The notes below the pieces were generated by a model. It was not told the DNA's origin, did not search any database, and saw only the letters and a list, made by a program, of their open reading frames with translations. From positions 1-42,551 of the IMG/VR virus record IMGVR_UViG_3300030329_003374: a DNA stretch of 42,551 nt. The stretch is one strand, 5' to 3'. Source of the DNA: a virus. This document shows positions 1 to 42,551 of the stretch, one piece after another (position 1 is the first letter of the stretch; every line of letters begins with the position of its first letter). The position numbers were made by a program, and so were the translations under genes.

Positions 1-98
1 CTGGATGTAGGAGGGGTAATTCTTTGCAACTCTGATGAACAGCTCATCATCAGGTACATCCTTGTAGTCAGGATACTTCGCCCTGACCTTGCCAACGA
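1..98. repeat. Terminal overlap, left copy (circular assembly)
   Basis: Bases 1-98 are identical to the last 98 bases of the window. An exact overlap of this size is what a de Bruijn assembler leaves on a circular or circularly permuted molecule. The reading frame of the 2153-residue gene continues without interruption across the join, which supports true circularity. The unique genome length is 42453 bp. It is less likely to be a physical direct terminal repeat, because it lies inside a coding region. Confidence 0.93.
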
Positions 99-114
99 AA
101 TCCCCCCTCTTCAT
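1..114 (-). CDS. N-terminus of the 2153-aa giant protein (continues at 42551)
   Basis: On the minus strand an ATG at 114-112 opens a frame reading MKRGDFVGKVRAKYPDYKDV. Across the circular join this continues into the long reading frame that ends at 36106. The start lies one base after the stop codon of the 632-residue protein gene (116-118), which is typical translational coupling; no strong Shine-Dalgarno is visible. The first about 35 residues contain the pattern K-Y-P-x-Y-x-D-v-x-D-x-E-L, which I associate with the N-termini of large phage virion proteins. The ATG at 42273 would lose 98 residues and is not the real start. Confidence 0.85.
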   Translation of the reverse strand, partial: MKRGDFVGKVRAKYPDYKDVPDDELFIRVAKNYPSYIQ

Positions 115-115
115 T

Positions 116-2014
116 TTACAGAATGCCTAATTCATCTTCGGCGGAGCCAGTGGCACCAGCCGCGCCCCCAGCGTCAGCCTTCTTGTAGTCCCAAAGCCCT
201 ATGGCCTCGCCTTGGAGCTTCAGCTTTCTGTTTGATAAATACTCAAGCCCCTCAAGCCTCGCAATCGTCGCAGAGTCCAGCCTGAAGAAGTCGCTCGGGT
301 CGGGAAGTGCATCAGCCAACATCTTCTGCTCCATCTCACTCATCGCACCCGGGCCAACAATCAGTAACCTCATCTGCCCCTTCATCATCGCGATTCGCTC
401 GTTGACCTTCGCCTTGAACTCCCTATCCAAAAGCCTCTGCTTAAAGAATGAGGCATCCTTTGTCATGTCGATCAGGTACCTAGCATCCTCAACGATCCCC
501 TTGGCGCTAACAAACGCAGTGTTAAACTCCTTTGCCTGCCCCTCGCTTGGTGCATTCTCGTTTTTGAGAGTCAACTCTGGGTCAGCCTCTGCGTACTTGG
601 ATGCGGTCGGAACATAGGTTGGGAGGTCTCTGGGGTTCTCGAAGGTCACCGTCTCCTCACCCGTCTTTTGGTTCACTGACCTTGACTTGACCCTCCAGCC
701 TTGAGGTGTTGAAACCCTGCCTTTCGCTTTCTTCACAAAGGTGCCGTCAATGTTGTAGCCCAGCTCCTCACCGTCTGCTGTGATTACCTCTGTCGCAAAC
801 TCCTTCAGCTTCGGATACTTCTCGCTGATCATGTTGATTGCCTGCCTCCTGTCCTCTGGGGTGAGGTCGTACTGGGCGAGGGCATCAATCAGCGTGGCCC
901 TGCGCTCATCCATTGAGGCGGCTGGTGTGCCTCCAGTTACTAAAGACCTGTCAAGGGGCTGATCTTGAGGTGCGATGTCATCGTCCCCGTAGGTTTCGTA
1001 CCCAACCAGCCTCTTCTCAACCCCCTGCGGAGCTGGCGGGGCCGTGACATAATCTCGGACGGCTTCTGGTGATATGGCCGGGGCGGGAACATCGTAAGGC
1101 TCAAGCATCTCCTCTTTGGGCGGAACCAGCCAAGGGTGATCAGATATAAGAGACGCTTTTTCGCCCCGTTTTTTGGCGAGGTCTCTCTTGATCTCGGAAG
1201 CGGACGGCTGTGCCGTGCCAAACCTTTTGTCTCGATTTTCCTCGTATGACTCAAGGTCTGGGTCTCCATCAAAATATCTTTCCAAACCTCTTATACTTCT
1301 GTTAATGGAATTGTATTCCCTGAAGGCTTCTTGATCCTTGGGAGACCCCCCCATTCCCCTCAAGGCGCTCTCGCTCAATAGCCCAATGCTTCTCGGCCTT
1401 CTTGGCCTTGGAGCTGGGGGCTCCGCTTGCCCTGCTTTGAGCCACTCAGCGTCATCGACTCGCTGCCTCTCTACTTCCTCAAGGTAAGGGTTCCTTGAGC
1501 TAACCTCCTCGTAGATAGCCCTGCTCTCATCACCGTAATGCTCACCGGGGAATGCTCCAGCCGCTATGTCCCTCTGGCCCCTGTCGCCTTCAAGGTAATC
1601 TCTGGAAAGATAGGCGGGGAAAGAATAAGCGTCCCCCTCGAAACCCTCCTCCATGCCAGCCATGTCCTTTGTGAATCGACCAAGCCCCTCCATGCTTTTG
1701 AGCTTGGCCTCTGCCGCCCTTGTTTGTGCGGCCTTCAACCGGCGGTTCAGGTCGATCATCTGCAACTCCTCGCCTGTCTCGAACTCGCTGATGAGGCTTT
1801 GCAGTTGTCGAGTGCCCAGCTCGTTTATATCCTCAAACTTTTTTAGGTACTTGTTATCCTCGTCAGTCCTCTTCGGGTCTTGCAGTAGCTGCTTCTGAAT
1901 CCCAAGCGCCTTGCCTACAAGCAGCTCTCGACGCTCCCTTCCCTTGGCGTAGTTCTCTATGCCTCCACCTATCGACTGACCAAAGGCGATTCCGCCCTGT
2001 GTGAATGATCCCAT
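116..2014 (-). CDS. Putative internal virion / DNA-ejection protein (632 aa)
   Basis: The protein begins with a Gly-rich segment (GGIAFGQSIGGGIENYAKGR), followed by a long charged helical region at about residues 35-120. A proline-rich acidic middle leads to a C-terminal helical part ending in a small Gly/Ala stretch. There is no enzymatic motif. It lies between the 283-aa protein, whose C-terminus is glycine-rich, and the giant protein, with 1-14 bp spacing. That matches the usual trio of internal or ejection proteins at the end of podovirus structural operons. The function is inferred from context only. Confidence 0.7.
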   Translation of the reverse strand: MGSFTQGGIAFGQSIGGGIENYAKGRERRELLVGKALGIQKQLLQDPKRTDEDNKYLKKFEDINELGTRQLQSLISEFETGEELQMIDLNRRLKAAQTRAAEAKLKSMEGLGRFTKDMAGMEEGFEGDAYSFPAYLSRDYLEGDRGQRDIAAGAFPGEHYGDESRAIYEEVSSRNPYLEEVERQRVDDAEWLKAGQAEPPAPRPRRPRSIGLLSESALRGMGGSPKDQEAFREYNSINRSIRGLERYFDGDPDLESYEENRDKRFGTAQPSASEIKRDLAKKRGEKASLISDHPWLVPPKEEMLEPYDVPAPAISPEAVRDYVTAPPAPQGVEKRLVGYETYGDDDIAPQDQPLDRSLVTGGTPAASMDERRATLIDALAQYDLTPEDRRQAINMISEKYPKLKEFATEVITADGEELGYNIDGTFVKKAKGRVSTPQGWRVKSRSVNQKTGEETVTFENPRDLPTYVPTASKYAEADPELTLKNENAPSEGQAKEFNTAFVSAKGIVEDARYLIDMTKDASFFKQRLLDREFKAKVNERIAMMKGQMRLLIVGPGAMSEMEQKMLADALPDPSDFFRLDSATIARLEGLEYLSNRKLKLQGEAIGLWDYKKADAGGAAGATGSAEDELGIL

Positions 2015-2028
2015 TGTTCTCCCTTAAT

Positions 2029-2880
2029 TTATCCGCCAAACAAGCTCCTGAAGCCCCCGGTCTGCCCAGCGGCTCCAAACAATCCTCCCCCAATTCCACC
2101 AAGCGCACCCATCGCTCCACCCCACTTATCCGCAGCCATCTGCGCGTTGTGCTGACGAGCCCCGAATAGCATATTGGCATTCTGGCCATGCAGCCCCCCG
2201 GCGTAACCGCTCTCGGGGTTGAACACCTGACCGGGGCTGTAGCCTCCAGCCTGCCCAAGCACGGCGGCGGGGTTGAATGATTTCCCCGGCCTGCCTAACA
2301 CGCTCATAAACGGGTCGCTGCCAAGTGATGCACTGAGCCCTAGCTGCCCCTGAGCGAATGCCTGACGGCCCCTGCGCCTGTCCTCCATGGCATTCATCTC
2401 TGCAAGCGTCTCCATGGCTTGGTCGTTAATCCCGAAACCAAAACCTCGGCTGCTCTGTCCGCCCCTGACCGACTCGCGGAGCTGCCTCTGCTGTGATCCA
2501 GTGAGCTTGCCTCCGAGCCGCAGCTCCTCCATCGCCTGACGGTTCAGCTCCTGCTTCAGTGCCGTTGACTCAGGGTCGGCTGCCTCCATGGCTGCTCGAG
2601 CCCTGCCCCCGTACTGCTCGATGGCCTCGATGTCCCCTCTTCTCTGGTCATCAAGCGCCTGACGATCCATGGCTGACAACTGAGGCGCTATCGACTTGTA
2701 CAACGAAAGCATCCGAGGGGTCAGCCTCTCTGCCGTCTCGAAATCCAGCTCGGCATACTTCGGCCTGTACTTTGCCTCGGAGGCAAACAGCTTGTCAGCG
2801 TGTTTCAGTTGGGTGAGGAGGTTCGTTTCGTACTCCTTGCCGTAATTCCTCTCTGGTGCTGTAATTTTAGTTGAGCCCAT
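2029..2880 (-). CDS. Putative virion / DNA-injection protein (283 aa)
   Basis: The N-terminal 170 residues are helical and rich in Q, R and E. The C-terminal third is Gly/Ala/Phe-rich and ends in a glycine-zipper-like tail (GGAMGALGGIGGGLFGAAG). This composition resembles small podovirus ejection proteins that insert in the envelope. The start overlaps the end of the upstream 121-aa gene by 14 bp and the next gene follows after 14 bp, so the block is one operon. No specific family is recognised. Confidence 0.68.
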   Translation of the reverse strand: MGSTKITAPERNYGKEYETNLLTQLKHADKLFASEAKYRPKYAELDFETAERLTPRMLSLYKSIAPQLSAMDRQALDDQRRGDIEAIEQYGGRARAAMEAADPESTALKQELNRQAMEELRLGGKLTGSQQRQLRESVRGGQSSRGFGFGINDQAMETLAEMNAMEDRRRGRQAFAQGQLGLSASLGSDPFMSVLGRPGKSFNPAAVLGQAGGYSPGQVFNPESGYAGGLHGQNANMLFGARQHNAQMAADKWGGAMGALGGIGGGLFGAAGQTGGFRSLFGG

Positions 2881-3232
2881 ATTTGTTTACCTTTTTTTCG
2901 TAATCAACCCACTTGTGATACTTTAACTTAAAATTCTTGGTCTTGTCCTTGTGCCAGCAAACCCACTCGGTCTTGAACGGGGCAATGTCAATGAACCTCT
3001 TCAGGCAATCCTTCCCGGCGGCTAGGTAGACGAACCAAGCGTTGGGGTTTCGGAAGTTAAACCCGTAATCCAACGCAAACCCATCATCCCTCCTTGTGAT
3101 GGGCCTCGCCATTATAAAGAAATCCTGACCACTATAAACATAGCCATTCTCCATGTAGAAGGCCAAGTCCTCGAGGAAGGTTCGCGGGGAATCCTCGTCG
3201 TAGGTCGCCTGTGCTTGTTGAAGTGGGTTCAT
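2867..3232 (-). CDS. Conserved podovirus-type protein of unknown function (121 aa)
   Basis: The sequence is aromatic-rich, with the segments DYGFNFRNPNAWFVYLAAG and FKTEWVCWHKDKTK. It resembles a widespread unnamed phage protein commonly found beside tail and ejection genes. There is no signal peptide or membrane segment. The ATG overlaps the TGA of the small upstream gene (ATGA), so translation is coupled. A virion-assembly role is plausible from position but unproven. Confidence 0.7.
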   Translation of the reverse strand: MNPLQQAQATYDEDSPRTFLEDLAFYMENGYVYSGQDFFIMARPITRRDDGFALDYGFNFRNPNAWFVYLAAGKDCLKRFIDIAPFKTEWVCWHKDKTKNFKLKYHKWVDYEKKVNKYGLN

Positions 3233-3384
3233 GGCGCATCCATCGGGGTTGTCTCGATTTTCTTGTTCAATCGTTTTGCGCTTGGCGACTTCTCATACTC
3301 CTTCAATTCCCGGTTAACCACATCGCCAACCTCTTTCCCCTCTGGAAGATCATCGCCCTCTTTGTATATGCCATCCGCACTCAT
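3229..3384 (-). CDS. Small hydrophilic protein between fibre and ejection genes (51 aa)
   Basis: This is a short reading frame that fills the otherwise empty gap between the tail-fibre gene and the 121-aa gene. It starts with MSADGIYKEGDDLPEGKEVG and ends with TTPMDAP. Its ATG overlaps the fibre gene stop (ATGA) and its TGA overlaps the next ATG (ATGA), so both ends are perfectly coupled. This is strong evidence that it is translated. It is acidic to basic along its length, has no membrane segment, and I do not recognise it. Confidence 0.72.
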   Translation of the reverse strand: MSADGIYKEGDDLPEGKEVGDVVNRELKEYEKSPSAKRLNKKIETTPMDAP

Positions 3385-4988
3385 CCCATTACCGTCACCT
3401 GAAATTCATTTTGATTGGTAATTATGTTGCTCATCGTTGTCGTGTCTACATCGAACTCGATTGAAATGTTGTTTGAATCCACGACCCTAATTAAAACATC
3501 ATAATCCAAATCCAATAAATACCCTCCAGTGCTGGAGGCAGCAGTATTATGCAACACCCCATCCACATCCTTTACCGATACCGTCACATACAATGATCCT
3601 AAATTGTGGGTTAGCGTTGCGATGGTATCGCCCGTGTTGTACGAAATATTGGATTGGGTGGTAGACCAGAGAATTGATCGTGCGTATTTGATGTTTATCG
3701 CGAGTTCTCCAGAGGTGGCGGTTAATCCCTCCCCTGCCATTGCGGTTGCCAAATCCTCAATGCTTTCTTTTTTTGCCGCACCCGTTGATCCGCCATCCAG
3801 AAAAACAATATAGTCCTCATCGGCTCGCACCGCCGCTTCTGCCACTCCCTGAAGATTCAAGGACAACCCGGTTGCATCTTGGGTTAGCCCGGTTCCAGCC
3901 GCTACGCTGAATGTGGTTCCCGTTAAGCCAATGCCGTCATCTGCGGTGTAGGTTGTGTTGGTGTAGTTCCCAGCGTGAATGTTTGTCGATCCTTGATCTG
4001 TTGTCCAGTCGAGGTTCCCTGCGGGAGTTTGGAATGTGCCATCGTGTGCCAAGAATTGGCCCGAACTTCCAGCGGCGGGAACAAAACCATTGTTGCCGGT
4101 ACTGTGAGTGTGATCCCCTGCGGCAACCGTGCTGCTAGTGGTTCCAACATCCTTCTCTGCCGCACCGCCCAGACCTGTCAGCGTGGCAGTAGAGTGAGAG
4201 TGTGAATCGTCTCCGACTGCACAAGTAATTGCCGTTGTCCCAGACCCCGTAACATCCCCGCTCAAGGTAATGGTTTCATTGCCCGTGATGTAGGAGGAAT
4301 GCGTGTGATCCCCGGCAGCAACCTTCCCACTCGATGCGCCAACATCAAGACGGGCAGTGGCAACCGTGCCGCTGGTTATGTCAGACCCGCTATGGTTGTG
4401 GGATGTTGGGGTTCGCGCATCGCTCAATCTTGAATCGCTCCCCTTAACCACCTCGCCACTTGCAGCATCTCCAGCCGCAGGAACATCGAGTGCCGCCGCC
4501 GTTCCAGAGTCAGATATGTCGGATAGCGTGTGGCCGTGGCCGGTTGTGGAGTAGGTGCTTGTATCCACATCGTAAGTCTCCGCACCTGTCCGCTTAACAA
4601 AGCCGGTGTCGCTGTCGGGAATGTCGGTGTGCATCACCGCACCCGCAGCGTTTACGGTTGCCTCAGTGACGGTAGCATCGCTCCCTGCTGGGCCGGTTGC
4701 CCCGGTAGCTCCTTGGTTGCCCGTGTCACCCTTATCCCCCTTGGCTCCTGCTGGGCCTGCGACAACCGTTGTGCCGTCACTTGCAACGGCGACATTGCTG
4801 GTTGTGCTCCCGTCTGCTGCAAGAGTCACATCCCCGGCTAGGGTCTTCGCGGCAAACTTGCCGTCACTCTGGGCAACCAACACCTGCCCCTCCACTGCCT
4901 TCGCCAACTTGGCGTGGGCAATCTTCGCCTCGTTACTGATCTTGCCGTCAGTAATCGAGAGGGGAGAGATGTCAGTGGTGGATGGCAT
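3381..4988 (-). CDS. Tail fibre-like protein with collagen-like Gly-X-Y stretch (535 aa)
   Basis: Residues about 77-103 are a collagen-like run (GPAGAKGDKGDTGNQGATG), typical of phage fibre shafts. It is followed by repeated short segments of the type GHTHS and SGTVATARLDV, the His/Ser/Gly repeats common in fibre stalks. The C-terminal about 110 residues are beta-rich and may be the tip. The N-terminus (ISPLSITDGKISNEAKIAHAK) resembles the repeats of the neighbouring 275-aa protein. It is probably a trimeric host-recognition or side fibre. It overlaps the upstream gene by one base (TAATG). Confidence 0.75.
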   Translation of the reverse strand: MPSTTDISPLSITDGKISNEAKIAHAKLAKAVEGQVLVAQSDGKFAAKTLAGDVTLAADGSTTSNVAVASDGTTVVAGPAGAKGDKGDTGNQGATGATGPAGSDATVTEATVNAAGAVMHTDIPDSDTGFVKRTGAETYDVDTSTYSTTGHGHTLSDISDSGTAAALDVPAAGDAASGEVVKGSDSRLSDARTPTSHNHSGSDITSGTVATARLDVGASSGKVAAGDHTHSSYITGNETITLSGDVTGSGTTAITCAVGDDSHSHSTATLTGLGGAAEKDVGTTSSTVAAGDHTHSTGNNGFVPAAGSSGQFLAHDGTFQTPAGNLDWTTDQGSTNIHAGNYTNTTYTADDGIGLTGTTFSVAAGTGLTQDATGLSLNLQGVAEAAVRADEDYIVFLDGGSTGAAKKESIEDLATAMAGEGLTATSGELAINIKYARSILWSTTQSNISYNTGDTIATLTHNLGSLYVTVSVKDVDGVLHNTAASSTGGYLLDLDYDVLIRVVDSNNISIEFDVDTTTMSNIITNQNEFQVTVMG

Positions 4989-5380
4989 TATGTCCCTAAA
5001 TCAAGAACCATCAAAGAGCTGTACTTAGGTGTGGTTATCCCCCCGGTCACCTTTATTTGGTATTCGCTAGATATGTCCGCACTATCCAAGTTCGTTATCC
5101 TGAATGTTGTCCTTCCTGTCGCTGTATCAAAGGTGCTAACAACATGATCTGAATCCTCTGTGACTGTTGCCCAGCTTCCACCCGATGGCTTAATTTCCCA
5201 GACAACATCAGAATCCTCTATTCCCCCAGACCCCAACCCAACAACAGGGGCTGTGATTGAAGCCCCAAGCGTTACGCTCCCGTTAATAGCAACGGTGTAA
5301 AGAGTTTTATCAACAGCAATAGTCGGATCGTCATCATCGACATACAACCTCGCAATAAAAGCTGTTCTTCTCACCAGCAT
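4988..5380 (-). CDS. Putative Ig-like virion protein (130 aa)
   Basis: The protein is short and beta-rich. Its pattern (NGSVTLGASITAP, then VVWEIKPSGGSWATV, then RTTFRITNLDSADISSEYQIKVTG) looks like an immunoglobulin-like fold with the usual W core and the D-x-A/G-x-Y-x-hydrophobic motif near the end. Such domains often decorate phage fibres and bind polysaccharides. It sits between two tail proteins with one-base overlaps. The fold assignment is by pattern only. Confidence 0.62.
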   Translation of the reverse strand: MLVRRTAFIARLYVDDDDPTIAVDKTLYTVAINGSVTLGASITAPVVGLGSGGIEDSDVVWEIKPSGGSWATVTEDSDHVVSTFDTATGRTTFRITNLDSADISSEYQIKVTGGITTPKYSSLMVLDLGT

Positions 5381-6207
5381 TATACCGTAACAGCGTATGC
5401 GGCAACCACATCAGCATCTGTCTCCCCGTAGGATGTTATTGACAGTAAAGCAACCTTTCCCGAAGCTATATTTGGAGGCCCAATGTTTCCCGTTCTCTCA
5501 GGCCAACTCCAGTTTGTTGGCCAATTATCAGAACTTGCGCTATCACCAAATCTGGGCGCTGTTCCTGTTGCTGGGGCTTTAATTCTAACAGTCACTGTTT
5601 TAACTTTACTCGCAACAAGGTTTGTAACTGTTATGTTGTAATCCTTGTCAGCCTCCAGCGATACCGTCTGAAACGGTGATCCATCCATGTCAATTGATAG
5701 CGTGAAGTTTGTGCCAGAACCGGCGGTTAGGTCTCCAGTTATGTCTGACAGGGCATACTCTGTGGTGCCAACCTTTTGAACTTTGCTCACCTTTATTTTC
5801 TTTAGCTGAGCATTCCCATTGCCCGTCACGCTTTCGTCGTGAACCATCATCCAATCGTCCACTGCGACATCCTCGAGCTCTGTCAACCCCTCTATTACAT
5901 TGGTGTTTCCAGCACTGTTCACCTTCGTGATTAGGTTGTCTGACACAATCGACTCGTCATCAATCTTGGCAAGAGTCACGGCATCCGCACCCAGCTTGTC
6001 CTCTGTTACGGCTCCATCCTTTATCTTTGCCTCCTCCACCGCATCTGCTGCCAACTTGTCAGTGGTTACGGCTCCATCGATAATCTCTGTTGTCGATACA
6101 GAGCCGGTGACGGCTACCGTTGGAACGGCTCCAGCGTTTAGCGCAGCCCGTGTTATGTTGCCGCTTGAGAAATCATGCCCTTTCTGGACTGTTACAGTTA
6201 AACTCAT
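5380..6207 (-). CDS. Tail fibre/appendage protein with GAVTxDKL repeats (275 aa)
   Basis: Residues about 40-95 contain successive copies of a motif of the type IxDGAVTxDKLxADAV. This is a repeat common in the N-terminal parts of phage tail fibres and linked to trimeric beta structures. The C-terminal half is a beta-rich domain of unknown type. The start overlaps the 847-aa tail gene by 4 bp. It probably acts as a partner of the adjacent collagen-like fibre. Confidence 0.68.
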   Translation of the reverse strand: MSLTVTVQKGHDFSSGNITRAALNAGAVPTVAVTGSVSTTEIIDGAVTTDKLAADAVEEAKIKDGAVTEDKLGADAVTLAKIDDESIVSDNLITKVNSAGNTNVIEGLTELEDVAVDDWMMVHDESVTGNGNAQLKKIKVSKVQKVGTTEYALSDITGDLTAGSGTNFTLSIDMDGSPFQTVSLEADKDYNITVTNLVASKVKTVTVRIKAPATGTAPRFGDSASSDNWPTNWSWPERTGNIGPPNIASGKVALLSITSYGETDADVVAAYAVTV

Positions 6208-8747
6208 ATCATTTTAGTGGTTAAATTCTGACCGGGGACTGCCCCTACCTTGGCAGCGAATAGCTCAGCCCTGCCGTTTGTGTTTGCTACCTTCAGTTGT
6301 ACATACCTACCCTCGCCCCTGTACCTGTACCTGTTCTGGGATTGCTGGTGGAGGTCGGGGTCGAAGCCAATGTTGTCGCTCTCGCCAACCCCGTCTGGCA
6401 GATCAATTTCGGTGTCTGGATTCACCGAGTAGTCCTGCCGGTACTTCGTCATAAAATCATCGTTGACCATCGACTCGACATAGTCTGCCTTGTCGAATGG
6501 CCGGTCGTAGCTCGTCCTGCTGAAGGTCTGCCCCCCAGCCGGGGTCAGCTCGAGCCCGTCCTCTTCTGGGCCATCGAACAGGGCGTTGACAGTAAACTTC
6601 GGGTCGTTAGTGGCCAAGTGCACCTCTGCGCTTTTCCACCGCTTCGAGCTTATGTCGCCAGCGGTGTAGCCTCTGGTCACTACCTCGTCGCTGATCTGCA
6701 CGGGCTCGAGGAGGCCGAAATCATCGTGAGAGGTGACGGTTGATTTCGGTTTCTCATCCACAAACCCACACTCGGTCAGGTCATCGTCATACAGGTTTAT
6801 GAAGCCGTCAGTGTCGAGGAAGAAGAGCCTGCGCTTTCCTTGGTGCAGGGTCTCGATGAACTCCTTGACCTTCACGGCCTCTCCCGTGTCGTACCCAGCC
6901 CAGCCGCCAGCAAGGTAGTCAAAAACCAATATGGCATTGTTGTAGGTTGACTTATCAAGCGGCACGGCCATGTACAGCCGGTTGTTGTGGTATGCGGCCA
7001 CGGCTTCACCGGCATAGTTCCAGTTGATCCGCTCGATGAGGGGCTGTATCGGTTCCGACAGGGGGACATCAACGGCGCTCACCTTGCCGTTGGCTGCTAC
7101 ACCCAGTGAGGTGACCCCCTTCTTGCTCGAGAGGAAAACAACATCGTTGCCAACTTGTACAATTGACCTCCTGCCAACCGCACCGTACTCCCGGGTCACC
7201 TCGTCCAGAGTGATGTCGGCCAAGTTGCCGTAGATGTTGCTGACTATGTAAATCGAGTTTGTCTTGAAGCAGGCAATCGTTGAGTTGTTGATTCTCACCA
7301 ACGATACCAGCTCGTCCTCGCTCCCCTGATTGATCCTGAAGTTGGACATAATCGGAGCGTAGGAGGTGTAGTTAAGGAAGTCTGAGGCGGCTACCATGTC
7401 CTTGTTGTAGGGGATCAGGAGCCTGTTGCCGAAAAACAACCCAGTGGACGCATTCGGAATTGGCTCAGTGCCGTCTGAATCATTCTCGTCAATGTCAGTG
7501 TCGCTTACCTTCTTCGCGATGGACACAAAGCCCACATCGAGCCTCTCCATCACCAGCGGCTCGAGGTTTTCACCCCGAAACATCACGACCACATTGAAGC
7601 ACTGCACCAAGTCAACATCGGCACTAAAACTGGATTGCCCCAGCAGCTTGACCGAGGGGTTGCCCTCCTTCGTCGCATACACACCGTCAGAGGCCACTAC
7701 GAGAATGTGCTCGGTGCCAAGAGGGTCTCGGAAAATGCCAGAGCCATACACCGTGCCGTAACCGTATGTGCGGGAGCCCAAGTCGCTCCACCCAACGGTA
7801 GGGGTGGAAACATTTGAAGACGAATCATAATCCGAAATAGGGGGAGCTGTGCCGGGGTCGGTTGATTCATCTCGTTTGAAGAAAGGCCCAATCTGAGCTG
7901 GAGAAGACTCACCAAACGGTATGGAGTTGTTGCTCGCAGGCCCACCTGTGTTAAACAAGGTGCCGCCACCTCCGCTAATATCCCTAATGGGAGATAACAC
8001 TACTCGCTCAGGGGTTGCCCCTTCAGCTATGGAAATTGTATCAACCCTGCCATTGAAATCCTGTGTGGCTTGAATATATAGCCGCTCAGGCTTATCTCCG
8101 CCACTTGTTACAGTAACAGTGTGCGTAATGTTATCTTCCAGAGCCCCAGATGCCCCAGTGATGGAAGTGCCTAAAAACACTTTTACAGAACCAGCCGTTC
8201 GATTTGAGATTGTAAGTGTAATCGTATAATCGCAACCCAACACAGAATCAATATCTTGGTACAAATTGTCCCCGCCGTTTGAGTGAGCCGTATGCTCCGC
8301 ATAGTTGCTGTCGAGTTCATCCACAGCCCAGCCTGAGCTTCCCCCGATTCCCCCAATAGAAACGCCTGCGGAGTTTGTTTCTACCGCAGTTGACCAATTC
8401 GCGTTGCTTACAAAATTCGGATTTGCTATCGATGCATTTGTCCCAAAAAGAGAAACGGTGCCGGTGCCGCCTGTGATGACACTCGAGCTCGCCCCCTGTA
8501 TAATCGAAGCCCTCCCGCTATAGGTTACAATGTCGCCAGCAGAATAAGCCTTCTCCTCCCAAGCATCCGCAGCCTTGTTCGTCCACGGCATCTTCTTGAT
8601 GCCGGGGCGGGTGGAGGCCTTGCCATTGACAAACCGCTTGTTCTTCGCTGAAGCAACAAACCCCGGCTTCAGTTGGCCGGGATCAAGACGCATATTCACC
8701 CCCAGAAACTGGGTGTCACCGTCTATAACTGGATCGCTTGCTGGCAC
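6204..8747 (-). CDS. Tail tubular protein B-like / tail nozzle protein (847 aa)
   Basis: The length, the N-terminal FLGVNMRLDPGQLKPGFVAS segment and the repeated beta-propeller-like patterns (FFGNRLLIPYNKD, NNRLYMAVPLDKS, LVFDYLAGGWAGYDTG) match podovirus gp12-type tail tube/nozzle proteins. These form the lower tail through which DNA leaves. The start is a GTG that overlaps the TAG of the upstream lipoprotein gene (TAGTG). It is followed by two fibre-like genes. Confidence 0.72.
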   Translation of the reverse strand: MPASDPVIDGDTQFLGVNMRLDPGQLKPGFVASAKNKRFVNGKASTRPGIKKMPWTNKAADAWEEKAYSAGDIVTYSGRASIIQGASSSVITGGTGTVSLFGTNASIANPNFVSNANWSTAVETNSAGVSIGGIGGSSGWAVDELDSNYAEHTAHSNGGDNLYQDIDSVLGCDYTITLTISNRTAGSVKVFLGTSITGASGALEDNITHTVTVTSGGDKPERLYIQATQDFNGRVDTISIAEGATPERVVLSPIRDISGGGGTLFNTGGPASNNSIPFGESSPAQIGPFFKRDESTDPGTAPPISDYDSSSNVSTPTVGWSDLGSRTYGYGTVYGSGIFRDPLGTEHILVVASDGVYATKEGNPSVKLLGQSSFSADVDLVQCFNVVVMFRGENLEPLVMERLDVGFVSIAKKVSDTDIDENDSDGTEPIPNASTGLFFGNRLLIPYNKDMVAASDFLNYTSYAPIMSNFRINQGSEDELVSLVRINNSTIACFKTNSIYIVSNIYGNLADITLDEVTREYGAVGRRSIVQVGNDVVFLSSKKGVTSLGVAANGKVSAVDVPLSEPIQPLIERINWNYAGEAVAAYHNNRLYMAVPLDKSTYNNAILVFDYLAGGWAGYDTGEAVKVKEFIETLHQGKRRLFFLDTDGFINLYDDDLTECGFVDEKPKSTVTSHDDFGLLEPVQISDEVVTRGYTAGDISSKRWKSAEVHLATNDPKFTVNALFDGPEEDGLELTPAGGQTFSRTSYDRPFDKADYVESMVNDDFMTKYRQDYSVNPDTEIDLPDGVGESDNIGFDPDLHQQSQNRYRYRGEGRYVQLKVANTNGRAELFAAKVGAVPGQNLTTKMI

Positions 8748-8947
8748 TACTTCCTCTCTATCTCATACTCAAGTTCCGCTACTTTCTTTAAGGCCGATCT
8801 CGTCCACTGTGGCGCGTGTTGTGCTGCCTTCGGGAACTGCGGGTGTGCGGTCAGCTCCCTCACTCCATTGAGCTCCCTGACCGTCCCACACCCCACCGTT
8901 ATCGCGAGCAGCAGCAAGAGCGGCGTCAATGTGATCCAATTTCGCAT
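8747..8947 (-). CDS. Small lipoprotein nested with its neighbour, outer-spanin-like (66 aa)
   Basis: From the ATG at 8947 the sequence begins MRNWITLTPLLLLLAITVGC, a signal peptide with a lipobox-like end and Cys at residue 20. A short hydrophilic tail follows. Most of the gene lies in a different frame inside the 3' part of the 96-aa gene (8769-9059), the nested arrangement typical of Rz/Rz1 spanin pairs. The frame could be extended to 8989, but the added residues are charged and would spoil the signal peptide. The spanin role is inferred from topology and nesting. Confidence 0.62.
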   Translation of the reverse strand: MRNWITLTPLLLLLAITVGCGTVRELNGVRELTAHPQFPKAAQHAPQWTRSALKKVAELEYEIERK

Positions 8948-9059
8948 TGAACCTCTCCTTCGCTCTCGCTTCCTTAACTCCATCTGCAATTTTCAAAAAA
9001 AGCCGCTCCAGTGACGGGACGGCTTTTAGCAACGCTATAATTGCGCTGATAATTCCCAT
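8769..9059 (-). CDS. Membrane-proximal coiled-coil protein, inner-spanin-like candidate (96 aa)
   Basis: A short amphipathic to hydrophobic N-terminus (MGIISAIIALLKAVPSL) is followed by a charged helix at about residues 18-52, predicted to be a coiled coil. The tail is Gly/Ser-rich and low in structure, and it overlaps the nested lipoprotein gene. The unstructured tail may exist mainly because of that overlap. It could be an inner spanin partner or another envelope-associated lysis protein. Confidence 0.55.
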   Translation of the reverse strand: MGIISAIIALLKAVPSLERLFLKIADGVKEARAKERFNAKLDHIDAALAAARDNGGVWDGQGAQWSEGADRTPAVPEGSTTRATVDEIGLKESSGT

Positions 9060-9295
9060 TAGCCGGTCGCCTTTTTCTTCGCCGCTTTCTTGACTGGAAC
9101 AACCGTGCTTGCCGCTTCCGCCGCTGCATCCGCCGCAACCTCACTTTTCTTGACGCCCATCCGCAGGAACACGGCCAAGCCGCTCGTCACGACCAGTTGC
9201 AGCATCTCCGCCATCTCCAGTTCGCCGGTGAAGTAACCGCCGATGGCGGCGATGATGGCGGCGATTGCCGTCCAGACTGTTTTAGATTTTAGCAT
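9059..9295 (-). CDS. Holin-like two-helix membrane protein (78 aa)
   Basis: There are two hydrophobic segments, at about residues 8-22 (WTAIAAIIAAIGGYF) and 31-46 (LQLVVTSGLAVFLRM), and a Lys-rich C-terminus (VKKAAKKKATG). The short N-terminus, two helices and basic tail are what class II holins look like. The opening LKSKTVWTA resembles small phage membrane proteins I have seen annotated as holins. It lies in a cluster of tiny envelope proteins. It is the best holin candidate in the genome. Confidence 0.6.
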   Translation of the reverse strand: MLKSKTVWTAIAAIIAAIGGYFTGELEMAEMLQLVVTSGLAVFLRMGVKKSEVAADAAAEAASTVVPVKKAAKKKATG

Positions 9296-9298
9296 AAT

Positions 9299-9622
9299 TT
9301 ATTCAGGTTTGTGTTCTGACTTGTCAATCGCACCCAATTTTAACTCGGCTTGGTTGCCCCCCGCCTTGACCGTTAAACTTGGAAACGGCACATCGAGAGA
9401 CAGATAAGGAACCTTAAAGTTGATGCCGTCAGGGCTGATTCCAGCGTCAGGAAGCACCCCCGCCTTTGCGCCCAAGCAAAGTGACGGCAACGCCCAAGTG
9501 ATCTTCTGGCCAAACAGCGTGACGCTTGGCTTGGGTTTCCACCCAGCACCAAACAAGTCACCCGCCTCAACACTCGACGCTGAAACCAACAACGCCCCAA
9601 CTAATACTAATGTTTTCTTCAT
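9299..9622 (-). CDS. Secreted small protein with signal peptide (107 aa)
   Basis: The N-terminus MKKTLVLVGALLVSASSVEA is a classical Sec signal peptide with an AxA-like cleavage site (VEA-GD). The mature part is beta-rich with no recognised motif, and both remaining Lys/Glu clusters are at the C-terminus. It overlaps the small upstream membrane gene (ATGA). It sits in the lysis cluster, so it may act in the periplasm or outer membrane, but no muralytic motif is visible. Confidence 0.65.
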   Translation of the reverse strand: MKKTLVLVGALLVSASSVEAGDLFGAGWKPKPSVTLFGQKITWALPSLCLGAKAGVLPDAGISPDGINFKVPYLSLDVPFPSLTVKAGGNQAELKLGAIDKSEHKPE

Positions 9623-9780
9623 CGTTTACCCTTATACAAATCCGAACACTTCTTCGCAATATACAGCAACGAAACCAGCGAGATGAGGAACTTCAGAAAG
9701 ATGTCCATCTGCACCAGCCAGTTGCCGATCCCCGTGACCGAGGCAATCGCAACCTTTAAATCGTCTACCCATGTCATCAT
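9619..9780 (-). CDS. Small single-span membrane protein, holin-like candidate (53 aa)
   Basis: The frame opens MMTWVDDLKVAIASVTGIGN and has one hydrophobic helix at about residues 27-42 (DIFLKFLISLVSLLYIA), then a basic tail ending KGKR. Its ATG overlaps the stop of the upstream lipoprotein gene (ATGATGA) and its TGA overlaps the next ATG (ATGA). The coupling at both ends strongly supports a real gene. It could be a second holin or antiholin. Confidence 0.7.
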   Translation of the reverse strand: MMTWVDDLKVAIASVTGIGNWLVQMDIFLKFLISLVSLLYIAKKCSDLYKGKR

Positions 9781-10004
9781 CTCTTTCCTGTCATCGGCAT
9801 CAACTGTGGATAGCTCGCTGGAATGGCGCGAACCGAGTTGGTTGCCGCACCGAAAAAACCACCGCGCTCCTGTTCTGGATGCGCGGGATAGTATTCCGCT
9901 TCAAAACCCGTAATTGACAAATCAATCTCCTTCAAATTAGCACATCCCGCTCCTACCCAAATCACAAACGCCGCAATGGCAACAATCGCCAGCAAGCGTT
10001 TCAC
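9777..10004 (-). CDS. Small lipoprotein in the lysis cluster (75 aa)
   Basis: I choose the GTG at 10004. It overlaps the upstream stop as GTGA and gives MKRLLAIVAIAAFVIWVGAGC, a perfect lipoprotein signal with lipobox VGAGC and the modified Cys at 21. A longer frame from 10052 would overlap the previous gene by 52 bp and bury the signal peptide. The mature part is short and hydrophilic. It could be an outer spanin or an exclusion lipoprotein. Confidence 0.65.
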   Translation of the reverse strand: MKRLLAIVAIAAFVIWVGAGCANLKEIDLSITGFEAEYYPAHPEQERGGFFGAATNSVRAIPASYPQLMPMTGKR

Positions 10005-10294
10005 TCCTCCTGCCGTGGCTTCGACGGTCGTTTTGGACTCATCCCCATACATTTGTAAAGGGCCGCGACTTCCACTCGCAGCATTGCGATCTCCTTCGAG
10101 AGCTTGTTCGTTTCCTTGTCGTGTCCATTCAGTCTGTCAATTAATTTGACAACTATCTCATAGAGCGACTTGACCTCTCCAGAGAGATCGCGGAGAACGT
10201 AGAACACAATCTTATAACCAAAGATTCCTGCCGCAGCCGCAGCGACGACAGGGAACCCAAGGGTCTGGATAAGATTGGCCGTGTCCGCTCCCAC
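10001..10294 (-). CDS. Membrane-anchored coiled-coil protein (97 aa)
   Basis: One hydrophobic helix at about residues 12-34 (LGFPVVAAAAAGIFGYKIVFYVL) is followed by a coiled-coil stretch (residues about 36-82) and a basic Pro-rich end. The topology fits an inner spanin, or a YvrJ-like small phage membrane protein. The lipoprotein gene that follows it makes an inner/outer spanin pair conceivable here too. The two candidates cannot be separated by sequence alone. Confidence 0.6.
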   Translation of the reverse strand: MGADTANLIQTLGFPVVAAAAAGIFGYKIVFYVLRDLSGEVKSLYEIVVKLIDRLNGHDKETNKLSKEIAMLRVEVAALYKCMGMSPKRPSKPRQEE

Positions 10295-10297
10295 ATT

Positions 10298-10546
10298 TTA
10301 CTTTGTCGCCTCAACCTTGACCTCTGGCTCTGCCTCCGCTTCCAAGCTGGAAGTCAGCAACCCCATGAAGTGATTCCTAGACCCATGCAACTGCTCCAAG
10401 CTGAAGCCGGTCTGTCGAATCTTGCCCTCGATGTCAGCAACATGATTCAGTAAGTTGATCTGTTCCTGTGAAAGATCACTCACTTTATGTTCCTCGCCGT
10501 TAATCACGACGACCTGTTCTTGTTTTTCTTCTTCTTTTTTAGCCAT
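10298..10546 (-). CDS. Small coiled-coil phage protein, DUF6447-like (82 aa)
   Basis: The ATG at 10546 gives MAKKEEEKQEQVVVINGEEH, then KVSDLSQEQINLL and a coiled-coil segment. The order of basic start, short 'hxGxxhxhsDLs' element and coiled coil resembles DUF6447-type proteins of marine phages. A TTG two codons upstream is also possible. It stands between the small Lys/Arg-rich protein and the lysis cluster. The function is unknown. Confidence 0.62.
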   Translation of the reverse strand: MAKKEEEKQEQVVVINGEEHKVSDLSQEQINLLNHVADIEGKIRQTGFSLEQLHGSRNHFMGLLTSSLEAEAEPEVKVEATK

Positions 10547-10554
10547 AGCCAAAA

Positions 10555-10659
10555 TTATCTTTTTCGTTTTTTCATAGAAGATTTTATTGATGGTTTCTTC
10601 GTTGATTTTTTCGGTGGACGACCCACTTTACTTCCGTATGTTCCTTTTCCTTTTGGCAT
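10555..10659 (-). CDS. Small basic protein MPKGKGTYGSKVGRPPKK type (34 aa)
   Basis: This frame fills the gap between the fibre gene and the 82-aa gene. It reads MPKGKGTYGSKVGRPPKKST and continues as an almost purely Lys/Arg/Ser tail. I have seen this N-terminal signature (PKGKGTYGSKVGRP) in many marine podovirus genomes as a tiny hypothetical protein near capsid or fibre genes. Its charge suggests nucleic-acid or capsid-lumen binding. Confidence 0.75.
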   Translation of the reverse strand: MPKGKGTYGSKVGRPPKKSTKKPSIKSSMKKRKR

Positions 10660-10663
10660 AATA

Positions 10664-12778
10664 TTATCCTTCCAAAACCTTCACCCGCGCACTCAACTCT
10701 TGCACCGCCTTGATTAACGGCATTACCAGCGACCCGTATTTCAGCGACAAGCGGCCATCCGGTGACTCGTCAACAATGTCCACATCCAGACCGACTTCAT
10801 CCAGCGCGGTCTGCACATCCTGTGCTATTAAGCCAAGCCGCACGGTGTCGTTGTCTGCCGGTCGATCAATAGCTGGCACGGTGACTGTCTCGTAAACGGC
10901 GTCCTGCGCCTCGACGGCGGCACTTACCAGACGGCGTTTGGTGACTTCATCAGACGCTTCTTGGACGATGTATTCTTCCATCACCGGACACTTGTGAATG
11001 ACCGGATCGCCATTGCTGTCAACACACGGCGACCCGTCCTCATTAACAACTGGGTGATCGTCGTAAAGTGGTATGCGTTCGATGCGAGTGACTGTTTCAG
11101 TAGAGACTTTGCGGATGTAGTTATTGCCTTCGCCTTTAACCATCTCCACCTTCTCAACTTCTTCAGTAACTTCACGTTCGTCGTACTTGTGCCGTTCGCC
11201 TTTAACTTCTTCCCGCGCCTCCTGCACGACTTCGTCTTCCCACACCTCGTCCTGTGCTTTGACGGCTGGAGTGACAAGCTGTTCTTCGGTTCTCTCTTTG
11301 TAGGAGCCGTCAAGCAACCGACCTTCATCGTCGCTGTCTGGATAGTCGGCGGGGTTCTTAAATTTGAACGTGACCGGCTGCAACTTCTCGATGAACGCCA
11401 AGCCGGTATCGTCGTTTGCAATGTCCCGCTTGATGCGCCTGTCCGAGTACGCAGCGAAGTCCACTTGGCCCTTGATGGCCGTGATATTGGTGTCGCCTAG
11501 CGCAACCGTGTTGTTGCCAATACCAAGCGCGTTGTAACCAATAACGATCTGGTTATCGGCATCATCTCGGCTAGTGCGAGCCAAGTGACCAATTAGAACA
11601 CAATTGTCGGCATTTTTTAGTGCCGTGTTACTACCGCCGTCATTGTAATATCTACCCGCTTCATAACCCAATGCGACATTGCCGTCAGAAGCACTATTTT
11701 CTAGGCTGTATAACGCTGCCGAACCAACAGCCGTGTTATACGACTCGCTGCCGTCTGAATCAGTCCCGTCTGGATCACCGACACTGTATAACGCATCTTT
11801 GCCAACTGCCACGTTGTCTACACCAGCAACAAGGTACATCATCGTATTCGCGCCCAACGCTGTGTTGCCTGCGCCAGTTGTCGTGTTCAACGACTTGTAG
11901 CCGACTCCCGTGCAGTTACTATTAGTCGAAAGCGCATACCCCGATTCGTGGCCGATCAGCACGTTCTGTGCGCCAGTTGTGATGGTCGTTCCAGCGTAGT
12001 GACCAATAACCAGATTTCCATTCCCAGTAGTCGTTGCATCAAGCGAGAAGTTGCCTATCGCAATGTTGTTGTTGCCGGTTGCGTTGTCAGAATTGTCACC
12101 AGCAGCGTCGTTGGCTCGAAGTGCGCTGACACCAATCGCTATGCAGTCATCTGTGGTAGTTGCAAATTGACCGGCGAGAGAACCAAGCATCGTGTTCCGC
12201 ATCCCAGTTGTTTGTTGGCCAGTCGAATAACCCGCAAACATACAGTAAGAACTGTCTGTAATCCCAGCACCGGCTTCTGCACCAATCGCCGTGTTGCCTA
12301 CGCCTTCTGTGCAAGCACCTAATGCGTTATAACCAACCGCAGTCAGATAAGTCGCACTCGTTGCTGAGTCTGCTGCATTCGCACCGATAGCGGTTGCATT
12401 GCTGCCGGTGAATACTTCAAGTGCCTTTCGGCCAACCGCTGTGTTTTCATCGCCAGATGTAGCTGCGGATAGTGCAGCCGACCCGATTGCTGTGTTATTT
12501 GTTGCACCGCTGGTAGTTCCGTCCAATGCTTCACGACCAACAGCCGTACTGTTTGTATCTGCCGTGCCGCCACTACCCAAACCGTGGCCAATTTCCAGCG
12601 AGCCGACAGTCAACGACATCTCATTGGTCGCACTCTCGTCAATCGTGATGTTCTTGCCGCCAGTAGACGCAAGCCATTGCATCACCTCACCCACACCATC
12701 GGACTTGATGATGGGGTCGTTCTCGACCGTCGTGCCACCACGACGTATGAACGGCGTGCTGCTAATTTTCGCTCCCAT
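10664..12778 (-). CDS. Tail fibre/spike with YadA-like head repeats and S74 intramolecular chaperone (704 aa)
   Basis: Residues about 75-420 are a long series of short repeats of the form AxGxxAL (TAVGREAL, TAIGSAAL, TAVGRKAL, TAIGAEAG), the left-handed beta-roll pattern of trimeric adhesin heads. At residue 445 the motif SDRRIKRDIA starts an S74 intramolecular chaperone that normally cleaves itself off after trimerisation. Its second half resumes at about 647 (RLGLIAQDVQTALDEV). A charged insertion of about 170 residues separates the halves. The C-terminus ends in a coiled coil (AVQELSARVKVLEG). It is probably a receptor-binding fibre. Confidence 0.82.
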   Translation of the reverse strand: MGAKISSTPFIRRGGTTVENDPIIKSDGVGEVMQWLASTGGKNITIDESATNEMSLTVGSLEIGHGLGSGGTADTNSTAVGREALDGTTSGATNNTAIGSAALSAATSGDENTAVGRKALEVFTGSNATAIGANAADSATSATYLTAVGYNALGACTEGVGNTAIGAEAGAGITDSSYCMFAGYSTGQQTTGMRNTMLGSLAGQFATTTDDCIAIGVSALRANDAAGDNSDNATGNNNIAIGNFSLDATTTGNGNLVIGHYAGTTITTGAQNVLIGHESGYALSTNSNCTGVGYKSLNTTTGAGNTALGANTMMYLVAGVDNVAVGKDALYSVGDPDGTDSDGSESYNTAVGSAALYSLENSASDGNVALGYEAGRYYNDGGSNTALKNADNCVLIGHLARTSRDDADNQIVIGYNALGIGNNTVALGDTNITAIKGQVDFAAYSDRRIKRDIANDDTGLAFIEKLQPVTFKFKNPADYPDSDDEGRLLDGSYKERTEEQLVTPAVKAQDEVWEDEVVQEAREEVKGERHKYDEREVTEEVEKVEMVKGEGNNYIRKVSTETVTRIERIPLYDDHPVVNEDGSPCVDSNGDPVIHKCPVMEEYIVQEASDEVTKRRLVSAAVEAQDAVYETVTVPAIDRPADNDTVRLGLIAQDVQTALDEVGLDVDIVDESPDGRLSLKYGSLVMPLIKAVQELSARVKVLEG

Positions 12779-12793
12779 ATTATTCCTTTCGGT

Positions 12794-13108
12794 TTAACCA
12801 AACTCGACTACCGAATAGCTGCCTCCAGCCCCCGTTCCAGCCACCGTCACCGCACCCACATACCCGTCCACGCTCAATGTGCCGCCCGTGCCATCTGCGG
12901 TTGAACTGCAACCGGGAAGGACGAAGTGGCAAGCCGTGGTTGTTGGCGTGGTTCCAGACAAATTCACAAGCAACTTGTCCACGGCCATGTTGGTGATGAT
13001 GAACGACTTTCGGTAATCGTTTGCCGCCAAAGCGGTAATATCGTCCTTAAACGACCCGCTGCTATTCGCCGTGATTGTTCTTGCGCCTGTTACTGCTCTG
13101 ATTTTCAT
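12794..13108 (-). CDS. Small beta-rich virion-type protein (104 aa)
   Basis: This is a small Thr/Ser/Gly-rich protein with the appearance of a beta-sandwich (KSFIITNMAVDKLLVNLSGT, then GTGAGGSYSVVEFG). No signal or membrane segment is present. It lies between the tail-tube-like gene and the long fibre. Small proteins at this place in podoviruses are often decoration or fibre-attachment proteins, but I do not recognise the family. Confidence 0.6.
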   Translation of the reverse strand: MKIRAVTGARTITANSSGSFKDDITALAANDYRKSFIITNMAVDKLLVNLSGTTPTTTACHFVLPGCSSTADGTGGTLSVDGYVGAVTVAGTGAGGSYSVVEFG

Positions 13109-13112
13109 AATT

Positions 13113-13811
13113 CTAGTATGTACTCACCTTTGGTTTGCGAACCTGACCCTGCTCCCTGTGCAGGGAGTCCTGCTCGAGTGACAGGAGCCCCTCGGCTTTC
13201 TGTTCCTCCAGCGGGTTGGGTGTCCCGTTCGCGGTTAAATAGTCTGTGTAAATTCCTTGGGTTAGGTAGCCCGTAAAACGGCTTGGTATCTTAACCTTTA
13301 CCCAAGGAGAGTTGACGGTGCCGCTGGATACCGGCTCCGCAGCCGTTGGGCTTGACCCTCCGACTGTGTAGAAATTGTTGTCATCATACGCCTGCGCCCC
13401 CGCAGCATAGGTGCCAGCAGCCCACACATCCCCCGTCAGGTCTGTTCTTGCCTCCCTATACTCCACAAACACGCTCGTCTGGCCTCCCCTTGTATATATA
13501 AACCTGTCGGTGCCATCGTCATACAGCCTGTAGTTCTGGGGAATGGCCTCTGTGGTTAGCAGAGGGTCTTTCTGGTAAACCTCGATGATGTCGCCCATGG
13601 CTGATGTCATGGTGAACTTGTCGGAGGTTGCTGTGGTAAGGTTCTCCACCCTCACCAAGTCGGGCCAAGGTGCTGATATATAGATGATCGCCAAGCGGCG
13701 GTTTGCCAAGTCCCTGACCTGTTTAAAGAAGTGGGTTGGCAGATTATCCCTGTCCAACCCCGCCAGTTGGGCTACTCCATTTAACACAGCTCCAAAATCA
13801 AGCGCCAGCAT
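13113..13811 (-). CDS. Head-tail adaptor / tail tubular protein A-like (232 aa)
   Basis: A helical N-terminal half (residues about 15-45, HFFKQVRDLANRRLAIIY) is followed by a beta domain with IYTRGGQTSVFVEYREARTD and a C-terminal helical region rich in Glu/Gln. This layout and its place three genes after the capsid match podovirus gp11-type adaptors that join portal and nozzle. The start overlaps the previous stop region by one base. The assignment is by context and general pattern. Confidence 0.65.
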   Translation of the reverse strand: MLALDFGAVLNGVAQLAGLDRDNLPTHFFKQVRDLANRRLAIIYISAPWPDLVRVENLTTATSDKFTMTSAMGDIIEVYQKDPLLTTEAIPQNYRLYDDGTDRFIYTRGGQTSVFVEYREARTDLTGDVWAAGTYAAGAQAYDDNNFYTVGGSSPTAAEPVSSGTVNSPWVKVKIPSRFTGYLTQGIYTDYLTANGTPNPLEEQKAEGLLSLEQDSLHREQGQVRKPKVSTY

Positions 13812-14161
13812 CAGCCGTAACTCTTCCTATACTTTGGAGTGGAACCATGCCCAACCTGTATCTTGGTTCCCTTGCTATTGACCCTGCACTGAGGGTTGTC
13901 GGCTAGATAGTTGTCCATGAACTTCTTGTCCTTCCAACAATCGTAACCCAAACGCTGCCCCCAGTAGTGGTAACTATCCGCACTGATCTGTGCCTTCATC
14001 GCGCCCAAGCCGTCAACCGACTTGCGCTCCTTATGGTTGGTTTGCCCGAGCCGCTTTTGAGCGGCCCGGGCTACAACCTTTTGCCTGTTCCAACCCGTCC
14101 TGAACTCATTGAGCATCCCGTCAATGAGACCCTCCTCGAGTCCTTCTAGGCTAACAAGCAT
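13811..14161 (-). CDS. Conserved phage protein after the capsid (116 aa)
   Basis: This is a basic, mainly helical protein with the distinctive segment SVDGLGAMKAQISADSYHYW and a further GYDCWKDKKFMDNYLADNP. It follows the capsid gene by 8 bp and overlaps the adaptor gene by one base. The sequence looks like a family conserved in podoviruses of environmental origin. Its role, perhaps in head completion, is unknown. Confidence 0.65.
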   Translation of the reverse strand: MLVSLEGLEEGLIDGMLNEFRTGWNRQKVVARAAQKRLGQTNHKERKSVDGLGAMKAQISADSYHYWGQRLGYDCWKDKKFMDNYLADNPQCRVNSKGTKIQVGHGSTPKYRKSYG

Positions 14162-14169
14162 GAGACCGA

Positions 14170-15270
14170 TTACGCAGCCGCAGATGAGAACTTGCCAAAC
14201 CCCTTCGGGTTTTTCACAACAAGCGAAGCAACTGCCTCCACAATTCGGCCTTCACCAGAACCAGAATTTGGCAGGGACTGCACCCGGGGGAGCATCCCAT
14301 ACCGCATCTCGGTCATCTCCATCGGGATAATATATCCCCGAGTAACCTCTGGAACAAAGTTATCGACATGGATGTTGAGCGTCCCAAAATCACCCTCGAA
14401 CACCGAGATGGTGTTCTTGAATGTGGTGTTGCCCAGCTCTTGGTTGAAGGTGCGGACATGAGCCGATGACTTGTTATCTGTCTCGCCCTCCACCGTGCTG
14501 GTCAAGTTGGTGAATGCCCTCTTAATCTTGGTTCCACAAATAAGATCGTATGAGCGTGTGCTTCCCGTCTCATTATAAATGGACTCAAGAACCCCTTGAA
14601 CATTCTCCTCGCTGAAACCACTGTCGGTAGCCGTTGCCGATCCAACATCGATGGTGCTGTCTCCCGGCGTCTGGAAGTCATCGGGAATATCCGCATCTCC
14701 AGCCGTGACCGTCTCGGTTATCCACTGCCCCAGCCCTCTAGTCCGATAAGGGACTCCACTGCTGCCGGTCGTTTCCTTTAGCGGAGAGTTGTCGCTCAGG
14801 AAAGTCGCCTCAATGTCCCGTTTTAACTCAACGGTCTTCTTGGCAACGCCTTGGGCGAGGAGGTTCTTTCCTCCAACGGGGTTGGTGACCTCGGTTGCCA
14901 ACGGGCTGACCTTGGTCGCCCTGCGGAAGTACTGAGCGTAGTTGCTCAACTCTTCCCTGTTCCGAGCGTGACTCTGGATGTAGGGAGCGTGTTCAGTCCC
15001 GTGACTCACAGAATTCCCGAGAGAGGCATCGACTGTGTCAGTCGCGTCCTTGCCATCCCTATAACCAAGAATTGTTGTTGCCTCGTACTCATCCGCACTC
15101 CAGCGGTGATACATATTCCCGAGGTCTTTCCCCTTGGGCATCATGCTCGTCAGCGGAGTGTCTTTTGCGTCGATTAAGGAAATCCAATCCGCGAGGTCTT
15201 CCCTCTTGGTTGGGCCTGATGTTAGCGCACTTCCACTTCCTTGGAAATCCGCTTCAAATAATTGTGCCAT
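14170..15270 (-). CDS. Major capsid protein, DUF5309-like (366 aa)
   Basis: The opening (KREDLADWISLIDAKDTPLTSM) followed by MYHRWSADEYE fits the DUF5309-type phage capsid family, an HK97-fold group. The length is usual for that family. The C-terminal part contains beta-rich segments (FEGDFGTLNIHVDNF, RGYIIPMEMTEM) as in HK97-type A-domains. It directly follows the scaffold gene with a one-base overlap (TAATG) and precedes the head-completion and adaptor genes. Confidence 0.85.
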   Translation of the reverse strand: MAQLFEADFQGSGSALTSGPTKREDLADWISLIDAKDTPLTSMMPKGKDLGNMYHRWSADEYEATTILGYRDGKDATDTVDASLGNSVSHGTEHAPYIQSHARNREELSNYAQYFRRATKVSPLATEVTNPVGGKNLLAQGVAKKTVELKRDIEATFLSDNSPLKETTGSSGVPYRTRGLGQWITETVTAGDADIPDDFQTPGDSTIDVGSATATDSGFSEENVQGVLESIYNETGSTRSYDLICGTKIKRAFTNLTSTVEGETDNKSSAHVRTFNQELGNTTFKNTISVFEGDFGTLNIHVDNFVPEVTRGYIIPMEMTEMRYGMLPRVQSLPNSGSGEGRIVEAVASLVVKNPKGFGKFSSAAA

Positions 15271-16283
15271 TAGATAAAGCCTTTCATTAACTCAGTTAGT
15301 GAGTCTCTATCCCTTCTATCTGTGAAGTTTTTGACTGCGCTGGCTTTCCGCTTTGTCTCGGCATCAGTGTGCTTCGGTGCCGCAGCAGGCTTTGTGGGTT
15401 GAGCCGTCGCTTTTGCAACCTTCCCGGCTTTCTTGCCCTTCGAGTTTTGCAACTCAGCATAGGCCATCAAACCAAGCTGGTAGATCGTGACATCCGCCTT
15501 CCACTCAGCGTGTCTCTTCAGCTCTGGGCGGTTTCTCAAGATTTCCTGAGCCTGTTGGTACATCGCGTGGGATCGATCTTTCCAGTATGGAAAGGCTTCC
15601 TCCACCAACCTTGAGTTTTCCCGCTCGGAGATCAGGTACTCCCTGCGCTTGGGCAACTCCCTCAATGCCTGCCGAGCCCTGCGCTTGATCCCCAGAATGT
15701 CCTCCTCGCTGTAATCCTTGTCGCCTTGTGTCGCCCCGTTGGGGTGATCCTCGGCCCAATCATACACCTCCTGAGCTTCTCGGAGCTTGTCTTCAACCTC
15801 CTTGACCGTCCTCACATCCCCGTATGGGTTGCTGTTATCAACAACCGCAGGAGACTGCTCGTCCTTCTGCTCAAGTTGCGCTCTCAGCTCAGCGTTCTCG
15901 TCCTCAAGGGTGGAGACCCTACTCTCGGTCTCCTTCCTGATCGCGGTTAGCTTGCCGATTCGCTTGAGGAGCCCATCCTGACCCTTAGCGTCAGCCGACT
16001 CGTCATCATCTTCACTATTAGAAAGAACTTCTGACTCAGTTTCTGACTCGTTATCTCCCGAGTCACTCGACTCAGGCGGGTCAGATTCCTTTACCCCTCC
16101 TTCAGCTTCATCATCAGCGGGTTGCGTAGGCTCGGGTTCTGTAGCCTCCTGCTCAGGTTCATCGGTTGCCCCGAAGACTCTGGCAAGTCCCGCTTGGTCT
16201 ATAAGACCTCCCAAGTTGTTCAGCCCTTCAGTTGCTTCCTGCGACTCGGGCAGTGAGTCGCCAGTATCCTGTCCTTTAGCCAT
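15270..16283 (-). CDS. Scaffolding protein (337 aa)
   Basis: This is a very acidic protein with low-complexity Glu/Ser/Asp stretches in residues about 40-100. A coiled coil follows at about 105-150 (KLTAIRKETESRVSTLEDENAELRA region), and the helical basic C-terminus is rich in Lys/Ala. The acidic N-terminus, coiled coil and basic helical end are the usual profile of podovirus scaffolds. The gene directly precedes the major capsid gene. The weak AAAGG sequence before the ATG serves as ribosome binding site. Confidence 0.85.
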   Translation of the reverse strand: MAKGQDTGDSLPESQEATEGLNNLGGLIDQAGLARVFGATDEPEQEATEPEPTQPADDEAEGGVKESDPPESSDSGDNESETESEVLSNSEDDDESADAKGQDGLLKRIGKLTAIRKETESRVSTLEDENAELRAQLEQKDEQSPAVVDNSNPYGDVRTVKEVEDKLREAQEVYDWAEDHPNGATQGDKDYSEEDILGIKRRARQALRELPKRREYLISERENSRLVEEAFPYWKDRSHAMYQQAQEILRNRPELKRHAEWKADVTIYQLGLMAYAELQNSKGKKAGKVAKATAQPTKPAAAPKHTDAETKRKASAVKNFTDRRDRDSLTELMKGFI

Positions 16284-16422
16284 GCCTTTAATGGGAGCAA
16301 GTCCCCGTCAGCATTTTGTTTAAGGGCAAACACAGAAAACCCTCGAGGGCTATAACGCTCCGAGGGCTCGATTAACTAGGTCGGCTGGCGGGAAAAACCC
16401 GTTAAACCTGTTATACTATAAT
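16284..16422 (-). promoter_or_regulatory. Intergenic hairpins before the scaffold gene (attenuator/terminator candidate)
   Basis: This is the largest gap in the structural block. On the minus strand a hairpin around CCCTCGAGGG (16340-16349) is followed by TTTTCTG, and a second hairpin ACGGG-TTTTT-CCCGC lies at 16388-16402. Between 16403 and 16425 is an AT-rich stretch that contains TATAGTATAAC on the minus strand. It could be an attenuator, an RNA-processing site or a promoter region that lets scaffold and capsid be expressed at a different level from portal. The U-tract is short. Confidence 0.38.
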
Positions 16423-16647
16423 CTACTTGTTTCTTTTTGCTGTTGTCACAGCCTCGTTGATCAGGGTCTTGAGTGAGCGCAGCGCATCCAGCCTCCCTGC
16501 CGAGTGTGCCCGTTCGTTGTTCTCAACGGTTGGAGCGGAAACAAATCCGATCTCCGCATCCACGCTCTCGTCTATCAAGAGGTTGACTCCCTCCAGTAGA
16601 TCGTCTGCGTTTCCTGTCGCCAGTTTATCTGTTATCGATGTGTTCAT
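16423..16647 (-). CDS. Small protein between portal and scaffold (74 aa)
   Basis: This acidic to neutral helical protein starts MNTSITDKLATGNADDLLEG and ends with a helix (DALRSLKTLINEAVTTAKRNK). It overlaps the end of the portal gene by 4 bp. No family is recognised. The position suggests an assembly cofactor, but nothing in the sequence proves it. Confidence 0.65.
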   Translation of the reverse strand: MNTSITDKLATGNADDLLEGVNLLIDESVDAEIGFVSAPTVENNERAHSAGRLDALRSLKTLINEAVTTAKRNK

Positions 16648-18734
16648 TGCTGCACGGGCTTGACCCCGATTCTTCCGATTTGAGCGTTCTGCTGCTGCTG
16701 CACATTGAACTGGAGGGCTTGGGAGTAATTCTCCAGCAGCGTCTTGAACTGCTCGTCGCTCTCCATGGCCTCCATGGCCTTCGGGTTGCTCTTGACGAGT
16801 TGCTCCAAGTACTGCTGCTTGCTCTGCGCGGCTGGGTCTTTCTCCTGATAGTTGGCCTCGTAGCCTGCCATCATCCCAACCAGCTCTCCCTTGGTCTCGT
16901 TGTATATCCGCTGGGAGGCTGAGCCTTGGTCGATCAATATCTCGTCCGCCAGCTCAGGCGCTATGCTCCGCACCAGCTTCTCGACCAGCGCATTCCTCTC
17001 GATGGAGCCCCCGGCATCAAGCGGCAGCAGTTGCTGGGCTATCACCTCGAGCTTCTTGAGCACATAGTCGTCGTTCATGTCACGCGCATCAAACTTCAGG
17101 ATGAAGTCAGGCATCGTTGACAGGTCGCCTATCTCGAGCGGCACCCCCGTCACCCTCCCTATCTGCTCAGGCGAGAGGTACTGCAACGACAGGGCCAACA
17201 TCTGCTGGTAAATCTCAGTCCATGAACAGAGCCAGTTATTCACCAGCGCCTGCTGCTTCAGCGTGGTCGTGACCGGCGGAATGTTGCTGTGGGGCAGCCC
17301 GTAGTAGTCTGCCGTGTCCTGCATGATCATCTCAATGCACTGCATGGATGTCGCGGGAACACCCCCCGTGAGCTGCAAGGGTTGGTAGTCCCCGGGCTTG
17401 CTTACCGGCACCATCACCGCTGGCCCGAGGTTGTTGGCCATCCCAAGCCTGCGGTTATACTGAATCGGCGGAATCGTCTCCAGCGAAGTCCTGTCAATTA
17501 TGGAGTCTCGCTGGGCCTTTAACTCGGACTGGGCGCAGGCGCTTACCTCCGCAACACCCCTGCTCTCGGTGATCGCCCTGCGGCTGGGACGCTCCCTGCG
17601 GTACTCCACAAACGGGTAGTTGCCGTGAGCGTATCCAACCAGCTCATGCTTGCCGTACAGCGGCTCATCGGAATCCTCCTGAGTGGTGTACGGGCTGAAC
17701 ACCGTGCAGTAAATCCCCGGCACATCGTCCTCGTTAAGCTGCCGGGTGTAGGCATGAACGATCTCGATCATGTTCCTGTTGGTGTCAAACAGCGGCGTGA
17801 GTGTCGTGGCGTTGATCATCACGCTGGACGCATCCTGAGACTTGCCAGCCGTGTCAACCGCCGCCTCGACAAACTTCTCATCCCAACCGTCCTCCTGCAC
17901 CTTCGCCCTCAACTCCACCTCACTCATGTAGGTCTTGCGGAAGATCACCCGGGCCTTCTGGAGGTCAACCGTCTCGTCAGGGAACACAATATCCTCAAAC
18001 GGCTTGAGCGCCACGCAGACGGGCTGGTTCCTGTTCATCTCGGCAATCGGAACCTCGGTGACCCCGGTGTCGCGCAGCTCCCGAACCATCCTGAGCGCCC
18101 TGCGCTTCCTCACATGGGGCACCAACCCCACAAAGAGTTCCGCAACCTGATTATCATACTCAGGGTCTTGTATCATCTCAATGATCTCCGAGGTGATGCC
18201 TACCTCGGCACCTCCCTGCTCGGACATGGCTGCCAGCGCATCCAGTGTGATCTCCTGCGGCTTGAGGATCGATGACTGTTCCCAGCCCACAAACATGACG
18301 CTGTACCCGTAGGTGAGCGCATACTCCCCGTAGAGCTCGGCCTCCTTTTGCAGCTCGTTATACAGCTTGGAGCCAACCAGCCAGCGGAACAGCGTGTTCA
18401 GTGCCGCCGCAGACTCGGTGTCGCCTGCCTCAACGGGGTTGATCCTCACCTGAGCCCTCCTGAAGCTGACCATCAACAGGTCGAGCAGGCTCCTGATGGT
18501 CGTGTCAACCAGCCTCTGCCTAGTGTCCGCCGCGCCTTCCCAAGGGAATGCCCCGGCCTCATCGTCTGCGTGTTTCTTGAAGTCCTTGCTCTGGCCATCC
18601 CAGACCGCAAGCCTCTGCTTGTCGCAGTAGTCCAGCCGCTCGGATGTGAACCCATCGTCGATGGCTTTCCTGTACTCCCTGTGCAGCTCCAATACATCGG
18701 GCTTTTCGCTGGCCCGTGATAACTTATCTTTCAT
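16644..18734 (-). CDS. Portal (head-tail connector) protein, podovirus type (696 aa)
   Basis: The size, the position directly after terminase, and typical segments all match large portal proteins of T7-like and related podoviruses: AVWDGQSKDFKKHADDEAGAFPWEGAADTR, LYGEYALTYGYSVMFVGWEQ and SCAQSELKAQRDSIIDRTSLETIPP-like wing/stem regions. The C-terminus is a long Gln-rich helical barrel (NYSQALQFNVQQQQN). The protein forms the dodecameric DNA channel of the head. The start overlaps the HTH gene by 11 bp. Confidence 0.82.
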   Translation of the reverse strand: MKDKLSRASEKPDVLELHREYRKAIDDGFTSERLDYCDKQRLAVWDGQSKDFKKHADDEAGAFPWEGAADTRQRLVDTTIRSLLDLLMVSFRRAQVRINPVEAGDTESAAALNTLFRWLVGSKLYNELQKEAELYGEYALTYGYSVMFVGWEQSSILKPQEITLDALAAMSEQGGAEVGITSEIIEMIQDPEYDNQVAELFVGLVPHVRKRRALRMVRELRDTGVTEVPIAEMNRNQPVCVALKPFEDIVFPDETVDLQKARVIFRKTYMSEVELRAKVQEDGWDEKFVEAAVDTAGKSQDASSVMINATTLTPLFDTNRNMIEIVHAYTRQLNEDDVPGIYCTVFSPYTTQEDSDEPLYGKHELVGYAHGNYPFVEYRRERPSRRAITESRGVAEVSACAQSELKAQRDSIIDRTSLETIPPIQYNRRLGMANNLGPAVMVPVSKPGDYQPLQLTGGVPATSMQCIEMIMQDTADYYGLPHSNIPPVTTTLKQQALVNNWLCSWTEIYQQMLALSLQYLSPEQIGRVTGVPLEIGDLSTMPDFILKFDARDMNDDYVLKKLEVIAQQLLPLDAGGSIERNALVEKLVRSIAPELADEILIDQGSASQRIYNETKGELVGMMAGYEANYQEKDPAAQSKQQYLEQLVKSNPKAMEAMESDEQFKTLLENYSQALQFNVQQQQNAQIGRIGVKPVQQ

Positions 18735-18924
18735 TTTTTTCCCTTAACCTAAATTCCTTAATCACATCTTCCCTGTACAGCTTGCGCTTGCCGCCCTGCA
18801 TTGTGAAAGTCTTCAGGGCTCCCGCATTCGCAACCTTCTGCAAGTAGCTGATGCTTACATTCAAGGCAGTGCTCGCCTCCTTGAATCCGACAAAAACAGA
18901 ATCATCCCTAAGCAGACTATTCAT
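18724..18924 (-). CDS. Excisionase/HTH_17-like DNA-binding protein between terL and portal (66 aa)
   Basis: From the ATG at 18924, which overlaps the terminase stop (ATGA), the sequence contains VGFKEASTALNVSISYLQKV, then a turn and KRKLYREDVIKEF. This is the MerR-like winged HTH pattern used by small excisionase-family proteins. A DNA-binding protein is unexpected between large terminase and portal. It may act in packaging, regulate late genes or be a recombination directionality factor. A longer frame from 18957 would lie inside the terminase gene. Confidence 0.7.
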   Translation of the reverse strand: MNSLLRDDSVFVGFKEASTALNVSISYLQKVANAGALKTFTMQGGKRKLYREDVIKEFRLREKNER

Positions 18925-20543
18925 CCATACCCCCCTCCAACCCCGTGAGCCTTCCAAGTGTTGGCGTCAACATATATGGGATCAAAAGTCAGAAGATAGC
19001 GCAGGCAGTCTACAAAATCCTTGTACTTGTTCCTGTCTCCCCCAGCCGCCGAGACCTCCTTTATACAGTCAATCAGGTTCCCGCATTCACTGCTAATAAA
19101 CAAAGACGGCTGATTGCATACGCTTAGCGGCTCGTCAAGGTTATAGTTCATTTTTTCGTTTATCAGGCTGATACCCTGTTCAATGGGCAGTCCCGGTGCC
19201 TTGAAAAAGTCCAGCCCGAGGTCGTTCAGGAGGTCGATGAGTGTCTCGCCCCCCTCGTCTGTCATGGCCTTGCTTCCTCCTGCTCTGGGGTCGATCAGCC
19301 TGCACTCAATGGCCTCGTCACCCTCGAGTTCCCCAATCAAGTCCCTGTATTCCGACAAGCCCCTTCCCTCTGGCTTTGCCGCTGGCCCAATGGCTCCCTC
19401 TGCCTTGTCCCCCGGTACAGCCCACTCCCCGTATGATGCCTTGTCAGGCCACTCGCGGTAAACATATAGATTGTCATCCCTATCAACGCGAAGCCAAAGC
19501 ATAGACCAGTTCCTGCTGCCAGCAGGGTCAACGCACATATAATTCGTTCCCTCACTGGGCACCTTGTCTGGCTCGATGATGTGCGCCTTCCCGAACTTCG
19601 GGAAGAAGTTGCCGCTGCTCTTGTCGGTATAGCCGTATGCCCTGATCTTGATCTGTACCGAGCTCTCGCCCGAGAGCGTCCTCTCCATCTGCTCATACGG
19701 GTTGTAGGGGTTCATGTCGGTGAAGAAGAACATCACCGCTTTCTTCGGGTCGATGCACTCCATCACATACGGCATTTCGCCGTTCTTCACCCCCTGAACC
19801 GTGGGGCCGTCAATCAGTGTGGCTGGCCTTGACTCGGTAACCTGTGCCCCGTTCACAAAGCTGCCGTAAACCGGGGTGTAGCCAGTGATGGGTGTGGCCG
19901 TGATCAACATCTTTCCCTTCCTTGTCACCAGCCGAAACGCAGCCGTCTCGTACCAGCTAAACGGCACCAGCTCATCAAACCAAATGAGGTCGGCCTCGAA
20001 GCCCTCGAGGATGTCCATCGGCTGCTGATAGGCGTTGAACCAGCACTGGCTCCCGGGCTCATCTGGGGACTCCGCTTTCACCGGGAAAACAAAGGTTCCA
20101 TCAGAAAATCCATTCTTCTGGGTGTACTTGATGTTCTGCACCACACCCCGCTTTATCTTCTTGTAGCGTTGGGGCAGCATCTCATACACCGAGGGCTGCT
20201 GATCCCGTATGCTGCTCTGGTGTGTCATTGAGAAGCAGGCCACTCGGGCGCCGGGAATCTCGTCGAGAAGTTTCACCACATACCAGCTCGCAAAGGCAGT
20301 CTTTCCGCTCCTGTTTCCACCCGAGATAAGCAGTTGATCGTGCTCCTCGAGGAGGTCGCTCGCCTTCTGCCAGTGGGGGAGGACATTCCTGTGGTTGAAG
20401 GGGTCACTCTTCTCGAGCCGTATCTTCTCCTCCCTGTCCATGAGGAGCTTGACCGTCTCGTCACGACCGTGCTCCTCCTCGAACTGGAGAATCTCCTTCT
20501 CCGAGGGTTTATAAAGAGTGGGGTGATCTGTCAGCTTTATCAC
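18921..20543 (-). CDS. terL: Terminase large subunit (540 aa)
   Basis: This is the packaging motor with an N-terminal ATPase and a C-terminal nuclease. Walker A is GGNRSGKT at 75-82, Walker B is LIWFDE at about 186-191, and the coupling motif ITATP lies at about 214-218. The nuclease part starts at the MCVDPAGSRNWSML region, with acidic residues also at RLIDPRAGGS and FVDCLRYLL. The pattern is close to podovirus-type large terminases. The start overlaps the nuclease-like gene by 4 bp. Confidence 0.92.
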   Translation of the reverse strand: MIKLTDHPTLYKPSEKEILQFEEEHGRDETVKLLMDREEKIRLEKSDPFNHRNVLPHWQKASDLLEEHDQLLISGGNRSGKTAFASWYVVKLLDEIPGARVACFSMTHQSSIRDQQPSVYEMLPQRYKKIKRGVVQNIKYTQKNGFSDGTFVFPVKAESPDEPGSQCWFNAYQQPMDILEGFEADLIWFDELVPFSWYETAAFRLVTRKGKMLITATPITGYTPVYGSFVNGAQVTESRPATLIDGPTVQGVKNGEMPYVMECIDPKKAVMFFFTDMNPYNPYEQMERTLSGESSVQIKIRAYGYTDKSSGNFFPKFGKAHIIEPDKVPSEGTNYMCVDPAGSRNWSMLWLRVDRDDNLYVYREWPDKASYGEWAVPGDKAEGAIGPAAKPEGRGLSEYRDLIGELEGDEAIECRLIDPRAGGSKAMTDEGGETLIDLLNDLGLDFFKAPGLPIEQGISLINEKMNYNLDEPLSVCNQPSLFISSECGNLIDCIKEVSAAGGDRNKYKDFVDCLRYLLTFDPIYVDANTWKAHGVGGGYG

Positions 20544-21013
20544 AGCCTCATCCCCCGGCAGTAGTTCATGTCGATGAACCTGTTCAGCCTGCGAGCCGTT
20601 CCCCCGTTAATCGTCGCTTGGGTCTCGGTCTCCTCGAGCCTTCCCTTCACATGGTCTATCCGCTTCCACAGGAGCATCCCCCTCTCCCCCTCATCAACCA
20701 AGAAAAGGAATCCCACAAACGGCACCTGAAGCCCAAACGCCAATGCCTTGCAAGCATCCCACTTGCTTGCCGTCACCAGCCACTCCATGCCGAACGCATC
20801 CTGAAACTTCTCAAGCGTCAGGTTGTAGCGGCACTTGACCTCGCCAACCCCCCTGACCTCGCCCCCCTTCAGGAGCAGCCCGTCTGCCCATGCAGGCTTC
20901 TTCTTCGGGGTCTCCACCCATTCAACACCGTGTCGCTCGGAAAAGGCACCCATCGCCCTGCGCTCATCCGCAAGGCTTTTCCGCCCCTTCTTGGTGTTGA
21001 TGTCTAGCGCCAA
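20540..21013 (-). CDS. PD-(D/E)XK-type nuclease-like protein (157 aa)
   Basis: The segment AWADGLLLKGGEVRGVGEVK supplies D44 and E58-V-K60, the spacing of a PD-(D/E)XK active site on a beta hairpin. Further hydrophobic strands (VPFVGFLFLVDEGERGMLLW) fit the restriction-endonuclease-like core. It stands directly upstream of the large terminase. It may process DNA during packaging or degrade host DNA. The exact subfamily, such as VRR-NUC or resolvase-like, is not clear. Confidence 0.66.
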   Translation of the reverse strand: MALDINTKKGRKSLADERRAMGAFSERHGVEWVETPKKKPAWADGLLLKGGEVRGVGEVKCRYNLTLEKFQDAFGMEWLVTASKWDACKALAFGLQVPFVGFLFLVDEGERGMLLWKRIDHVKGRLEETETQATINGGTARRLNRFIDMNYCRGMRL

Positions 21014-21294
21014 ACCCCGTTATGCAACATATGACCAATTATCCCGTAATTGGCCAAGTCCATCCATGAGTCATCGATCCCCTCATGGTTTACTTCCCCG
21101 TTCTTTTTCAGTAAATGCCGCAGCCTGCACAGCTTGTCCTGCGCCCTGACAACAACCCCAAGCTCTCCGCTTATCAATATGTTGTCGGAACCGTAATCCT
21201 GCTGCTTGCTGTCAAGCACCTGAACAAAGCGCATGGCCAACTGGAGGGCTTCCTTGCCCATCGCCGTCTTAATCTCAGTATTCATCATCATCAA
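21004..21294 (-). CDS. DUF1599/MazG-like nucleotide pyrophosphatase-type protein (96 aa)
   Basis: The sequence follows the pattern KQQDYGSDNI - GELGVVVRAQDKLCRL - DDSWMDLANYGIIG. This is the all-alpha NTP-pyrophosphatase-like DUF1599 arrangement, with acidic metal-binding residues in the helices around DKLCRL and DDSWMDL. Such phage proteins are thought to act on modified or alarmone nucleotides, or in nucleotide-pool control. The start may be any of the four initial Met codons. It overlaps both neighbours by 10-20 bp. Confidence 0.74.
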   Translation of the reverse strand: MMMMNTEIKTAMGKEALQLAMRFVQVLDSKQQDYGSDNILISGELGVVVRAQDKLCRLRHLLKKNGEVNHEGIDDSWMDLANYGIIGHMLHNGVWR

Positions 21295-21508
21295 AATCCT
21301 CCTCGGTCAGGAAATACTCGCTCCCAACATGAAAAATAACCTCCCGCATCAGGCTCTTGAACAGCACCCCCCATATTGCCTCCTGCGGAAGGTCGTACTC
21401 CTCGTAGGCTCTGGTTATCAGCGACACAACCTCTCCCTCCAGCATCTCGCACTGGGTCAGTTTCTTCTCCTCTTTTCCCACTGCGTCCACTTGTGGTTCA
21501 GGCTCCAC
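21275..21508 (-). CDS. Small acidic protein (77 aa)
   Basis: This is a helical, acidic protein with a strongly acidic C-terminus (TEEDFDDDEY). There is no signal peptide, membrane segment or recognised motif. The gene overlaps the previous one by 52 bp and the following one by 20 bp, so some of its sequence may be constrained by overlap. An internal Met start would shorten the overlap. Confidence 0.5.
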   Translation of the reverse strand: MEPEPQVDAVGKEEKKLTQCEMLEGEVVSLITRAYEEYDLPQEAIWGVLFKSLMREVIFHVGSEYFLTEEDFDDDEY

Positions 21509-21888
21509 ACCCCGTCCCCGTCAACCTTGCCCAGCTCTATAACCTGTCCCGCTGACCAGTTCTGGTTGTTTCGCACCCTCACGATAGCCTCGCTCTGCTC
21601 CGAGCCCTCAGCCAACGGCATCCCGTCCCCCTCAAGCCTGCATATGAGCAAGCGCCTGTTCCTTGGCCGCTTGACAATCCGAGCCTTCACCGTTACATTA
21701 GGATCAGGCCGACTCACGAGGTTCATTCGCCTGTGGGCAAACTCAATCCCCTCGTCACTAATCATATAACCCAAGTTGGGGCCAACTTTGCGCTCGGTAA
21801 TGTAGCCTCCAACCCCCGGCATCCCGCGCAACTCCTCAACAGTCAAGCCCAGCGTCTGGGCCGCTGATCTAATCCATTTCTTCCCCAT
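21457..21888 (-). CDS. Unknown protein with N-terminal HTH-like segment (143 aa)
   Basis: Residues 5-50 (WIRSAAQTLGLTVEELRGMP, then GYITERKVG and YMISDEGIEFAHRR) look like a small winged-helix or HTH region. The remainder is beta-rich and basic (VTVKARIVKRPRNRRLLICRL). The start overlaps the previous stop region by 20 bp. It may bind DNA in the packaging region, but there is no clear family. Confidence 0.55.
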   Translation of the reverse strand: MGKKWIRSAAQTLGLTVEELRGMPGVGGYITERKVGPNLGYMISDEGIEFAHRRMNLVSRPDPNVTVKARIVKRPRNRRLLICRLEGDGMPLAEGSEQSEAIVRVRNNQNWSAGQVIELGKVDGDGVWSLNHKWTQWEKRRRN

Positions 21889-22369
21889 AAAACTCCTTCT
21901 TCACCCACTCGTCCACCAGCTCCCGCGAGAAGTTAATGCATATGGAGGCGCTCGTCTTGGCGTTTACGATGATCTCGCCCAGAGCGTTCCTCCGAGCAAC
22001 CGCATCCACGGTTCCCCCCTCCTCGTCCATATACTTCAAAATATACCAGTCACCCGCCTCCATCTCTGGCTCACCGTGCAGCTCTGTAATATCCATAAAC
22101 ACAAAGGGGAAAAGCACAGGATTCCCTGTAAACAGGGAAAGCGCAGGATTCCCCGTAAACGGGGAAAGTACAGGGTGTTCAACAACAGCGGGACAAGAAG
22201 CAAACCCGCCCGTGTGCAGCTCTCCTGCACCTCTATTCCCTGCACCAAATTCCCCCCGGTCACCGCAATCACGGGCCGGGGTCAGCGATGGCTTGTTGCC
22301 AAGTTCAGCTCCCTCAACCAGAAACGGCAGCCTTTCTAACTGCCGGGGTTGGTTAACTACTCGAACCAT
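21869..22369 (-). CDS. Protein containing FTGNPxL repeats, DNA palindromes inside gene (166 aa)
   Basis: I choose the ATG at 22369, two bases after the TAG of the upstream gene. The C-terminal 75 residues (MDITELHGEPEMEAGDWYIL onwards) look like a compact small domain. The N-terminal about 90 residues are of low quality and include two 9-residue repeats (SPFTGNPAL, SLFTGNPVL) that come from tandem palindromes in the DNA. The real gene might therefore start at 22096, leaving 22097-22371 noncoding. No function is recognised. Confidence 0.45.
   Translation of the reverse strand: MVRVVNQPRQLERLPFLVEGAELGNKPSLTPARDCGDRGEFGAGNRGAGELHTGGFASCPAVVEHPVLSPFTGNPALSLFTGNPVLFPFVFMDITELHGEPEMEAGDWYILKYMDEEGGTVDAVARRNALGEIIVNAKTSASICINFSRELVDEWVKKEFYGEEMD
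22106..22175. repeat. Tandem 27-bp repeats with compensatory palindromes
   Basis: Two perfect palindromes with a TAAA centre stand 27 bp apart: TTCCCTGTAAACAGGGAA (22122-22139) and TTCCCCGTAAACGGGGAA (22149-22166). The T-A to C-G change in the stem is matched on both arms, so pairing is preserved. They are embedded in a repeated context GGGAAAG-ACAGG that also occurs before the first and after the second palindrome (22106-22120 and 22162-22175). This could be a protein-binding site, RNA hairpins or a packaging signal. Confidence 0.75.
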
Positions 22370-22371
22370 CA

Positions 22372-22647
22372 CTAAGCCATGAGCCGCACAATGGCTCCCC
22401 CCTGACCCCTCTCGAGCCTGCTCCACAACAGCTCCCCGGTAAGGCCCGGGCTCCCTAAAAACTCCAAGTAGGCATCCGCCCCGCCATCCAAGAAAAAACT
22501 CCGCAATTTCTCCAGCTCCACCTCAACAGTGGCCCGGGCACCGTCCAGCCTGATGGTCGGCCCCTTGCAAGCCTTCAAACGCCGGTAATCCTTCACCGCA
22601 TAAACCAAAAGCTCAGCAACCATGCTCTGTATGCCGCTCAGGATCAT
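22372..22647 (-). CDS. Conserved phage hypothetical protein (91 aa)
   Basis: This helical protein has VELEKLRSFFLDGGADAYLE, then FLGSPGLTGELLWSRLERG. The pattern of 'RSFF - YLEFLG - GLxGExLxxRL' resembles an unnamed family often found near phage terminase genes. The start forms an ATGA overlap with the upstream frame. Its role is unknown. Confidence 0.62.
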   Translation of the reverse strand: MILSGIQSMVAELLVYAVKDYRRLKACKGPTIRLDGARATVEVELEKLRSFFLDGGADAYLEFLGSPGLTGELLWSRLERGQGGAIVRLMA

Positions 22648-22868
22648 GCGCGAATAGGGGTGAAAGAGAGGGTGTAATGGGGGGTGAAAGAGGATGCGAA
22701 GGAGGGTGTCTTTTGCTGAAAAAAAAGTAGGGGATCCAACCCGTGCCGATCTCCGCTCCTCGAGACCATTGACCCCCCCCGCCCCCCTCTGCTCACACCC
22801 AATTTACACCCAATTGGCGCCAAATCGCTCTGGTTGCTCCATTCTGGGGGTGTGGGGAGAGGATTCAT
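22644..22868 (-). CDS. Possible small protein over a repeat-rich segment (74 aa)
   Basis: The frame starts MNPLPTPPEWSNQSDLAPIG two bases after the preceding stop and ends with an ATGA overlap to the next gene, so it is linked at both ends. Against it, the sequence is Pro/Gly/Ser-rich and overlies direct DNA repeats (GGGGTGAAAGAG at 22657 and 22681; ACACCCAA twice near 22797). The stretch may instead be a noncoding regulatory region of about 220 bp. Confidence 0.3.
   Translation of the reverse strand: MNPLPTPPEWSNQSDLAPIGCKLGVSRGGRGGSMVSRSGDRHGLDPLLFFQQKTPSFASSFTPHYTLSFTPIRA
22793..22823. repeat. ACACCCAATT tandem pair plus TTGGCGCCAA palindrome
   Basis: TCACACCCAATT (22793) and TTACACCCAATT (22804) are direct repeats 11 bp apart, followed by the perfect 10-bp palindrome TTGGCGCCAA (22814-22823). 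The repeat words match the sites around attP, including a shared TCACACCCAATTT. The site lies just downstream of the HTH protein gene. It may be an operator or a second binding cluster of the integrase or an accessory factor. Confidence 0.55.
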
Positions 22869-22870
22869 TA

Positions 22871-23287
22871 TCAACCGGCCTCCACCTCGACCGCATTAGC
22901 CCTCTTCATCGCCGCCAGCTTGTCAGAGAGCTCGGAGTGGCTAAGCCCCTTATGGTGAACGATATGGGAAATGTTGTCCCCGTCCAATCCAGCCTTCTTA
23001 TCGATAGCTATCGCGATGGCGACGGGAATCTGGCCAACCGACAACTTATCCCCCTCACTCACCAGCCTGTCACTCAGGAGGTCAATTGCCTCACCCAGCT
23101 TGTTGCTCACCCTCTTCTTCCACTTGCCCAGCTCCTCTGCATTCTCGTAGCAGATGCGGCTGATTGTGTTGGGAGCGGCTCCTGTGATTGCCGTGATCTC
23201 GTTATAGCTCTTGCCTTCCTTTCGTAGTGAAAGGATCTCCTGATAACGCTCAGGGTTCTTGTGCTTGTAGCTGTTCGAGTCAGGCAC
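22871..23287 (-). CDS. HTH protein, possible small terminase subunit (138 aa)
   Basis: Residues about 13-50 (RYQEILSLRKEGKSYNEITA, then TGAAPNTISRICYE) form a clear helix-turn-helix. A second helical region and a Val/Ile-rich segment (VGQIPVAIAIAIDKKAGLDG) follow, a layout known from phage HTH proteins with an oligomerisation part. The start is a GTG with AGGGG close upstream. Its position at the head of the genes leading to the large terminase makes a TerS role plausible, but a regulator is equally possible. Confidence 0.6.
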   Translation of the reverse strand: MPDSNSYKHKNPERYQEILSLRKEGKSYNEITAITGAAPNTISRICYENAEELGKWKKRVSNKLGEAIDLLSDRLVSEGDKLSVGQIPVAIAIAIDKKAGLDGDNISHIVHHKGLSHSELSDKLAAMKRANAVEVEAG

Positions 23288-23359
23288 AGCCCCTATAATA
23301 AACCTGATAAACTTCTCTCGGCCATATAAAGTAGTTGGATAGTTGCCATTAACTTGCCG
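23288..23359. other. Short gap before the HTH gene
   Basis: This is a 72-bp AT-richer spacer. I see no hairpin with a U-tract and no convincing -35/-10 pair on either strand. Its presence between two otherwise tightly packed gene groups leaves room for a weak promoter. Confidence 0.3.
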
Positions 23360-23827
23360 TTATCTTGTTAGACGGGTGTAGCCCCTGAGAAGCCCTGTGA
23401 GCTCTTCATGTATCCTGTGCGCGGCCATGTGGTGCACAGAGAATCTCGGGTTCGCTGCGAAGCTGTTAAGCCCCTGCACGGCGCACCTGATCTCGCTTGT
23501 GAATGCCTTGCGGCGTTTAGCCTCGAGCAGCACCTCTCTCCCGTAAGCCAGCCAGTAGTGGATGCTGCCGTAGTCGGGCGGATCGTGTACGGGCGTGAAT
23601 GAGCCGTAGCTCGTCTTCCTTCCCCAAGCCCCGGCTGTGTTAATCCCTATCCGCTTGGCAGCCTCGAGTTTCTCCTCCTCGGAATAGCTGAGAGCGGCCT
23701 TCTCCTCCCTATCCTCCCTCAGAGCCTGCTCACGGGCTTTACTTTCCTCCTCCGCAGTCCCCATACTCTTTACAATTAAAAGTGTCTTCTGCACACCCTC
23801 TAGGCCCAAGAAAGGGCAGACCAGCAT
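23360..23827 (-). CDS. Unknown basic protein (155 aa, or 134 aa from 23764)
   Basis: A charged coiled-coil-like N-terminal half (EEESKAREQALREDREEKAA) leads to a domain with WGRKTSYGSFTPVHDPPDYG, YWLAYGREVLLEAKRRKAF and HHMAAHRIHEELTGLLRG. I see no known motif. An internal Met at residue 22 (MGTAEEES) could be the true start, since the first 21 residues are hydrophobic and unlike the rest. It follows the duplicated-domain protein by 24 bp. Confidence 0.6.
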   Translation of the reverse strand: MLVCPFLGLEGVQKTLLIVKSMGTAEEESKAREQALREDREEKAALSYSEEEKLEAAKRIGINTAGAWGRKTSYGSFTPVHDPPDYGSIHYWLAYGREVLLEAKRRKAFTSEIRCAVQGLNSFAANPRFSVHHMAAHRIHEELTGLLRGYTRLTR

Positions 23828-23851
23828 TACCCAGCCTGCCCTTATCTTGTG

Positions 23852-24535
23852 TTATGCCTTGGAGGTGTCCCTGAGCCCCTTCTCCTTCATCTGGGATTCA
23901 CCGAGGAAGTTGCCGTTGGAGCTGTAGCGATCACGGTAGGCTCGTGCACTCTTCCTCTCCCGGTTGGATTTCAGCATTGCCCTCCACCCACAGCAGATAG
24001 CCGCCTTAATCCTGTGGGGTGCGCTTCCCCTCTTCCAGCTCTTGCTGAGCACATCCTCCCGGGTGAGCCCAACGGCCTCGAGTGATTCCTCGATGGCGAT
24101 TGCTCCCGAGCTGTTCCTGACCAGCGCATCGCTTGGCTTACGCTTCCTGCGCCTGCGCCTCTTCAGCTTGAGCTCCTGCTCCTTCAGGATGGCGCACTTC
24201 ACCCTGTGCTCTGTGCTCCCGGCCTTCCATCGGTTGCTGGTTAGCTGCTCCCTGCTAAGGCCCATTGCGGCACAGGAGGCGTCGATGTCAACCCTCCCTC
24301 GATCATTCAGGATGTACCGCTCGTCCAGCTCGGCTCTCCTAAGCTGCCGGTGTGCCATGTGCTGGCTGCGCTCCCACGCTGACATCTCATCAGGCGGGGC
24401 CGGTGCCTCGGTTGTGTCTCCGAAATCCGCCCCGAAGGTCAACCCTCCCGAGCAGTTATTCTTCACCGCCCAGATAATCAGCTCAGCGAGCTGCTTTGAG
24501 GTGACGGTGACCGTTGCTGTGAATATGTCTTTCAT
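23852..24535 (-). CDS. Protein with internal tandem duplication and basic linker (227 aa)
   Basis: Residues 73-117 and 137-181 are copies of one another: RYILNDRGRVDIDASCAAMG with LSREQLTSNRWKAGSTEHRV, and ALVRNSSGAIAIEESLEAVG with LTREDVLSKSWKRGSAPHRI. They are joined by an Arg/Lys-rich linker (KRRRRRKRKP). Each copy looks like a small helical DNA-binding unit. The gene is preceded by the leader CAGAAAGGACAGA-ATG. No named family is recognised; binding to repeated DNA or RNA sites is a reasonable inference. Confidence 0.68.
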   Translation of the reverse strand: MKDIFTATVTVTSKQLAELIIWAVKNNCSGGLTFGADFGDTTEAPAPPDEMSAWERSQHMAHRQLRRAELDERYILNDRGRVDIDASCAAMGLSREQLTSNRWKAGSTEHRVKCAILKEQELKLKRRRRRKRKPSDALVRNSSGAIAIEESLEAVGLTREDVLSKSWKRGSAPHRIKAAICCGWRAMLKSNRERKSARAYRDRYSSNGNFLGESQMKEKGLRDTSKA

Positions 24536-24548
24536 TCTGTCCTTTCTG
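24533..24548 (-). promoter_or_regulatory. AAAGGACAGA leader before the duplicated-domain gene
   Basis: On the minus strand CAGAAAGGACAGA stands directly before the ATG at 24535. It is a shortened copy of the leader found before many plus-strand genes and decides this start. Confidence 0.65.
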
Positions 24549-24563
24549 TTTGTTTTGTTGTTG

Positions 24564-24671
24564 TTACTGCCAGCCGAATACCAGCAGTGAGATTATAGTT
24601 CCGAGCATGAATGCTACCCACAGCGTGTGGGCTATCCTTACTCCCAGTGATGTATCGTGATAGTTATGCAT
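24564..24671 (-). CDS. Small single-span membrane protein (35 aa)
   Basis: This short frame lies between the helicase loader and the duplicated-domain protein. It starts MHNYHDTSLGVRIAHTLW and has one hydrophobic helix (VAFMLGTIISLLVFGW) before the TAA. The ATG follows a doubled copy of the phage leader (GGGACAGAACA then AAGGACAGAACAT), which strongly supports translation. It is a candidate membrane-acting early protein. Confidence 0.68.
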   Translation of the reverse strand: MHNYHDTSLGVRIAHTLWVAFMLGTIISLLVFGWQ

Positions 24672-24696
24672 ATGTTCTGTCCTTGTTCTGTCCCTT
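24669..24696 (-). promoter_or_regulatory. Doubled GGACAGAACA leader
   Basis: Two tandem copies, AAGGGACAGAACA and AGGACAGAACAT, precede the ATG at 24671 on the minus strand. The doubling suggests the sequence is more than a simple Shine-Dalgarno. Confidence 0.62.
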
Positions 24697-24713
24697 GGCC
24701 GCATAGTGCAGCC

Positions 24714-25349
24714 CTAATCCTTTGCCCTCATGGAGTAGCTGACGCAGTCGAGCTCTATGACCTCGTTGTCGCCGCGAATCATCCTGTCAGCGATCCTCAC
24801 ATCGATGTCGGAGATGTCCTTCATGCTCAGGTTCGAGGTGATCACCGTCCACTTGCCCAGTCGCTGATCCAGCATCGAGGCGAGCTGCCTCTGGCTAAAC
24901 TCGGTTGAGTACTCAGAGCCCAAGTCATCGAGCACAAGGAAGTCGGCATCCGCGCAGCTCTGGAAGGCGCTGAACGCTCCACCCCTCATCTCGTTACACA
25001 GCTTGCTGAATTTCTTAAACAAGCCGTGCTTCACCAGCTCGGCACCTCGCTTCATGTAGAACTGGCCCTTGTCCTCCCAAGCCCTCCAGATGCCCTTGGC
25101 CAAGTGGGTCTTCCCGGTGCCCGAGTTGCCAACCAGCGAGAGCCATCTGGGAGCCGTCCGCCTGTCAGCCATGTCACGGCCAAACTCAGCGGCGGCGCGT
25201 AGTGGAGTCATCAGTGCCATATCCTTGCAGGGCTTAAACTCGTTAAAATACCTCGCCCACATCTTCAGTTGCTCGCTGCTTAGCGGCTCCCGAGTAGTTG
25301 GCTTTGGCTTTGTCGTTATACTCTGAATTATTTGCTGTATGTCTCGCAC
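24714..25349 (-). CDS. DnaC-like helicase loader, AAA+ ATPase (211 aa)
   Basis: This is a DnaC/IstB-type ATPase that would load the host replicative helicase onto the phage origin. Walker A is GNSGTGKT (74-81), Walker B is FLVLDD (about 137-142), sensor I is in VITSNLS (about 168), and Arg residues in RIADRMIR may form the sensor II/arginine-finger region. The start is a GTG with AGGAAGGA eight bases upstream. It overlaps the initiator gene by 107 bp in another frame. Together with the initiator it is the analogue of lambda O and P. Confidence 0.85.
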   Translation of the reverse strand: MRDIQQIIQSITTKPKPTTREPLSSEQLKMWARYFNEFKPCKDMALMTPLRAAAEFGRDMADRRTAPRWLSLVGNSGTGKTHLAKGIWRAWEDKGQFYMKRGAELVKHGLFKKFSKLCNEMRGGAFSAFQSCADADFLVLDDLGSEYSTEFSQRQLASMLDQRLGKWTVITSNLSMKDISDIDVRIADRMIRGDNEVIELDCVSYSMRAKD

Positions 25350-26157
25350 TGTTCTTCCTTCCTGTTATTTTTTCGGGAAACAACCCTATCCAACCCTGAG
25401 CCATGCTCTGCTCCATCGTCTCGATGGCCACAGCGGCTCCCTCTCGATTCATCATCTTGAGCTGCGCCTTCACCATGTTCTGGTTGAGCGGCTTGTTGAT
25501 GTCTCGACGGTGATCGAGCCACTCATTCCATGTCCTGAAAAAGTCGGGATTGTCCAACCTCTCAGGTAATATATATTCTACTCTATTATTCTTATTATAT
25601 ATATAGTAGTAGGGGGGTTTTTTGCGATTAGGCTGGTAACTTTCCAACAACTCTCCCTGTTTTTTCTTTTTCCTTGTTGTTTTTGGTTTTTTAGAGGGAT
25701 TGTTCCGCGCAGACTTGCCAGTCACTTGTTGGTTTGTTGCCAGACACTTGCCAGTCACTTGCTCGTCACTTGTTGGTGACTTGCCAGTCACTTGCTCGTC
25801 GCTTGCCGTAAACTTGCCAAGCGCCTTCTTCGCTGCTTCGCGGCAATTTGTAAGCACCTCCAAGGTCATCTCGGAGGTGTCCAGCCAGTTCTGGAACTGC
25901 ATCGCAGCATAGTGAATCGAGGAGCGTTTCCGCTTCAGCACCCGGGCCACTAGGTCGGATGACAGTCCCCTGTCCTTGTACAGCACAAAGACCACAGCGA
26001 ACCGTGGAGTGATTAGCTCTGCCTGTTTTCGCATGGAGCGCAGATCGTCGAGGGTGACCCCGAAGAGCTGGGCTATTGCCTGAGCCGCCTCGAGAGCCCC
26101 GCTTATGTCGGTCGTGTAGACGAGGTTCTGCGGCTTGTTGTTGTTCTTGTTTTTCAT
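25243..26157 (-). CDS. Replication initiator with DnaA domain IV-like N-terminus (304 aa)
   Basis: Residues about 30-92 (FGVTLDDLRSMRKQAELITP, then RFAVVFVLY and LKRKRSSIHYAAMQ) follow the pattern of the DnaA C-terminal DNA-binding domain, including the segment equivalent to 'RDHSTV'. Residues about 118-150 are three 11-residue repeats around DEQVTGKS, encoded by the iteron array. A very basic linker (KKPKTTRKKKKQG) and a C-terminal domain (WNEWLDHRRDINKPLNQ) follow, the latter probably contacting helicase loader or helicase. The origin appears to lie inside this gene, as in lambdoid phages. Confidence 0.8.
   Translation of the reverse strand: MKNKNNNKPQNLVYTTDISGALEAAQAIAQLFGVTLDDLRSMRKQAELITPRFAVVFVLYKDRGLSSDLVARVLKRKRSSIHYAAMQFQNWLDTSEMTLEVLTNCREAAKKALGKFTASDEQVTGKSPTSDEQVTGKCLATNQQVTGKSARNNPSKKPKTTRKKKKQGELLESYQPNRKKPPYYYIYNKNNRVEYILPERLDNPDFFRTWNEWLDHRRDINKPLNQNMVKAQLKMMNREGAAVAIETMEQSMAQGWIGLFPEKITGRKNSARHTANNSEYNDKAKANYSGAAKQRATEDVGEVF
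25567..25700. other. AT-rich tract, putative DNA-unwinding element
   Basis: The stretch 25567-25611 is almost pure A/T with TATATAT runs and is followed by T-rich blocks up to about 25690. It adjoins the iteron array on the side that is downstream in the initiator gene, the same order as in the lambda origin. The compositional contrast with the GC-richer neighbours is plain. Confidence 0.68.
25713..25822. repeat. Iteron array of about ten 11-bp repeats, putative replication origin
   Basis: The word ACTTGCCAGTC begins at 25713, 25746 and 25779. Related 11-mers (ACTTGTTGGTT, ACTTGCTCGTC, ACTTGTTGGTG, GCTTGCCGTAA, ACTTGCCAAGC) fill the array at an exact 11-bp step. Every third copy is nearly identical, giving a 33-bp higher-order repeat. 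The 11-bp step places sites on one face of the helix, as expected for initiator binding. The array lies in the initiator gene beside the AT-rich tract. Confidence 0.8.
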
Positions 26158-26165
26158 GTCGTTGT

Positions 26166-26636
26166 TTATTGTTTACTTAATCCATAATCCAGTATCAGCA
26201 GTGCATCTGCTGTCTTGTCTGTAATCTTCTTCTCGAGCTCGGGGTGCCTCAGTATGGCCTCCCTCTTCAGCATCCTTTTCCACTCGCTCTTATCCACCGT
26301 CCGAGAGGAGCGTGTGCCCATGTCGAGCCACTTCTGCCATGTCTGGGGGCGAACGAGGTTCACCTTGCAGCCACTGGCGTTGAGGCACTCGATGGCGTAC
26401 AGGGCACCCAGAAGGCACCCGTAGTTGGCACCGAAGTTGAACATCCTGCTGCCGGGGTGAGGGGTGCCGATGTAGCCCCCAACCTGTTCGACCCAAGCGA
26501 CCTTGGGGAGGTGCCGTGTGACGAGCTCAGCTATGGCTGGCTCACCCTTGGGCATACGGTGCAGCGTAATGGCTCCACCTGTGTCATGCACGGCCACTCC
26601 ACCTCCAGCGCCGGGGTCTATCCCGATGGTCACCAT
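26166..26636 (-). CDS. RuvC-like Holliday junction resolvase (156 aa)
   Basis: This endonuclease of the RNase H fold would resolve branched DNA before packaging. The catalytic acids are visible: D7 in TIGIDPGAGGG, E50 in VAWVEQVGG, and D140/D144 in TDKTADALLI. The ATG at 26636 overlaps the end of the exonuclease gene by a few bases (ATGGTGA). Frames reaching further upstream are an artefact of reading through that gene. Confidence 0.86.
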   Translation of the reverse strand: MVTIGIDPGAGGGVAVHDTGGAITLHRMPKGEPAIAELVTRHLPKVAWVEQVGGYIGTPHPGSRMFNFGANYGCLLGALYAIECLNASGCKVNLVRPQTWQKWLDMGTRSSRTVDKSEWKRMLKREAILRHPELEKKITDKTADALLILDYGLSKQ

Positions 26637-27304
26637 CCGATCTTCTCCCAGATGGCCTTGGTGAGCCTGATGTCGTTCTCGAGGTAGTCGAGGGCAGCCT
26701 CCCTGTCGGTCTTCCACAGCTCATGGAAGTGCTCCCCAGAGCCAGCCTTCTCGCCCACACCCAGAAATCTGGCCAGCCTGTCCAGACTGATCCGCTTCTG
26801 GAACTCGCCGCAGGCATACACCTCCATCAGGTCAACGAAGTTCTTCCGCCACTTCACTGGCTGATAAAACTCGAAGGGGAATGTAATCCCGTACTTCATC
26901 GAGCGCCTCAGGAGGAACGGCCAGTCGAATGAGTTTGAGTTGAACCCGATCCAAGTGGCCGAGAAGACCGGCCTGTAAAGCGCCCAGAATGCCTCCAGAA
27001 TCGATTTCTCGCCCATGTCGGCTATCACATACACCTCGGGGTCATCCGAGAACGCATAGCCGATGGCGAGCACCCTGCCCGTGGTAGCCTCTAGAGGTGC
27101 CTTGGCGATGGCGTCCTTCGACGCCTTCTTGCGGTACGCCTCGATGGCCTCCTCCTTCTTGTAGGTGGCTGGCACCTTGACCGGGGGCAGCATCTCCTTG
27201 ACTCGCCCGAGGGGCTCAGGGCCGGTCTCGATATCGAAACAGACCCCGAGCTTGCTCGGTGAATCGCCCAGCTTGGGAACCCTCGGCTCAGAATGGAACT
27301 TCAT
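26630..27304 (-). CDS. DEDDy 3'-5' exonuclease (224 aa)
   Basis: This is a DnaQ/PolB-type proofreading-like exonuclease without a polymerase. ExoI is CFDIETGP (D24, E26), ExoII lies in WIGFNSNSFDWPFL, and ExoIII is YLENDIRL (Y207, D211). The ATG at 27304 overlaps the last codons of the SSB-like gene. The 50 residues upstream in this frame are only the shadow of that gene. It is likely used in recombination or DNA repair together with the SSB-like protein. Confidence 0.85.
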   Translation of the reverse strand: MKFHSEPRVPKLGDSPSKLGVCFDIETGPEPLGRVKEMLPPVKVPATYKKEEAIEAYRKKASKDAIAKAPLEATTGRVLAIGYAFSDDPEVYVIADMGEKSILEAFWALYRPVFSATWIGFNSNSFDWPFLLRRSMKYGITFPFEFYQPVKWRKNFVDLMEVYACGEFQKRISLDRLARFLGVGEKAGSGEHFHELWKTDREAALDYLENDIRLTKAIWEKIGW

Positions 27305-27926
27305 CGCCGTCAGCTTCCTTTTTGGCTGGCTCCTCGTTGACCGACTTGGCTTCGCGGTCGGCCTTGGCCTTGTCCCGCTTGGCTTGCCGCTCGTCCTGTG
27401 CCTCCTGTGGCCCTTCTCCGAAGGCGGTGTACTCAGGGGGCTCGTAGCCGTCACGCTCGGTGAGGACTGTCCACTCTCCAGAAGGCTCGACCGCCCTCTT
27501 GTTCTTCTTCACCACATCGACCAACGAGTATTGGATCTCCTCGTTGTTGTCATTGATGAAGGAGTTCTCCTCCACAACCAGCGTGGCTGACTTGCCGATG
27601 AGCGTGGTGAAGTCGAAGTCCTCATCAGAGGTGAAGCCATCCCCAATCCACCCTTCGAGGAGCGAGAACAGGTTGCTCCGCCTAGACCCTCCACTGATCA
27701 CGGCATTGAGCCGCTTGGTCTTGACCAGCATGGCCTTGGTGTTGCCGTCATCGTCCTCGACCATGGCCTCGAAGTACATTTTTATGTACCCCTTCCAGCC
27801 GTAGTTCGACTTGATCCAGCCCATGTCCTCGACATCCACGCAGACGCCGCTGTGCACACCCTCTGGGCATGGGACTCGTTTACTGTTATTTGAGTTATTT
27901 GTTTTTATGTTTACTGCTAGTTTCAT
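27288..27926 (-). CDS. Single-stranded DNA-binding-like protein with SSB-type tail (212 aa)
   Basis: The N-terminal about 140 residues are beta-rich (GVCVDVEDMGW, IKMYFEAMVED, SATLVVEENSF) as in phage OB-fold SSB/DUF669-type proteins. A long charged linker rich in Lys/Glu/Ala leads to the C-terminal tip GDEVPF. This matches the acidic Pro-Phe tip by which SSBs recruit partner proteins. It is followed by the exonuclease and resolvase genes, consistent with a replication-recombination role. Confidence 0.75.
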   Translation of the reverse strand: MKLAVNIKTNNSNNSKRVPCPEGVHSGVCVDVEDMGWIKSNYGWKGYIKMYFEAMVEDDDGNTKAMLVKTKRLNAVISGGSRRSNLFSLLEGWIGDGFTSDEDFDFTTLIGKSATLVVEENSFINDNNEEIQYSLVDVVKKNKRAVEPSGEWTVLTERDGYEPPEYTAFGEGPQEAQDERQAKRDKAKADREAKSVNEEPAKKEADGDEVPF

Positions 27927-28009
27927 TTATGCTTAGTTCGCTTTCGCGTATGTTCTGTCCAGCCCCTCCAGATACGCCCGGGCCACTCGGCTCGGCTGGG
28001 GGGGCACTC

Positions 28010-28201
28010 TCACTTCCATAGTTGTTCACCTTTTTTCATTTCCTCCTTTGTCCTCCTTTTGCCCTTCTCGGGTAGCGCGGTAATGGCCGTCTCGAGTATG
28101 TCGGTCATGCTCGTTCCACGGGCAACGGCTACCCTTTTGAGTTTTAAGAGGTGCTCTTTGGTGAAACGAAAAGAGCAGAGGTGTTTGTTTATGTTATCCA
28201 T
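28010..28201 (-). CDS. Ribbon-helix-helix DNA-binding protein, first minus-strand gene (63 aa)
   Basis: A short beta strand (LCSFRFTKEHLLKLK) is followed by VAVARGTSMTDILETAITAL, the RHH arrangement of CopG/Arc/ParD-like regulators, and a basic tail. It is the promoter-proximal gene of the long minus-strand operon. It follows a leader AAGGACAGGAC-ATG. A role in controlling the divergent promoters next to it is likely. Confidence 0.75.
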   Translation of the reverse strand: MDNINKHLCSFRFTKEHLLKLKRVAVARGTSMTDILETAITALPEKGKRRTKEEMKKGEQLWK

Positions 28202-28215
28202 GTCCTGTCCTTAAT
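28199..28215 (-). promoter_or_regulatory. AAGGACAGGAC leader before the RHH gene
   Basis: ATTAAGGACAGGAC directly precedes the ATG at 28201 on the minus strand. It is a variant of the leader used throughout the genome. Confidence 0.6.
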
Positions 28216-28242
28216 CGAGCCCGTTGGGCCGTCAAAGGCGGG

Positions 28243-28271
28243 AATGTATATGCGGATATATACGCTGTCAA
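28243..28271 (-). promoter_or_regulatory. Promoter of the minus-strand operon with inverted-repeat operator
   Basis: On the minus strand TTGACA (28271-28266) is followed after 17 bp by TACATT (28248-28243). The spacer holds a perfect inverted repeat GTATAT-N6-ATATAC (28246-28263), a good operator for a dimeric RHH repressor. The first gene starts about 40 bases downstream. Confidence 0.68.
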
Positions 28272-28297
28272 CCCCCTTTTTTTTCAGGCCCGTATTC

Positions 28298-28338
28298 AGG
28301 CTTGGCCTGTATGTACACGGTGGTATGATTTCCGCGAG
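28298..28338 (+). promoter_or_regulatory. Probable plus-strand promoter with TGTATGTACAC site, short leader
   Basis: TTGGCC followed after 16 bp by TATGAT lies just before the ATG at 28339, leaving only about 9 bases, so the message would be nearly leaderless. The spacer contains TGTATGTACAC (28308-28318), which is also found in the two other plus-strand promoters. The -35 match is weak. Confidence 0.45.
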
Positions 28339-28569
28339 ATGAACAACAAGTCTGGTGGAGAAAAAAACAAGCAGCCAATCGGCATTCGCCTCGACAGGGA
28401 GGTGCTCGAGCTACTCGCCAAGGCCGCTGAAGCGGCTGGGGTGAGCCGCACTGAAATTATTGAGGAATGCGTCAGGGCACACGCTTCTGACTATGTTTCC
28501 CACATCTTCGAGAAGAGGAAGAGCTCCCTCGAGAGCTACCTAAAGACCTCAAAAGGCAGAAGGAAATAA
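28339..28569 (+). CDS. Ribbon-helix-helix regulator, first plus-strand gene (76 aa)
   Basis: IGIRLDREVLELLAKAAEAA followed by GVSRTEIIEECVRAHASDYV is a clear RHH fold, with a basic C-terminal tail. It is divergent from the minus-strand RHH gene, with the two promoters between them. A pair of small divergent regulators is the natural place for the lysis-lysogeny or early control switch, particularly as no CI-like repressor exists elsewhere. No strong Shine-Dalgarno is present. Confidence 0.78.
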   Translation: MNNKSGGEKNKQPIGIRLDREVLELLAKAAEAAGVSRTEIIEECVRAHASDYVSHIFEKRKSSLESYLKTSKGRRK

Positions 28570-28654
28570 CCTCCTCCGCACTGCTGCCCGTCACCCTCGC
28601 CAGCCGCTCAACCTCCTGAGCAGCCCATCCTGTTAGCCTAATCTCCTTATTCAT
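28472..28654 (-). CDS. Possible third RHH protein, antisense to the previous gene (60 aa)
   Basis: From the ATG at 28654 the frame reads MNKEIRLTGWAAQEVERLAR, then VTGSSAEEVISFCLL. The strand-helix-turn-helix pattern resembles an RHH protein, and more than half of the frame lies outside the plus-strand gene. Against it are the overlap of nearly 100 bp, a Ser/Arg-rich tail and no clear ribosome binding site. Confidence 0.32.
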   Translation of the reverse strand: MNKEIRLTGWAAQEVERLARVTGSSAEEVISFCLLRSLGSSRGSSSSSRRCGKHSQKRVP

Positions 28655-28707
28655 CCGGGGCACCATAGCGCCCTAGCTGGGACATATGCCGTCCTACCCC
28701 CCTCAAA

Positions 28708-28766
28708 AAAAAAGTGAAAAAAAATGTATTTACAGGGTTGACACTGACCATACTTGTATGTACACT
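28708..28766 (+). promoter_or_regulatory. Plus-strand promoter module 1 with A-tract and TGTATGTACAC operator
   Basis: A run of A tracts (28708-28728) precedes TTGACA (28738-28743), a 17-bp spacer and TACACT (28761-28766). TGTATGTACAC at 28755-28765 covers the -10 region. The whole block from the A tracts to the -10 is almost the same as at 31379-31440, so it is a duplicated promoter cassette. Confidence 0.75.
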
Positions 28767-28796
28767 GTTCCTGTGCTTCGCAATGGGCGGGGCCGA

Positions 28797-28816
28797 AATT
28801 GGACAGAACAACAATG
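28797..28816 (+). promoter_or_regulatory. GGACAGAACAACA leader
   Basis: AAATTGGACAGAACAACA-ATG decides the start at 28814 rather than an upstream TTG that would add 20 residues from the promoter itself. Confidence 0.65.
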
Positions 28817-29095
28817 AAAAAAATCACATTCACCGAAAACGAGCTGAAGGCAGTCAGGGTTTGCTTGAACTACAACGACCGTGAGTCTCAGCTTTGCGAC
28901 AATTATTCAAACGGCGGGGTTGAGGAGTTCAAATTGGAGCTCGGCTGGAATGACCAGCAAGTCGGGGGGCTCATTTCTTCAATGACCGAAAAGGGCATTG
29001 GGTACATCGACAACGAGGAGAGCGATGGAATCTTTTGGCTCACCGAGGATGGCGTTAACGCTTACTTCGATCAACTGGAAAAACAGGGGGCGTAA
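28814..29095 (+). CDS. Unknown small protein after promoter module 1 (93 aa)
   Basis: The start at 28814 gives MKKITFTENELKAVRVCLNY, an acidic helical protein with a segment VGGLISSMTEKGIGYIDNEE and WLTEDGVNAYFDQLEK. The middle resembles a small winged-helix fold (LISSMTEKGIGYIDNE as helix and wing), but no family is recognised. It is the first gene of an operon of small early-type proteins. Confidence 0.65.
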   Translation: MKKITFTENELKAVRVCLNYNDRESQLCDNYSNGGVEEFKLELGWNDQQVGGLISSMTEKGIGYIDNEESDGIFWLTEDGVNAYFDQLEKQGA

Positions 29096-29131
29096 GCCCC
29101 CTCTTCTTTACGACTGCGAAATTGGACAGAA

Positions 29132-29365
29132 ATGAAACTCAAGGACACAAACGGGAAGGAATACACCTTCTGGCATGAAGACTACGAGGTTGGCTGCGGG
29201 GGCACCGAAATCCCGATGAACTACCTCGACGGCAAGACATACCTGTATGTCTGGAATCCCTCGGAAAAGCACTACGCTTACTATGTGTATCAGGATGATG
29301 TCTTCATCCCCGAGAACGCAGCGCCTTGGGTGACCGGGGCGACAACCTACACTTTTGGAAACTGA
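29132..29365 (+). CDS. Unknown small beta-rich protein (77 aa)
   Basis: The sequence has many aromatic residues (YTFWHEDYEVGCGG, YLDGKTYLYVWNP, YAYYVYQDDVF), giving the look of a small beta-barrel. It follows a short leader ATTGGACAGAA-ATG. There is no signal peptide. I do not recognise it. Confidence 0.62.
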   Translation: MKLKDTNGKEYTFWHEDYEVGCGGTEIPMNYLDGKTYLYVWNPSEKHYAYYVYQDDVFIPENAAPWVTGATTYTFGN

Positions 29366-29366
29366 T

Positions 29367-29522
29367 ATGAAGGACAAGAAAGCAACAAAAAGAGCAATCA
29401 AGCCGATCCCGATCCGCCCTGCCTACATGGGCAGCGTGAGCGAGGCCCAGCTAGAGGCACGGCGCAAGGCCGGGATGTTCTCGTTCATGCAGAAACGAGA
29501 CCAGCAACAGGACTGGGGTTAA
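29367..29522 (+). CDS. Small basic protein (51 aa)
   Basis: The frame MKDKKATKRAIKPIPIRPAY continues to QKRDQQQDWG. It begins two bases after the stop of the previous gene and ends four bases before the next start, so it fills the gap exactly. It is Lys/Arg-rich at the N-terminus. No family is recognised. Confidence 0.6.
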   Translation: MKDKKATKRAIKPIPIRPAYMGSVSEAQLEARRKAGMFSFMQKRDQQQDWG

Positions 29523-29526
29523 AATT

Positions 29527-29820
29527 ATGAAGGATAAATTCTTCCAAGAGGAGCTGGATGGAATTCGGCTGGAGATCGAGGAGCGCCACGCCGCGCTTAG
29601 GTACATAGGCATCAGCCCAGCCAAGCGGCTCACCAAGACGCTTATCGAGCGTTTCGATAAATGCGTCAACTGGGCGAACGACTTCCGCGACTACGGCTAT
29701 GACCGCAGGGAGAAGTTCATGGCGGCGAACCGCTACTCGAAACTGTTCCTGATCACATCAGGAGCGTTCGAGCTGAAGTCACCCCTGCCCAAGCTGCGGA
29801 GACTGAAAGGACAACGATGA
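29527..29820 (+). CDS. Unknown helical protein (97 aa)
   Basis: This charged helical protein has RLEIEERHAALRYIGISPAK, then RLTKTLIERFDKCVNWANDF, and a basic C-terminus (LPKLRRLKGQR). Its stop overlaps the next start (ATGA). It has no known motif. Confidence 0.62.
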   Translation: MKDKFFQEELDGIRLEIEERHAALRYIGISPAKRLTKTLIERFDKCVNWANDFRDYGYDRREKFMAANRYSKLFLITSGAFELKSPLPKLRRLKGQR

Positions 29821-30353
29821 TTACGATTCACAAGCTGAAGCATAACCCGCGCAAGGTGAAGAACACCTTCTGCGGCCCCGCCGTGCTGGCGATGCTCACT
29901 GGGCTCAGCCCAGAGGATGCGGCCATCCACATCCGCACACACCAACACCTCCGAGAGTGTGGCCGGGGGGAGAAGCGAAACGGCCAGAGCCGAGTGGTGA
30001 AGGGCACCTACTTCAGCGACCTCAAGCTGGTGCTGGACGAGTTCAAGTTCGAGACGAGGACGCTCCTCTACCAGCCGTGGAGGAACAGTGCCAGACCGAC
30101 ACTGGTGAAGTGGTTCAACGAGATCAGGAGCATCGGGGATCACCCCCTGCTGGCCAGCGATCACGCTCACCTGTTGAGCGCCGGTTACCACTGGATGCTC
30201 GAGCACAAGGGTATGCTCTACGACTCGTTCCACCCCAAGGGAACCTCACTGAAGGACTCCAAGTATCGGAGGCGAAAGGTGAGCGAGGTCTACTCAATTT
30301 TCTGTGGCGGGGCCGATTACGAAACCGTTCGCAGAAGTCTAACCAAACGATAA
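29817..30353 (+). CDS. C39-like papain-fold cysteine peptidase-like protein (178 aa)
   Basis: The N-terminus NTFCGPAVLAMLTGLSPEDA places a Cys (C19) at the start of a helix, as in C39-like peptidases. H125 in GYHWMLEHKGMLYDS and D136 ten residues later complete a plausible Cys-His-Asp triad. It lacks signal peptide and ABC parts, so it would act in the cytoplasm, either on a host protein or as an inactive relative. It overlaps the upstream gene by 4 bp. Confidence 0.68.
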   Translation: MITIHKLKHNPRKVKNTFCGPAVLAMLTGLSPEDAAIHIRTHQHLRECGRGEKRNGQSRVVKGTYFSDLKLVLDEFKFETRTLLYQPWRNSARPTLVKWFNEIRSIGDHPLLASDHAHLLSAGYHWMLEHKGMLYDSFHPKGTSLKDSKYRRRKVSEVYSIFCGGADYETVRRSLTKR

Positions 30354-30354
30354 A

Positions 30355-30375
30355 CAGAAAGGACAGAACAACATG
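30355..30375 (+). promoter_or_regulatory. CAGAAAGGACAGAACAAC leader
   Basis: This is a full copy of the recurring leader, ending at the ATG at 30373. The AAAGGA part is a Shine-Dalgarno; the conserved CAGAACA spacer is unexplained. Confidence 0.72.
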
Positions 30376-30903
30376 ACAGAGATAATTGTAAACGGGAAGT
30401 GCCCATCCTACATCAAGAAGGAGGAGATCAGGGCTATAGTGTTGGCGACAATAACTGTAATGGCATATCACGGCCACTACCTAAAGAGGCCGCAGGATGG
30501 AGTTAAGGTCTGCATCTCCCAACGCTCTCTCGGTAAAAACAGGCTCAACCCAGAGAGTGAAAACGGGGGTGTTGCTTGGAGGGGGCTGGGGATGTTCAAG
30601 ATCAAAGGAGGGATTAGGAACAAACCCTCATTCACTACCGTCTTGATCCATGAATCCATTCACCTGTGCGCGAGCTGGGGTGACAGTGATGAGTTCATAG
30701 TGTCAACGCTCACCGACAGGCTAAAGGAAAGTGTCATCGAGATAGCGGAAGAGTTGGCGAGCAATACCTACAGGCGAGCAGCCTGTTTTGCTCACACCAA
30801 CAAGAACATGGCGTATCATAAATCAGAAGATGAAGACTGCTACAATGACGAGCAGTGGAGCAACAAGAAAACAACCAGCGGCAACAAATCGATTGCCGCA
30901 TAA
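30373..30903 (+). CDS. HExxH metallopeptidase-like protein (176 aa)
   Basis: H93-E-S-I-H97 in TTVLIHESIHLCASWGDSDE is a zincin signature, with acidic E/D residues ten and more positions later that could act as the third ligand. The rest is mixed, with a charged C-terminus. No signal peptide or membrane segment is present, so a cytoplasmic target is likely. It follows the C39-like gene, putting two peptidase-like proteins side by side. Confidence 0.65.
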   Translation: MTEIIVNGKCPSYIKKEEIRAIVLATITVMAYHGHYLKRPQDGVKVCISQRSLGKNRLNPESENGGVAWRGLGMFKIKGGIRNKPSFTTVLIHESIHLCASWGDSDEFIVSTLTDRLKESVIEIAEELASNTYRRAACFAHTNKNMAYHKSEDEDCYNDEQWSNKKTTSGNKSIAA

Positions 30904-30923
30904 AGAAAGGACAGAACAACATG
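30903..30923 (+). promoter_or_regulatory. AAGAAAGGACAGAACAAC leader
   Basis: This copy of the recurring leader fixes the start at 30921. A frame opening at 30855 would overlap the HExxH gene. Confidence 0.72.
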
Positions 30924-31139
30924 ACGATAACAAGCAAGGAATCCATCAAGGGATTATTAAACGACCCCACAATAGTACGGCTCTACCAGTACACCAACGC
31001 ACTGTCAGGGCTCACCGCATGGGCTGCCTTCGAGCACCCCTCGCACGATGACACGGGCGTGTCACCGTTTGTGCTGAACCGCATCACGCTCAAGACCGAG
31101 GACGGCATCACCGCCGTTGGGAAGGAGTTGGTCGCATGA
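30921..31139 (+). CDS. Unknown small protein (72 aa)
   Basis: The sequence MTITSKESIKGLLNDPTIVR is followed by LYQYTNALSGLTAWAAFEH and a short beta part (FVLNRITLKTEDGITAVGKE). It is predicted soluble. Its stop overlaps the next ATG (ATGA). No family is recognised. Confidence 0.62.
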   Translation: MTITSKESIKGLLNDPTIVRLYQYTNALSGLTAWAAFEHPSHDDTGVSPFVLNRITLKTEDGITAVGKELVA

Positions 31140-31294
31140 AACAAAAGAAGAAGGTTCGTAAACGCAAACACACAGCCCCCACTAGGGCGAGGAGGGTCAT
31201 CTCCAAGGACGGGCATATGTGCGCCCGGGGAAGCAAGAAGCTGAGGCGGGGAGTGAGACCGTGGCTGAGCATAGGCTCCGAGTATTTTATGTGA
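31136..31294 (+). CDS. Very basic small protein (52 aa)
   Basis: The frame MKQKKKVRKRKHTAPTRARR continues to LSIGSEYFM. It is coupled to the previous gene by ATGA and is the last gene before a terminator. More than a third of the residues are Lys/Arg, suggesting nucleic-acid binding. Confidence 0.6.
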   Translation: MKQKKKVRKRKHTAPTRARRVISKDGHMCARGSKKLRRGVRPWLSIGSEYFM

Positions 31295-31337
31295 AAAAAT
31301 CGTTTGATATTATACTGCCAGAATAAAATCAAACGCG

Positions 31338-31364
31338 AAAAGCCCCTGTTTTAGGGGCTTTTTT
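31338..31364 (+). terminator. Rho-independent terminator of the first plus-strand unit
   Basis: The stem AAGCCCCT (31340-31347) pairs with AGGGGCTT (31353-31360) around a GTTTT loop and is followed by a T run to 31364. It closes the operon from promoter module 1, just before promoter module 2. Confidence 0.88.
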
Positions 31365-31378
31365 GCCAATTTCCCCCA

Positions 31379-31440
31379 TGAAAAAAAAGTGAAAAAAATG
31401 CATATACAGGGTTGACTCAGGCTCTACTTGTATGTACACT
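31379..31440 (+). promoter_or_regulatory. Plus-strand promoter module 2 with A-tract and TGTATGTACAC operator
   Basis: A tracts at 31380-31399 are followed by TTGACT (31412-31417), a 17-bp spacer and TACACT (31435-31440). TGTATGTACAC at 31429-31439 covers the -10. The block duplicates the module at 28708-28766. It drives the second plus-strand unit, which ends with the integrase. Confidence 0.76.
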
Positions 31441-31476
31441 GTACTTGCCGGTGGGAGAAAGCACCGAGCGGAAACA

Positions 31477-31857
31477 ATGAAAACAACGATACAAAAAAAC
31501 AAGACAACGATCCTCAGAACCCACACCCCCTCCGAAGGTTTTGTGGTTGCAACGATAACGGCAGGCACAGGGCTGTCACACGATCTTCAATCCTCCACCG
31601 GGGAGCGCCGGTCGGAGCTCTTGGTTCACAACAAGGTTTTCAAAACCTTCCGCGATCCCAGACTCGCCAAGCTGTTCTTCAACATCTTGGAAGCAGGCGA
31701 GGTCAACACAGACCACTGGCGCAGGCCAAGCCAAGAGGGAGGCGATTGGTTCCTTCTAAAAGAGTGGCACACGCTTCAAGCCGACAAGTTGTTGCTGGGA
31801 GAACAATTCAAAGTGGATGAGAATAAGGAGATACTCCTCGCCATCCATGGGAACTAA
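31477..31857 (+). CDS. Unknown protein after promoter module 2 (126 aa)
   Basis: From the ATG at 31477 (upstream GGAGAAA and GCGGAAAC) the sequence is MKTTIQKNKTTILRTHTPSE, with FKTFRDPRLAKLFFNILEAG and HWRRPSQEGGDWFLLKEWHT. It is a mixed alpha/beta soluble protein with no known motif. An in-frame upstream codon at 31432 lies within the promoter and is discarded. Confidence 0.6.
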   Translation: MKTTIQKNKTTILRTHTPSEGFVVATITAGTGLSHDLQSSTGERRSELLVHNKVFKTFRDPRLAKLFFNILEAGEVNTDHWRRPSQEGGDWFLLKEWHTLQADKLLLGEQFKVDENKEILLAIHGN

Positions 31858-31872
31858 TCATCCTTCCCCGTT

Positions 31873-31906
31873 GCCCTCTGCGGAGGGCATAGGGGAGCGA
31901 TGCTCC
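31873..31906 (+). promoter_or_regulatory. Two tandem RNA hairpins before the Zn-finger gene
   Basis: GCCCTC-TGCG-GAGGGC (31873-31888) and GGAGC-GAT-GCTCC (31894-31906) lie between the 126-aa gene and the ATG at 31928. There is no U-tract, so they are more likely processing or translation-control elements than a terminator. Confidence 0.5.
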
Positions 31907-31927
31907 ACAACAAACATAAACAAAAAA

Positions 31928-32656
31928 ATGACAACAACAAAAGCACACCCATTCGAGAAATCTGGTAACGGTATTGGCCCCTTTAGTTTCGTTGGGGTGA
32001 TAAGCCTGCCGTCTAGGGCTCTCCAAGAGCACAACCCTTCGGCTTTCAATTTGCAAATGAGCGAACTGTGGGGGCAGGCTAGAAACTTGGGAGTGAGGCT
32101 TGGCTCCTGCGATCACTGCGGAACGGGAATTGTCCATCACGCTATTATTCGCGATAGCGAGGGTAAGCGTTTCGTTGTTGGCATGGACTGTGTTGCTAAA
32201 ACCTCAAAGGACTCGCTTGGCAGCCGCGCCAAGATTGAAAAAGCAAGAGTCACTCGGGAGCGCATTCAGGAGAGCAAGGCCATCAAACATGAAAAGTGGT
32301 TGGCCTCCCCGTCGAAGCAGGACTCCTCCAAAACCAACGCTCAGGTTAGACAGGAAAAGATTGATGCCCAGAACGCGAAGCGCGAAGCCGAGCAGCGGGA
32401 AATCAAAGCTCGGGCCAAGGTTGTCTGCGCCAAGTGGAAATTCTTTGTTGAGCGCCTCGGCAAGGAGCAGATCGAACGGTCAGGTTTTCTTTCTTCAATC
32501 GCGAGAGGGCTTGTGAATGGACAGGAGCCGAGCGGCAGAGGGCTTGATATTTGTGCCGAGATTTTCGCCAAAACATTTGGCCGTGGAAACTCAAAAGCCT
32601 TTGAAGATGCAGTTGCAGATTTCTGGAAAGAGATAGACAGAAAGGAGGTGAAATAA
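31928..32656 (+). CDS. Zn-finger-like protein with long coiled coil (242 aa)
   Basis: C61-D-H-C64-G in LGSCDHCGTGIVHHAIIRDS, His70/71 and C88 in FVVGMDCVAKT have the look of a treble-clef type zinc site. A long charged coiled coil (about 95-175) and a C-terminal helical domain (WKFFVERLGKEQIERSGFLS ... GLDICAEIFAK) follow. I know similar 'CxxCG ... GxDCV' segments only from unnamed phage and plasmid proteins. The start at 31928 is favoured because the frame upstream overlaps the previous gene and the hairpins. Confidence 0.65.
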   Translation: MTTTKAHPFEKSGNGIGPFSFVGVISLPSRALQEHNPSAFNLQMSELWGQARNLGVRLGSCDHCGTGIVHHAIIRDSEGKRFVVGMDCVAKTSKDSLGSRAKIEKARVTRERIQESKAIKHEKWLASPSKQDSSKTNAQVRQEKIDAQNAKREAEQREIKARAKVVCAKWKFFVERLGKEQIERSGFLSSIARGLVNGQEPSGRGLDICAEIFAKTFGRGNSKAFEDAVADFWKEIDRKEVK

Positions 32657-32658
32657 TA

Positions 32659-32871
32659 ATGGATGTGAAATACCCCAACATCACAAACAACCGGCAGCGG
32701 ATCAAGTTTGGCCTCGAGCCACTTGACTATGTTGACCGGCTCAAGGGAATCGAGGGATACGACAACCTCTCAAACAATGTGAAGTTGTTCCTCGTCGAGA
32801 TGGCCATAAAGGCTGATGCCCTTGATGGATTCATCGGCAAGATCGAATCCAAGAAACAGGTGGAGGCTTAA
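32659..32871 (+). CDS. Unknown small protein with strong RBS (70 aa)
   Basis: AAGGAGGTGA about ten bases before the ATG is the best Shine-Dalgarno in this region, although it overlaps the end of the previous gene. The protein, MDVKYPNITNNRQRIKFGLE onward, is mostly helical and soluble. No family is recognised. Confidence 0.65.
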   Translation: MDVKYPNITNNRQRIKFGLEPLDYVDRLKGIEGYDNLSNNVKLFLVEMAIKADALDGFIGKIESKKQVEA

Positions 32872-32917
32872 AGCCTCCCTTCACTTGAGCCCCTCACGGG
32901 GGGGTTCAGTTGAGGGA
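32862..32917 (+). promoter_or_regulatory. Two hairpins between the 70-aa and 127-aa genes
   Basis: GGAGGC-TTAAA-GCCTCC (32862-32878) includes the stop codon of the upstream gene. GAGCCCC-TCAC-GGGG...GGTTC follows at about 32887-32907 with a G-U pair. Without a T run they may be partial terminators or mRNA-end stabilisers. Confidence 0.5.
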
Positions 32918-32922
32918 GACCT

Positions 32923-32943
32923 CAGAAAGGACAGAACATAATG
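32923..32943 (+). promoter_or_regulatory. CAGAAAGGACAGAACATA leader
   Basis: This is a full copy of the recurring leader and ends at the ATG at 32941. It is identical to those at 33326 and 33852. Confidence 0.75.
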
Positions 32944-33324
32944 AAAATAAAATACATAAAAGCAGGGGCAGAACACGAAGACAGATATGAGCTCTGGGTT
33001 ATCACTAGAGATCATAAAAACCAAACACTCACAGAAAGCCCAACGGCGAGAGTAAAACCAAGAAACATAAGTGAAGAATCTTGGGATTTTAGGTTAATGG
33101 CTGACGAGCACAGCTCCTGCCACTTGATCGGTGAGATCAGAGGTTATACCGATTGGAACAACGACAGAGAGTGGGCAGCATTCGTTTACGAAGGAACCTC
33201 AGAATGGGACGAGTATGATCCCAGCGCATACAAGAGACTGTGCAAGAGGAGCACAGGCCCACTCACTGGGGAGAAGGAATTCCTAGAGGATTACTTCATG
33301 GAGTTCGGCGTGGAGTACTTATAA
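32941..33324 (+). CDS. Unknown acidic protein (127 aa)
   Basis: The sequence MKIKYIKAGAEHEDRYELWV is followed by an acidic, aromatic-rich part (DWNNDREWAAFVYEGTSEWD, EKEFLEDYFMEFGVEYL). The net negative charge and compact size recall DNA-mimic or anti-restriction proteins, but I have no motif to support that. It shares its leader with the next two genes. Confidence 0.6.
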   Translation: MKIKYIKAGAEHEDRYELWVITRDHKNQTLTESPTARVKPRNISEESWDFRLMADEHSSCHLIGEIRGYTDWNNDREWAAFVYEGTSEWDEYDPSAYKRLCKRSTGPLTGEKEFLEDYFMEFGVEYL

Positions 33325-33325
33325 A

Positions 33326-33346
33326 CAGAAAGGACAGAACATAATG
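33326..33346 (+). promoter_or_regulatory. CAGAAAGGACAGAACATA leader
   Basis: This copy is identical to the one at 32923 and leads to the ATG at 33344. Confidence 0.75.
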
Positions 33347-33850
33347 AGAAGAAAATATCTCACATTCAATCGGATCGAGTGGAACATCTTTGATCACCGC
33401 TATTGCCTGCTTGAGGACTGCATCTTTGAGATGATCGAATCAAGCATCGAGAGTGATCTAGATGGGACAGGGTTTGGCCAGTTACCAGAAAACTGGAAAG
33501 ACACAATCGCCCTCGGCGGTGAGCTTTACAACAAGGTGACCAAGAAGTCATCTCCCATCCCGCAAATGCTGGAGAAGTGGAACAGGAATCATGTCGCGAG
33601 ACTTGATGTGACCGAGCTGAGCATGGCTGAGAAATTTGTGCTGGCTGATGTCGTTGATGGCAACACTTGGTTCAACGAGTTTGAGGATTACAAGGCAGAC
33701 TACAAGCACTGGAAGGAGACCGGCGAAACTGGGTACTACTATGACCCAAAAGTTCACGGGCTCTACGGCACCCCTAGCGAGCAACTGAAGGCCGCTAGGT
33801 CAATAGAGAGGAAGCTGAAGAATTTGGGGATCGTTACACGATTCCCTTGA
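33344..33850 (+). CDS. Unknown protein (168 aa)
   Basis: This is a soluble, mainly helical protein with RIEWNIFDHRYCLLEDCIFE, VDGNTWFNEFEDYKADYKHW and a basic C-terminal end (LKAARSIERKLKNLGIVTRF). There is no known motif. It lies directly upstream of the integrase in the same transcription unit. Confidence 0.6.
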   Translation: MRRKYLTFNRIEWNIFDHRYCLLEDCIFEMIESSIESDLDGTGFGQLPENWKDTIALGGELYNKVTKKSSPIPQMLEKWNRNHVARLDVTELSMAEKFVLADVVDGNTWFNEFEDYKADYKHWKETGETGYYYDPKVHGLYGTPSEQLKAARSIERKLKNLGIVTRFP

Positions 33851-33851
33851 A

Positions 33852-33872
33852 CAGAAAGGACAGAACATAATG
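33852..33872 (+). promoter_or_regulatory. CAGAAAGGACAGAACATA leader before the integrase
   Basis: This third identical copy leads to the integrase ATG at 33870. Integrase is therefore under the same translational signal as the accessory genes. Confidence 0.75.
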
Positions 33873-34913
33873 ACACTATACACACGATCACCAAAGGCCG
33901 GGGCGACATGGTACGCCGAGGAGCGAGTAAACGGGGTGCGGGAGAAATTCTGCACCAAGACAAGCGACAAGGCGGAGGCCAGAAAAGTGGCCGAGAAACA
34001 CTTCGCCGGTGTGCTGCTGGGCATTGAGACCCCAAGCAGGGCAAAACGCTCTCAGAGGCTCGATATGGAGCAGCTAGAGGCATCCTACCCGATATTCGCT
34101 GCGGACATCGATGGGAAGACCCGCGAGGGGAACCTCAACTCGCTCAAGGCAGCTCGCCGCGAGGCAGGCGTCGATGATCCCTCGATCATGTCGCCTGAGA
34201 CTTGGGTCATCTACAAGGCGAAGAAGCTCGAGGGCAAGCAGGGTGCCGAGAAGGCCAGCGCACTGCGCTCCCTGCGCTCCTGTGAGACCAAGATTCGCAG
34301 CCTGTTCCGCAAGGACATCAGGCCGCTGTACGGCAACCTACCCGAGCGGTTGGTTGCGTTCCTCTCACAGCCCAAGACCAAGGCACCCCCGGTCAGCTAC
34401 ACGCTTCCGCCAAAGGCGCTGATAGATAAGACATGGGAACTGTCAAGGGAGCTCGCCACTCTGGCGCCGAAGGCTCACTCGGCCTTTATCATGGCTGCCA
34501 CAGGGGGGCTCAGGGTGAAGGAGATTCTCGGCTTTAGACAGGAGTGGGTTAATTACCACGCTGAGATGACCAAGCCCGAGCCCACACTCACCATCCCCGG
34601 CAGCGAGAGCCTCTTCCAGACCAAGTCGAGGAAGGCTCGCACCATCCCGATCGGCAAGGCGTTCCTCGCTGCTGCCTGCGAGGGCATCACCGAGAGCGAC
34701 ATCGCCACGCTCAACACTTGGATGAAGGACAAGGTTGGCTGGACTACCCAGAAGGGTGCACATGAACTCCGCAAGTTATACGGGGCACAGGTGGCCACAG
34801 GCTACGGTCTCTATGTCGCACAGCGCCTGCTCGGGCACAGTGATCCCAGCATCACGGCAGCCTACTACGCTGACCTGTGTGAGGTGCCCCGAGTGGTAGT
34901 GCGGGAGGGTTGA
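33870..34913 (+). CDS. int: Tyrosine recombinase, phage integrase (347 aa)
   Basis: This protein integrates the phage into the host tRNA gene. An N-terminal arm-binding-type domain opens with LYTRSPKAGATWYAEERVNG, and a core-binding helical domain spans about 65-170. The catalytic domain contains R215 (TGGLRVKEILG), a beta-hairpin Lys (K252 or K255 in TKSRKARTIPI), H298-x-x-R301 (HELRKLYGAQ), H323 (LLGHSDPSI) and the nucleophile Tyr332/333 (ITAAYYAD). The full set is present, so it should be active. The attP site begins about 90 bp downstream. Confidence 0.93.
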   Translation: MTLYTRSPKAGATWYAEERVNGVREKFCTKTSDKAEARKVAEKHFAGVLLGIETPSRAKRSQRLDMEQLEASYPIFAADIDGKTREGNLNSLKAARREAGVDDPSIMSPETWVIYKAKKLEGKQGAEKASALRSLRSCETKIRSLFRKDIRPLYGNLPERLVAFLSQPKTKAPPVSYTLPPKALIDKTWELSRELATLAPKAHSAFIMAATGGLRVKEILGFRQEWVNYHAEMTKPEPTLTIPGSESLFQTKSRKARTIPIGKAFLAAACEGITESDIATLNTWMKDKVGWTTQKGAHELRKLYGAQVATGYGLYVAQRLLGHSDPSITAAYYADLCEVPRVVVREG

Positions 34914-34923
34914 TCAAGCGCCG

Positions 34924-34985
34924 CTTGGGTGTAAGCAATCACTTGGGTGTGTGTCCCAAGCACACTACCAAGTTACACCCAAGTG
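34924..34985. repeat. Integrase arm-type sites, left group
   Basis: Three copies of CTTGGGTGT occur: 34924 (CTTGGGTGTAAGC), 34940 (CACTTGGGTGTGT) and, inverted, 34973 (TTACACCCAAGTG). They flank the tRNA-like core on the integrase side. The same word is found in three copies on the other side. Confidence 0.75.
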
Positions 34986-34992
34986 GCTTTTT
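34940..34992 (+). terminator. Probable integrase terminator built from arm-type sites
   Basis: The second and third arm-type sites are exact inverted copies over 11 bp: CACTTGGGTGT (34940-34950) and ACACCCAAGTG (34975-34985). They are followed by GCTTTTTT. The transcript could fold into a terminator with a 24-base loop that itself contains a small stem. The element would thus have two roles. Confidence 0.6.
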
Positions 34993-35004
34993 TCTTAGGA
35001 AAAC

Positions 35005-35051
35005 TGGTACCCCGGGAAGGACTCGAACCTTCAACCAATTGATTAAGAGTC
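35005..35051 (-). other. attP: attP core: 3' half of a tRNA-Lys(CUU) gene
   Basis: The minus strand reads as a tRNA from the anticodon loop to CCA. GACTCTTAATC contains the anticodon CTT, GAAGG-TTCGAGT-CCTTC is the T arm, and CCGGGGT-A-CCA is the 3' acceptor strand with encoded CCA. The 5' half of a tRNA is missing (the anticodon stem is not continued), so it is not a functional gene. Integrases of this type commonly recombine inside such tRNA 3' halves, which restores the host gene. Confidence 0.88.
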
Positions 35052-35154
35052 TGAATTTAATCAAGGAATACCCTAAAGAAAGTGACCATAATGTATATAT
35101 TCCCGTTTGTCTATACAGGGGCAGCCTTTATTTGCAGGGGTAAAATGAGGCCGG

Positions 35155-35198
35155 TTTACACCCAAAATTCACACCCAATTTCGCACTTGGGTGTAAGC
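35155..35198. repeat. Integrase arm-type sites, right group
   Basis: TTTACACCCAAAAT (35155), TCACACCCAATTT (35169) and GCACTTGGGTGTAAGC (35183) repeat the word ACACCCAA, the last in inverse direction. With the left group they surround the tRNA core almost symmetrically. About 100 bp between core and this group (35052-35154) show no gene. Confidence 0.75.
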
Positions 35199-35199
35199 A

Positions 35200-35472
35200 C
35201 TAAAGCAGCTTGTAGTGCACTACATCTCGGTGAAACTTCTGGAGCCGAATCCTAAAGGTCTTCTTCTCCGCAGCGTCCTCTCTGATTAACTTCCGCAGGC
35301 GCCTAATTAGGGTGGACTCGCTGACATCGAGCTTGTCTGATAGCTCCCTTAAAGTGTTCCACCCCACGGGAACCTCCTCGACCTTGTAGGGCTCGCTTAG
35401 GGCTTTGGCCCAATCTGCCATGGTTTTGTCAGTCCGATCCACCCGAGGTCTTTGTCCCTTTGCATCTGCCAT
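35200..35472 (-). CDS. Winged-helix DNA-binding protein beside attP (90 aa)
   Basis: The region WNTLRELSDKLDVSESTLIR followed by RLRKLIREDAAEKKTFRIRL is a helix-turn-helix with wing, like ArsR/MarR-type or primase-associated domains. GGGAGG nine bases before the ATG at 35472 supports this start even though it overlaps the metallophosphoesterase gene by 76 bp. Being the last gene before the arm-type sites, it may regulate integration or excision. Confidence 0.66.
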   Translation of the reverse strand: MADAKGQRPRVDRTDKTMADWAKALSEPYKVEEVPVGWNTLRELSDKLDVSESTLIRRLRKLIREDAAEKKTFRIRLQKFHRDVVHYKLL

Positions 35473-36137
35473 AATTCAAAGCCTCCCGTCTTGTTGTCTA
35501 TTACCCCATACCCCCAGCCGTGACTGTGCCTAAGCGTGGAGGCTAGTCGCTCATTGAATGGGTGATCCAGCCTGCACAGGCACCCAACAGCTCGGGCCTG
35601 TCGCTTCTCCAAACCGGGGACGCTCGCTAGGTCAACCGCATGGATGTGGCCGAACAGGCAGGAGCCGTAAACCAACCCGTGCTGCCGTGCTGCGTTCACC
35701 CCGTGGAAGTAACCGTGCAGCATCTTGAGCTTGCCCATCTCGAGCACCCCCTTCCGCTTACAGTAGGGGAGCGTATTTATCTTCAGCTTCTTGCACCTGT
35801 GGTCGAGGTCTGAAACCCCTTTTTGTGCAAATTCCCCGAGGATCCCCTCCTTGTTTGTGAAAGTCCACAGGCGCTCATCGTGGTTTCCCCTGAGCCAGTA
35901 GTGGGGCTTCCACTTGCCAAGGAACCCCAGCCCAGCGTCGAGATCATACTGGATGGTCTCAGCCTTCTCCTCCTTGGTTGCTCCGCTCCTTAGCGGCCTG
36001 AAGTCAAACAGGTCACCCCCGAAGATTCGGTGATGAGGTTTCCACTCCTTCGTAAACTCGAGAAGCGCATCGACTGCATCGTGATCCTGTAGGTCGCCAT
36101 GTAAATCACTGGCGAAGATTATTCGTTCGAGACTCAT
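35397..36137 (-). CDS. Calcineurin-like metallophosphoesterase (246 aa)
   Basis: All metal-binding motifs are present: FASDLHGDL (D11, H13), FGGDLFDF (D42), RGNHDERL (N85, H86), LHGYFHG (H141) and LFGHIHA (H164, H166). The enzyme should hydrolyse a phosphodiester or phosphoester. Related phage enzymes act on DNA or RNA ends or nucleotides. The gene overlaps the end of the giant virion gene by 32 bp, an unusual place for an enzyme. Its substrate cannot be told. Confidence 0.85.
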   Translation of the reverse strand: MSLERIIFASDLHGDLQDHDAVDALLEFTKEWKPHHRIFGGDLFDFRPLRSGATKEEKAETIQYDLDAGLGFLGKWKPHYWLRGNHDERLWTFTNKEGILGEFAQKGVSDLDHRCKKLKINTLPYCKRKGVLEMGKLKMLHGYFHGVNAARQHGLVYGSCLFGHIHAVDLASVPGLEKRQARAVGCLCRLDHPFNERLASTLRHSHGWGYGVIDNKTGGFELWQMQRDKDLGWIGLTKPWQIGPKP

Positions 36138-39100
36138 TACGCTTTATGTGCCTCCTGTATAACTGGTTCGCGATCTTTGCGCTGGAGGCAACGCCGATCA
36201 GTTTCCCCTTGGGGGTGTACACCCTGATCTTGTTGTCGCGCTTGATTGCCCTGTAGCCCTCCTCGGTTGTCCTCATCTCCGAGTCGCCAACCTTCTCTGG
36301 GAGGTAGCTGAACAGGTCTAGCCTTTCGGCTTCTGTAAAAAACTTGGGCTTCCTGACAAAGACAGTGTTGCCGTAGCTTATTGCCTCGGCTCCACTCTTG
36401 ACCGCCTTGCCTGTTGCCCTGTCGTAAAAGTAACCATGCCGCTTGGGGTTCATCCCAACTTGTGTCCAGCCTTTCATCGATGGCAGCTCCCTGCTCTTGA
36501 CCAGCTTGCCTTCAGCGGTTGCCATTGTTGTTTTGTTCCGCTCGCCCGTGCCGATCTTCATGCCGATCTTCTGGCTTGTTATGTGGAACTTGGGTTCAAG
36601 GATTCTCGAGAAGACATCGTACCCGATAACCCTCCCCAGCTTACTCTTGTTCTCTGCCTTGTGGTGAATGGTTATGGCATACACAGGAGAATCAAGCTGC
36701 CCCTCTGCCATCATCAATAGCGACTTGTTGTAGGTTGGAATGTCTATGCGAAGCGCAACATCAAAACCTTCTGGCAACTTCTCGGCTTCCCCTATGAGCG
36801 GAAGCTGATCCTCTTTCATAGTCGCCTCCAGCTTGGCCAAGTTCTCTTGGGACAGGATAACATTATCCTCTGTTGGCAATGTGACCTCCTTGGCTACAGG
36901 TCGCATCAACTCAACCGCAACATCCCACTGTTGACGGCTGATAGCACCCTCCCCCAGTGCAACCAGTAGCTGCTCTGTGTTGGGGCCGAGCTCCTCGGGG
37001 AGGAACTTTACGGTTTGTTCATTTCCTCGCTCTCTAGCAACAAATCCAGAACGATCTGGCCGCGACTTTGCGCCACTTCCTTTGCTGCCAAGAGTTGATG
37101 AAATGAGTTCTGCATTTCCTCGCTCGATCTCCCTTGCGACTCTAATGATCTCCTTGACGGGGGTCTTCCCCCGCTTGGCCCGATATTCCTCTCCGAGGTA
37201 AGTGTCATATGATTCCTTCTTTGGCTCTATGCCTTTAGCCCTTGCATCCAGTTCAATCTGTGCAGCCCACAATGCTGCCTGTACTTCTCTTGGTTTCCAA
37301 CCCAATTTCTTGGCAACCTCACCAATAAGTTTCTTGCCCTTGCGAACCTGAGCAGCGGATGGAGTGCTGCCCTGTTGCAGATTCTTTCTGCCATAAATTA
37401 TCCTTGCGACATGACGGTCAATCGCAACGCCGCTTGAGTCGCCGGTAGTTGCCTTGGCAAACTCACCGATCTTCTGCCCCTGCACCATCTCGTCACGCTT
37501 GATGCGCTCGAGGTTCTTCACCACTCCCTCAAGGAATCCCTCGAAGGGTTGGCCGGTGATCATCTGTGTGTATGCCCGAAGGGCGAGCGTCACATTACCA
37601 GCAACACCTGTTGCCTGTGAGGTTGCGCCCAGCACCTTCTCAAAAGTCTTCGCCCCTGCCACACCGAATACAGTGTTAAGCTGTTTATTGTAACGCTGAT
37701 ACCATGTGCGCCATGTGCGCTCAGACATCGCTGCCGCAGCCAGCTCATCCACCGAGCGGATGGTCTCTGGGCCAACCTTCTCTGGAAGGAAAAGCCTCCT
37801 TGATACAATACCCCTGCTATCAACCTCCCTTGGTTTTATCTCTATAACATCAGTTAACGGGTAGAGGTATTTTGTTTTACCATTCCAAGCAAATGGGGAA
37901 TCATTGCTAATGTTGTGGAGCTGTTTCATGGACTCAAACTCCTCACGGCTTTCGGCCTTCAATGGTTCGCCTATTTTAGCATAACCCACATGAGTAGCCT
38001 TCCCAACTCCAGTTCTAACGAGCCCAACTTTTTTGCCCACATAGGCGTTTAAACTTTTAGACTCTCTTGTCTCATGCGTCTTTAACCCAGAGAGAATCTG
38101 ACCAGTGAAGTTCTGGCTGCTGTCGTTAATGTTTATCCCAATATTTGTCCCTTCAGCCTCTGGTAGGTAAGTGTATTCTCCCGTTTTTTCGGTGTAGGCT
38201 TTTGCAATTGCGTCCCTACCTTTATGTGGGCTTGGCCCAGATGTTTTTGTTACGATCTTAATCTTGGGAACCTTAACCCCGTTAGCTTTAAACGCTTTCT
38301 CAACCTTGTCCCGAAGAAGCCTAACCCCTCCTTCATCTTTTGAAACAATGGTAACACTCTTAACATTTTTAAAGTCTGGGTTAAGAATGTACGCTTCAGT
38401 CCTGTTAGACTGAACAGCAACCATCGGCTTCATAACATGACCACTAGGCGTTGTGTGCGTTAACGATGCTGTTTTACCTTGTGACCCTTGCCCAACCAAT
38501 TGCTTTAAAGCAACCCTCTCTAACTCAGACCAAGCCCCAGACTCTCCTCTGGTTTTATAAACCCTCTTAACTTCTGCAAGTGCGGAAGCTGGAATAGATA
38601 CCATTAATTGATGAGTCCTTGCAGCGTCGATCCCTTTGTTTCCCACAAGAAGGTGAGTGTCCAAAACCTTCGCCCCAGAAGGGAGTGTTGTGTAGGATTC
38701 TTTTTCTGGTGTTCCAAAACTTCTACCGTTTTTATCCCCTAAGTTTTTCGAGGCGTGTATATCTGTTAACCCAACCCCAACCCCATAATGGTGATGGCTT
38801 GTTGCAACAATTGGAGACTTCCTGTCCCACTCAAAAAAAGCATCATAGTTCCCTTGAGAAAGAAACTTTTGTCCATCAGCAACCGAGGCATAAACCCTCG
38901 GCGGGGCATCCACATCCTGTCGGAGGCTGCTACCAAAAGCCTTCTCATCTGCAAGCGCCTCGGAAAGGGCAAACTTCTTCCCCAGCTCCATCGTGGCAGC
39001 TCTAACCCCACTAGCCTCTGATGTCTCTGCTACACCTTCCTTGATCATTACATCTTGCTCGCCTTTACTTAGTTGCTTGGCAACTTGCTGGGCTTTCATG

Positions 39101-42100
39101 GCGGCAACATCTATATCAGCATCTATAGCCTCGAATGCACTGGTTAGCCAACTCTTATTAATGTGATCTCTTGTTTTAAAGCCGCCCTTCTTGGTTGATG
39201 TTCCAGCCATTCTGGCTAGATCGAGTTTCCCTATGCCTGATACAACAATAGAGGCTTTTTTGGTTTTTTCTAAAATTAGTTTGTGTGTTTTTTGCGCTAG
39301 ATTTTTCGCTTCCTTGTTTGTCAACCCGATCTCAGACAACCTCCCCTGCAAGGAATCAAGCGCATCCCGCTTCAGGGTCAATACCCTAGACGGGGTGACC
39401 TTGTCATAATGCTTGGATAGCTCATTAATCTTGCTCTGTTGAGCCTTGTTAATTCTGGGGGTTGTTGCTGGTAAGTTTTCTGGCTGCTTGGATGCTGGCA
39501 GGAAGTTCGCTTGGTTCAGCCTGTACACCTCTTCGCTGAACGGGAACCTCTTCTGTGAGTTGTCGAGGTGCATCGAGGCTATCCTGTCCAACCTAAAGCT
39601 CCTTATCAGGAACTCCTTCTCGGCCATCTTCTCGAGCGCCAGCGGGTTCAGCCCCGCCCTGCCTCTTGCCCCTATAAATTCGTTTAGTATGTTGCGCTTG
39701 GTTTCCCCAAACAACTTGGCTGACTCCACCCTGTCACCGCTTGCAAGGTTCTGGAGGTACTTCATTGCGTCCTCGTAAAACTTGTTGGGGTTGTCCCAGT
39801 GCCGCAGCCACTCTGTGTTGCGGTTCCTCCACTGCCTAAACTTCTTGTCCAGCGCGGTGATGTCGAGTGCCCGTGCATAGAAGTTGCCCTCCCTGCTGAT
39901 GTTGATGCTGTAGGGAACGACATTCCTTCGGGTAGACTTCAGTGATGCGTACACCGGCTGACCGTTTCTGTCTCTCCTCGTAGCTGCCCAGTATTCTGTG
40001 TCGAACATCCTGCCGTCACCGAGCGACTCCTGCATCAGGTTGAGGAACTCCTTTATGCGGGAGTGGATGTCCGCCTTGTTGATGGCATCCATCTGCTCCT
40101 TGCTGAACTTCAGCCCCGTGTACTCCACCTTGCCATCTGCACTGACTTGCTTCCGAACCTGTAGGGGGTCACCCGTGTCCACCGCAGACTCGATGGCATC
40201 GACAACCTTGTTGGCCGTTTCCTTCTCGAGCACACCAGCCTCGGAGCCCTTCACCATCTTGATGTTGCCCTTCTTGTCAGTGGTGAACAGCTCGGACATT
40301 GGGTTGTCCTTGAACTGCTCCTGAAACTTTGCCATCTCCTTGTTCGACAAGCCCCGGGTGCGAACGAAATTCTTGCTGACCAATTTATTGTCCAGCGCAT
40401 GATGGTCGGCTATGGCTCTCTTGGCCCTCACCATGTCACGCAGAATCGCGTTGACCGCAGGGGAGTGATTCCTCAGTGGGTTGCCCTTCTCGCCCTCAAA
40501 CAAAATCGAATCTGTCGGCTCCTTCACCACTGGATCAAACTCAACACCGAAAGCTCGAGTCACTGCGTTCCGCATCATGCCGATCCTGCTCTCAGCGTCA
40601 GCCAGTATGAGACGGTCAAGGGCTCTGCGCGTTAGTGTGTCAAAACCTTTCCCCGCCAACAGTGCGTCTGGCTTGCTGCCCGTTATAAGTGTGGCGAACG
40701 CTTCGGCGCTCAGCTCCTCGATGGTGTTGTCACGCCAGTTCTCCATCCACCCTACGCGACTCTCCTTGTTTAGCCTCCTCGCATATTGAGTCGCCAAGTC
40801 TCTTAGCTGCGACTCGTTGAGTAAGCCGGGGCGAATTACTTCATCCCCAGACCCTCGCACACCCATGATGGCATCCTTGAGCCTGCCCTTGTAGGCTTTC
40901 ATGCCGTCCAGCTTTCCAACAGCGTGGAAGACCTCATGCGCCATGGCGTGGCCCTGCCATGTTGAGCCGGTCAGCGCCTTGTCAAACGAAGGTGTCCAGC
41001 CGGTGTTTATAATAACCTCTGGCCTGTCCCCTTTTATAAGCTGGGCACCTCGAGCGTACTGGCTCCCAACCCTCTCCTTGAAGGCTTTATTGTTTAAGAA
41101 TGTAACGATCACATCCTCGCCAGATGAGCCCTTGGCGAAGCTGTGCAAGTCCATGATCTCGGCAGCCCTGTTAAGGCTCTCGGTCTTCGTAAGGTCTCCC
41201 CCAACAAATTCTGAAACAGCGAGCGCCTCGGCCTCTGACCTCTTGCTTGTCTCGGCAAGGAATCTTCCGAAGTCCGCCTTGATTGCGCTCCTGCGCTGTG
41301 AGCCCGTCATCCTGCGGAAAGCGGCACCAGTCGTTCCACCTACCACACCGAAGGCAGCGCCTCCTGCAAGCCCTCCTGCTGCGCCCTGTTCCCTCGCTGT
41401 GCCGTAGCCCAACCCAGCACCAACAACTCCACCCTCAAAGGCACCTCGAGTTGCTGCTCCCGCTGCTGTCAGTGCGGTGTCGCCTCCAAGCACAGATGCC
41501 GCTCGAGACACTCCCCGAGTCAGCTTGCTCTTGGTTGGGTCTGCTGCCATGCCAGCGAACACACCCATCCTTGTGGGCTGCTTGCCCATCTGCTCACCCA
41601 CTCCCAGCGCAATGTCTCCAAGTGTCTCGGCACCCTTGGCGGCGCCGTACACAGTGCCAACCGTCTGGCCCACCGGGGTAGCCACAGCCCCCATCCCCGT
41701 GGCTGCGATTGCTGTGCCCTTTACAGTCTGCTCTGGCACACCGGGAACGGCTTTCGTTATGGCCTCTGACGCTGCCGTCATGGCCTTTTCCATCGGTATG
41801 GCTACGGCTTTGCCTGCAACCTTCGCGGCTTTGCCTGTGCCCTTTAAGCCAGCGGCAGTGGCTTTAGTGGCGAGCTTGCCTATCGTACCTCCACCGAACG
41901 AAACAAACAACGAGGGGTCAAGGCCGAGCCCCAACGCAACCGCCGCCTTTCTGTTTACGGGAATGCTGTCAGGCAGTATCTGATCCTTGCCCTCCTCGTA
42001 ACGCAGCGTCTGCTGTGCAAAGTCTCGAGCCGCCAGCCACTGCTTGTAGCCAGCATCATCTCCATCGGGGCTGAACAATGAACTAAGCAGCGCCTTCCCC

Positions 42101-42551
42101 TTGAAGAACACGCTGTTTGGGTCAGTGGATTCACCCAGCATCCCGTAGAGGGCTCTGGTGCCCTGCGCTGCGCCTTCAACAACTGTCCCCGCCATGTTAG
42201 CGTCCTCATCCCAACTGAAGCCTTCAGCGACCATGTTGCCCAAGTAGGAGACTGCCGCGCTGCCTGCCTCCATCCAATCAACATCGGGATCGTGCTTGCC
42301 GAACTCGAGGTACTCGGACTTGGGCGGCTTGTACTCGGGGATGGAGGTGATGAGGTTGTAAGCCTTCTCTGGGGAGAGCTTAACAACGCCGCTTCCAAAC
42401 GCCTCGTTCTGGTTTGCAAGCCTGAGGAACTCCTCCTTCAGCTCCTCGTCGTTCTGGATGTAGGAGGGGTAATTCTTTGCAACTCTGATGAACAGCTCAT
42501 CATCAGGTACATCCTTGTAGTCAGGATACTTCGCCCTGACCTTGCCAACGA
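36106..42551 (-). CDS. Giant multidomain internal/ejection-type virion protein (2153 aa with the part at 1-114)
   Basis: This is the largest gene of the phage and the last of three consecutive large ejection-type proteins. Residue numbers are for the full 2153-aa protein. Residues about 200-420 are Gly/Ala-rich with glycine-zipper-like hydrophobic stretches, as expected for a protein that enters membranes during DNA ejection. HEVFH at 544-548 is a zinc-metallopeptidase signature. Residues about 1488-1598 resemble an ASCH domain (LSGLKTHETR, then KKVGLVRTG). Residues about 1650-1785 (VAIDRHVARI ... KPREVQAALWAAQ) resemble DUF7178-type segments of polyvalent phage proteins. A [FY]LPExxG motif recurs at 1467, 1593, 1855 and 2088. 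The 3' end overlaps the metallophosphoesterase gene by 32 bp. The role in ejection is inferred from position, size and composition; the domain calls are from memory of the families. Confidence 0.8.
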   Translation of the reverse strand, partial: VGKVRAKYPDYKDVPDDELFIRVAKNYPSYIQNDEELKEEFLRLANQNEAFGSGVVKLSPEKAYNLITSIPEYKPPKSEYLEFGKHDPDVDWMEAGSAAVSYLGNMVAEGFSWDEDANMAGTVVEGAAQGTRALYGMLGESTDPNSVFFKGKALLSSLFSPDGDDAGYKQWLAARDFAQQTLRYEEGKDQILPDSIPVNRKAAVALGLGLDPSLFVSFGGGTIGKLATKATAAGLKGTGKAAKVAGKAVAIPMEKAMTAASEAITKAVPGVPEQTVKGTAIAATGMGAVATPVGQTVGTVYGAAKGAETLGDIALGVGEQMGKQPTRMGVFAGMAADPTKSKLTRGVSRAASVLGGDTALTAAGAATRGAFEGGVVGAGLGYGTAREQGAAGGLAGGAAFGVVGGTTGAAFRRMTGSQRRSAIKADFGRFLAETSKRSEAEALAVSEFVGGDLTKTESLNRAAEIMDLHSFAKGSSGEDVIVTFLNNKAFKERVGSQYARGAQLIKGDRPEVIINTGWTPSFDKALTGSTWQGHAMAHEVFHAVGKLDGMKAYKGRLKDAIMGVRGSGDEVIRPGLLNESQLRDLATQYARRLNKESRVGWMENWRDNTIEELSAEAFATLITGSKPDALLAGKGFDTLTRRALDRLILADAESRIGMMRNAVTRAFGVEFDPVVKEPTDSILFEGEKGNPLRNHSPAVNAILRDMVRAKRAIADHHALDNKLVSKNFVRTRGLSNKEMAKFQEQFKDNPMSELFTTDKKGNIKMVKGSEAGVLEKETANKVVDAIESAVDTGDPLQVRKQVSADGKVEYTGLKFSKEQMDAINKADIHSRIKEFLNLMQESLGDGRMFDTEYWAATRRDRNGQPVYASLKSTRRNVVPYSINISREGNFYARALDITALDKKFRQWRNRNTEWLRHWDNPNKFYEDAMKYLQNLASGDRVESAKLFGETKRNILNEFIGARGRAGLNPLALEKMAEKEFLIRSFRLDRIASMHLDNSQKRFPFSEEVYRLNQANFLPASKQPENLPATTPRINKAQQSKINELSKHYDKVTPSRVLTLKRDALDSLQGRLSEIGLTNKEAKNLAQKTHKLILEKTKKASIVVSGIGKLDLARMAGTSTKKGGFKTRDHINKSWLTSAFEAIDADIDVAAMKAQQVAKQLSKGEQDVMIKEGVAETSEASGVRAATMELGKKFALSEALADEKAFGSSLRQDVDAPPRVYASVADGQKFLSQGNYDAFFEWDRKSPIVATSHHHYGVGVGLTDIHASKNLGDKNGRSFGTPEKESYTTLPSGAKVLDTHLLVGNKGIDAARTHQLMVSIPASALAEVKRVYKTRGESGAWSELERVALKQLVGQGSQGKTASLTHTTPSGHVMKPMVAVQSNRTEAYILNPDFKNVKSVTIVSKDEGGVRLLRDKVEKAFKANGVKVPKIKIVTKTSGPSPHKGRDAIAKAYTEKTGEYTYLPEAEGTNIGININDSSQNFTGQILSGLKTHETRESKSLNAYVGKKVGLVRTGVGKATHVGYAKIGEPLKAESREEFESMKQLHNISNDSPFAWNGKTKYLYPLTDVIEIKPREVDSRGIVSRRLFLPEKVGPETIRSVDELAAAAMSERTWRTWYQRYNKQLNTVFGVAGAKTFEKVLGATSQATGVAGNVTLALRAYTQMITGQPFEGFLEGVVKNLERIKRDEMVQGQKIGEFAKATTGDSSGVAIDRHVARIIYGRKNLQQGSTPSAAQVRKGKKLIGEVAKKLGWKPREVQAALWAAQIELDARAKGIEPKKESYDTYLGEEYRAKRGKTPVKEIIRVAREIERGNAELISSTLGSKGSGAKSRPDRSGFVARERGNEQTVKFLPEELGPNTEQLLVALGEGAISRQQWDVAVELMRPVAKEVTLPTEDNVILSQENLAKLEATMKEDQLPLIGEAEKLPEGFDVALRIDIPTYNKSLLMMAEGQLDSPVYAITIHHKAENKSKLGRVIGYDVFSRILEPKFHITSQKIGMKIGTGERNKTTMATAEGKLVKSRELPSMKGWTQVGMNPKRHGYFYDRATGKAVKSGAEAISYGNTVFVRKPKFFTEAERLDLFSYLPEKVGDSEMRTTEEGYRAIKRDNKIRVYTPKGKLIGVASSAKIANQLYRRHIKRNESRTNNLRQ
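42454..42551. repeat. Terminal overlap, right copy
   Basis: This is the second copy of the 98-bp sequence found at the left end. It encodes residues about 6-38 of the giant ejection-type protein in the same frame as the left copy, so the two ends join without a frameshift. Confidence 0.93.

Follow-up and report, generated by a model that had tools for sequence, protein, structure and literature searches.

Where does this phage begin to copy its DNA, and could that site lie inside the gene of the very protein that would recognize it? The window (the whole stretch of DNA analyzed, 42,551 bp, which is the entire IMG/VR virus record IMGVR_UViG_3300030329_003374) carries at 25567-25822 a run of short direct repeats and an A/T-rich tract within a single gene, a region for which a lambda-like replication origin had been predicted. 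In our joint reading, to which we assign a probability of about 0.7, this region is the replication origin of the phage, situated within the gene of its own initiator: the initiator would bind the repeats, the tract would open and a helicase loader would be recruited.

The initiator gene (25243-26157) encodes a protein of 304 aa with a predicted DnaA-IV-like N-terminal domain, a linker modeled at low confidence and an O-like C-terminal domain. It is read from the minus strand, a correction to the original prediction; in gene order, therefore, the repeats lead and are followed after ~100 bp by the A/T tract, within the same gene and not directly adjacent. The predicted DnaC-like loader gene does follow the initiator: it encodes a DnaC/IstB-like AAA+ helicase loader (24714-25349, minus strand; PHROG 50, 3.8e-28; Pfam IstB_IS21, 2.6e-7) that is 52-76% identical among relatives. 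Initiator and loader share 107 nt (25243-25349) in different frames, and an overlap of about 105-120 nt is seen again in relatives, with conserved residues in both proteins. RuvC-like and exonuclease-like genes precede the initiator, the former coding for a RuvC-like Holliday junction resolvase (26166-26717, minus strand; PHROG 1770, 4.2e-18).

The repeats form ten contiguous 11-bp direct units without gaps (25713-25822, minus strand), putative iterons that code for the linker. Both the starts of ACTTGCCAGTC at 25713, 25746 and 25779 and the filling of the array by about ten 11-mers at exact 11-bp steps had been described before, and both were confirmed. Read on the gene (minus) strand, nine units terminate with CAAGT or CAAGC, and the remaining one with CAACA. 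TRF independently found the array, with periods of 11, 22 and 33. Moreover the best lag-11, lag-22, lag-33 and lag-44 self-matches of the whole window all fell within the array, and its combined period-11 score stood out from the rest of the window with z = 12.

The same letters encode three 11-residue copies around DEQVTGKS, which are present in the protein as predicted, and the strongest single-lag match is at 33 nt; both would be expected of a peptide of 11 residues multiplied by 33-nt tandem duplications and serving the protein only. However, 11 is not a multiple of 3, so that the same DNA word recurs in all three reading frames and matches at lags 11 and 22 separate DNA from protein. These matches were 63/99 at each lag, while synonymous recodings averaged 42.9 and 42.0 respectively, and none of 3000 recodings reached the observed values. 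Thus the array is a DNA feature beyond the repeated peptide. Furthermore, the linker (residues 115-172) was modeled with very low confidence, as for a disordered stretch (pLDDT under 50), suggesting that the part encoded by the repeats is probably disordered, and the protein tolerates change in it. Together with the relatives described next, which lack the peptide yet have the 11-bp step, these results make a role in the protein alone very improbable.

Relatives were reached via the terminase, which gave 39 loci; searches by initiator or loader alone found no close relatives in viral contigs, and blastn of 24700-26200 against phage records gave no match. Orthologues of the two-domain initiator, 26-53% identical to that of the window, were found in L002, L003, L006, L009 (= L018), L011 (= L013) and L014, that is, in six distinct relatives after merging of the two pairs. 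The terminase of L002 is 95% identical to that of the window while the initiators are only about half identical, suggesting that the initiator evolves faster or gets exchanged. The DEQVTGKS peptide is missing from all six relatives and the sequence of the repeat unit varies among them, yet the 11-bp step is present in the same region of the gene. Compared with synonymous recodings, L006 and L013 showed the step clearly and L018 and L002 marginally; in L003 and L014 it was borderline or not above the recodings. When 88-bp segments were ranked within each relative's own 12-22 kb locus by the summed matches at lags 11, 22 and 33, the period-11 score of the linker region was the highest of all in the window, L002, L006, L018 and L013; in L003 and L014 it belonged to the top 0.01% of the locus. 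None of the control periods 10, 13 and 14 ever ranked so, and 16 or 17 gave isolated highs in L018, L014 and L002. Thus the repeats were not kept only as protein, an outcome that would have spoken against the original prediction; the opposite was found, with the peptide lost and the 11-bp DNA rhythm retained.

Which part of the initiator could read this rhythm? The N-terminal domain (residues 19-115; 25813-26103, minus strand) is a predicted DNA-binding domain resembling DnaA domain IV. Its predicted model matched the M. tuberculosis DnaA-DBD (3pvp_A) with Z 15.4 at 1.7 A over 96/96 residues (VIA-align), the runner-up being E. coli domain IV (1j1v, Z 14.5) and unrelated folds following from Z 5.8 down; Foldseek agreed in ranking DnaA domain IV first. 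A profile built from the initiator family matched DnaA structure chains at 3.6e-8. Structure comparison and family profile thus agree with the DnaA domain IV fold proposed earlier for the N-terminus, and the suggested HMM comparison with Pfam Bac_DnaA_C gave a divided result: the initiator of the window scored 22.5 bits (1.2e-4), under the curated cut-off of 31.5 bits, whereas five relatives scored above it (41.7-48.1 bits). An AAA+ ATPase domain (domain III) was not found in the 304-aa initiator, for which Pfam at E up to 1 gave Bac_DnaA_C only. In E. coli, DnaA domain IV contacts bases through residues 399, 423, 432-435 and 438-439 (PMC5043019). The R-D-H of most relatives is replaced by R-K-R in the initiator of the window, a change that fits an altered DNA target without proving one.

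The C-terminal part contains a feature absent from the original prediction, an O-like domain (about residues 183-290; 25288-25611, minus strand). PHROG 678, 'replication initiation O-like', matched residues 122-291 (5.6e-11), and annotated O proteins matched residues 193-288 by tblastn. The N-terminal domain of the lambda O type is absent: a DnaA-IV fold is found instead, and the O-like PHROG match starts at residue 122. By tblastn no phage record was seen with both halves of the initiator, the matches to the C-terminal part, or to the DnaA-IV part of L018, being in separate records; a profile scan of genome contigs with the initiator gave two weak matches, and we found no report of a DnaA-IV/O-like initiator in the open-access literature.

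The second element of the proposed origin, the A/T-rich tract (25567-25611, minus strand), codes for residues 183-197 (YYYIYNKNNRVEYIL) and is a putative unwinding element. It had been called nearly pure A/T, and with 86.7% A+T it holds the top 45-bp value of the 42.5 kb window; none of 1000 synonymous recodings of the initiator gene reached this content. Five of the six relatives (L006, L003, L018, L014 and L013) have the A/T peak of their gene at the homologous position, and L002 has it elsewhere. At 25590-25625, a CCCCCC immediately 5' of TACTACTATATATA recalls the order of GC cluster and DnaA-trio in bacterial origins, and P/T-Y-x-Y coding may account for this pattern. A DnaA-trio reading of TACTACTA beside the CCCCCC was set aside on two grounds: i) the exact motif is not in the tracts of the relatives; ii) the initiator that would read it has no detectable AAA+ domain.

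From the repeats, the tract, the predicted folds, the gene order and the conserved rhythm we infer how initiation might proceed at this locus. Several initiators would bind the ten 11-bp repeats via their DnaA-IV-like N-terminal domains, one per repeat, and would sit on nearly the same face of the DNA; the stacked complex would put strain on the A/T tract, situated about 100 bp farther on in gene order, and open it; the O-like C-terminal domains would recruit the DnaC-like loader encoded next door; and the loader would deliver the replicative helicase to the opened strand. Direct-repeat arrays do act as control sites in plasmids, and in principle the array might likewise be an autoregulatory operator, a copy-control site or a partition site for the initiator gene rather than an origin; but it lies mid-gene and not at a promoter, it is coupled to the A/T tract, and initiator genes of unrelated phages contain comparable arrays (see below), so that we consider a control site improbable.

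How far, then, does such an origin resemble known ones? The term lambda-like holds for the layout: ori-lambda, too, has its iterons and its A/T tract in the initiator gene (gene O, with P next) (PMC7466680, PMC5043065), the initiator likewise has an O-like C-terminal domain and a loader gene stands immediately 3'. Taken strictly, the term fails: in lambda, O dimers bind iterons that are inverted repeats of 19 bp (PMC5043065), whereas those of the window are direct repeats of 11 bp. The differences are thus i) ten 11-bp direct repeats versus four 19-bp inverted repeats; ii) a DnaA-IV N-terminal domain in place of that of O; iii) an AAA+ DnaC-like loader; iv) the separation of about 100 bp between array and A/T tract. 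Gene 38 of Bacillus phage SPP1 (gp38 replisome organizer, followed by the loader gp39) contains in its oriL in-gene direct repeats and an A/T-rich unwinding element as well (PMC6316719), and SPP1 has a second origin, oriR, besides oriL. In our best reading, 25567-25822 would be an initiator-gene origin of a variant form, working like ori-lambda or SPP1 oriL and standing outside the strict lambda family.

A further likeness concerns spacing. In E. coli oriC, weak DnaA sites stand in two clusters of four, with 2 bp between sites (PMC6070618), and in vivo DnaA favours boxes spaced by 2 or 3 bp (PMC11317965). These low-affinity arrays have a step of 9 + 2 bp, one orientation per cluster and DnaA domain IV as the reading domain (PMC6070618, PMC11317965), all of which may hold for the array of the window as well; the window differs in that no AAA+ domain was detected in its initiator, the array lies in coding sequence and the units are unlike the DnaA box. 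A DnaA box of 9 bp with 2 bp added gives a step of 11 bp; the units of the window stand head to tail at this step, and their split into a 9-bp site and 2 bp is an assumption. Discussions of such spacing in DnaA usually invoke contacts made by the ATPase domain, of which no trace was found in the initiator here. Should domain IV by itself pack at 11 bp, the DNA-binding domain would set the spacing.

The likeness to DnaA boxes differed among the relatives, and since the test was devised after the units had been seen, all of the following p-values are optimistic. The in-phase units of L018 are similar to the DnaA box TGTGGATAA, which one unit matches exactly, and were equaled by 4/1000 recodings and 3/1000 permuted motifs; the likeness was weaker in L013 (2/1000 recodings, 85/1000 permuted motifs) and L006 (21/1000 and 32/1000 respectively). 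The units of the window and of L002 showed no such likeness, the array of the window matching the DnaA box TTATNCACA no better than did recodings or permuted motifs. L018 keeps the usual RDH motif and has DnaA-box-like units, and L002 keeps the histidine without such units. As for DnaA boxes as such, three of them at 11-bp steps were found in at least 120 viral stretches (L266-L385); among the matches listed, a recognizable DnaA-IV ORF was present in the fetched DNA of 0/120, and the boxes lay inside an ORF of at least 160 aa in 1/120.

The array might instead be an origin with a reader other than the DnaA-IV domain, be it a different protein of phage or host or some other region of the initiator, and DnaA-IV would then do something else, such as binding host oriC or DnaA boxes. 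Stand-alone DnaA-IV genes in other phages bear on this: they adjoin a different initiator in L016 and L129/L130, which have related loaders, they precede, by about 1 kb, an initiator of a different type in L022, L026 and L027, and they stand beside a separate initiator in L197 and L168, an arrangement in sister phages and beyond that speaks for a different reader. In L026 and L027 (L026:6962-7060) the initiator gene has repeats spaced by 22 bp and partly palindromic, with units such as TATCACAGTGATA, and in L022 it has related, less regular ones. Thus in this phage group binding domain and repeat type vary together, and the placing of repeats in the initiator gene is retained as a principle. 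Stand-alone phage DnaA-IV proteins (for example those of Pelagibacter phages HTVC100P and Greip; PHROG 27829) have the same Bac_DnaA_C domain and are annotated as replication initiation; unlike the initiator of the window, they are short (roughly 140-190 aa) and have no annotated O-like C-terminus, and no clear 11-bp array was seen near their genes.

Viral contigs were also scanned as DNA only for five CAAG, the core of the units of the window, at 11-bp steps, with this one core word and one control step of 13 bp. The scan gave at least 119 stretches (L147-L265), in at least 46 of which (at least 39 after removal of near-duplicates) the array was enclosed by an ORF of 160 aa or more on the same strand; the full 13-bp control scan gave 24 stretches, none inside such an ORF. 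Among the matches listed, 25 of the 29 ORFs run against PHROGs (28 of one alignment plus L239) matched replication-initiation, DnaD-like loader, primosomal or O-like families, a biased estimate because the 29 had been picked by eye from the 39 as real-looking genes. Those of L147, L179, L235 and L263 had no match to replication families in PHROGs; of the further ORFs, L151 and L236 matched a DNA-binding-protein family. A/T content was higher after the arrays than before them (medians 0.75 versus 0.67; Wilcoxon p = 0.002, 29 arrays). Example arrays are L168:4300-4520, L197:4350-4560 and L240:4672-5436.

The N-termini of the array-bearing initiators were varied (DUF1376, DnaD-like and others), and a DnaA-IV gene was present in only 2/119 of the CAAG stretches among the matches listed, by which a general link between 11-bp CAAG arrays and DnaA-IV genes was rejected. 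Initiators with DnaD-like, DUF1376 or primosomal N-termini (L168, L197, L229, L240 and others) have the same 11-bp CAAG linker array as the window, often followed by an A/T-rich stretch and in some cases with an O-like C-terminus, but their N-terminal domain differs from that of the window. Such arrays are therefore not specific to DnaA-IV, and the scan strongly backs origin repeats and backs less their reading by DnaA-IV. The occurrence of these arrays with quite different N-terminal domains again favors another reader. Against it, i) the initiators of the clade of the window gave no predicted DNA-binding fold other than DnaA-IV; ii) the sequence of the array drifts while its step is kept, as expected of an array tracking a changing binding domain; iii) DnaA-box-like units occur in L018, which keeps RDH, although L002 has the histidine without them. 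On balance we consider a different reader possible but less likely. More speculatively, the phages may share a common origin layout in which 11-bp CAAG-type linker repeats are retained while N-terminal folds, DnaA domain IV included, are exchanged, by either convergence on the 9+2 spacing or a shared reader; we regard this as possible rather than probable.

Read as an origin within its initiator's gene, the locus would unite two textbook ways of starting replication in a single small protein: the binding domain of DnaA and a gene-internal origin of the lambda type. Since that protein apparently lacks the ATPase motor of DnaA, it can probe how much origin opening needs that motor. Moreover the 11-bp rhythm is usable for searching: one such pattern, run blind over a large viral collection, retrieved initiator genes, and origins could be located in this way in many uncultured phages.

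Several minor features of the window deserve mention. GC skew, proposed earlier as a check, turns near 28-29 kb; this turn tracks gene orientation, does not point to 25567-25822 and is uninformative as to the origin. The name podovirus, also given earlier, is weakly supported, by an SU10-type portal. A 27 bp tandem repeat of 2.4 copies lies at 22111-22174. An integrase gene is found at 33870-34913, suggesting that the phage is probably temperate.
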